A DNA stretch of 64,000 bases from Odiellus spinosus (taxonomy: Eukaryota > Arthropoda > Arachnida > Opiliones > Phalangiidae), in contig OY987227.1 in NCBI GenBank assembly GCA_963920705.1, positions 12,193,602 through 12,257,601 of the forward strand, in the 5' to 3' direction. Below, piece after piece: positions 1 through 64,000 of this stretch; the first letter of the stretch is position 1; the number at the start of each line of letters is the position of its first letter. A program made the translations under genes and the position numbers. Under the pieces are notes generated by a model. The model was not told the DNA's origin. It did no database searches and worked only from the letters and a program-made list of their open reading frames with translations.

Positions 1-11
1 CAATCTGTACC

Positions 12-3000
12 TGTAAAGTAAATGACCCATTAAAGTACTTTTTCCAGCATCAACGTGACCAATTACGACTAAATTTATAAGAGGTTTTCCACTCATACGC
101 TCCTTAGCGTAAGCTTCTTCAGGGTTTGCTTCGGAAAACTTTGGTCTAATATTAGATAAAAAAATCATTATTGAAAGTTTCGTCCAATAAGTTTAAATAA
201 AATATTACCGTCTATTTTGAGTATTATCTACTTGATCAACTTCTACACCGGCAGGAGATGGTGACCGACTTTTAGTACGATTTGGTTTCACCGGATTTAA
301 ATGTTTGGAATTGCTTCATGATACGAGGGTTAAAAATGTACTTTAATTTTTTGCGAGTACTTGGATAGGTGTGATTTAATACTATTATTTTCTCCCCTTA
401 AACTATACCCAATCTAATTCAGATCAAAATAAAAAATAAAATTACATATTATCATTTGGTGAAACACTAGAGGCTTCGGAAGACTTCTCATTCTCGGCAG
501 GTTGTACAATTACCGTCGTTATTTGTGGGATTTCTTTCTCAGATTCAGTTGCATCCTCCAGAATAGTTGGTTTAACTAATTAAATTAAGTTTTAATTTCA
601 TAATTTTTTGAAAAAATATATATTGGATGAATTATTTCTAAGACTAGCAGGATTTCACCTGAATCTCTAAATGCTTGAAACTGTTTCTCTTTCATAACAT
701 CATCTGGGGATGGTGTCAAAAAATCAAATGTGGGAATGGCTTTATTTCGCTCTTTCAAATGTTGAAAAATTGAAATTTTGGGAGAGATTCTTACGCGAAA
801 CTTCATACATAAAATGTAGCCAAAAACCGAGGGATATTTAATTATCGGTTTCTCAGATTTCTTTAAAGTTTCGAATCTAGGAGTGTTAAAAAATGCGGAA
901 ATATCGTGTTTAGTCGTAGTCCATCCGTAATATTTAACTCCCTCGTCCCTAAGAGGCGAATGACAATTTGATTTTACGGGACTGAGTAAATGGCTAAAGG
1001 TGTTAGGTAAGGGCACATTTTTATCTACTCTTTCTAAGTGTTGTTTAGCCAAGTCCGCCAGTGTTAAGGAAGGTACTGCGGTCAAAACGGAAGGACTAGG
1101 CAGGACTTTCAGGCCATGGAATAAAATGTTTTGATTTAATGCATTTGGGAAATTATTTTGTTTTGCCAAGTCAGGAATATATAAAGCAGGCATTTTGGAA
1201 TTGCCAATGTTTGAGCTATTTGGGGAGGGTTTGCATCTTTGTTTCGCTAAATCAGCTAGTGACATAGCTGGTTTCGAATTCTCAGAATGTACGTAAAATG
1301 TGGGTTTTGAACTAGCACTTAGGATAGAACTGGTAGAAGTTTGTGGAAATAGTTTTGCCAAACTTATGCTATCCGATTGAGACTTTTTGGCATCATTATC
1401 ATTATGTTGAGGTTGGTTCGTTAAAAAGCCTCTATTGCTGCTATTATTAAAGTTAAGGTTTGAAGTTGATAAATTTTGATCATTATCAGCACTGATTCGT
1501 AAAATGTTATTTGAAACTGGTTCTTGGGACGCTTTTCCGAGATTTATACTACTTCCACCAGGTGTAGCGTTCTTAGAAGCTAGTTTCTTAATAAATTCAT
1601 TGAGGCTGTCTGACTCAATACCTTCCGTTTCTCTACTAATACAAGCATCAGATTTATAAAGGCTATTTTTATCTTTTGATAATTGAATCAAATTTGGGGA
1701 TTGGGGTTTAAAACTAGTCAAATTAAAATTGCCACTATTACTACTAATGTTAAGCTTTGAAGTTCGTAAATTTTGATCATTACTAGCACTGATTCGTAAA
1801 ATGTTATTTGAAACTGGTTCTTGGGAAGATTTTCCGAGATTTATACTATTTTCACCAGGTGTAGAGTTCTTAGAAGCTAGTTTCTTAGTAAATTCATTGA
1901 GGCTGCCTGACTCAACATCTTCCGTTTCTCTACTAATACAAGCATCAGATTTATAAAGGCTATTTTTATTTTTATCTTTTGCTAATTGAGTAAAATTGGG
2001 GGATTGGGGTTTAAAACTAGTCAAACTAAATTCTTACCTTACCAAAATCAAAATTAAGCCATTTTTACAAGTTTGATATTCATATAAAAAAAAAAAAAAA
2101 ATGTCAATAAGATTTTTGCCTTTTGGAAGATAGAAAAATACAAATTATAATTTTAAGATGTCAACAAACCTGCTCTTTCTTTTTTGGCACGTTGTGGCTT
2201 CGCTTGTTCATTAGCTACATTGATTAAATTATATTTAACGCAATTAGCCTCAGAAATATAAGATTTCTTTTAACGCTTACCAAAAGCTTGTGAAAGAACA
2301 GCGTTTAATGATTTTTCCAAGTCGTACATGTTTTCCACAGCTGCTTTAATTAATGCCCCTTCCAAAACAGTTTCCCCAACAACATTTTGCATTTCTTCCA
2401 CGCAACTCCTTAATTTGGCTAAAGAATGGTGGAAACATTTTCAGATTAGGAGGAATTAAAAATGACTCATTAAACTCTATGCCAATTTTGTAATCATTTA
2501 CCTTCATCAACCTCGCTTAAGTTTTTTGGATATTCGGTGACACTCGCTGCTCTTTTACGAGGTGAATCTTTATCGTCATAAGATTCACAAGATTCTTCCT
2601 CTTCAGGAATTTCATTGTTTCCTTCAGTGGCCAAATATGACGACATTGAATGGGCCTTTCCATCACGATTATACATAAACTCCGCAGCTATTCAAAAAGT
2701 GTACAAATGAACTTGAAAAGTTGAATTGAATGGATGATTATATTTTTACCTGTACTCGGAGAAATACACATTTCGTCTTCAACTGACTGACCGTACACAT
2801 CGTAATACGTGTCATACTCTAAAAATAAACAAAACATTATTAATATAAATCGTGTTTTTTAAATTCATAATTTTTGTAAACAAGTTAAAACAACTAAAGC
2901 CTGGACTTCTTTACTAAGCCTTGGTTAACTTTAAGATGCACTTCCAGTTTCATATTTACACAATATGCTTACCTTCATTATAATTCATAGCCCTTACATT

Positions 3001-3015
3001 TCGATGACGAGACAT
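12..3015 (-). CDS. HBS1L: HBS1-like translational GTPase, 3' end outside window
   Basis: HBS1L is a cytosolic eRF3/eEF1A-family GTPase that works with Pelota to rescue stalled ribosomes. The start exon at 2973-3015 encodes [14 protein letters not shown], followed by an exon near 2755-2820 with [18 protein letters not shown]; this is the characteristic HBS1 N-terminal domain. It continues through exons near 2505-2690 and 2283-2420 ([20 protein letters not shown], conserved in the family) and a linker exon ending at 2169. Exons near 449-570 and 210-300 give a Ser/Pro-rich linker. The last visible exon (12 to about 165) contains the G1 P-loop in [21 protein letters not shown] donor GTACAG follows at position 10, so most of the GTPase domain lies beyond the left edge. 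The gene is divergent from TRNAU1AP. Phase is consistent from the linker exon to the exon at about 565 (both phase 1). Confidence 0.93.
585..2025 (-). CDS. SKI7-like alternative terminal exon of HBS1L
   Basis: This is a single long open exon inside the HBS1L gene, about 479 codons, ending in its own stop at 585. It lies between the N-terminal HBS1 exons and the GTPase exons, where animals place the alternative 3' exon that makes the short SKI7-like isoform bridging the exosome and Ski complex (established for vertebrate HBS1L). Seen here: a tandem internal duplication of about 101 residues (303 bp period; for example [10 protein letters not shown] occurs twice), three copies of a LADLAKQ-type motif, and near the C-terminus [12 protein letters not shown], like the conserved Ski7-type segment. 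No ATG opens the frame; an acceptor TTTAG lies just upstream (exon start 2025). That acceptor gives a different phase from the preceding linker-exon donor (phase 1), so another donor or a mini-exon is needed. Function is inferred from position and motifs. Confidence 0.75.
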
Positions 3016-3761
3016 AATGTGAATATTTAATTTAAACTTTTTTATTCTTATATCATAATTTAAAGTTTAATGATAATAATATAAAATTTGAAATTAGGCA
3101 TACACATTCCCGTTTCCGTGTGAAGTTACTGAACGCGTCATTCGTCAATACATTAGCGTTGTCATATTCCACTGACCATGGACAAATTACATGGTAGACG
3201 GACCCATAGCTGTGGCATGGTTGGTATCCGAAAACGTCCGTGGGGCTGCGTTGAGTTAGAGAGAGAAGAGCCAACCTCCCACTCGGGTGGAAAGGGGGAT
3301 AGGAAATTCTCGAGGTAAACTGTTGTCACGTGGTCGCTAGCCAGCGCGTCTCATAAAGGATTCGTTTTACCCACGTGACAACATTTTACCACGAAACGTC
3401 TCTACCCCCGTTCTCCCAGAGTGGGAGTTTAGGCCGACGCAGTAGGAACCGCGTCGTCCCCACATTTCTTCTCCTTGTCTAATCCTCCTTGATACAGTAA
3501 ACCCTGACTTTAACTTCTCAATCCACGGCGCTGTGAAGTTCCGAGTCCCTCTTTAGTAGCTGGTCCATGTAATGACATAATTGGTCGGTGCCAATTGTTG
3601 ACATAAAGCGGGTCGATCGCTCTTTCGGTCGTCGTTGTTTTGCGGTAGCCATTTAACATTTTTAATTTAGTGAAGTAGTTAAATATATAATCATTATAAT
3701 TAACGGGTCAAATTACTAATATTGGTTTACGATAATCTAATAATAAAAGTAAAGCTTGGAA
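3016..3761. promoter_or_regulatory. Bidirectional HBS1L/TRNAU1AP promoter interval
   Basis: These 746 bases separate the HBS1L start codon (minus) from the TRNAU1AP start codon (plus). No protein-coding exon is seen. About a third is a MITE copy (3240-3491) carrying two CACGTG E-box hexamers, and the interval is clearly more GC-rich than the surroundings. Transcription start sites cannot be placed from sequence. Confidence 0.6.
3240..3491 (-). mobile_element. MITE copy 1, one terminus missing
   Basis: This is the reverse complement of the intact copy at 49799-50079, nearly identical over its whole length. Its right end carries the terminal inverted repeat (ends TCTAATCCTCCTTG). Its left end begins at GTGGGGCTGCGTTG, so the outer ~28 bases of that terminus are gone. 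Internally TTGTCACGTGG and CCACGTGACAA form an inverted pair. It sits in the shared promoter of HBS1L and TRNAU1AP. Confidence 0.9.
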
Positions 3762-6700
3762 ATGACTACTAACAAATTAAGCACATTGTGGATAGGAGAC
3801 GTAAGTTTTTGTCTTAACCAAGGCTTTTCCAAATATTGATTTGATTAGAATCTAATCATTAGAAATTGAATTGATTTTGATTGTACCAACATTAATTTTT
3901 TTCATTGAAATTGAATAATTCGAGTGTTTAAATTATTACATAGCTCGAACCCTACATGGATGAAACTTTTCTCAAACATTCCTTTACTTTAATGGGAGAA
4001 AACTTATTGACAGCCAAAGTGATCAGGAATCGATTTACAGGGTACTTAACGCAAGGTGCAACTATGGCATCTCCATTCTGAAATTAATACGTCTCATGCT
4101 TTCAGAGGAATGATGGGGTACGGTTTCTTGGATTTCGGAGACGAACCCACGTCCCTGAGGGTTTTGCATCGCTGCAATGGCAAAGTCATTCCAAACGCTT
4201 CACCAGTCAGATAATGTTTTTTATTTTCTAATTTCGCTGCTTTGCAAAATATCTTTTAACGAGAAATTAATCTTTTAATTAAAGCCAAAGAGATTTAAAT
4301 TAAACCACGCCACTTACGGAAAAGAAATTCCAGGAGTGTAAGCCAACCATTTATTTTCTCTCCAGTGTATTATAACGTAACATTTTGAAAGTCCTATTTA
4401 GAGTTTATACTCTTTAAAAAGCCCCTTAAAAAATGGATAAATTTCAAACATTATAGACGGGAATGGTCTTTATTTGTTGGAGATTTATCGGAGGATGTAG
4501 ATGATTTAGCTTTGTTCGTTGCTTTTTCTAATCGATACCCATCAGTTAAAGCTGCCAAAGGTAAAGATAACTAGTAGCGATTTTTATTAGCGCTTCTATT
4601 TTTATTTCCATGGGTTTTTGTTGGCTAAAAGTAGACTATCCTCACTTTTTTCAGTCGTTTTGGATCAGAATGGTGTTAGTAAAGGCTACGGGTTTGTCAG
4701 GTTCTTCAGTGAAACAGAGTACAACAATTCCCTTATTGAAGTGCAGAACACAGTTTTTGTCGGGTCAAAAACAGTTAGAGTCAGCATTGCGACACCCAAA
4801 AGGTTTTATAGCGCTATTTCAAATAGCCTTTTTTTATAAAGAGTATAAAAGATGGGTTGAGGGGCTAGTCTTTTAATGACCATGGTAATTTTGTTACAAA
4901 TATGTCTCTCTTGTTGTTTCAGCCGTTTGACGGAAACCAAAACTGCCCTGCCAGAGACTGTTACAAATACAGTAATTAGGTAAATGATTCTCCAAAGGGA
5001 GATTATGAAACATTGAAAGTAGTAGTTAATCTAATTATAGATTCCTTTAGAAAAGTAGATCCTCTTAAGTTAGAATGGTAGAACCAAATTTGAACTGATA
5101 TTTCTTCTAAATTGAGGGCATTATCGCCCTACTGCTTAGAATTGGGTACAAATGACAAATAAGGAAATAACGCGAAAGAAGGGTTTGTACTGGAAATGAG
5201 GCTAAAAGCTCTGAGAAGGCGCCACTTAAGCTACATGTTAGGGACAAAGGCGAGACTGAATGGGATAGTTTTGAACATTTATTTTCTAGGTTTGATGATG
5301 GATTCATTTATTTTAAAAATGTATCTCAAAACCATTTTATTATATGTTATATATATTATTGCCATATTGAAGATAGCGACCGCAGACTTCTTAGGTAAAA
5401 ACCATACCTAATTTCTCTTGGTTAATCCCGTTTAGCTACAGTATCAACTATCAGTTTAAGTACCTCTAAGCCAAAGGAAGGAAAATGCCATTTACATAGC
5501 TTGTAGGGATTCGGCCTAACTTATGAGGATCTATACAGGGTGACCAGACTTCATATTTTTTTCTTTCCCTTCCTATTATTTTTTTCTTCATTTACTCTTC
5601 TAATTTATTCACCACAACAGACTAGGAGTTTCTACCCTATGCTGGATTGAATGAACCCCCATGATGGGAATGCTGAAACGCTTTTTCCTTATCATTCCCA
5701 CACTCAGCCCGCCCCACTCTTTCCTTTTAAAATGTCTAATTATTTGGGCTATATGGTTTTCAGCTGCTAATTAAAACTAAGATTATTATAATAGGATACC
5801 TATCTTCTTAGATAAAGATGAATAACAAAACCTGGCATTCATAAATGTTACTGAAAACGAACTGTGGCAAAAGTAGTAACAAAACCACATGCTCGTCTGC
5901 ATTCACTGTTGGAGAATTCCTGATGAATGCCTGCTTTTGTTATTCATTAAGATAGGTGTCCATTTTTAATAGTTCTAGGTTGAAAGCGGAGTTTCTATTC
6001 TATATTTTCTCATAATTATATTATTTTTCTTTTAATTCGCCTCCTAAACTCCTATTTATCCTATAAAAAATTCAAGTCACCCTGAGTCTATTTCCTCGAG
6101 AAATAGTTTTGAAAAACCTGAAATTATGAAAAGAAAAAATAATAGGTTTTCTTCCCATAGCTCTGTAACTAGCGGAGGTTCGGCTACATCCCCAGCCGCT
6201 GTTCAACAAACTGCTGCTCAATATTATGCCCAAAGTTACGGTTATGATTATAGTTCGTACTATCAAGCATATTATCAACAGCAACAACAGCAGCAGCAAC
6301 AACAACAAGCGCAACAGCAATATTATGGCTATAGTTACGACCCAACTACTCAATATTATGACTATTCGCAGCAAATGGCTTCGGTAAATCCTCACTGTAC
6401 ATTCCAAAAATAATAAAAAACAATTATGTATTTCTAAAATATTATCTTAATTTAGTATTATGATACGAGCAATTACGAGGTGCCAGATATGCCACCAGTT
6501 GAAAATAAAGTAGTTCAGGATAATGTTCTTGAAGGTAGGTCTTTCGTATATATAGAGAGATAGCTATTCCCCAGTCTTTACTATAAGCAAAATAAAGTCT
6601 AGGACAGGGCCATCAAGGAGGAACGGCTTTTGTGAGGGGAAAAACGTTTTGTAAAATTTAGTCCATCCATTTGACTATTTACTAGAGTATATAAACATAG

Positions 6701-7181
6701 TAGTATCCTGAGCCGCTACAAAATAATTTGCCTGCGGGTGCAAAGAGAGATAGTTTTTCCTCACTCAATCTATGCAAGTTAAGATTTTCCCAGTGAAAGA
6801 TTACCTTATCAAAATGAATTTTTATTGGCTGGCAATATCATGTATTTTCTACAGCCATGCTGGCCCATCTTGTCCTAGACTTTTTTGTTATTGCTTTTTC
6901 TTTAAGTTACCATTAAGTATCAATAAAAATTATTATAGAGCACGATACGCCTTTGGATATCGAACAACTTAATGCCGATACTATGGCCAGAAATGAAGTA
7001 AAAATTTCCTTAATATCAAAAGTTGATTAGCCTAAGCTAAATTACTCTTAATAATCAACTTTTGATATTAAAGTTATATTAATTTGTGTTAATTTTTCAG
7101 GAAGCCTACGTCTCTCTCGATACCTCTCGCTGGTTACCGACGGAAGGTTTAAATCCTCCTATGGTTACTGTTAAATTTTGA
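3762..7181 (+). CDS. TRNAU1AP: tRNA selenocysteine 1-associated protein 1 (SECp43)
   Basis: This is an RNA-binding protein associated with selenocysteine tRNA and selenoprotein synthesis. Eleven exons can be followed: 3762-3800, 3944-4041, 4106-4205, 4291-4337, 4457-4560, 4655-4802, 4923-4979, 6101-6383, 6466-6534, 6939-6997 and 7101-7181. RRM1 runs from TLWIGDLEPYMDE through VIRNRFTGGMMGYGFLDF. The linker has FKLNHATYGKEIP. RRM2 runs from SLFVGDLSEDVDD to VVLDQNGVSKGYGFVRF. A Tyr/Gln-rich segment with an uninterrupted Q11 run (CAG/CAA repeats about 6279-6310) follows. The C-terminus EAYVSLDTSRWLPTEG matches the family ending. The exon 3 donor (GTCAGA) is weak but joins correctly to PRFKLN. 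Its presence suggests that this lineage makes selenoproteins, although the gene can persist without them. Confidence 0.93.
7011..7070. repeat. 19-bp perfect inverted repeat in TRNAU1AP intron 10
   Basis: TAATATCAAAAGTTGATTA at 7011-7029 is followed after 22 bases by its exact reverse complement at 7052-7070. It lies 14 bases after the exon 10 donor and could fold into a hairpin in the pre-mRNA. Function unknown. Confidence 0.85.
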
Positions 7182-7951
7182 ATCACTCGAATATTATTTT
7201 GTACATCAGGTTAAAGGGCAATTTCACTGCAAAATAAAATTTCATTATTCGTCCTATTTTATTCGTTTTTTATTAGTTTTTTTTAACTGGTGGTTGATTG
7301 ATTTTTTTACACACCCCCTGCTAAACAACGACACAAAAAAAAGGTTTGACCATAGCCTAGTTCTTTCTTAATATAATTTAACTTTATCCTTAAATACTTA
7401 ACAAGACTTTTTTTTTTAATCCTTTAACTTAATGACTCTAAAACAATTTTTTTTAAGTTTAAACTCTAATCGTGCATAGATATTGCCATTACTATAGCAC
7501 CAATTTTCTATATTACCTCGGAATCTGAGTTAAATGGAATGTGTGAAGTTTCTTTTTTTAAACAACGCGCGCGCAATATTTGGGTTAAGATGGCACGATC
7601 CATTTACTCGGATTTTTAATCTTTTGGTAGTAATATCTTTTTCATTTTACGCTAAACCGCAATTAAATTCATAATTTTTTTTCTTCGTATTATACAATAA
7701 TATATATTACATTTCTGTACATTAGACGGACTTTTTTCGCTGATCGTAACTTTTATTTTTAATATGATTCCCCAATTTCTATCTTTTACGATGACTAGGG
7801 ATGGATAAACGTATTGAAATAAAAATTAGATTTTTTTTGGAATTTACTTTTGACTTCATTTTTTTAAGTCATTTTTGTTGCGGATTCGATTTATCCATCT
7901 CAGTTACTTTCTAATAGTTATTTTTTTCCTAAAATTTTTAAATCTACGAAC
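7182..7951. other. Converging 3' ends of TRNAU1AP and ARFGEF
   Basis: This is AT- and T-rich sequence between two convergent stop codons, holding the 3' UTRs of both genes. Several T runs and AATAAA-like words are present. No coding or repeat structure is recognised. Confidence 0.6.
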
Positions 7952-17137
<9,186 letters not shown>

Positions 17138-17608
17138 TTCGCCGGTGTTTGCTCTCTCTCGCATATTTAAAACTCTATTTAAACACTCATAATCGGATTA
17201 ACTTCCGCTTTTACTAGACGCCGACACTATTTTTCGATTAAAATCTTTGGGAAAAAAGTAATAAATTAGATAAAATATGAGAGCCACGGTTTCGGCGTGT
17301 CAACTCCAAGTTTCGCCATATTGAAAAATTTCTAAGGCTTCTTAATTGGTGACGTCACTGTAAGCGTAGGCGTCTTCAAGATAATTTTGGCGCTTTTTTC
17401 GAAATTTTACAGCCAAGCTGTGGATGGCCGGCCACGTTAAGCCTTGGCCGGGCCTAAAACCGAGTTTTACTAGTTTTTCCTCAAATAAACAAAACAAAAT
17501 TTAATTTTATAATAAAACCTTTAATCAAAACACGTTAACACACAGTCGTAAAGTTGCACAATGATTTATGAGGAAGACAAGGCCAAACTCCCCAAATTTT
17601 TTTTTTAG
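17138..17608. promoter_or_regulatory. ARFGEF upstream region
   Basis: This interval is between the ARFGEF start codon and the PPM1G stop codon, both minus. It must contain the ARFGEF promoter and 5' UTR and the PPM1G 3' UTR. It is moderately GC-rich near 17330-17460. No other feature is seen. Confidence 0.5.
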
Positions 17609-20490
17609 TTAATCCTTAACAGATTTTTCCAGGGAGGACTCTTCTTCCAATTTCATTTTCTTAATTTCGTTTTCCGCCTCTGTTTTCTCAGGTTCCCCTT
17701 CGGCGGAACGCTTCTTCAAATTATCCTCGGATTTTAGATTATGAAACTTTACAATGATGGCAGTCATGTTGTCGCACCCTGTACCATCCCCGTCAGTATC
17801 AGGGGCTAAACAATGATCAAATAGCTGCGATAATTAAGACAATTAGATTTTTACAATTATCTTTTAATGTTAAATTAACCACGGTGATTTAAAATATTTT
17901 AATTGAAAGAAAGTATCAGTCTAATTAAAATAAATTAAACACTTTAGAATTATATTTTCAAATGATTCAAATTATTACTTCTTCACAAATTTGGGAGAGC
18001 TTTTCGGTTTTATCAAGCCGTTCCTTTACAAAGTCAACAACTTCTTGACTCGACATAAAATTCCTTAAAATACAAATAGTTATTTTTTCCTTTTAAAATC
18101 AATCAAAATTTAACAAAATTTGGGTCAATTACCATATTCCATCGCAAGCTAGAATCATGAATTCATCTTTGTCAACGTCGATAGTGATTTGTTGAATATC
18201 AGGCAGAGCGGTAATCATTTGATCCCTTAATGGTATTTTTGAGTTTGATTTGTATACGTGATCCCCTTTAATAAAATAATTTATATTAGAATTACAATAT
18301 TGTCGAAATCACTTAGCACATTCTTAATTTACCAATAGCCCTGGAGAGATTGAGTCCTCCATTAACTCTTCCGTCGTAAGTAACTTTCCCTCCAGCAGCA
18401 TTAATTCTTTGCCTTTCAATATCATCTTCTGGTTTATGGTCAAAGGACATTTCAACCGCTTTACCTTCTCTGCACAGAACGCACCTAGAATCTCCAGCAT
18501 TGGCTACATACAGTTCATTTTTTCGTAGCAAGGCAACTACAGCCGTGCAACCACTGTCTTGTCCAGGCTATAAAAACAAAATAGAATCAAAAATCAATAA
18601 TAAAATTGATGTAAAACTTCAATATGGCTTGTTTACTTTTTCATGATCTGTTATAGACATATCAATGCCTTCGTTATCATCATCATCATCCTCCTCATCA
18701 TCATCATCATCTTCAATATCTTCTTCATCTTCGGTTGTATCATCTTCCTCAATTTTCTCGTTACTGGAGTCGCTGAGAATTGAAAAAAAAAAAATATCAA
18801 AATACTAGCAAAGGAAAAATTGCGAATTTGGATAGTTTTTTACCTATCAGCTCCTTCAAAATCTTCATCTTCACTCTCATCCCCCGAAGAAGATTCAGTA
18901 TCGTTGGAAGAAACCCAAGGATTACTTTTTTGTTTTTTTCCCGAACCACTTGCGGATGATGAAGAAACGGTACTAGAACAACTTGGCTGACCACTTTCAT
19001 CAATCTCTTCGGATTTCTTGGAGCTTTCGCCATTAAGGGTTGTTGAACTGACACCATCTTCACCCGTTTCGATGTCAGTTTTGGAATTTGAAGCGGAGGG
19101 TGTGGGCAATTGTTTGATAGCCGGTTTCGCGTAATCACTGCTGTCCACCGAATTGCAACATTCTTCGGGAATCTCATTTTCTTTCGTACTCGAATTTGAG
19201 CCACTTAGGACTTCGGAGCTTTTGTCCGAACTAGAAACACCATTTACATTAGTCGCTGATGGAACTTCAGAAGTCTTAGCTTCATTATCAACATTATTAA
19301 CTTCCGAGCTCGCAACTGCCGCGTCATTTTTCGAGTCTTTCTCTTTTTTGGATATACTATGTACCGCTTGATTTTGATTCAACTTCTCGGAACTGTCACT
19401 GGACTCCGACCCTCCGGATGACTTTTTAGCATGAAGCATAGGTGATTTGGGCTTTTGATCGTGATAACGAATAACGTGAGGCGCTATTCTTCTGGGGACG
19501 TTAGGTTTACTACAACCACTACTGCTACTACAACTGGCACTGTCCACTTCGGGTAGAGGTTCTGTTTCAGTATCAATGTCCGGGAAACTACTATAACGCG
19601 CCAAAACATCTTCAATTGGCATACGAGCTTCTTCGTGTAGCATTCTAGTATCATCTTCTAGCCACGGATGAAATAAAATTAGTACGCCAATTCTTGAGAG
19701 TCAAATGCCTCTAATTTCTCTTACCAGATTCATCAGCTGATGAACCAGATTGCATATCGGCGAATCTTTTGAGATCCGCAACAACTTCCGGTTTTGTTAA
19801 CGTACTGTCAAACTGCAGGAATGTTTCTTCTAACGCCTTCTTTATATTTCCTTCCTTGTAATTCGTAACCGAACGTAGATAATCTCCCAGATTTAAAGAG
19901 CAATACTTGGCCACCTCAGGTCCTATACACATTTACGCAATAAAACTCTCTGACAAGGACTAAATAAAAATTAAAATTGCATTACCTCCGTGCCCGTCAT
20001 AGACAGCGAAGAACGAGGTGTCAGTGTCAAAATCAAGTATAGCATTATGAGCGTCCTATAACACAGTTTAACACCATTGATTAAGCCCAAGATAGTACAC
20101 CTAGCATAAGGGCCCAAGTACTCGAGCGAGTTATTGTAAATTCGGTAACTTATCTATCTCAAAATCAACTAATTGCCCACGACATAAAAGATCTAAGAAA
20201 TTTGAAAAGCTTATAAACTACACTTCGAATCAAATAAAGAGACGACTTGTCAACAAAATATTTGTAAACCATTTTAAGCTTTTGCGGGCCCCATTCAACC
20301 CATTGGCAATTTCAATTTGGCATTGCAAATTAGGCGTAATTCTAAGCCTCGGTTTGAAAAGGAATTTTTTTATTCGAACCTCTTGGGATATTCTCCAGCC
20401 TTGCATGGAAGAGAGGCCATAGGCGATACGATCCGATTTCTCATCGGTAGAATCCTTGTCCACGATAGGACTAGAAAGATAGGCTCCCAT
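17609..20490 (-). CDS. PPM1G: Protein phosphatase 1G (PP2C gamma), Mg/Mn-dependent
   Basis: This is a nuclear PP2C-family Ser/Thr phosphatase linked to spliceosome assembly and histone dephosphorylation in animals. The start exon encodes [20 protein letters not shown] and [14 protein letters not shown], the family N-terminus with the myristoylation-type glycine. The exon at about 19986-20055 gives [16 protein letters not shown] and the metal-binding VYDGHGG. A long low-complexity Ser/Glu/Asp insertion (about 18840-19640) and an Asp-rich run encoded by TCATCATC repeats (18676-18716) form the acidic domain typical of PPM1G. The second catalytic half gives [33 protein letters not shown], the metal aspartate in LACDGIWNF, and [12 protein letters not shown]. 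The C-terminus is basic then acidic and stops at 17609. All metal-coordinating aspartates that can be checked are present. Confidence 0.95.
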
Positions 20491-21653
20491 TTTTAGTTCC
20501 ACTCTCTAAAATTACTAATTATAAACGCGATTAATAGGCGATGGCATAATCAAAGATACTATGAACATTTTCCGCCAAAAAATAATACGCGTTTGTGATC
20601 TAATTTCTCAACGACACATTTTTCATACCGCGCCTTTACAGTACGCCGTCACCGTAGCGTTGAACCCTGTTGATTCCTTCCCAAAACTCTCGGCACCGGT
20701 CACTGAACCACGAAATAGACCAATCAAAACTCTCGTCTAGTCGCAATTTTCGTAATTTCTACTACTTTTAGTAGCTTTTTATCCTCCCACCCATCCTACT
20801 TTTTCTGGGGAGTAAGGAGGCTGAAAATTTGGTCAGGGATGCTATACATAAGAAGGATTAGAAGCACTATCGTACCTTGCCACGCGACGTCTTATTTCGG
20901 TTTTCTGAAGGATAAATTCTGTATTTTTAGTTAAATAAGCAAGTTTAATATTGGCTAGTTAAGAGTTTTATATATATAAATTTGCAAAGCTTTAGTAACA
21001 TACCTTAACTCCTTAAGTATTTACGCTCGCTGTGAATTTTTTAAAGTCTTCTTTAACCTTTGAAAAAACAAGAACCATCTCTCTTTAAGCAGACTTGATT
21101 GTGCTCCCATCTGGGGTGAGCCGCCCCAATCTAAATGGGGTTGTGTTCTTAGGGTCGCAAATAAAATCTTGAATCTTGAATCAGACGATTACAGAATTTG
21201 GCCTTGAGTGACAAAACCAAAAGGCCTAACCCATACGTAACTGCACCGCTTATCCAAGCGAATAGACGTTCTCTCACTAGCATCTAGTCCTTCTTACTTA
21301 TAGGATCCTTGATTTTATCCCCATTCATTCAAATTTTAAACCAAAAAGATTAACAATTGAAAGAGTGGAAACAAAACTGATATTATTTGGTTTTTAATTT
21401 CATTTACATCCCTAACAGATTACAAACAGGCATGGCTTATGAAAAATAAAATAAACAGGGGCTGGAAAAAGGTTACGCTCAATTAAAGTCTTAATTTAGT
21501 ATTAATTGCATTTTTTTTTTTCCACCGTTTTTAAATCTTTGAGCTCAGTCGCTTCAATTGAAATATTAATTTTTACGGATTGAACAATTTTCTTTATCAA
21601 ATGTTTTTTCTCAGTAATAAAGCCAGACTAGAAGTATTTATGAGGAAAAGTTG
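20491..21653. promoter_or_regulatory. PPM1G upstream region and USP14 3' flank
   Basis: The interval holds the PPM1G promoter (right after 20490, with GC-rich stretches to about 20720) and the 3' UTR of USP14. Between them, near 21105-21180, is a short retrotransposon tail described separately. No other gene is seen. Confidence 0.5.
21095..21182 (+). mobile_element. 3' tail of a non-LTR retrotransposon (5'-truncated)
   Basis: GCTCCCATCTGGGGTGAGCC leads into CGCCCC... GGGG, a potential hairpin, then AATAAAATCTTGAATCTTGA, ending in short tandem repeats. The reverse complement of 48437-48600 has the same order: CTCCCA, GTGAGCCGCCC, a spacer, GGGT, AATAAA, then AAACCTGT repeats. This looks like the conserved 3' end of one LINE lineage inserted with severe 5' truncation. 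Confidence 0.55.
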
Positions 21654-24005
21654 TTACGTAGAAACTTCCATTTTCTCTTCAACGGCTTCTTCAATCTCCA
21701 ATATTTTTGGTCCATATAATAAGACATACGCGCAGTGCCAGTCACCTTGAAATATTTAATTTTAATTACAATTAAGATAAAATAAAAAACATTTTCCAAT
21801 AAAACTACCATAGTTTTTTTTTTTTTAATAGTGTAACTAGCCCTTTATCTATAAAATAAAATTTTAAATTTCACCTCCACCAGACAACCTCAGAATATCT
21901 TCCGAAGTTATAATAGACACTTTATCGTCGTCACATTTGTACCACTCATCTTTAAATAAAATTAAGATATTATAGATAATTGAAAGCAACAGTTAAAAGC
22001 TTTCTTTTACCATTTTCCTTATGCACCCACGCAACATAATGACCGCTAGAACTGGACCTTCCCTTATGAGTTAGAACGGCTCGCAGTTTATAATATCCAC
22101 TATTATTTGAACCCGGATCTAATTAATACAATTTATTTAATTAAAACTTCTTAAGAATAATAGATCTAATTGATTTACCATCCTCGAAAGAAAATGGTAA
22201 AGATTTGGTCGGAATTTTCGGTTTCTCTTCGTCATCCTTTTTATTTTTGGATTTTTCTTCCAATTTCAATTGTTGTTCAGCCACCTTACGATCCTCCTCG
22301 TCCTTGAATTGAGATCTCATGGGATTCAGCTTTTTTTGAAGTTCTTCGGAACACAATTCAAACATGTCTAGATCCAAAGGAAATTTGATATCCTTCAAAA
22401 TTTTAGCATTAACAGCTTCCTTTTCCTTGTAAAAAAAGCGAACAAATTGCACTGTCAAATACGCAGGCAAGCGAGAAACTTTACACTGAAAAATGAAAGT
22501 TTTGAATTAGTTTTGGAGAAAAAAATGGAGTAAATTATTAAGTTATTAACAACTAAGATTACCGTTTTTAAGTACTGAGAGTCGCGGTTTAGAGTTGGTG
22601 AATGTTTTGTTATATTTTCCTGCATCCTCTGTTTAATTAAAAAATACTTGAGTTGAATTTAACAACTTTAAAGCCACTTTAGATAGAAAGAAGATAAAGA
22701 ATCTTACCGATTTTAAGCCACTATGTAAAAATTTTACATCTTGAGAAATGAAACAACTAAGCTGTAAAAAATTCTCTTTGCTATGTTTTTCTGGCTCTTC
22801 TTCACTCTCTATACATTTCAATCTGTTTAATTTTTTATTATTAAAGATTAAATTGAATTAAAATTGATTGGTTGTCGAGATAGAAAAGGATACGTGACAT
22901 CAAATTGGCCTCCAAAATATTGATCTATAAGACTGGTATATTTAGCAGCTGTAGCTCCTTCAATCTCTGAAGAACCACCGCTAGCCAAGGATGGAGCGTC
23001 ATAAAGAGGAGATAATTTTTGTTGTAACATTCGCATCAACTCTGTCCAGCACTCGTTAGCATCCTAGCAAATGGGCGAGAGTTTACAATTTGCGTAATGA
23101 TACTAAAATTAATTACGAACCTGCTGCATTAAACCTCCATGTTCTGATTTCTCGGCAAATCTAGGTATCGCCAAATGAAGAACTTGTAGAAGAATTAATG
23201 GGGGGATTGATGAACCCGTTTTGTCCATTTCGGAATAAAGATCCCTCAAGGCTAAAGTCATAAGTTGCGAAGGTAAGACTCCACTGCCTAATGATAAATT
23301 CCCCTGGTACTTCTCCAAGGCTTTTCTCAACTCGGGAACCACCCTAAGACATTGCACGGTAGCATTCATATAACAAGTATTTCCCAGGTTCGTCAATCCT
23401 GCTGGAAGCTCAAGCTAAAATGAAAGTACATTGAAATTGATGTTAAATGATTATAACGAAACATGAACCGTATTATATATACGAACAGCAGTTGCCAGTT
23501 CACTCTCGGTCAGATCTTCCATAAAAATAGGTCTTTCAGCCGGTTCTTTTGGTATTTCCTCCTTGGAACCCATCAATAATATACTCAATCCCTAAGGAAC
23601 AAAAATTTGTTTAGGTAGTTCAAATAATTTTCGTTTTAAGTATAATTTTTACATTTTTTAGTTTAATAGTTCCCCATTCATCATCCTGTAAATATAAAAT
23701 AAGGTTTAGTATTCGTAAAATTGTTTACGTATCTACAAATTAATTTACCTTTAAAGTCATCCCTTTCACCATAACCTTCTGACGATCGGGTTCAACACCA
23801 GTCAAGGCAAATAACTGAGCTTTGAAAACCATCGGAGGTTCGTTTGTATATACATCTACATCATCGTAAACTTCTTTGCCCCATTTTACTTTCACTAATA
23901 TGTAATCATTTTAATTTTAATTAGACATTTTCATTTAACTTTAGAATTTTGTATTAAAAAGTATAGTTTCCAAGACTAGAAAATTTTACCTTTGAACGCT
24001 GTCAT
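21654..24005 (-). CDS. USP14: Ubiquitin carboxyl-terminal hydrolase 14 (Ubp6 orthologue)
   Basis: This is a proteasome-associated deubiquitinase that trims ubiquitin chains at the 19S particle. The tiny first exon (23990-24005) encodes MTAFK and joins VKVKWGKEVYDDVDVYTNEP, the start of the ubiquitin-like domain, which continues through VMVKGMTLKDDEWGTIKLKN. The catalytic domain opens with LPAGLTNLGNTCYMNATVQC, containing the active-site cysteine. KYTSLIDQYFGGQFDVT and a charged region (KLEEKSKNKKDDEEKPK) follow. The histidine box is SSSGHYVAWVHKENGKDEWY, then KCDDDKVSIITSEDI. The C-terminus ends EEAVEEKMEVST at 21654. Length and domain order match the family; no break is seen. It is divergent from NDUFS5 with 790 bases between start codons. 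Confidence 0.95.
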
Positions 24006-24795
24006 AACTGTGGTTGAATAAATAAAACCTTTGCAAATATAAATGTCAAACCGTTGATGTAAATTAAATTTAATATTATTCAGTAAAATCTTAAATTGAG
24101 AACTTGAGAACTACGAGGCTAGCCTACGCGTCACAAAAGGCTTTACAAAGGCCTAATTTTGAAAATCACTAGTCACGGAGCTCGCGCGCGCAAAAACAGA
24201 AGGGAGCGCCGGGTCCACGAAGCCACTTATTAGATGGCGGCTTCAGCCTTTTAACCTCCATGAAATGTAAAGGCCAATTCAAACGATTTTCCCACAGCGA
24301 TAGAGGGAAGTTGAATGAATCGTAGTTGACCATGACAAAGCTCCAATAGTAACTATACAGCGGCGCGTAGTAAAAATATTCTAAAACACTTATGTGTAGT
24401 ATCCTTTCATAGTATTTTGTCAATGGTATCATTTGAATAGCCTTACCCAAGCCAAAATTCGATCAACTAAAGACAACGGAAAGACTTCACCATAATTTGG
24501 ATTGGGATATATCTTCTAGAAAGGTAAGGTTAGGGTAAATTTTTAATAGAAAGGGTTTTAAGTTAAAGATTAAATTAATCCAGTTCCTTCCTTTTATATA
24601 AGGTAAATATAACTTTATAATGAAGTTTAATAATTAATAAAACATAAGTAGATTTTTATTTAACAAGTTATGCTCAAGTAAATTAGTTTTCAGCAAATTC
24701 AACTGAAGAAAGTCTATCTAAATCTGAGTTTCTAAAGCCTTGGTTGTTGTTATTGATTAAATTATGATTTTAATTTTGATTATCTTAAAGGGAAA
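24006..24795. promoter_or_regulatory. Divergent USP14/NDUFS5 promoter interval
   Basis: This is 790 bases between divergent start codons. A GC-rich stretch with GCGCGCGC at about 24180-24190 lies closer to USP14; the NDUFS5 side is AT-rich. A 93-codon open frame on the minus strand (24169-24450) shows no family resemblance and was not called. Confidence 0.5.
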
Positions 24796-25190
24796 ATGGC
24801 GTTGTTTCGAACTCCGTTGACGGATTTATTTGGTCCATCTATGCCAAATATGTCTAACAGACGTTGTAGAGATTTTCAACTAAATTTTACTGAATGTTTG
24901 GAAGTTTATGGCTATCCCCATGGAGGTCAAAAATGTAAAGCTCAATTGGAGGACTTTCTTGAATGTGTTTATGGACAGAAGCAGGTAAACTATGATTACA
25001 CAATTCAATCTTCATATATGTATAAAATTACCAGCATAGCCTTAAAATTTTTATTTAGATGAGAAGAATAGAAGCTATGAAGAGAGAAAGGTTAATGCAA
25101 GTGTTGCGTGGAGAGAAAAACTGGAGAGAATTTTTCGCACCCGCTCCTCCCATTGATACTTATGAAGAAGTTTATGGTTCTAATTCATAA
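24796..25190 (+). CDS. NDUFS5: NADH dehydrogenase Fe-S protein 5 (complex I 15 kDa subunit)
   Basis: This is an accessory subunit of mitochondrial complex I, facing the intermembrane space. Two exons, 24796-24984 and 25059-25190, are joined over a 74-base intron and give about 106 residues, the usual size. The protein begins MALFRTPLTDLFGP and has a twin CX9C-like pattern: CRDFQLNFTEC, then C separated from EDFLEC, as in CHCH-fold proteins imported by Mia40. The tail MRRIEAMKRERL then WREFFAPAPPIDTYEEVYG is basic then Pro-rich. Identification rests on the cysteine spacing, length and the MRR segment after the last cysteine motif. Confidence 0.85.
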
Positions 25191-25439
25191 ATTGTTTTCC
25201 AATTTAAGAATATTTGTATAAACTGTAGGGTGTATTGAATGATAACAAAATTATTAAAATAGTTGTAAAAAGCTGAATATTTGTTTCTTCTAAAATAAAA
25301 TCTTTGACATTGTTTAAAGGGAATAGAAACTACAAACTACTTAACCCCATAACTTAGGGATGGTCCACATAAGGAGCCACTAACCAGCTATAATATATGA
25401 GGGACAAAGGTCATGGTGGTGCAATTAAAGAGCATTCTG

Positions 25440-25780
25440 TTCCTCTAAAGGGGCTATATAGATTTTTGAAGGCCCTTTAAAGGGACTCTGCGATTTTCAA
25501 ATCCCCTTTAAAGTCGCCTTCTTTTCTAGCTTAGCAGACGACGTTGTACAAAACAAATTGTACTGTCAAAGCTAGGATGCGTGCGTAAGGGAAGAGCATT
25601 TTAAAGGGGCAAGTTTCAGAGCAGATAAGGCCTTTAAAGTCACCTTCTTTCCTCGCTTAGCAGACGACTTTGATATAACAAACTGCAGTCAAAGGTAGGC
25701 TATTTGCATAAAGGAAGATGACTTTAAAAAGGAAAATGCAAGATGACGTAATACATAGTTTTCACAAAAAGGGGTAAATG
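25440..25780. repeat. Dispersed repeat family (GCAGACGACGTTG), tandem units
   Basis: At least two units of about 140 bases share CTTAGCAGACGACGTTGTA, then TGTACTGTCAAAGCTAGG, then ATTTTAAAGGGGCAAGTTTC and GCCTTTAAAG blocks. The part at 25561-25639 is almost identical to 34583-34660. Other copies lie at 26000-26125, 35385-35545 and, inverted, 41400-41560. No open frame is conserved among copies. It could be a SINE, MITE or satellite; no tRNA-like promoter was recognised. Confidence 0.8.
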
Positions 25781-25999
25781 CCGTCTCCACAGTGCTGCCA
25801 GCCATTTGTTGGCGCAAACTGAAGCAAAGCGAAAGGCTTGCAGTTGTTTTGGAACTGATCTGTTCTGAATTGCGCTCACAAGCTCCTGGCAATGGCAACT
25901 CTGCAATGAAAGGAAATCTGGGTAAGAGGGGTGGAATTCTTGTTTGCCCCTTTATCGAAAACTATGTATACATATAAAATTGTACAGTTAAATTAAAGT

Positions 26000-26125
26000 T
26001 ACGCTGTGTGTAGAAGAGATAATTTTAAAGAAGCAAATCGGCCTTTAAAGGCGCACATATCTTAGCTTCTATTGTCAACGTCGTCTGCCGCCTTCTTTTC
26101 TAGCTTAGCAGACGACGTTGTATGC
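26000..26125. repeat. Dispersed repeat family copy
   Basis: This copy contains the TTTAAAG blocks, CGTCGTCTGC on one strand and CTTAGCAGACGACGTTGTA on the other, so it is internally inverted compared with 25440-25780. It is directly followed by the TGTGTCAATAG palindromic block. Confidence 0.7.
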
Positions 26126-26270
26126 CACAAAGAGAGTGGCTATTGCCACACACAACAAATGTGTCAATAGTCGCTTGACTATTGACACACAGTGTGTGTG
26201 TCAATAGGCGAGTGGTTATTGCCACACAGCTTATGTGCCAATAGGCGATGGGTTATTGCACACAAGGGGC
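26126..26270. repeat. Palindromic TGTGTCAATAGTC repeat block
   Basis: The motif TGTGTCAATAG or its complement CTATTGACACA (also with GCC) recurs at least six times in alternating orientation. One part, TGTGTCAATAGTC-GCTT-GACTATTGACACA, is a perfect 13-bp stem with a four-base loop. A similar block lies at 34150-34290, and the motif is the core of the 30-bp array at 32260-32860. Confidence 0.8.
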
Positions 26271-27316
26271 GGAGCTACGAAACTCTTGGAACAAGGGCTA
26301 CGCCATCTTTTTCATCATTCTTCTTTGGCTAGGGCTAGCGAGGGAAGTGAACACGTTTTCGGAAGTTTCTATATTATTTTGTTTTTTAAAACTTTAAAAG
26401 GGAAATTTGTGGAAAATATCTTGTTAGATTATAAGTTAGAGCTAGTAAGATTTAAATTTATTTTCCTTCATATAATAAACGTGATTTTTTGACCTAAATC
26501 TATAAATTAAAATTATAATAATTTACCCGCAAAGGCTTAGCTTTATCGTCTATTCGAGTTTCGTCGATTCGGCCCTGTACCTTTATTGCTCATAATATAT
26601 TTTCTCAATAATCACTCTATAAAGGTATAGTAAGAAGGCGAAATGACTATTAACTTAGAAATATTTTAAATTATAAAGGAAAAAATAGTTTTTTCATGTC
26701 TTGAATCCTCTGGTTTAAGTTAACCCTTGCCCCTTGGTCACGATTCACGAAGCTTTAAAACGTGGGCTGGCCCGGCTGGGCCTTTGCGAGTTGTTTCTCT
26801 TTACAAAATAACTATCACATTCACATAGGATTAACACAAATATAAAATAGGTAGAATTAAAATATATTTGTTAATACAAAAATGGTAATTAAATGATATT
26901 TTCCATGTATATGAAAATGCCCATAAGGGGAGATTTCCGTTAACCGACCCCCCACTAAATAACGATGGTTATAGACTATTTAGGACCTGGGGAGTTCAGA
27001 AAAAATAATAAAAAAAAAAATCTCCGACCACCCATGGACTCTAAATCTATAAGGACCAGAAAGCGCCCGCCTTCCAGCGTACAAATATTTTTTCCCGCGC
27101 CTCGAGCCGACTCTAGCGGGCTAGAGGCGCATTTTAGGAGTAGTTGAAGGCCATTAGACCACGTGACTTGGAAAATTCTAAAATGGCGACTGACTGAGGG
27201 ACTGAGATTAGTCAATGTCGGTTTTCGCTAATCATTAATTTTTATCTTAGCCTTGGTGTTAAAATTGGTCTTCATTTGGTGTATAATTATTGGTTTATAC
27301 AGCGTAGTTTTTTAAA

Positions 27317-29530
27317 ATGCCGAAAACTAAACAGTGTATGTATTCTTTGTGCCAAAATAATACATATTCTAATAAGCCTCGGACTGTGTACTCTGAGTCT
27401 AAGTTAATACCTTTCCCACGTCCTCGAAGAGAGCCCCAAAAGTGTCATCAATGGATTTCGGCTTGCGGGAGGTATGACAATCATTTCTGGATGCTGTCGA
27501 CCAATTTCCCCTGTGCACTGGAATTTACCGAGCCGAACTATTAAATCATTTTCAAACTAAGGAAAAAAGTGAAGGGTATATAAATTTATGCGATGATGCG
27601 CTTCATTCTTCAGCCTGTGAAATAATTCAAAGCCGCCTGAAAAACCAAAAAAGTAATTTAGAAACTAAAGACTTATGTGATTTTTGTACAAAGTATCGAA
27701 AAGTTCTAATGAATAGCCTTATGCGCCAAAAAAAAAACGTTCCTTCAAGACGCGGGGAAAAAAGGCTAATGTATTTACAACGGGAAGAGCTGGTAAAGAA
27801 AATTAAAATTCAAACTCAAAGTGCGATAGATCTTCGAAAAAAAGTGAAACACGTCAAGAGTAAGATTAAGAAGGACTTTAAGGAATCTGGCCAGTATTTT
27901 TGCGACAAAGATAGTCTATTTATATGCGAACAGCTAGAAAAGCAAAAGAAAATTTTGCCTAAAAATTCATTTAAGAGGCTTTTTGTGGAACAACAGTTAT
28001 CTATCCTAAAAACCAAGAGCAAAACCCAACGACGGTGGCATCCAAAAATTATTAAGTGGGCATTACATATGTACAAAAAATCATCGTCGACCTATAATGC
28101 TATGGTTTCCAGTGGAATGTTTGAGCTTCCTTCAAAGAGAACTTTATACAACCATAGCTCTCATGTTGGTCTTAAAGCAGGATTCTCGAAAGATAGTTTC
28201 ATTCAAGCTACCGAAATGCTCAACTCCAGTTGTTCCGAAGAACATCAGAGGTATGTGTCGGTGATCTTAGATGAAATGAAGATTAAGGAGGACATCATTT
28301 ACCGAGCGAACACGGGGGAATTGGTGGGCTTCAGTAATTTGGACAAAACTGGAAATGAAATATTAAAATTAAGAAACGAGACAACAGAACTACCAGAAGT
28401 AGCAACCCACATTCTTCAAATAATGATTAGGAGTATCACAGGAAATTTCAAGTTTCCTCTTGCTTATTTTCCGTGCAAGGATCTGAACTCTGACGGTCTA
28501 CATAGGATTGTTTCAGAAGCAATATCAAAGTTAGAATTTCACGGAATTAAAGTACTTAGTATTATAGCCGACGGAGCTAGCACGAACAGAAAGATGTATC
28601 GCAATTTTGTTTCAAATGGTTATTGCTGGAAAAATATATACGCTTGTGATGAAGAAAGGTACATTTTTTTCATATGTGATCCTCCACATGCATTGAAAAC
28701 AGCAAGAAATTGTCATAGTAACAGCAACTTTCATAGTAAAACCAAAAACCTCATTAAAAATGGTCAACCAATTCTTTGGACTCACATAGTAAATTTATAC
28801 GATTTAGACTTTACCCGAACAGTTAAACTGGTTCCGAAACTCACCAGGGATCATGTCTTTTTGGATTCTCACTCACGAATGAGAGTTAGGCTTGCGGCCC
28901 AAGTTTTTAGCGATACAGTTGCTAACGCTCTTGAATTAGAGTTTGGTGAACAATGCCGAGAAACGATAAAATTCATTCGCATAATGAATAAATTTTTTGA
29001 TTGTATGAATGTTAGAAATTTTAAAGAGGGGCTTTTCCAGCGAAACTCAAATCTGGTCCCATATAAGAGTGAAGATGATGAAAGGTTAAAGGTAAATAAG
29101 ATTTGTTAGTTTTGGTTAATATTGTGTGTATAGTTTAAGTATTTATTTTGTTTTTCAGTGGCTCGAAGGACCGTTTATTCAATATTTTCTGGATTGGCAA
29201 AAAGAAGTAGACAGTTTACCAAAATCTGTAACCACAGCTGAAAGGATTAAAATGACTTTAAGTAGAGAGACAATTGAGGGCTTATTGATGACGGCAAAGT
29301 CGGTTCCAGCAATTATAAAATTTCTAATTAAAAAAAAAGCCAAATTTGTTTTAACTAGTCACTTAAATCAAGATTGTCTAGAACAAGAATTCGGCAAGCA
29401 GCGGGGTTCTTGCGGAGGGAATACTAATCCTGATGTATTGCATTTTGCGCAAAATGTTGACCGGTTTAAAGACTTAGCCGATGTTATAAAACCTCCCAAA
29501 GAAGGAAATACGGAAGTTGAAAATGCGTAA
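27317..29530 (+). CDS. P-element/THAP9-type transposase, probably frame-disrupted
   Basis: The N-terminal exon (27317 to about 27500) encodes a THAP-like zinc finger: CMYSLC, then FPRPRREPQKCHQWISACGR. The expected second C-x2-H pair is not intact. The main frame runs from about 27506 to 29091, with a basic coiled segment and then QRRWHPKIIKWALHMYKKSS. The RNase-H-like catalytic core has YVSVILDEMKIKEDIIY, GELVGFSNLDKT, VLSIIADGAS and FFICDPPHALKTARN. A clear intron (29092-29158) joins ERLK to WLEGPFIQYFLDW. The C-terminal part has LEQEFGKQRGSCGGNTNP, the family signature with the catalytic glutamate. The THAP exon is in another frame from the core, and no simple GT-AG intron fixes this, so either a frameshift is present or a splice site was missed. 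It stops at 29530. Confidence 0.85.
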
Positions 29531-30160
29531 CATTTATATTTTAAATTCATTTACGAAGTTAACTATGGAAGTTTGAAGCCATTTATTTAACTTGGCAAAC
29601 TATCCCCGTTGGTAAAATGTTGGATTATTAAACAATTTAAATGTTGCAGAAAAATTAGTGTTTCTTATTTTTGTTTATTGGAAAATTATCACAATTTTAG
29701 GTTGAAATTTAAACATAAAAATAAAATACAACCTTATCACAATTATAAGATGCCAATAAAATTGAAACCATATCACAATTTTGCCAAGGAATCATTTTTG
29801 AGAAACATTTGTCGTGTAAAGGGAGACAACAGCCGAAACCAATTGATTCCTATGTTCGAATATATCTTATCCGCTGAAAAAATAATTTTAAAATATTAAA
29901 CTAGGAATAAATTTAAAACTTACACTGAAAGTATGTTTAACTAGCATCCCTGAAAAGTTAACTAAGAGATATCAAACTCTCTGTAGATGATTGTTAATCA
30001 AATATTCAGTGAAAATTAAAAAGTTATTCCTAGCTTAATATTGGTTTGTTAATTTTTTTATTAGTGGATTACGTATATTTAAACAATAAGGAATCCATAA
30101 AAAATCTCGTGTTTCAGGTTGCATTCTTCCTTTAAACCAAAACTATAATTTTTGAGGAAC
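29531..30160. other. Interval between convergent transposon genes
   Basis: This is an AT-rich 630-base stretch with an open frame at 29609-29899 (plus) that has no recognisable features; repeated TATCACAATT words occur near 29683-29780. It most likely holds the two 3' UTRs. Confidence 0.5.
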
Positions 30161-31944
30161 TTAAACCAAAAATATATCACCACTGCTATCGTGCATTATA
30201 CCTTTTACTTTAAGAGGTAATGAAAAATCTTTGACTAGTGTGTTTTCATTAGAAGTAGATTTTTTATCAGAGAGTTTCCTTCCCTTGATTTCTTTTAAAC
30301 CTTTACGTAGGCTTGTCTGGGCTTTCTCATTTGCCTTCTTTTTTCCAAAATACTTGGCGCGCAAAAAGAGCTGCAAACCCTTTCCCCTTAGCCTTAAATA
30401 AATTTCGATTAATGTTTTTAAAATTGACCCTATCTTGTCATTTGGCACTTGAGAGTGTTCGAACAGAGAATTCCACTGGTAAATTATCTTCTGATTTTTC
30501 ATAACTTCATCCCTAGCATTACTCATTCTATTTAAATTTTCTTTAAGTAGGGCTGTACCATTGTAAAAAACATCTACAATTTGGTCCACCATTTGGAAAA
30601 AAATAAAAGTTTCCTTTCGTACGTAGAGTAGGCCACCCCTGTTGTTAGCCGTTACCCAATTTACAATATTCAGGTCTGGCAGTTCTTGGTTCAAATACTT
30701 TTTAATGTCTTCCTCAGAGCCTTTGATTGCAAGAATATTAAGGATATCATATTTTTTGGAGAGGCTTCTGGACGTTGAATACACAGTGTATCCAGACACG
30801 TAATAAAGAATCTGAATCTGACGAACTGTTGGCTTTAGGGTATCAGTATTAGAGCATGGTACACCAATATTTTTACTTGACTTCGCCCCAATTTCCACTG
30901 CATTTTTCTCAACATATAATTCTAATTCATTAAGAATATGACGAAGAAGTTCTGCCGCGCAATATTTTTTTTCATATTGACTAATGGTGAGGAATATCTG
31001 AAATTGAGAGAATATATTAATTTAGGGTTTAGAAGAAACAAAAATTGAATTTAAAAATAATTACAGGAGGAGCGAATGAAGATAAATAAATGACTGTTTC
31101 TTCTATTATATCCTCGTTAGATTGAAGCAATTGGGCCTCCTTCCAGAAACCTTTACTTGGTTTTAGAGTTACGCAACTCAGAGCTTCGTAACCGTTTCTC
31201 CAGGGTTGAATATTGTTGTTTGGCAATTCTTGTAATAAGACATTTAATTCCGAATATTTTGAGCTGTCCCCTAAATTTGACAACTCTTTAACACTTTTAA
31301 TAAGAATATCAGAAAACTCTAGTTCAGTAATTTCTGTAAAAGAGAAACAAACAGATTCAATTATTTAATAATTTTAATTGACACTTACGACCTGTTAATA
31401 TAATTCATACTTGATTGAGGTGCTTCGTTTTTCTTTGGTTTCTTTTTTAATGGTAATTTTGTTTCTATTGTGGATTTACTTACAAGTAAATAGGGCTGAC
31501 TAATTGACAATTTTGTTGGTTCAATTTCTTCTATTAAAGATTGATTAACGACCACATGTAAATCCACATACGGCTCTAGTATTAAAACTTCTTCCGCTTC
31601 TTTGAATATCTCGCTGCAATAAATATGATACAATATTAAAGATATGCACGATATTTAACCATTTGATTAAGCACAGCCACAGATTGTGGCATCATGCATA
31701 GTCTTGCCATAAAACTCTGATAAAACTAATCATTAACCAGGCCAAGGCTTAATTTGTTATCATCATTTTATCAATCAAGACTGCGTTATTCATTAAAAAA
31801 ACGATCTTCAAATATTTCTTATAAAATTTTAAAACGATAAAAGTGTAAAACTAACCTTTTAGCGTACAAATGTTCATGGTGAGAGTCTTTTTTCTTTCTT
31901 CGGACGTTATCGTCCACCCTAAGCGATCCAAAGACGCGCGCCAT
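30161..31944 (-). CDS. Second transposon gene, 465-residue protein, resembles transposase tail domain
   Basis: Four exons, 31856-31944, 31411-31613, 31065-31333 and 30161-30997, join in frame across GT-AG introns and give 465 residues. The start is MARVFGSLRVDDNVRRKKKD. The N-terminal half is not recognised; it has a KLPLKKKPKKNE basic stretch. The C-terminal half has ILYYVSGYTVYSTSRSLSK, then NRGGLLYVRKETFIFFQMVD, then a helical region and a Lys-rich tail. This order (YVxGY segment, GGLxYxxE segment, C-terminal helices) resembles the tail domain that follows the catalytic core in many arthropod THAP9-type transposases. It lies wholly inside the transposon, convergent to the transposase, stop codons 630 bases apart. 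The open four-exon frame suggests selection until recently. Alternative: a captured host gene. Function unknown. Confidence 0.7.
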
Positions 31945-32054
31945 TTTACTTTTCTCGAAATGACCTTCGAATACTCCCACAACCGTATCGGTATTCGGGG
32001 GCTAAAAACGGGGCCGCTTTCTGGTCCTTATAGATTTAGAGTCCATGGACCACC

Positions 32055-32228
32055 GGAAGTTTGAGAAAAACGTATTTGAAAATTTGAAATTCCCATGCTA
32101 AAATCCCATAGAATGCGCCATAGGTTAGGTTGGGTTAGGTTAGGTATATTTTAGGTTGGGTTGGGTTAGAATCTATGGGATTTAACATGCAAACTTCAAA
32201 TTTTGAAATGCGTTTTTCTCAAACTTCC
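32055..32228. mobile_element. Foldback element inside the P-like right end
   Basis: Arms of about 55 bases start GGAAGTTTGAGAAAAACG on the left and are complemented on the right, ending CGTTTTTCTCAAACTTCC. The ~45-base loop is rich in GGTTAGGTTGGG words. Removing it brings the subterminal repeat close to the terminal repeat, as at the left end of the P-like element, so it inserted after that element. Confidence 0.75.
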
Positions 32229-32262
32229 GATGGTTGAAGATTTAACTCCCCAGGTCCTAATT

Positions 32263-32860
32263 AGTTCAAATTTGTGTCAATAAGAAGCTTAGAATTTAGA
32301 TTGTGTGTCAATACAGACCCATAATTCAATTTGTGTGTCAATAGGGACCCATAATTCCATTTGTGTGTCAATAAGGACCCATAATTCCGTTTGTGTGTCA
32401 ATAGGGACCCATAATTCCATTTGTGTGTCATTAGGGACCCATAATTCGATTTGTGTGTCAATAAGGACCCATAATTCGATTTGTGTGTCATTAGGGACCC
32501 ATAATTCGATTTGTGTGTCAATAAGTAGCCATAATTCGATTTGTGTGTCAATAAGAACCCATAATTCGATTTGTGTGTCAATAAGAAGCTTACAATTTAG
32601 ATTGTGTGTCAATACGGACCCGTAATTCGATTTTTGTGTCAATAAGGACCCGTAATTCGATTTGTGTGTCATTAGGGACCCATAATTCGATTTGTGTGTC
32701 AATAAGTACCCATAATTCGATTTGTGTGTCAATAAGAACCCATAATTCGATTTGTGTGTCAATAAGAACCCATAATTCGATTTGTGTGTCAATAGGGACC
32801 CATAATTCGATTTGTGTGTCAATAAGTACCCATTATTCGATTTGTGTGTCAATAAGAAGC
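32263..32860. repeat. 30-bp tandem array, about 20 units
   Basis: Units have the form ATAAGGACCCATAATTCGAT followed by TTGTGTGTCA, with variants GGGACCC, GAACCC, GTACCC and GAAGC. Two units near 32281 and 32581 are a 31-base variant with GAAGCTTACAATTTAG. Because 30 is a multiple of three, long spurious open frames run through it on both strands. The array resumes at 33918 after an inserted element. Confidence 0.95.
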
Positions 32861-33917
32861 CATAGATATCGTATATATAACTGGCTAGATACCGTATTAA
32901 ATCGAGGGAAAATACGGGTGGTATAGATAGCAGACTACGGCTATGGAGACCTACAATGCTGGGGAAAAATCAGATCAGCGCCATCTATACCCGAAAATGG
33001 AAAGCTCAAAATGCGAGAAGTTTAATTTTCCCGCTTCGGCCAGAAAATGTTTTTTTTTTTTTTTTTAATATTATTCGAAAGAAGAGAATGAAATCGGCTC
33101 AAAACGTGTTAAAAAAGTTGTTTTTTACATGATCCATCAATTTTTAAAAGGTAAATATAACATATATATTATTTAAATCAATAAATATAATTTGGTTCGC
33201 TAACCCTTGGGCTTCTCTATAATGGAATTTCAGTTTAACTCTGCTTACAATTACGATACAAGTTCTAGAACTGACTACAAGACGAGCAAAATGGGTGAAT
33301 ATTTTGACTTTGCATGACAAGGGAAGCGTAATCCTTTTCAAATAGATTCAATGTTGAAGAATAAAGTTTGAATTACCCGCGGAATAAAAAATATTTGCTT
33401 TACCGCCATCCACCATCAAGAGAGGGAAACTATTTTTGTTATTGTAACTTATGTCGTCTGAATCCAAGGTTGGCTGAATCAACAGCCTCAATCCATTTGG
33501 CATGTAATTCCGGGTTGGATATGGGAAATCTATAAATTTGCATGATATTAGTTATTAATTTACTTAATTCTTGAGTAGTTTTGTTCATACATGTGAAAAG
33601 ATATTTCTTTTCTAGTGGTTGACTTATTACGGCAATGTGAAAACGAACAGGTTTTAACCATTTTGTATTAAAAAAAAACACTTGCTTCAAAAATAGCCGA
33701 GCTTTATTTCTTATAGTTTCTTTACAAAAGAAACAAAAATTCCCGCGGGTTTTTGAAAAAGCACTTAATTAGAGGTTCCAGGTATCTAATATAGATGGCG
33801 TTGTTCAGATTTTTCCCCAGATAATAGCCGTCGTCTGCTATTTGTCCCCTCCGCGTTTTACTCCTCGGGCCTAACCCAGGGAAATGTATCTAGCCAGTTA
33901 TATATACGATATCTATG
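32861..33917. mobile_element. 1,057-bp P-like element with 32-bp TIR and 8-bp target duplication
   Basis: Perfect inverted termini of 32 bases begin CATAGATATCGTATATATAA at both ends. Further inward, TAGCAGAC-ACGGCTAT and CTGGGGAAAAATC blocks also pair in inverted order within about 130 bases. The flanks are TAAGAAGC on both sides (32853-32860 and 33918-33925), a perfect 8-bp target duplication. The 31-32-bp TIR and 8-bp duplication fit P elements. An internal minus-strand frame (33439-33690) contains a THAP-like segment. The element is too short to encode a full transposase, so it is non-autonomous or deleted. Confidence 0.88.
33439..33690 (-). pseudogene. THAP-domain fragment inside the 1,057-bp element
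   Basis: The 83-codon frame contains YRFPISNPELHAKWIEAVDS, which matches the central FP...KW block of THAP zinc fingers, preceded by a less typical sequence. The first cysteine pair and the final C-x2-H are not evident. It is probably a remnant of the transposase of the parental P-like element. The frame has no supported splice partners. Confidence 0.5.
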
Positions 33918-34118
33918 TAAGAAGCTTACAATTTAAATTGTGTATAAATAAGAAGTTTATAATTTAAATGGTGGGCCAATTAGAAGTTTATAATTTAAAT
34001 GGTGGGCCAATTAGAAGTTTACAGTTTAAATTGTGGGCCAATTAGAAGTTTACAGTTTAAATTGTGGGCCAATTAGAAGTTTACAGTTTAAATTGTGCGT
34101 CAATAACGAGCTAAAAAA
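33918..34118. repeat. 31-bp tandem array, six units, continuation of the split array
   Basis: Units are TAGAAGTTTATAATTTAAAT plus GGTGGGCCAAT or TTGTGGGCCAAT. The first unit (TAAGAAGCTTACAATTTAAA) is the variant also found inside 32263-32860, so the 1,057-bp element split one array. Units on this side have drifted to GGGCCAAT instead of GTGTCAAT. Confidence 0.9.
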
Positions 34119-34149
34119 AATTTAAATTATAATTGGTCCTCAGAGATCA

Positions 34150-34290
34150 CGTGATTGTGTGCCAATAGTCTCAGGCCTATAGGCACACAGATGTGTGGCA
34201 GCAGGTAAATGACTATTGCCACACTTTGAGAGTGTGTCAATAGTCAAGGGGCTATTGCTACATTTTGTGTGTCAATAGCCACAGCCTAAA
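34150..34290. repeat. Second palindromic TGTGTCAATAGTC block
   Basis: At least five copies of TGTGTCAATAG or the variants GTGCCAATAG and CTATTGCCACAC occur in alternating orientation, as at 26126-26270. TGACTATTGCCACAC and GTGTGTCAATAGTCA pair as an imperfect hairpin at 34212-34253. Confidence 0.75.
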
Positions 34291-34293
34291 ACA

Positions 34294-34581
34294 AATAGTC
34301 CTGGTCGATTTCCAAAACCGGAAGTCTAGAGAACCTCGCGAAAATTTTGGCGGGGAAAACTTTTTGTCACGTGATCGTCCGCCATCTTTTTGTAGCGTGA
34401 AAATAGCTACAGACTAGCCAACGCCTCCTATACTTTATCATATAGGAAGCGTTGGACTAACATCTGGAATTTGGTTTGTGGGAAATAAAATTAGAAATAG
34501 TCTGGCAGCCTGTTACTACAAAAAGATGGCGGCGCGGCTATGAGACAAGGGCCCATTTCCGGCAAATCGACCAGGACTATT
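34294..34581. mobile_element. 288-bp palindromic MITE
   Basis: The ends are AATAGTCCTGGTCGATTT and its reverse complement. Inner inverted pairs are CCGCCATCTTTTTGTAG with CTACAAAAAGATGGCGG and a central hairpin CCAACGC-TCCTATA with TATAGGAAGCGTTGG. It carries CACGTGA near 34368 and two GCCATCTT (YY1-like) sites. It ends at the edge of a dispersed-repeat copy, into which it appears to have inserted. Confidence 0.85.
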
Positions 34582-34690
34582 GTACAGTCAAAGCTAGGCT
34601 GCGTGCGTAAGGGAAGAGCATTTTAAAGGGGCAAGTTTCAGAGCAGATAAGGCCTTTAATGGGGCATCTGCTGTAGAAAAAGGCTCTGGA
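34582..34690. repeat. Dispersed repeat family copy
   Basis: TACAGTCAAAGCTAGGCTGC through GGCAAGTTTCAGAGCAGATA matches 25561-25639 almost base for base, which indicates recent spread or a duplication flanking the P-like element. Confidence 0.8.
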
Positions 34691-35384
34691 AAGACTAAAT
34701 TTAAATCATCATCAGTATAATTGCAATAAATTGCACTCTTTTTTTCAACAGTTCTTTGTTCTAAAAAAAACTTTCACCTTTAATGCTTAACTTTTTTTAA
34801 AAAAGAACGGAACAATGTCTAGATTAACTGAACGGGTAATTAGTTGCTAACAACTTTTTGAAGTTAACTATTCAACAACAAAAAAGGGTAATTTATAAAA
34901 TAATTCAAAAACAAAAAAATAAGGCCACTCTTACCAACCGGGCCTGTAATAAATAGTAAAGATCATATTCCCGTGTTAAATCTTTCGTTTTCAAGAGTGA
35001 ATCCATCTTCTCTTGGTAATTTGGCTAGGTTTGAATAGGTCTTGTTTTTACACTTTTGTTTTAAATAACGGGAATCGGTAAAATATAAATTTGAACACAC
35101 TTTTTTCCGCTTTAAACGATCATAAAAACGAAAAGCTAACCATTTTCATAAAAATTCATCTAAATTAGCTTTAAAGGAATGTAATTAAAATCTAAACGTG
35201 CAATCTAAAACTGGCGCGAAAGGACTCCAAGATTTCTGTTCCTCCTCTGAAGTCCGAACGGATTTTTGAACTACTTTTGTGACGTCATAGTCACATGACT
35301 TCTCTTAACCTCGCCGAAATGGGGTACTTGCCTGTAGTATATATGGACCATAAAACTCACCCTTTGTTAAAGGAACTATCTGCG
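34691..35384. other. No gene recognised
   Basis: AT-rich sequence with long A and T runs. Nothing coding or repeated is recognised. Confidence 0.5.
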
Positions 35385-35545
35385 TTTTATAAAGCTCCTT
35401 TAAAGTCGTCTTTTTTCCTTGCTTAGCAGACGACGTTGGTCATCATAAATTGTACAGTCAAACCTATTCTGTGTGCATAAGGAAAGATAATTGTCAATTG
35501 ACAAATTCTAGAGCAGATATGGCCTTTAAAGAAGGATGGCATAAA
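35385..35545. repeat. Dispersed repeat family copy, diverged
   Basis: It has CTTAGCAGACGACGTTGG, TGTACAGTCAAACC and GAGCAGATATGGCCTTTAAA in the same order as the other plus-orientation copies, about 340 bases upstream of the BAG2 start. Confidence 0.7.
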
Positions 35546-35887
35546 ATAAATTACACTCAACCTTTCACGGTAAATTAATTATACGCATTCCCAAATACAA
35601 TAATAAGACTAATTAAAAAAAATCTGGGTAAAAATATTTGAGGCTTATAATCCTCATATGGTGGACCAATCCACGGTAGATGTACCGAGAGAGAAATTTA
35701 AAAAAAGCTAAACATTTCACTGGCAAAGAGGCTGGGCTGTAAAGAAATAAGGATTTTTCTCGAACATCCCGACTACTTTTTTCTTTTCTTTTTCTCCGCA
35801 CCTCAGCTGAGTACTAATTTTAGCCTCGAACATCTCGGAAGAGGAGAGTGTGTGTATTTTCAAAGCGCATGCATTCCAAAGAATAAA

Positions 35888-36446
35888 ATGGCTTCTTCGG
35901 ACCCTAGAAAATATCAGCAACAACCAGCCACGATTCGAAGGATCTATACGAGGGTAAGGGTCAACTTAAACTGCTCTCAAACTTCCTCTATCATCTTTTC
36001 TATACTTTACTTCCCAGCCTCCAACATCCCCAATGTTTATTTCCGTTAAATGTCAGTCTATCCGTTTTTTTACAGTCACAACGCTTGTAGTAGGAACTTC
36101 ACTAGGAAGGGGGTGGTTGATGATTTCGACAACCTTATTGCATAGATAACGGGCCATTTGCTTTAGTGTGTTTTTTCATCGAACTTATAATTGATTATTT
36201 ATAGGCTAGGCTATTGGCCCTTTTCCATTTATTTTAAACGACGTAGTAAGTTTCCGAGCATAATTTAGTTTTTACTTCCTAATATTGAGTATACAAATAG
36301 GCCTACTTTGTTTTGAAATGGGTGCGGCAAAGACGATAAACGTTCATAATGCATCCTGGAACTTCCTATCAAGATAGGAGTTACAATTATTTCTCTCCTG
36401 ATTGAATTAAATAATCCTTACGTAATTAGTGTAAGAATTTAAAGCA

Positions 36447-36488
<42 letters not shown>

Positions 36489-38151
36489 GGCCTCGCTAGT
36501 TCGTCCTTGCTATTATATGGGATATTCAAATTTATCTTTAAAAAAATATATACATATATATATATTATTATTATATATATATTATATATATATATATTAT
36601 TACAAATTATATAATAGATCTATGAAAGATGAAGTAGGAAATAATTATGATGGTTGAGGAAGTATGCCTATGAGGAAAAGGGCCCCTTTTCCGTTTCTAA
36701 ATCTTATCAGAAGCGGATAGAAACAATAGTTTCCATCCGCTTCTCATCCAGAAACCAACGTCCACTTTATTTAAATCATTAGTAATTTTCGCTAATTATA
36801 CTTAGTTATTGAAATAGGGCAGGATTTCCACAAAATTAATAGATATTTAGAAAATATTAATATTAAAATGGGCCTACTAAAACTGAACAGTGTTGGAGGG
36901 GAGATTTCAACTTTTAGCGCCAAATATGACATTTCCCCACGCTTTTATCTTTTACCCACCCCCTTTTTATAGGTTTCTAGCGAAACTGTTCGAAGAATGG
37001 ACTCGCCCGATCTGCAAAGCCGGGAAATCACACCAGTAAATCATCCTCATGGAGTTACGCGGTGTCAAAGGCTGACGTTCGGAACGAGAAATCATGAAAT
37101 TTCCATGACTTTTAATGGGAATATAATGGCTGAAAATTCAAAAATAATTGTAAAATTTCCTCGCGTTTCGGATCGAATCGTCGAAATGCTTGATCACATC
37201 GAAAAAAGGGTGGAAATTCTGAGAGAAACGGCTTATGCAATGGAACAAGAGAAAGAAGCCCTACTTTCCATGATCCACACGATTCAAAATAACAAGGATT
37301 TACACGAAATTAGACAAGGTAAGCCTTGTCCTTTTAATCCTAAACCTGGTCATCTGCTCGGGGACGAGGGGGAGGGTCTCGGGGCCCGTAACTTCAGCTA
37401 CCTGTGAATGTACTAAGTGAAGATAACATATAGGGAAGTGGCAGCACTTGCCTTTGCCAGTATTAATTCGAATATTGAATAATACTGTGAAACTATTCTA
37501 TAACCGTGACTGACGGCATTACCATAAAAGGTTACGAAAATTGTTAATTGCTTAGCCCTCGTGATTGATATGGAAGAATAGTGCCAGAGTATAAATTTGA
37601 TTAAAAATAAACCATAATAGGAGAATACTGAGATTAGATAATTAAATAACTTTACCAGCAAAATGCCCACTTGCACTTGAAAACCCATCCTTAGAAGGGT
37701 GTGGTGTTTCTTTAAATATAAATTCCCACTCAAATTTAAAAATGAAAAAAAAAGGACCTTGAAAAAATATTGAAGTTAAATCATTTTTAAATTTTTAGAT
37801 GAAAAAGAAGAAATTGAATTGACTGCGGATCGTTTAATTAGGCGAACTTTAACAGTGGATGTGGCTGTAACTACGCCTCGTAATGAATTACAAGAGCGAG
37901 CACTTGAAAAAGTGACTCGATATTTGGATAGCGTTTTGGATAAAGCGAAAAACGATCTCGATTCTGCAAAACTAATGTGTCAAACGTATCTCAATTGTTG
38001 TCTGCCAGACTATCAAGGTCCCATAGACCAAAAATTTCAAGCGTGTCTTATAGAATGCACGGCGGATGATCAGAAAAAAACTAGGAAACGATTAGAATCA
38101 ATTTTGACGACTATTAAACACGCGGAACATCAAAGTGCGCAGCAAACTTGA
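35888..38151 (+). CDS. BAG2: BAG family molecular chaperone regulator 2
   Basis: This is an Hsp70/Hsc70 nucleotide-exchange co-chaperone that also inhibits the CHIP ubiquitin ligase. Three exons, 35888-35953, 36973-37318 and 37799-38151, join in frame. The protein starts MASSDPRKYQQQPATIRRIY. The coiled-coil segment RIVEMLDHIEKRVEILRETA then AMEQEKEALLSMIHTIQNNK matches BAG2. The C-terminal brain-BAG domain has ADRLIRRTLTVDVAVTTPRN, CLPDYQGPIDQKFQACLIEC and DDQKKTRKRLESIL. The N-terminal ~70 residues are longer and less conserved than in vertebrate BAG2. Intron 1 (about 1 kb) contains a 37-base A run and a TA microsatellite. Confidence 0.93.
36450..36486 (+). repeat. A37 homopolymer in BAG2 intron 1
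   Basis: Thirty-seven consecutive A residues, followed at about 36543-36605 by a TA-rich microsatellite. This could be the poly-A tail of a retroposed sequence, but no upstream target duplication or element body was recognised. Confidence 0.95.
36700..36746. repeat. Short hairpin in BAG2 intron 1
   Basis: AGAAGCGGATAGAAAC and GTTTCCATCCGCTTCT pair around a few bases, giving a roughly 16-bp imperfect stem. Confidence 0.7.
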
Positions 38152-40797
38152 TCCAAAATTCTATTGAATAAAAATTTAAATTGCCTAAATTCGCGGGAAC
38201 ATTTTAATTTTAAAAATTAATATATTCTTTAAATTTCTAGTTGAAATGTGTCGCAACTATTGTACTTAAAACTATGTTACTTAAAATTCGCAGCTTTTTA
38301 AAGATTAAAATTCAGTTTTTCATTAGATTTTTAATTGTGGGTTCACTAAAAAATCAGTATTACTATGCCTTTTTCCCCTAAAAGTGGTGTTAAGTTTTCC
38401 ACTTTTTAAATGATTTTAGATCTAAGTGCCTTGTAAATAATGGCATATTTATTTCTCTATTTCCCACCCCCCTATAATTTCGTTTTAAATTAAAAGATAC
38501 TTTTTCTTTTGTAAATTAAACTCAAAATGTGTACATTTCAAAGGTTTTTGAGAGTGGTTGGATCAAGACTGATCTCTGTATAATGTTACTAATTTTATAA
38601 TAAAATTTGACTAACGTTAAATACGATTATTTTCATTTAAATAAATGTTTCTGAGAACCATATATACTTTGAGAACTATTCCTCTGAGTGCTGGTTCTTT
38701 TGAAAAATACAACAAACCCTTAGTCTTTTTAACTGGCCCATAAGAAAATGCCTCTTTTTAACAAGGGTGGTCTTCTAAATCAAATCAATTTCACTGAATA
38801 CCAACCATTATGATTAATTCTCGATATTATTTTAAGATTACTTGAAAGTTAAAACCCCCCTGTCTATTTGACCTATTCTCATTATATATCTGGTCAACTG
38901 TCGTCAAATATTCGACCAATTCTCGTCTCGATAATTATTCAACCATTTCACCAAAAAGCCAAACATTGTTAGTTAAAATCGTCAATTCTATCTCCCTTTA
39001 AAACCATGTACACCCATCCACTTTCTTTCATTTCCCAGCAAAGATAAAGGTCGCTTTAAATTCATATTTGGGATTTATTTTTTATTTACTCCACGTTTGT
39101 AAATACAACATTGATAAGGACGGATGTGTTGGCTCTCAAGATAAATTTGTTCTCATAGTTTTGAGCCCTCTAAGTTTTTTTTAAACCAATCAAAATTGGT
39201 TCAAAAACATTCTTATACATCTCTATTTTGATATAAGTAATTTACAGAGACAAAAACCTTTCTATTCTGTCTTTTCGGTAAATGTTTTTGAGTTGAGGAG
39301 AATTGAGACTTTTTTTTTTAAGTTGCACTTTCTACTTTTGGATTTTTTTTTGAGTATATCATTTCGCTTTAAATTATGTAGGTTTCGTAAATCACAAAAA
39401 TACGTGCAAACTGAATTTAATTGCTATATTTTTAATCCTTTTGAGCATTGAATCCGAGATCATAAAAAAAAAAGGTTTTTGTTGCTTAAAATGTTTTTCC
39501 AATATCCTACCAAATAAGTTACTGACCTTGCATGAAAAAAAATGTGTACATTACCATAAATACCAGTATATATGTACAACAAAATAAAATTTTAAATACT
39601 TAAAAAATAATTCATCAAATACTCTTAAATTTTAAGAACCACATATATTATTCAAAATATATCGCTAAATTGGAAATTATTTGAGGATACCGGTACCTTT
39701 TTTCTTTTGGAGGGATTTTATATTAGTTAGAAATATAGTCTTTGACTAATTAATAAAAATCTCACCATCTAATAGTTTAAAGAACTAAAACTAGTGAAAG
39801 AATGTGTTTTTCAGTCGCATGAATCCCACATTTAATTATGTTTTGCTACCCAAATCATGTTTTAATCAATACCTATGTGACGAAATTGATAAATCAAATC
39901 AAACCTGATATTATTTTTGTATAGAGTTTTAAGGTGGAAATTAAAATTTCTGTGCCAAAATCTCATATGTTAGTAAATATTTGTTATTTTGAAGCAAAAT
40001 CTTGATATCAGTTTCGCGTTTGTAAAAAACTATTCTGAAAAGGTCCGAGAAGATTTTAAGAGGTGTCCTTAAGACTTTGAATAGACTTAAGTTCCTACTT
40101 AAGGATATTTTTGTCCAGTTTGGATTCAAACTACTAAAAATTCTTAATTTCTTCTTTCGTAAAATGAAAATCTATCACCGGTGCATTTAGTAATAACCAG
40201 ACAGAAGCCTTTTAAAAATTTAAAACCCGAATGCTTCATCAAAATATTAATAATCTCAAATTATATATGTAAAAAATTAAAAACCATCTATACTGGTATA
40301 CTGGTATTAAAAAGAAAAACTCGGTAGTGTACCTCTATCTACTTTCGCAGTTAAGCCGATATTTCACCAAGGTTTTAACTTTTAACAACAATATTTGATT
40401 GTAACGTTGAATATTAATGTTAAAACGTTAGGAAAAATAGCTGATAAAACGTGAATTCATTTTAAAAATCGTAAAAAATTACTAAAAATATATATATCGC
40501 AGCGTGGCAGGATAATTTTTCAAAAGATAATGGCACTTGCTTGTTTCAAAAAATAAGATTTTGTCGCTGAAGAGCATTATTAGGTTTGTAGAGTAATATT
40601 GGACGGATAATTACTTTTGTAAAAACTATTCTCAGTATTTCGCAAAACTTTTCTAAACTACTTATTCGTGCGTTAAATGCTCGTGCCATTTAAATTTTCT
40701 CGAGTTTCGAGGACAGGGGAGATAGAGTTACGGTCCTTAAGGATTTTCTGGCAATTTTAAAGGTTAAATACCGTATAAGGGGGAAGGAGAAATTATT
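38152..40797. other. Intergenic, convergent BAG2 and RAB23 3' flanks
   Basis: About 2.6 kb of AT-rich sequence between two convergent stop codons. It holds the 3' UTRs, many A and T runs and AATAAA words near 38160 and 38600. No coding, RNA or repeat feature is recognised. Confidence 0.55.
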
Positions 40798-42731
40798 CTA
40801 AAGTAGGCTGCAGCTTTTCTTTAAAAGCTTTTTGCCGCTTTTGGTTCGACTACTCTGATGATGTAGAGAGATGGTACCATTTAGAGGTTTAGCGCCGCGA
40901 CTAGCAAACTGCTGATTTTTGTTAGAATTTCCACTTAGGAAATCTATAAATAAACGTGAAACCAGATTTATAAGATTTTGTTTCGTCATTTACGGAGTTT
41001 CTGGTTGAAAATAATAATAAAAAAAAATCTTACGATTCTCAATTGTAGGGGACGTTTTTTCTGTCGGTATGTCTATCACGTCATTCATTTGCTGCAGATA
41101 TTTGGTCGATAAATGCCGGAATACTGTTTAAGTATGGGAATGATTGTTTGATCTTAGTAATAGCAATGGATAAATAATAATCTTTTAGTCCAAATCTCGT
41201 GAAATGTTTAGTTAATTCTACCAGGGTTCGCATAAGATTTCGAAAATGAATTTCCCTGCATATTTTTACAATAAAGATACAAGAATAGGATCTTTCAAAG
41301 ACAAAACAATGTTTGAAATATATATAAATATCGGTTGAAAATAAACTATAGTGAGAGCTCAGTTTTAAGGTGCTATAAAATCGGGCCTGTTTGGGTTTAA
41401 AAGACATCTGCTCTGAAATTTGCCTCTTTAAAATGCTCTTCCATTATGCACACAACCTAGCTTTGACTGTAAAATTTGCTATGATAAACGTCGTCGACTA
41501 ATATAGAAGAGAAGTGAGAAGACGACTTTAAAGGGGTTCTAAAAATCGCATATAGTCACTTTAAGAGTGAATTTTTTTATTGCATAAATTTCCTTGATTT
41601 CCCTAATTATGATTTTCCCTGATATTTCCATAACTTTTCTCTGATATGTCCAGGTTTTCTGTTTTCCATATTTGTACGAACCCTGAATATGGATATTTGA
41701 CTGAGTTAATTTTTTGGTACAATTATGAAGATTTAGATCCCAAAATTTAATAAAGATGTTCTTGAACTTAATTTTTGCTAATTATAAAGCAGTTTATTTC
41801 ATAACATTCTATCAAAACTCAAAAGCTAATCTTTCACGAGACTTGTCCTTTTTTCAAACATTTCATGCGTACCATCGCTAACATTCAAATCCTCTTTGAC
41901 CGAAGTTCTATAAAACCTTAATTTCAATTTCCTAGCCAAATCCTCGGCTTCATCTCTAAGAGAAAAAAAAAAACGTGTGTCTATTACGTAGACACTTAAA
42001 GCTTCGTAATAATTTGAGAGAAGCCAGGACTAACCTATGAACGCAAGCTTGATCAACAAGATCTATCTTATTTTGAACGAGTACAGTTGGCACAGTGCCA
42101 CATTCATTTTCAACCTTATAACAATAGAAGAAAACAAAAGGCTTGAGGATCTAGATCTTTAAAAGAAACATTCCACAAAGGCTCCTTCTTAATTCTTTAC
42201 CTTTTTTTTCCAACTTTCAATTGCCAGGAAAGAATCCCTGTCAACCGTTGAAAATACCAAAACACAGGCTTGCGCCCCTAAATTACGTAAAATCATACAT
42301 AAGACAATGTTGCACTATAAAACCCTAACCATCAATAATAAAAGAGTGTTATCACCTCGATAATATGCTTTCGTAATAGCGTCAAATTCTTCCTGGCCAG
42401 CAGTGTCCCATAACATTAACCTAACATCCTCGCCATTAACTCTGAACAGGATAGAAGTTCATTTTAATACAAAGGGTAAATCAATGAAAGAGAAAGAAAA
42501 AATGTATTAACTCAATCTGCCTTTCAAGGAAATCAACACCTATAGTTTTCTTATATTCCTGAGTGAATATTCCTTTACAGTAACGTTGGATCATACTAGA
42601 TTTTCCTACAGCTCCATTACCCACCACAACCACCTAAAATTTATATCATAAACATAAATTTTCTAGAAACAAACTGGAACATCAAAAGAATACAATACCT
42701 TAATGGCAGTTTCAAAATCTTCCTCACGCAT
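40798..42731 (-). CDS. RAB23: Ras-related small GTPase Rab23
   Basis: Rab23 is a membrane GTPase involved in ciliary and Hedgehog-related trafficking in animals. The start MREEDFETAIK joins VVVVGNGAVGKSSMIQRYCK (P-loop) and TIGVDFL, then LMLWDTAGQEEFD (switch II, G3), VQNKIDLVDQACVHR (G4) and RTSVKEDLNVSD (G5 region). After the donor at 41873 the next exon is 41034-41123 (VFRHLSTKYLQQMNDVIDIP), and the last exon is 40798-40943, ending RTKSGKKLLKKSCSLL. Phases agree at both junctions. The terminal CSLL after a polybasic stretch is a CAAX-type prenylation motif; the final Leu predicts geranylgeranylation. The ~750-base intron between 41123 and 41873 holds an inverted copy of the dispersed repeat. 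Reading through the 41873 donor would give a short alternative tail without the CAAX box. Confidence 0.93.
41400..41560. repeat. Dispersed repeat family copy in RAB23 intron, inverted
   Basis: In reverse complement this shows GACGACTTTAAAG, CAAAGCTAGG, GGAAGAGCATTTTAAAG and GAGCAGATG in the same order as 25561-25640. It shows that the family is not confined to the transposon nest. Confidence 0.75.
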
Positions 42732-44841
42732 TTGTTTACAAATTTTAAAGGAATCTAAGCCTTTAGATTTTCATAAGACTAAGGAGCTTGATAATTTTCC
42801 CGGAATCATGTCTCTACATTATAAGCGTAGTAGAATATTTACATCATGTTCCTGATGATGATAAAGATATGAGGTACTGAGTGAACTATACTATACGATA
42901 CAAAAGTAACAAAACATAATTCAATGCATTGTCCCACCCAGATGAAAAATATTGGAAAGAAATGAATGAAAAACATACACCCAATCTTCAGTGTGATTCT
43001 CCAAAAACACAGGGAGCAATTTGGTGGAATGGTTGACCATTTTAAGTGGGGGGGCATAAAAATCCAGGGTGCCAGGCTAGATTGGTAGCAAGTGAAGCGT
43101 GTCGTCGCGAAATGATAAGAGGGGTGGAACTTAGAAGCAGGCACTTTAAATGATTAAAAGTTTTTCCCCTCCCCTGTCATTCCTTTCAGGGTCAGAAACC
43201 GCTTTTCAAAAGATGTATAAACCACCATCGCACATAGTACACTTGCCCACAGCAGCTAGGATAACTATATTGACAAATTGACCTGGCTCAGGCTGGCTGA
43301 AAAGCCAATAAGTTTCAAACACCAGCTTCATTATTTCCATAAATAAACAAGAGAGGCTATGTCCATAATGTTTTACTACAAGCGTTAACCTAGTTGATTC
43401 ATAACAATTTTTAATACCAACATGATAAAAACCATTGTCAAAAACTCTAGATAGAATCATAGAAGTCAAAATCAATCAAATCAAAACGAAACCACACTGA
43501 CCAAGGCTTAAGAGTAAAGGTTGCGGAATTATTTCTATTATATTCAAAACTAATCAATTGAACGAAATTCTTACCAATTGAATTAATCCGTTAACTCCGA
43601 TTCGTAGTTAATGAAAAGCCCGACTTGATACTAATTATAATTGAACTTATTTGCATAAAAATACGCCGGCAGAAATTTACGGGAAGTCGGAAAAGGACAG
43701 AAGCTTCCTTCGAGCTGTTTTTTATTTCTTTATTCTTTGCTTAAATTGCTTTTCTTATTTAAAGGGAGGGTGAAGAAGAAAATCAAGTTAAAACATTCGG
43801 AAAATGCCCCGGAATCGTACAAAAAATCCGAGATTCAGATTTTTCGTATTCAATAAAAAGTATAGCCTCCGACTAATCAAAAGATTCCCCCAACTATGGC
43901 TATAATGGCTTCATAAAATAGCCGCGATACACTATTGTGCTAATGAAAATTATCTAGAGATTTAGTGCATGTGTCATCCCAGGGATTTTATTAAACCAAA
44001 GGTGGAACGTCGTTTGATTGGTCAGAGGTTCTTCTTTTAATTATATGCCAAAGTCATGATTCCGTTTTTTGGTACAATTTAAGGGTAACTTCACGCATTT
44101 TTTTACTACGCACACATTTAGACATAGAACATAAAAGTTTGTTTAGTTACACATTCATGTGTCATTTATAGAAAAACCCACAAAACATTCCTTCATTTTC
44201 CTCTTCACCGTCCCTTTACGCGTAGTGCGCGCGCAAAGATGATTGGTCCGCTGGCAGGGGGAGGGTTCTACATTTTGAGCCATTCTGAGTTATCCCAGTG
44301 TTTATGATTTATAATTTATTAATGCCCTTTACCAATAGCGCAAACTGATAATGATCTCAATTCTAAAGTTGCCCTATTCTCGCGGGCAAATTAAAGTTGT
44401 AAAACTACCTTCCTTCACGTATGGCACCTCACCTCGAGTGTCAAATTCCTTATTGATTTTTAAAAACATCCTTAATTGTATAGTAAGATGCAAGGGATTT
44501 AGCATTGAAAATTATAGTTTAAAGTTTATTTTCTTTTTCACTCCAACCCTTTGGAAAAGCACACTCAAATTTCAATGGCACTCGCATACATAATTAAGCT
44601 CGTATAAAATACAGTTATCACTAGAAATCTCTTTACAATTTTTTTTTTTTTTTTTTTTTTGCTCCTTTTGTTTGTAAAAATGCAGTTATATGGTAAAACT
44701 TTACTCAAACTTTTTTCCCTCAATTATACTTTTCATCCGCAGTCAAATTCTCCTTGATAAATAATACAGGAGTTCATTTTTGTTTATTAGGTTATACTAA
44801 TGTTATATATTTTTTAAATTAAACTAGAGGTATTAGCTTCT
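42732..44841. promoter_or_regulatory. RAB23 upstream region and NRBP1 3' flank
   Basis: About 2.1 kb. It must hold the RAB23 promoter and the NRBP1 3' UTR. Open frames at 42839-43144 and 43206-43475 (minus) show no conserved motifs and were not called. A T22-24 run lies at about 44638-44660. Nothing else is recognised. Confidence 0.5.
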
Positions 44842-47680
44842 TCACTTAGCCACAATAGGCTGAGCAACGTGCCTACGACTAAGCGTATCAGCGATGAAAC
44901 TTTCCACCATGTCCTTATCAGTCTAAAAGAAAAAAATAGCTTCAGGGTGAGCAACTTTGGTAGCAATTGGTTCAATTCTACCCCCAAGTTGTCAGTAGTA
45001 CAGCCTAGTCCATCATCTGCTTATTTTAATTCAAAACTTTACATTAGAGCAATGTTTTAAGCCTAAAATTATTACATTTATAATTTAAGCCTAAACATTA
45101 AATAGGTTTATAAAAAATGGATTAGGCTTAACCAACTGGGTTTATAAATTTAAAATAGGATAAGGTTTAATTCACTATGTTTATAAAAAAGGATTAGGCT
45201 TAGCGTTTAGGCTTAATTCACTTTGTTTATGATTAAATATAATGGTTTAGTGTTAAGCATAAAAAATGGGCTGTGTTTATGATTAGACTTAGGTTTGTAC
45301 AAAAAATGATTACACTTAATCTACTAGGTTTATAAATAAAAAAAGATTAGGCTTAATCCCCATGGGTTACAAATAAAAAAAGATTAGGCTTAATCTTCTA
45401 GGTTTACAAATTAAATTGGCTATATTCACTCAGTTAATAAATTAAAAAAAAAAAAAAAAAAAAGTCATTAGGCTTTATAAAAATAGGACTAGGCTCAGCA
45501 TTTAGAACCTAATCCTAGAAAAGGGTAACCTGACTAAACCTTGTTATATTAAAAATTTGATGGAATCAAGCAGTCGTCACATGGCTTCCATCTTGGGGTA
45601 AAATTAACCTAATGTATATGAAGAAAGACAAATTTATTGGAGTATTTCCCAATTCAATACCTGATTGATTAAGCCATGATCTACAAGTTCACTGGATAGT
45701 ATTGTGGCCGTGTCTTGAAGATTTACTTCGCAAGTTAATTGGCGATTCATTTTGTCATCCATTCTAAGCAGAAGGGTTAGCTACCAGGAAAAAATTATTA
45801 GTTTACAGGTTGTTAGCGTAATATTACTCAAATTTATACCATTAAGTTTTGAGTTTCATCCTGGGGCTTGATATTACACATAATGTCTATAATTCGGCGG
45901 GTTTCTTGATCAGTCGGTTCAGGTGAAGCTGATTTGACTGACTCAATCACTTCTGGGGAAGAAGCCCTAGTTCTAGAGTTGGCGGAGGAATTCGCTGTGA
46001 AGGCAGTTAGGGGATAAATTCCATTCCTAACGTCTTCTAAGAACTTTTCGAGTTCCAATTTGGGACAATCGCTACGTTTTAATTTCACCCCTTGTCGGCC
46101 GTCTTTGTGGATTATTTCAGCTAGAAAATCATCTTGTTCGAAGCCTAATTGAAAGGCTTCATCCGTCAACTGGTCAGGCTGATAAGCTTGATAAATACAA
46201 CATTTTTCAAGTTTGTGATGTTTAAAATCAAAGTTCATCACAAATAAATCTTACAAGTAATGTGAACGATACTGTGGGCAGCTAACAGTCTCAAGGAATG
46301 AACTTCAAAGATGACTGAATGGAAGAGTAAACCTTTGGCAGTTGGACGTTCGATGGGATTTATTCTCAAACATTGACGAATAAAATCCTTTTCCCCAATT
46401 TAAAAATATATACCAAAGTTGAAGATCATATTCCCAAACGCTGAGTAAAAAAAAAGTACCTTTTGTAAAGGATTTTCTAGAGATTCAATAGTTTTTTCAA
46501 TAACATCCTGAGTTATTTGCGTCCCTGATTCGCCATTTCCAGGAATTTCTAACGCCGCCATCTAAAGATATTATATGTTTAAAAGTTATTTTAACTTCTT
46601 TTTAAGGATCTATTAAAGTATTAAAACTACCTCAAGAGCGCACATGCCAAAAGAGTAAATATCAACAGCCGGTGTGACCATGGAAACTGTAAATTATAAG
46701 CGATGTCCAAAGTTTATTTTATTTTTTTAACTAAAAAAATTAAAAGAAAAATTATTTTCTCCTTACACGATTTGTTGCCAAATTCTGGAGCAATAAAATG
46801 GACATTTATTATGTCTTCTCTAAATGTTTTCACGTGTCTATGAATTGCGTCCGGCGCCACTAAAGACACAAAAAAATTTAATTAAAAAATTAATGCATTG
46901 TTTTTAAAGACTTAATCACTTACCGGATCCAATTTTAACTAAACCATTATGTTGGATAAATATCGTATCACAGGTGAGATTTCCATGCACAACTGGTGGA
47001 GAACAGCTGTGCAAATAGCTTAGGGCGGACAAAATCTGGGTGCACCAACGTTTCCAGGCCTAATTTTACATTTTAAGAATTAATAGATGATGGCTTAACT
47101 ATAGGCATCACTTAAATTTACCTGCAAAGGCAATTTGATAACGTTTCTTTTGGTTTTCTTCAAAAACTGTTTCAAAGACCCGCTGGACATATATTCTGTA
47201 ATAAATATAACTCTTGGCTTCTCAGTGTTATCTATCCAATATTTGTGAAACTTGACTATGTTGGGGTGCTCCAACTGTGTGAGATTGTCAAAAACTTGTC
47301 GAATCTTCTCCTCTTGCGCTTTGAAGTTTTTTCTCTCAGAAAATTTAACTTCATTCCATACAACTTCAACCCCTTCTTCGGTGTCCATGGCTAAGTAAGC
47401 GGCATCAATGCCGGGTATATCTCGCTGTTGAACCTTTATAAAATTTATATGATATTAGGTTTTTAAAAGAACTTTGAAAGGATTTGAGGTAGTAAGGTCA
47501 TTGATTGGTAAGAGGACCTATATGTAATATAATAGGAGCTAAGTGTCATACCTCCTCCCTTCTCTTGAGCCAACGTCCGCAAGGACTTTCTTCCAAAATA
47601 TCGCAGTCATCTTCCGAATCTTCTCCACCACTTTCTCTAGGCACTTTCGATTTTTGTTCATTATTTTTTACATCAGGCAT
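44842..47680 (-). CDS. NRBP1: Nuclear receptor-binding protein, pseudokinase (NRBP1/MADM)
   Basis: This is a cytosolic pseudokinase adaptor implicated in ER-Golgi trafficking and ubiquitin-ligase substrate recruitment. The start is [20 protein letters not shown], an acidic N-terminus, then [13 protein letters not shown]. The kinase-like domain has [35 protein letters not shown] and [20 protein letters not shown]. The catalytic loop is HGN ([17 protein letters not shown]) instead of HRD, and KIGSVAP replaces the DFG segment, so it should lack kinase activity, as in the family. The end of the lobe has [24 protein letters not shown]1-binding-like tail follows: [34 protein letters not shown]. The last exon (44842 to about 44924) ends [11 protein letters not shown]. 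The intron before it holds degenerate repeats. Confidence 0.95.
45070..45545. repeat. Degenerate tandem repeat in last NRBP1 intron
   Basis: GATTAGGCTTAATC-type words followed by GGTTTATAAAT and A-rich spacers recur about every 40-50 bases, roughly ten times, with an A19 run near 45445. The best two units are at 45330-45410 (AAAAAAAGATTAGGCTTAAT). Confidence 0.75.
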
Positions 47681-48436
47681 GGCTGTAACTGATTCCTGGC
47701 TTAATCTAATACCATAATATTTTCCTCTTTAAATTGGTAGCTTCAAATTTGTCACTCTGCGTTAAATGGGCAGGGTGTTAAGTAGAAAAATAGACTTCTT
47801 TAAATGATTTTCACTTTGCAACTGTAATGCATAACAAATTTAATGATAACCGTCAAACTGTGTGACTTAAAACTCAAATTGCAGCTATGTACATCTATAA
47901 ACAAAAGGCAACTCCCGTTTGACTCGCTACACTGTCAACTTTGGCAAGTCGCCAAAACAATTTTTCAGAATCAGTCTCTCAGATCCAGAGATCCAGATGA
48001 TCAGGTCAGAAAAAAAATTAAACGCGTAATTTAACCAAGGCTTATATATTTAACTCTGCTCTGTTAACTTGTTAAGCCTCGCCGTCATCACAGACGCCGC
48101 CGCTGTCGTCACGTTGTCTTTTTTAAAACTAAATTATTATCATTCTCCGAGAATTAATTTACTTATAATAGCTTTAATTAATAACAAAATCAAACCTTGA
48201 TGAAATTATCTAAGACTAGTAGCCAGGAGCAGGAGCATGAGCATACACGATTTTTCACGAACTCATACAATGAATTTCCATAACTTTTCTTTGCAAAGAC
48301 CACACAAGAAATGGAGTGAGCAAATGGGAGGGGCAATTACTCACTTTAAAAGAAAAGTTGGTCGGACCTATTTTTACTCCTATGATGCTTAACACTTTGT
48401 ATCAATCCGCTTTGGGGTCTATACCTGCCTAGCAAA
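47681..48436. promoter_or_regulatory. NRBP1 upstream region
   Basis: This holds the NRBP1 5' flank up to the retrotransposon tail. GC content rises near 48070-48120 (GCCGCCGCTGTCGTCACG). No gene is seen. Confidence 0.4.
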
Positions 48437-48880
48437 AACAGGTTTACAGGTTTACAGGTTTATTGGTTGCCGTATTAAGTACACCCTTTTTTAACAGGGC
48501 GGCTCACCACTATGGGTGGGAGGATACAGGTTTATTGGTTGCCGTATTAAGTACACCCTTTTTTAACAGGGCGGCTCACCACTATGGGTGGGAGCGCAGC
48601 AAAAAATACAAATAAATAAAAGAAAAGAAAATAAAAATAAAGTTTACGGATATACCGAAAGTGGTCATATTAATTATTTAACTACACTTAACTATATTGA
48701 TATTGAACTATATTGATATTGATACCCGCCATTAATTAGCCTGTCTCACTGTCTATCAAGTTCTTAACTTTAGGCATACTTATAGTCAATTAATTATAGA
48801 TGTTAGCCCAACTATTCACAAAATACACAATACTCAGTATACCACTCAGGAGGCCTATAGAAAAACACTATATGGTATAA

Positions 48881-49793
48881 TCATGAGCTAAGAGCATTCT
48901 TCTTTTTCTTCCAAGTAGACAGCACCCTCTTCACTTCATTTGGGCACCAAGGTTGGTCAGTCAAGCCCAGAATTTCCGGGATTGAGAGATGGGCGACACT
49001 ATTCCTCCACACGATGATAGAAGGCTCCTCCAGCGACGAACATTCCAGGAGTATATGCGCTATGTTCTCAACCGGTGCACCGCATAAGCGGCATCTAGGA
49101 TCAATGCCAATGAGTTGTTCCTGGCGCGCGCCGGTTAGGAGCGAGCCAGATCTAGCTTGAAACAAAAGGCCACTATCCCAAGAGCCATCATAGCAGAGTT
49201 CGACTGCCGGGGTCAACTTTGCGCTATAATAACTAAGGCTGCGCTTTTGTAATACCATGGCATGCCAGTTTACTGTCGCTGCCTTATTCACTTCACGTGT
49301 GACCTTATTTGCCCAATCCACGTAGGAAGTTGCGCTACCTCTAGCAGATCCTCGTCCGTACGCTCGATCGAGTTGAGCGACACGCCTAGTCCACTCCGTA
49401 CTTATTCCACATTCGCGTATATATTGGTAGAGTCTCCTAGTTAGGTTACGAGGCGGCAGGAACTTCAGCCAACCCAGGTAGCATAATTTGCTTCGAGCCT
49501 CTCGAGTTCTTAGAGACGACCAGCCCATTTCTCCATCTACTGCTATGTTGGCCGCGAACGGGCCCGCGTTAAGTGCCGTTCTCCCCACTGTCCTCTGACT
49601 TCTCTCCTCTGTCCTCTGACTTCTCTATAGTGGGTTGCGAGAAGGCCAAAACTTCATTTGCGTAGGTAATGACCGGAACCCCAATAGATTTCCATAATGT
49701 TCGACCCACCGTGTATTTATTGTAAGAATTTTCCGCCATGTTACGCACCGCCCACCGAAGATTCACGCTTTTACGTTTTATGATTTTCTCCAT
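48881..49793 (-). pseudogene. LINE C-terminal region with zinc-binding motif
   Basis: Two overlapping frames: 49569-49793 (continuing the RT thumb, INTRON-free, ends in a repeat-rich KSEDRGEKSEDSGE stretch) and 48881-49588. The second has CRLCGAPVENIAHILLECSS, the C-x2-C...H-x4-C motif common after LINE reverse transcriptases. The frame change falls in a short duplicated AGTCAGAGGACAG sequence at 49590-49630, so slippage is the likely cause of the frameshift. Confidence 0.85.
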
Positions 49794-49798
49794 TTCGC

Positions 49799-50079
49799 CA
49801 AGGAGGATTAGACAAGGAGAAGAAATGTGGGGACGGCGCGGTTCCTACTGCGTCGGCCTAAACTCCCACTCTGGGAGAACGGGGGTAGAGACGTTTCGTG
49901 GTAAAATGTTGTCACGTGGGTAAAACGAATCCTTTATGAGACGCGCTAGCTAGCGACCACGTGACAACAGTTTACCTCGAGAATTTCCTATCCCCCCTTT
50001 CCACCCGAGTGGGAGGTTGGCTCTTCTCTCTCTAACTCAACGCAGCCCCACATTTCCTCTCCTTGTCTAATCCTCCTTG
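49799..50079 (+). mobile_element. 281-bp MITE inserted in the LINE, complete copy
   Basis: The terminal inverted repeats are about 34 bases with one mismatch, starting CAAGGAGGATTAGACAAGGA. The target duplication is ATTTCGC on both sides (49792-49798 and 50080-50086), 7 bases. Internal CCACGTGACAAC and GTTGTCACGTGG pair, so the element can fold. Without the element and one ATTTCGC the two LINE frames are continuous, so the insertion postdates the retrotransposon. Confidence 0.93.
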
Positions 50080-51096
50080 ATTTCGCTTAGATGATGATCT
50101 TTCGACGTGAAAGTTACTCCAAGGTAGCAAAACGATTCAGTAGGACTAAGTTTGCCTCCTTGCAAAGTATACACGGAGGAGTGGTAAGGGCTGTGAAACG
50201 ACATGGAGTGGGATTTTTCCACACTAAAAACCAGTTTCCTATTGTTACCAAAATCTGAACATATGTCCAGCATCCTTTGGAGGGATGCCTCATTATTAGC
50301 GAATAAAACTATATCATCCGCATAGAGAAGACAAGGTATTGTTAGTTTCAACTCGGCGGTAATGGGCCCCCTCAGTTCAGCCCCTACTCCAGCTTGCTCA
50401 ATCTCCCACGCTAGGTCGTCAATGAACGTTACAAAAAGCAACGGCGATAAGGGGCACCCCTGGCGCAGGCCCACATAGCTTTGCACCACCGGGCAAGTGA
50501 CGTCGTTCAACTGGAATCTGTACTCACAGGTGGAGTACAATTCCTTAATATCGGCTATCAGACAGAGTGGAATCTCTTTCTGTCTCATGACGTCCCAAAG
50601 TAGTCCCCTATCCACACTGTCATAAGCTTTCTTTATATCCAGAAACGCTACTTCAAGCCGGGTACACTGCTTATTGGCGAGTTCAATTAGGTGACTTATT
50701 ATAAACAGGTGATCAGCTATTCGTCGGTTTGGTCGGAACCCTCCCTGCGCCTCGTGTAGAGTAGAGTTCAATTCAAGATGCATCGATAACCTGTTCTTTA
50801 AGAGCATAGAGTAGAGTTTGTACATGGTAGAAGTGACAGCAATAGGGCGGAACGAGTCTAACTCAGACTCGTCCTTACCCTTGCCTTTATAGATCAGGGA
50901 GACCCGTGCCATGAGCCAATCGCGTGGGATATCATTCCTTTCTTTGATATCATTAAAAATGGCGCAAAGACATTGGCGAGCTTTAGGACCCAGACATTTC
51001 AGAGATTCACCAAAAATATCATCTAGGCCGCCTGCCTTACCTAATTTAAGCTTACTAAGACCCTGTTGTAACTCTTCCACCAGGAAAGGCTCTGAC
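50080..51096 (-). pseudogene. LINE reverse transcriptase domain, 5'-truncated
   Basis: The frame shows successive RT motifs: GKAGGLDDI, SFRPIAVTSTMYKLYSMLL, EAQGGFRPNRRIADHLFI, VAFLDIKKAYDSVDRGLLWD, GLRQGCPLSPLLFVTFIDDL and the catalytic YADD in IPCLLYADDIVLF, ending FCYLGVTFTSKD. The core is intact. It stops within the MITE at 50067, and the upstream end runs into a stop next to the inverted-repeat junction at 51096. No endonuclease domain remains. Confidence 0.92.
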
Positions 51097-51725
51097 TACT
51101 ATGGTATCCTCCAAGGTCCGTTTACTCGGGTTGTAACAAGAAGAGGAGCTTTTATAACATGCACAATTGAACCAACTTAAATCAGTTCGCGTCTCTCTCC
51201 CTTGCCTCTTGCCTGTACAGGCGACGGAGGAGCTGATTTAAGTTGGCAAGTGAGGCAAATATATACCGTTTCCAGAACGCTCTCCACTCTCCAGGTTTAT
51301 CAATATTTTTACGAATCTTCAGTTCAGTTTAGGTCCTTTTCCACCCTAATAGATTCACTGAGACTTACTAGCGCAGTGGAGGGGCACCAGACCATTTGGT
51401 TTCGTGGAGGTTTTTGGTCGCGAAGGCAACGTAGTTGGATGGTCACCCCTTCCGGGTAAACCCCAGGCACTCCATTAGGGCGTATGCCAAGTTCTAGGCC
51501 ACCTGACAAAGTTTACATGTACACTATACAGACATAGAATTTTATTCTGAATCCCAGCTAACACTTCAGTGCCAAAAAGCAGTGAATTTTAAGGAAGATG
51601 GTTAGTTTTTCGATCACGTATGGGCCACCTTTGGCCATATTATAAGTAAACTGCCCAGCTGACTTAACACCGTTTTGGCAAGGCTCCTCCTTGTGCCCAA
51701 ACCCGAGTAAACGGACCCTAGTATA
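51097..51725. mobile_element. Inverted-repeat element at the LINE 5' break
   Basis: GGTCCGTTTACTCGGGTT at 51115-51132 reappears inverted at about 51701-51718, with weaker pairing continuing inward (AAGAGGAGC with GGCTCCTCCTTG). A second inner pair, CCAACTTAAATCAG (51172) and CTGATTTAAGTTGG (51232), is present. About 630 bases; no transposase frame is recognised. Confidence 0.6.
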
Positions 51726-51884
51726 CCAATTTTTGTAACATCGCCCTCAAGAGAAATTTTCAATCTTCCCAAATTATTTACATTCATTTTCACAAAAAAA
51801 AAATATTTTTTTTATTATCAATCTACAATTATAATTACAACAATTTTTTTCTCTATATTTACATTTACATAAGTTATGACTAAT

Positions 51885-52726
51885 TTATTTTTGAGTAAAG
51901 CTCTTCTCTCGCGATGGCGTTTTTGATCGAATATTTGTATGTTTTGGAGTAGTGGCTGCGCTCACACTTCCTCCCGCACCCAAATTTGAGGATCCCGATC
52001 CCCTTCTATTTGATGGCGAGCTAGAGACCGAAGAGGCGCGAGCCCTTCTTGGAGAAGGTCCTAGTTTGGAGTTTGAAGGAATAACATTAACAAAACTTCC
52101 ACTGGCGGAAGTTGAAGAGCTTATAGGGGCTGTGTTGGGTAAAAATGACGAATGTAGGTCAAAAGATCCAGAGAAGCGTTGATACATAGAAAGAGGAGTC
52201 TTCTTTTCCCTCGCTGTATTTTGTGATTCTTCATAAGCCAGTTGCTGCTTCGTGAATATTGCTGACTTTAGTAGCTCTTGAGTTGTTTGGAAACTTTTCT
52301 TACTTCCTTCGATAGATTTTACAGCACTAAGCGAGATAAAATAATTATACAAGAGTCTACTCTTCCTCATCACAAACATACCTTATAGAATATTCTAGAT
52401 CATAGCACTTTCCTTGTAACTGCTTTTGAACTTGATTCACTTCCAACTATTTAAAGCTCTATTTTAAATAGTGTTATGGTCATAATTACGTAAGGAATGT
52501 GTAAAATACCCTTTTTTCAACGATTTGTGGAAGAGTTTTGCGAATATGTTCTTGAAGTCTATAACACGCTAACGAGGGCTCATTGGAAACAATATGAATG
52601 TTTTCAGAGGTTTTTTCGCAAGCTGTATTTTAAAAGCTGGTTATATAATTTCCACAATAATTTTTAGATAACATATCTAGTTAAATTATCACCTTTTTTC
52701 ACTTTCTTCTCGAGCTCCAAATCCAT
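51885..52726 (-). CDS. BORCS8: BLOC-1-related complex subunit 8
   Basis: This is a subunit of BORC, which recruits ARL8 to lysosomes and drives their kinesin-dependent movement. The short first exon begins at 52726 with MDLELEKKVKK. The next exon (about 52510-52622) gives ENIHIVSNEPSLACYRLQEH then IRKTLPQIVEKR, closely matching BORCS8 (NEPSVALYRLQEH). The next part encodes VNQVQKQLQGKCYDLEYSI, and the last exon AVKSIEGSKKSFQTTQELLK. The protein then continues for about 120 residues rich in Ser/Pro/Arg (SPRRARASSVSSSPSNRRGS) to the stop at 51885, longer than the ~119-residue vertebrate protein. The tail is probably disordered. Downstream of it lies the retrotransposon. Confidence 0.88.
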
Positions 52727-53981
52727 ATTTGTGCTTTTAACCAGTTGTGAAAGTAGTGAAACTAAAACGTGTTTTACTTGTAACTTTACTTGGGGTTCAG
52801 TTTCGCCAAAAACTGAAATTATAGCCAAGGCTTAATTATAATTTTATCATTTGGTTTTTATTAGCCAGTAACGCATTTGTCACGAAACGAACAAATATGC
52901 TTTTGTATGTAAAATATAATATTATATTATATGAACTTACTATTTCATTCAATCGTTCCTTAAATTGTACAATTATTTTCTCACCCAACACCACTAAGCC
53001 AACAGCACTCCAGCAGACGCTCAGCTGCTACTGCTATCAAGAAAAAAAAAAAAACAATATAAATATTTCATCATGTCACGTGTCCTTAGGTCAAACTCTT
53101 CAATAACCAATGAAAGGACGTAACAGTTTAGGCGCAAAATTTCAATTAAACAGACACCACGCTTCGTGAATTTTTAAAGAAATGTTTCGACCGAGGTTTA
53201 CGGTTTTTACGTTCGTTAAAGTTGTACCTGAATATTTGAATAAGGAAAAATTGTTGTTTCTGTAATAAAACCTTATACAAAGGTCAATCATAATATTATT
53301 TATTTAATAACAGGAAATTAAAGTAGAAACAGTAGACTTTACTGAGGCATAAATAAAAATGTAACATTTGATTATTTACAGTAAAACAAATATAATGACG
53401 AAAACGTAAATTGTTTTGATTTGAAGATTGATTTTGGAATAGGTTTAAGTTTACCATGGTTTACTTATCATAAATAAATGACTTTTTATTCTTGTTTTAT
53501 ATTAACTCGAATTCTTATATTTAAAGTGAATTAAATAATTACAAAAATAAAACATTTTGATTTTGCTAATTGCAAAAACGTCTAGCTAGGAATAAAAATT
53601 AGATCCCAATTTACATTAATTAGAAGCAGATCTTTACTCTGATCTAGATTAATTACTATTAGCTACATAAGTAACAAGAATAAAAAGTTTCTACCCCTTT
53701 TACGTATAAATACGAAAATTCACTTCACACTTATTTTCGTTATGTCAGGTGCTGGATTGAAAAGTGCTTTTTTCAGATTATCACAAAAATAGTTATCTTA
53801 AGAAAAAAAACTCGCCTATTAAATTACTTTTCTTATATTAATAACTAGAAGAAATTTGGTACACATATCGCGGGTTAGACCGAAGCTTCCTCGATCCTTC
53901 AACTTATAGGAATAGAGCGCTAATATGATACAAAAATATTTTTCTATCTTTAAAATTAACTTTACCCCGTTCCTTTTCAAA
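52727..53981. promoter_or_regulatory. BORCS8 upstream region and PNPLA 3' flank
   Basis: This interval contains the BORCS8 promoter and the 3' UTR of the lipase gene. AT-rich; no other gene, RNA or repeat is recognised. Confidence 0.5.
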
Positions 53982-56900
53982 TCATTCTACAATCGCGAAA
54001 GAGTTTCTCCGTCGACTGGAGTTTGTATTAGTTACGTTCGATTCGTCTTTAGAGAACTGATTCACGAAATCCTTGGGGTTAGCCATAAATTGGGGATCAA
54101 CGCTGTCAAATGACTCGTACTTTTCTTCTCCAAAGAGAGAATCGCTATGGAAAGAAGTCGATGCCTGAGAGTCGAAACTGGTATTCCATTGTCCGCCAAA
54201 TCGTCTAATTTTATTGGGCTGCTGGCGAGGCACATACTCCGTATTTTGACTATTTTCTAAGCTCTTTCTCCTCCGGGAACTGTACGAGGATGAACAATTG
54301 CGAACAGACTGAACACTGTCTACAAATTTAAGTTATAAACGGCGTAAATTGTTAAAAGCACAAATAATAAGTTATATTTTTGATTTTTAAATCTTACTGG
54401 ATCGAGTTCGTTCAAAGCCAAGATCTTGGGAATTATAATCATCTTCGTCCCATTCCAAAGCGGCATTTGCTTCTCTTTCTTCAGGCGCGAGAACAGCGCT
54501 TGTATCAGCGTCAGTTACATTAAATATTTCCGTAACTTTAACTCGATTAGATTCGTCCATATAATAGAAAGCCATCAAGGCGTCTTGTTTTTTGGTTACT
54601 TCGAGTATATCTTCGAACGTATCGGCCCCATTTTGCATTTCGCTCAAATCTGTTTGAGATCTTTTCAAGTATTCATTTTCAAAGTTGAGAGCTTTGTTGG
54701 CTAGTTCAATGACGTTTAGATCTTCGTTTTCATCATCCAAGGACTTGAAAGCTTGCATTAAAGTTTGTCGTTTGCTTTTAACTCGGGTATTATTAGAAGT
54801 AGAATTATTATTATTAGTCGAAGCGTGTTCGCAAATGTCCATCGTAAAACCAAAATTCATAGTTTTAATAACGCGTTCTGGGCCTTTGGCAACGACGGGA
54901 TTTTCGAGTTTCTCAATCAAGGATTGTCTTCTGTTTGGATGAGTTTTAGTAGAGTTTGTGGTCGGTGCACCAGCGTAAGACCTTCTTTGTGCCAAACTTT
55001 GGGCTCTAATTTCCTCCAAAGACAAGCTTCTGTCTTCCATGCTGATTTTACGTTCTGCTGGAGTGAGAGATGGATAACGAGTTTGATATTGAGGGGAAGA
55101 AGGTACGGAGGAACGACCGAAAGCCGACACTTTGTCTTCAGATACGTAGTTGTATTCAGTAATGGCCAGCTGACATGAAAATCTACATAAAGTTTTATAA
55201 TTTGATCATTTAAAAATTAGTATCACTAGCCACTTCCTCAAAAATTTAATACATACTTGGCGCTATAAAGGTGACGATGGCTGTCAAATTTACTAATAAG
55301 ACCCTTTGCAAAAGCCAGTAAGTTGAAGAAACTGTTTGTCATCTCTTTCTTCAACTTTGGCACCAATTCCAAAATTCTGCGGTTAAGAACAAAACTCGTT
55401 AAAAACAAAAATCATGGAAAATAAATAAAATTAAAAGCCGGGAGTGTACCTGGATATCATAACTATCATAATGTCTATTGGCAATACATAAGGCACAGTA
55501 AGGAAGGATAGGATTTTCATATACTTGTGTTTGAACAACCAGTTTACAACTCCTTTATTAAGCTGATCGCAGCAATCTTGAATAGCTAGAAGTTTTGAAG
55601 CACATACTTCTATTAGTCGTGAACTTTGCAAATTAACCTTGAATACTAAGAAATTATACCGTTAACTACTGATTCGGGTAAACTGTCGTACACAGCCATT
55701 TGTCTTCGATGGCGACAGTCGGAACAGTCATCATCATATTCGTGATTAGGATGAGTCAGAGGCATTGGTTTCACTTCCGCTACTAGTTTTTCAATTTCTT
55801 TTTCAATTTCGTCTTCATTCACTTGACCAGTTTCCGACACCGTGAAACTTGACTGAACAGCCAAGCATCGGGTGCACGAAATTAGATCTAAAAAAAAAGA
55901 AAAAAGAAAAAAAAAATAAAGTTAAGTTTGCATTTCTCCTGCATTAGAGGAGCGAGTGGGAATCTAGAGTTATAAAGAACGAAATTGAAGTTGCATTTTA
56001 TTTACAAATAATATACTAACCATTTCTTTGCAAGAATCTTAAAGCATCGTCAAAGCCTTGCTGACACATTTTAGTTAAAACTTCTGGAGGAGGCGGAAAC
56101 AAAATCCGCGCAATTCTGTAGAGATTGTTTGGAGTTAACTAAGATTAAAATAATTTATATAAAATTAGACTATGGGTTCTTTACAATGATACATTCTACA
56201 AATATGTTTTAATTTATTTACCGCAATACTAGTGTTTTTACAATTAATAGCGAGGAAATTAAAAAAGGTATCTTGAGGGCAAATATCACTCTCGCCACTG
56301 AATGGAGAAACTATCACCGTTTTGCCATCCAAAACTGGCAAATTATCACTCAACCCACCATCCATATAAGACTGTAAAAATTACAATAAATTATTTCAAG
56401 GCATTTGAAAAGTTTTACGTCAATAAGTTAACTTACAACGCCGTGAAATTTAGGAGGTACTATGCCGGAATAGAAAGGAATAAAACAACTACAGAGAAGA
56501 GCCTAAAATAGAAATAAAAATTGAACTTGTTTAATTGTATTTAATCTATTTTAACTATATAAATTGTAAGAAAGGTTAAATAAAGTAGAAATAGTTAAAA
56601 TATGGAAGTTTAACGCTTTTAATTTAAGGTAGAAAATTTTAGTGTTGTGGTTTTATCTAAGTTTAAAAAAAGTATAGGGTATAAAACTTCTTTCGGAAGT
56701 TGTCACGCACAAATGACTTTTTAAAACCAGTACATTTTTGCAGTTGTGTGAAAGAAACTAAAAAACCTAAGCAAAACAAACCATTTTCCCCATTATATGC
56801 AATATTGTAACTTCCTTTTAAAATTAGAGAAAAAAAAAACATTATTTGAGCCTTATCTGGCTCACGCACAAAAAAATTTTTATTTTATTTTAGTAACGTC

Positions 56901-59900
56901 CATTCTGCCACACGAAACTATAATAATATTAGTGTAATTATTAGAATTCACGCATGCAAAATCAATATGTGACACGTAAAATTTACTGTAACATATTCAT
57001 AAAAAGTTTTTCTTGAGAAGTTGAACCAATTAATTATTGAAAAATAATTTGCCACTTTGCGAACATTTTGAAAGTTAATTTTACGATTATTCCCTAATAG
57101 GTCAAATTTCCTAACAGAATAAATTAGATAAATTAAATGCTAGTTAATTTATTCAAGAACTAATTCAAATAGGCAAAAATCATTTTTCTAAGTAAACATT
57201 TTTAGTGGTTATTTTTATTATGATCTCTCAAACAATTGAAGTATGTGTAAGAATGTATAAAAATATGGTTATTTATCATGTCGATTCCTCGTTTGTTTTA
57301 CTGTTTAGTTTCAAATATAAAATATGACCATATAATTCGCAGCAAGTGTATAAACTTTTTAAGTGAGGTAACAACATAAAATATACGAAAAAAAAATTGG
57401 GAATTCCGCATGAGGAAATATCAGGCAAGAAATCAAGAAATGGCAATCTAAGACCTCAATTAATAAAAAATATGGTTTCACTAGTATACCATATAGGCCC
57501 CTTAGTCATAGGATTATCAAACTCGTAGCATTTAGAACCAAACACGTGCTACCGGTGCACGGTTGGAATTTAGAGAAACTTTCACTTTCTTAAATTCAGT
57601 GACCCAAAAAATCCAGATAATTTACGAGAGAAAAAGAAAATGAAAGAGTTCGAAAAGTCTGGCCTAAATACTCTCTCTCTCTCCCCCTTTTCCGTCTTGA
57701 AAGGAATTATATAGGCTAAATCTTCTTTGTATAAATCTTGTAAAGCATGAAATATATTTAAAATTTGAACTTCATTTCTTCATAGAAAAAAAAGATAGGA
57801 CAGTTTTAAAAACCATTAAAGGGAGTATAAATCAAAACGGAAAATCGTCCGCTAACGCCGAGCAACATCTTGTTTCCAAAAGTAACTTGCGCCAATTTTT
57901 TGAGAACTTTAATTAGACAGTGGCAGGAATCTCAAGCTTTACCGCCCACCTTTGGCCATAGCTTTATACACCCTTTAACAGCCTTCCTAAGTTCCTATTG
58001 GCTATTGCTCAAATCGGACGTTAAATGAACAGTTTAACATAAATTTAATCTTATAAATTATTTTGATCAACATTTTATTGGGTGAAGATGTCATTTAATT
58101 GACCACCTCCTACCCAGTTTAGGCATTAACTCAACTTGATGACGCTAGGAACTCCATTAATTTTGGAAGTTTATTGATAAAATGGTTTACTTTAGCAGTT
58201 TATACGCCTAGCCAATAAGATTAAAGGTACCCAAACATTACGGTTTCTAAGTATTGTGGCCCATGGATTAATTATACGTATAATTAATCCATGTGTGGCC
58301 TTACAATAAAATGTAATTTTTTTTCCTGTTTTTTTCATTTAATTGATAATATTTAATTTATGTTAAATCAGTCAGCTCTTTTGTTGATTTAACCATGGAA
58401 CTAATCAAGTTCATTAGTTCCATGATTTAACGAACATTAATTCAATGTCTGCTCTGCTTTAAAAGATTTATTAACAGAGACCATTCCTTAAATTTCACAA
58501 ATAGTGGGAATAACGTTAAAATATAATTCAGTTTTAAGAAGTCAAATTAATTCTTTCGTCCTTAACCAACCGAATAAAAATACGTTTCGTCCTGATAATT
58601 ATAAAGATTACCTAATACAAATCTCGAGTTTCTTACAAAGAAAAGTGATAAAATTGAAGAATTGAATAAATTAAAATATAAAAGATTGTTAAGCCTAGTT
58701 TCTGTTAAAGGTCATTACGAATGCGTGTACTCAATCCCTCTCCCACTTTTCATTCTTTTGATTATTATTAAATGATAACAAAATCCACCCACACACTCGA
58801 ATATTTCAGAGATGAAAGCGAAAGTAGTTATGAAAATATGAAAAATAACGCGAGAGAGAAAGTTTCAAGTACCATATGCACGCATTTTCATAAGTAGAGT
58901 AATGGGGTGATCCTAGAGTTATCAGATGAGGCTATCGAAAGACTATCATACCATATTGGGGGTAGGTTTGCCAATACCGTTTTCCAAGAGGATTTTGAAA
59001 TACTATAGAGAGCTGAGGCGAAACAATACATAATATTAATCCTCGTAGATAATAAAAGTAGTTTTACGAACTGAAATTGAACAGGAATATTACTTTATTC
59101 TTATATAATATTTTGATAATGTTATAATTTATCAATCCGTTATCATTTCAGAAGGGAGATTTAGGCGTAATTTAGGTCATAAAAAGTAAAATTCCCCCTC
59201 TTTTAGTGGACATTGGTATCAACATCACTCGTTTTTTGAAAATTGTTATCAATAATTGCCGTATTGTTGTCAAAATCTTTGTAATTCGAATAACCACTTG
59301 ATTATAAGATTATTTGAAAAGTTTTCGGTATATCACCATTTAGGCCAAAGAAATATAAAATTTATCGTTTCCCAATAAAAAATATTTTCGGAACAGGCTT
59401 TAAAAATCACATAATTATGGGATTAAAACAACTGAGATTAATAGGATAAATTTTTGAATAATGTTAAACTCCAGAATTTCAAATCGAGAAAGCACATGGG
59501 CACGTTTTCAAACAACCAAGAAGTTAGTAATTTAAAAACTTAAAATTTCGAAATGAAAACGAAATTTAATCCAAGGTTATTTAAGAAAAGTTATTTTTTT
59601 AAAAACCTGTTGTAATAATATCTTAGTAAGGGTATAATTTAGAATTTCCATAGAGAAAAATACAATTTTATAACCAAAGAATAACCTGTTTTCTATGGTA
59701 GAAGTTTCCGCTTCTAATGTTCTATTTGTTCCATTCTACTATAGATTTTTTTTGGCGGGAATAAAAAAATGGCATTGGTTTGCGTCTCCTATAGCGATGA
59801 TATCATTAAAATATAACATTGAGCCGTGTCGTGAAAGATTCAAAGAGATTGTTTTATTAAAAACAATATTAATTAATGCGTACAAGTACGTTTCAATTAT

Positions 59901-62872
59901 CGATAAATTTATTTGACCTAATCCTTTTAGAGCTTTTTAATAAAAATAGGTCAAATGATTAGTGATATTAGATACACGTACGGTATTAAACCATTAATTT
60001 TTTCACAAGAATGTAGGACACTTTCGTACACCATACAAAAGTTACGCTCACACTAGCATTTCCTAATCGGTTTGAAAGGTTAATCAAACCGATATTAAAA
60101 TCGCCAGGAATCGTTTTAAGCGTCTTGTGTTCTTTATAAATCGATTTATAGTAGCTTCATCTATCAGTTGTTGAAACCGAATCAGTATGTAACTGGTTCC
60201 CGAAGCAGTTTCGAGAAATCGAACCAAAACGATTCGAGAAAAAACGGTTTCCTGTTCACACGACTCCAGCGAAACGGTTTAAATCGATTCCAAGGTCTAG
60301 TATGAACGCAGCTCTAGTGTTATTATTTCGTAGAATTCAACTAGTCTTAATAATCTCAGGGGTCACATCAAAATTCGAGGATAAAGTAAGAGAAAAAGGG
60401 AATTTTTATTATAAAAATAGGTACCGAAATTTTAAAGATAGGAACCAAATAGGGAACAATTAAAAAAATTGTTAATGAGATCTTAGATCGTGAACTTCTT
60501 GGTCACACCTTTTCAACTAGATAGTCAAATTCTAAGAATTCTTTTCGCGAAATGATTAATTCCTACAGATAATTTTAAAAAAGTTTTTGGCAAGAATTTT
60601 AATATTTGATCCACCAAAAGTGGGAAAAAATTGGCTTTATAAGATATTTCCTAAAATCATTGAAAATATGACACTTAAATAGGCAACAAATTGCGATTTT
60701 TGGATATTTTAGGGACCTACAAATAATTAGGGGACTTTTAGGAGGCTAATCTTAGAGTAAATCATGTTTAATCTTTATAGAAAACATTTCAGAAATTACC
60801 TTGTTGGTAAATAATTCATCTAAAATTTTCCTCGGATATTTCTATATCTAATTCAGAAATCACACTGGCTTGATAATAATCTGGCCGTTATAGATAGATA
60901 TTAACGCGTGTAACGAAAGTGGCGTGACACTTTCTGAAGCTTCAAGGCTAAAACTTTAAAGCTATGACGTAAACCATGAAGTCAAAAACATTTTATATCC
61001 CATCTCACGTGTTTATTATAATTCATATGGAAATTTGAATAAATTATGTTCGGTGAGTAGTACGAGTTACAGAGTACTTTTACTGATAATCGCTCACGAT
61101 TTAAAGCCTCAAGGTCATGACGTAAACCAGAAATGTAAAAATTATCTTCAAGGATAATTCAAATAAATCCAATTCCCTATAATGCTATGGTTATTATAAT
61201 CAAAACACGCTCAGAATTTAAATTTAGGGTGTTTTTCCTCTGGGTTGCTCAACTGCTCCCGGATCAATCCAAAATACATCTGAGCAGCCTAAAGAAAAGC
61301 ACCATCGAAAGATTTTACCAGATGGGTACATTTTCTGTATATAACCCGTGTAGAGCTCCCCCTTTTCAAAAACTGGGGCGGCCAAACCCCAAGGTTTTTA
61401 AAACTATATTGGGGGTATGTTTTCTAGCTCAGAATCGCGAGACTATCTCATCTCAGTGACGTAAGAAAGGTATCATATTATAAGAAATCTCATAGTTTTC
61501 CTTGTGGCCCTAAATTTCATTCATTTCATCTGATGATCGAAACCCCCTTGGTAAGGTCAATGGGTAAGGGAAAGTGGAAAGAGACGCTTCCCTGAGAACC
61601 GGGCTATTCTAAAAATGGTACTTGAAGGTTGGTAAAGAATCCTCGGGGCTAACTAAAATATTTTCACTATTTAAGTCTGGTTTATACCAAGGCCCGTGTA
61701 AATGAAGATTCAAGGGTCTAATTAAACCGTTCCTAAAAAATATAGTTTTCAGTAAATTTCAGTTTAACTATTGTATAATAGAGTGTTGTAAGTTGAAAAC
61801 TTTTCCATGGGAAACAACCCTACATTATGTAAATGAATAAAAAGTAAATCATGTATGATTTCCCTGCATGGTAAAAGTAAAGGCGCGTTTTCAATGGAGA
61901 TTATTGTGGCCCTAAAAGTTACTTTTTCGTCATAACTAAGGTAAATTTATATAGTTAACGATTTTACCCAAAAAATATTCATTGAAAACGGGGCTAAATA
62001 GATATAAAAACTCGTGTAGAGTATTAGGTTCCTTCCAAGATAGCTACTTTTAAATTGTGAGCTGCATGAAAAATTGAAGACTCAATTGAAAAATATTTTG
62101 TATGAAATATTTAAACTTTAAAGGTTATATTTGAAATAAAACGATTCTTTAATCTTTATCAATCCTATTTCATAACTTGGAATTTATGTAAATTTCATTG
62201 TATGTAAAATTAAGTAATAAAATTGAGTAATATTTACAGAATAAAATTCGCAATTTAGAGAATTTTTAGAACAATAGAATTTTCCCACTGAAGTTTAAAC
62301 TCAAAATTTAAGGAAAATTCAAGATCTCACGTATTTTTAAATCACGTTTTCTATTTTTTAACTCAATCACGCGACTTATATCTAGTTATACGTCTTCGCA
62401 ATCGTGGGACCAACCCATTGTTATAACTTTAAACTACTCTTCTACAAACGTCTCTCAACTAATATCGTAAAAGGAAGTCTTAAGTGGCATCCGGAATAAA
62501 TTATTTGACGCGAAAACTCCTTCCTTCGTGACGCAACGAAGAGAGACAAATATAATTAAAGCGTTAAACCTACTTATTTTCTATTCAGTATCGCTAAAAA
62601 CCGAGCCGATAGCGAAAGAATTTTGAATACATATATTTACCTGTATTAAATCATCCCGACTGTCGAATTCATTAAGAAGAACGTTTTCACCGTCACAAAC
62701 TCTGGTACACGAAATATGTAAACGAGATGTGCAACGAATATGCGCGTCTTCGGGCAGAATTTTGTTTAATCCGTCGTATAAGATCTTGGTTAGATCAAAA
62801 CCAGGATGAAAGGGGCCTAAAGCCCTAGAGCGTGCTTTCATTACTACTCTCAATACATCGCTTGTACTGTCA
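53982..62872 (-). CDS. PNPLA2: Patatin-like triglyceride lipase (PNPLA2/brummer), 5' exons outside window
   Basis: This is the ATGL/brummer lineage, which hydrolyses triglyceride on lipid droplets. The exon at about 62641-62872 encodes [30 protein letters not shown]-like and [20 protein letters not shown], as in the family. After a ~6.1-kb intron, exons near 56439-56502 and 56200-56372 give [20 protein letters not shown] and [20 protein letters not shown] then [13 protein letters not shown]; the Asp of DGG is the catalytic-dyad aspartate. Then come [16 protein letters not shown], a regulatory region, and a long Ser/Asn-rich C-terminus (55182-53982) ending [10 protein letters not shown]. The glycine-rich oxyanion loop and the GxSxG nucleophile are encoded upstream of the window's right edge. 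The C-terminal extension is longer than in vertebrate ATGL. Confidence 0.9.
58262..58292. repeat. Perfect 30-bp palindrome
   Basis: ATGGATTAATTATAC is followed immediately by its exact reverse complement GTATAATTAATCCAT. Confidence 0.9.
58394..58425. repeat. Hairpin CATGGAACTAAT
   Basis: A perfect 12-bp stem (CATGGAACTAAT / ATTAGTTCCATG) with a seven-base loop, about 100 bases from the 30-bp palindrome. Confidence 0.85.
60040..60315. mobile_element. Possible degraded inverted-repeat element
   Basis: GTTACGCTCACACTAG on the left resembles the reverse complement of CTAGTATGAACGCAGCT on the right (GCTGCGTTCATACTAG). Inner words based on AATCGGTTT and AACCGATT recur in both orientations. It could be an old MITE in the lipase intron. 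Confidence 0.4.
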
Positions 62873-64000
62873 CCTGAAATATTTAAAGAGTATTTTTTTT
62901 AGTATCGAGCTTGTGAAAAATCTACAAATATAAATCCTTATTCATTAAATTTAACATTTAAAGTAATGCTGTTACGATTTTATATTTTTAGTCTCTTTTT
63001 ACTATTAATAAACTATATTCAAGGCGTTAAAAAAAGCTTCAAAATTATATAAATTGAATTTTTTCATGCTCCATGAGCTTCTCTTTGTTTTCCCACTAAG
63101 CCACGCTTTTCAACCATGGAGCACATGTGGCTTCAACATACTTAGCAACCAATCACTTGTCACTAAATGACCCCATCCTCTCTACTTGTTAGAGCTTACA
63201 ATATAAATATTTCTACTCCAAGGTTAGAGATGCCAAATAAGCACTTTATAGTGTTCATATATAACACTTTACAATACTAAGAAACATAATACAAGAGACT
63301 AAAAAGGCTTGGCAACCTTCAATCTTGGGGATTAAAGAAAAAGGGGGGACTATTTAGAAGGCGAAGATTGAGAACGAGTTGTCCAAATAGGTATTGATAA
63401 GTTAAACAGGTGTCAGTGAATAGAAGAGGCCCTGCAGAGTGCAGAAGCCTTTATCTCTAGCTACCCTGGCTTTGTTAAAGGAGTAAAGGTAACAAAGAAT
63501 TGGGCCACCGGCCACGCTCGCAACGTCCACCCTTAAACAAGTTTAATAAAGTAGATTTTCTCCTTTCTCCCTATCTGTAATGTTTAGGAAACTAATAGAG
63601 TTGAAATAATTTAAAGGGATACTAAAAGAATTTTAAAAAATAAAATCATGTAAGATAATGCTACTCAAATTTCACGAGAAATGGGTGCTGACAACATTGA
63701 TCACCCAAAACGAGCAAAATTTTAATCGCTTTTTGGGAAAATTAACTACACCGAAATCTTTTCAAAGAGACATTTAAGTACCCTAGTGACCTTACCAAGG
63801 CTGAACTACTATTATTGGCACCCCATTTCAAAGGCAAACTATCTCTTAAATTTTAATACTATCTATAAACTGTAAAACTATCTCTAGTATGACCTTGAAT
63901 GCGTCAAATGATTCCATCTCTCGCCTTGGAATCATCCTCTTATGGCGAATTCTACTGAGACAAAGCATTCCCATGGAGCAATAACAGGGGGAGATTACAC
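62873..64000. other. Upstream intron of the PNPLA gene
   Basis: The exon at 62872 starts at an acceptor (TTTCAG), so this stretch is intronic or carries a missed exon. The expected N-terminal motifs (glycine-rich loop, GxSxG) were looked for on the minus strand and not found. Confidence 0.5.

Follow-up and report, generated by a model that had tools for sequence, protein, structure and literature searches.

The window, a 64,000-nucleotide stretch of DNA from the arachnid Odiellus spinosus, contains a transposable element with the features of the P superfamily, in which a transposase gene on the plus strand is accompanied, within the terminal inverted repeats, by a convergent minus-strand gene of four exons and 465 residues (Table 1). 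Three further near-identical copies were found by a genome search and are named here by contig (C): the C17 copy (L021), the C18 copy (L022), and the C2 copy (L023/L024). The window copy shows 100% identity to the C17 copy over 455+4565 bp (blastn) and to the C2 copy over 454+4244+330 bp, and in both cases the matches begin and stop at 27033 and 32047. Because homology to the C17, C18, and C2 copies is confined to this interval, and because each copy has its own 7-bp duplication there—GACCACC in the window, ACTACAC in C17, GTGTGAA in C2, and TTTCAAC in C18—the 33-bp repeat is terminal. The element ends read CATGG...CCATG, and a 24-mer from the repeat has two exact matches in the window against 0.00 expected. 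The first-pass annotation had extended the element to 26980..32260 with both an outer and a 33-bp pair of repeats; the 33-bp pair stands, as terminal rather than subterminal, whereas the outer pair does not mark the ends. As ends, these 15-16-bp outer repeats (26981-26996 / 32244-32259) are ruled out by the copy matches and the 7-bp duplications at 27033/32047. The outer TAGGACC repeats would instead belong to an older foldback/MITE-like element, with exact 16-bp outer repeats, which was struck and interrupted by the P element. Two other features of the window are a 30-bp tandem satellite (18.8 copies, 32301-32864) near the insertion, and a reverse transcriptase open reading frame (50067-51095 and 48881-49624; PF00078, E 4.8e-35), probably from a non-LTR retrotransposon, close to which the segment 49799-50051 has inverted matches at 3240-3491 of 201 nt (99%) and 59 nt (100%).

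Table 1. Features of the P-superfamily element and its insertion site (positions in the window)
Feature	Position	Strand	Evidence or remark
Putative older foldback/MITE-like host element, left part	26981..27032		repeat 26981-26996/32244-32259; outside match to other copies
Target-site duplication GACCACC, left copy	27026..27032
P-superfamily element, internally deleted copy	27033..32047		5015 bp; C17 copy 5725 bp
Left terminal inverted repeat, 33 bp, CATGGACTCTAAATC...	27033..27065	+	exact complement of 32015-32047
First transposase exon up to deletion junction: ATG and first half of THAP domain	27317..27486	+	PF05485 E 2.4e-4
Junction of 710-bp internal deletion, 4-bp microhomology	27483..27486		blastn vs L021; lengths 5015 vs 5725
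Transposase exon: pre-RNase H region, RNase H N part, GTP-binding insertion domain	27487..29091	+	PF21787 E 1.2e-28, PF21788 E 7.1e-21
Last transposase exon: RNase H C part, catalytic Glu (NQDCLE)	29159..29530	+	PF21789 E 1.3e-5
Minus gene exon 4: predicted detached C-terminal domain (YxxGY, RGGL, basic tail)	30161..30997	-	hhalign to same-strand C-terminal domains E 1.1e-5
Minus gene exon 3	31065..31333	-	codon usage; conserved in L025
Minus gene exon 2	31411..31613	-	codon usage; conserved in L025
Minus gene exon 1 (start codon 31944)	31856..31944	-	codon usage; conserved in L025
Right terminal inverted repeat, 33 bp	32015..32047	-	exact complement of 27033..27065
Target-site duplication GACCACC, right copy	32048..32054
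Putative older foldback/MITE-like element, right part	32048..32259		54-bp foldback arms 32049-32102/32181-32234

Copies that are 100% identical and yet have different target-site duplications (TSDs) reveal recent mobility. Relative to the C17 copy, the window copy has lost 710 bp, comprising the latter part of the THAP domain (its second half) plus downstream coding sequence, which leaves its plus-strand gene broken; lacking this THAP coding sequence, it could move only with protein supplied by another copy. Both genes are open in the C17 copy, whose transposase has ~900 residues (the second-exon acceptor chosen being one among several possible). The C2 copy has a ~7-kb insertion inside intron 1 of the minus-strand gene, flanked by an apparent 8-bp duplication (L023 5986 / L024 6422). 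The C18 copy is 97-98% identical and, like the more distant L025 and L026, decayed, with stops in its minus-strand gene and frame breaks in the plus-strand one. TSDs are 7 bp long in all five large copies with both ends found, and CATGG or CACGG ends were seen in these five and in nine distinct copies of a MITE. This 281-bp MITE family (L009-L018, e.g., L010 1301-1581) has 98-100% identity in the pairs shown and 7-bp TSDs in 9/9 distinct full copies fetched, a tally of ten matches of which two are the same copy, with one partial MITE at C11 left out. Its 33-bp ends, CACGGACCTTCAATC, are ~76% identical to those of the P element, which suggests recent activity of a related P family.

The plus-strand protein has the hallmarks of a P-superfamily transposase. 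The THAP/P-type transposase noted in the first-pass annotation is borne out by matches to PF21787, PF21788, and PF21789—a P-type RNase H with its GTP-binding insertion domain—and to the Drosophila P transposase 6p5a (E 4.5e-19), with only half of the THAP domain left in the window copy, where the PF05485 match covers profile positions 1-44 of 87 and is under the cut-off. In the C17 copy, the complete first exon has an N-terminal THAP domain over the cut-off (PF05485, E 2.8e-9). All three catalytic acidic residues are present: the motifs VILDEMK, IADGAST, and NQDCLE align with AFDEMK, VSDLGT, and NQDIVE of 6p5a, in which the residues are named D230, D303, and E531 (PMC7776569). The terminal inverted repeats start with CA, and the TSDs are of the length found in most copies of Galileo, another member of the superfamily, rather than the 8 bp of canonical P elements. 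What is missing is the C-terminal domain (CTD). The last transposase exon, preceded by an intron at 29092-29158, aligns with 6p5a residues 495-556 (E 0.0048); alignment to the Drosophila enzyme reaches residue 556, the protein stops 48 residues past the catalytic Glu, and no CTD follows the C part of the RNase H. The L025 and L047 transposases likewise stop just past a K-x-P-K-x-G-x-T tail, and the L026 match extends to the same tail.

The minus-strand gene is a genuine, conserved coding sequence. Its first three exons encode 187 residues and its fourth the C-terminal 278; the longest open reading frame, 286 codons, compares with a maximum of 193 in 500 Markov simulations of the element. With a codon table from the plus-strand gene, the predicted frame ranks top of six in 4/4 exons, and the frame offsets between exons are those required by the splice sites. 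The product is basic (pI 9.57 for exon 4 and 10.4 for residues 371-450). Other copies, codon usage, and conservation in a sister element thus all uphold the four-exon, 465-residue gene proposed in the first-pass annotation, and the check that it proposed, whether other copies also carry the gene, has a positive outcome for C17, C18, and C2, all of which have it between the same terminal repeats. In the sister element, L025, the repeats are 29 bp long and the duplication, again of 7 bp, is CTAGACC. It too has two convergent genes, of which the minus-strand one (now with one stop, beside a frame break in the plus-strand gene) has the same four exons and three introns. Across 456 aligned residues the two minus-strand products are 57% identical; dN is 0.31, dS 1.96—near saturation—and dN/dS 0.16 (0.13 for exons 1-3 and 0.16 for exon 4), in comparison to 0.117 and 0.085 for the last two exons of the plus-strand gene. 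L026 is a third, older relic with the same two-gene layout; exon 1 is found at 51.5% identity over 33 residues in L037, L038, L039, L041, and L046, and in the deepest families (L047, L048, L049, and L042) minus-strand products are 27-48% identical to that of the window in matched pieces. This gene structure bears on the idea that trans-splicing joins both messages into one full-length transposase, the protein then not being truly split. That the two genes jointly supply all domains would fit, but each begins and ends with a start and a stop codon of its own, and the CTD-like part comes only after the conserved exons 1-3, which makes this scenario very improbable.

Sequence searches of Pfam and PDB with the minus-strand product returned no relative, whereas profile comparison with the CTDs of P transposases did. 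For that comparison we used six examples of the fused type, L051-L056, chosen for long open frames, from which CTDs were excised by eye guided by motif. In five of them, a further domain follows the RNase H on the same strand: L051 and L052 have it in a single open frame, L053 beyond one stop, and L054 and L055 in the following same-strand frame. In L056, the sixth, the 2.4 kb fetched contained no CTD. The motif order in these same-strand domains is that of minus-strand exon 4, with variation: a YxxGY-like motif (missing in the L054 piece), then RGGL, YGGL, YGGI, or YGKL, and a basic tail. When A3, the alignment of the minus-strand family (10 rows from 6 elements), was compared by hhalign with the five CTDs of L051-L055, it scored 42.7 (probability 81.8, E 1.1e-5 for one comparison). 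Controls were a maximum of 21.4 in 60 column shuffles, 12.7 for the reversed alignment, 11.4 for A3 against the GTP-binding domain of fused proteins, and 15.1 for the split-type GTP-binding domain against the CTD, with a positive control (split versus fused GTP-binding domain) at 156. Single CTDs gave P 0.03-0.05 and a pair 8e-4, so the signal grows with sampling. Sequence-profile homology was thus detected by hhalign with controls but not reached by HMMER, which with A3 found nothing significant in L051 or L052. At the level of sequence profiles, these results indicate remote homology between the last minus-strand exon and the CTD present on the same strand in other P transposases of this genome. 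An AF2 model built with the alignment is helical with a mean pLDDT of 65.9, against 34.3 without the alignment, and its two 3-residue strands are both in a low-confidence tail; structural comparison of this model (mean pLDDT 65.9) gave only low-Z helical matches that included no P transposase, 6p5a being absent. In an unrooted maximum-likelihood tree of 12 GTP-binding domains, the split types (L021, L025, L047, L048, and L049) are separated from L056 and the fused types by a branch with a bootstrap of only 65, which is compatible with one origin for the split types.

The pairing of the two genes recurs in related elements across the genome. The 443-Mb genome is rich in P elements, with at least 150 P-type RNase H (PF21787) matches in the scored part of 386 candidates, many of them in long open frames and some being pieces of one copy. 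With the exon 4 protein as query, 51 matches (91 candidates scored) were merged to 41 places, 10 matches being dropped as second pieces of places already counted. A PF21787 match lies within 8 kb at 26 of these 41 places, and is convergent at 25, divergent at one, and on the same strand at none; the sole divergent place (C1:6299934) adjoins another convergent pair. The matched domains are 1.0-1.9 kb apart in 24 of the 25 convergent places and 6.4 kb apart in one. Equal spacings show that several of these are copies of one family, so the 25 cases are not independent events. Among the at least 150 matches scored, none lies within 8 kb of the other 15 places, at five of which (L026, L037, L038, L039, and L041) tblastn found a convergent last transposase exon. 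This brings the convergent total to 30/41, with one place beside another pair and ten without a transposase neighbor found; the flanks of four of these ten (L033, L040, L046, and L050) were examined by tblastn and contained no last transposase exon, while the other six were covered by the PF21787 matches only. Such regularity contradicts chance nesting, i.e., insertion of an unrelated P relic antisense beside a transposase. Nesting does happen here, since the window element itself is apparently nested in another repeat, but chance would hardly produce the same orientation in 25/26 places, a spacing of 1.0-1.9 kb in 24/25, no same-strand case, and the same exon layout in L025, and we give this explanation almost no credence. 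The 41 places also speak to a second possibility, that the element, like those of the Pack type, picked up a fragment of a host gene as a passenger. Uptake of host sequence by DNA transposons does occur, but the minus-strand gene is conserved with its introns, has a low dN/dS, and resembles a transposase domain. Nor was the single-copy host gene that the first-pass annotation named as evidence to the contrary seen among the 41 places, counting the ten without a neighboring transposase found, four of them with flanks examined. Capture of a passenger is therefore highly improbable.

Rather than being unrelated to the transposase, the second gene thus seems to encode one of its domains in detached form. 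Taken together, our sequence analyses make it probable that this is a P-superfamily cut-and-paste transposon whose transposase is divided between two convergent genes, both enclosed by the terminal repeats, and would act in trans. The plus-strand gene would encode the catalytic subunit—THAP domain, RNase H, and GTP-binding insertion, ending just past the catalytic Glu—and the minus-strand gene a second subunit, the C-terminal 278 residues of which would be the CTD found on the catalytic protein in other P transposases. The P transposase CTD contacts DNA and rests against the neighboring subunit (PMC7776569). This placement would allow a separate polypeptide to supply the domain to the transpososome, which makes a two-subunit transposase the most likely reading. 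With somewhat less assurance, we favor the further view that these elements form a deep P lineage with an obligate two-subunit transposase, in which the CTD was lost from the catalytic protein and now belongs to the product of the convergent gene, a separate protein that has an N-terminal region besides, and in which transpososome assembly would need the partner as in RAG1/RAG2. The same placement has another side: a free CTD could compete, and the minus-strand gene might serve for regulation instead of supplying a needed subunit, by encoding a CTD protein that restrains transposition by binding the ends or the transposase. P elements provide a precedent, making repressors from transposase fragments, with truncated products such as the KP repressor restraining transposition. 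However, in this clade no catalytic gene followed through to its end encodes a CTD with which a free one might compete, and a pair kept in deep families is better suited to a needed part than to a brake, so we consider a regulator unlikely.

A two-subunit transposase would be of interest because P elements are the textbook one-gene cut-and-paste transposon. Placement of the CTD in its own gene would demonstrate that the domain is able to act in trans, and the lineage would offer a natural two-component system for dissecting its role. The question is directly testable, given that a single genome contains several families along with very recent copies. Comparison with known systems highlights similarities and differences. 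The P elements of Drosophila, Anopheles, and zebrafish (Pdre2/THAP9) share with ours the THAP domain, the RNase H with its GTP-binding insertion, and the three catalytic acidic residues. They are also alike in their CA...TG ends and terminal inverted repeats, and in having internally deleted copies and MITE relatives. The P transposase is described as standing alone in its superfamily in its use of GTP (PMC7776569). In the parts of the literature available on these three P elements, they have one coding sequence, as the first-pass annotation had stated for canonical P elements, a CTD on the catalytic protein, and 8-bp TSDs, as reported for Anopheles (one coding sequence, 8-bp duplications; PMC1562414) and for zebrafish Pdre2 (8-bp duplications; PMC10983969). 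In contrast, here the CTD homologue is in a second, convergent gene on the opposite strand and TSDs are 7 bp. No description of a P element that has a second gene or whose CTD is split off was found in the open-access literature searched, a scope outside which most subscription journals and Repbase lie; this agrees with the earlier remark that no such arrangement was known for P elements. Galileo, a P-superfamily element of Drosophila, has 7-bp TSDs in most copies (PMC4168063), a feature in common with our element. However, its terminal inverted repeats are described as unusually long, whereas here they have 33 bp and enclose two genes. PIF/Harbinger elements differ from P in transposase superfamily and TSD, and their second protein is Myb-like. 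They resemble our element in having two open reading frames (for PIF/Pong, see PMC5543537). In RAG-like transposons (RAG1L-RAG2L), as here, a catalytic gene and a convergent partner lie between the terminal inverted repeats (PMC7204232). Our element is not one of these: its transposase has no match to RAG models and its minus-strand product none in Pfam. The elements described here would thus be a second case of a convergent catalytic and partner pair within one transposon, with the difference that, while RAG2L has Kelch and mostly PHD domains (PMC7204232), the partner here appears to hold a homologue of the transposase's own domain.
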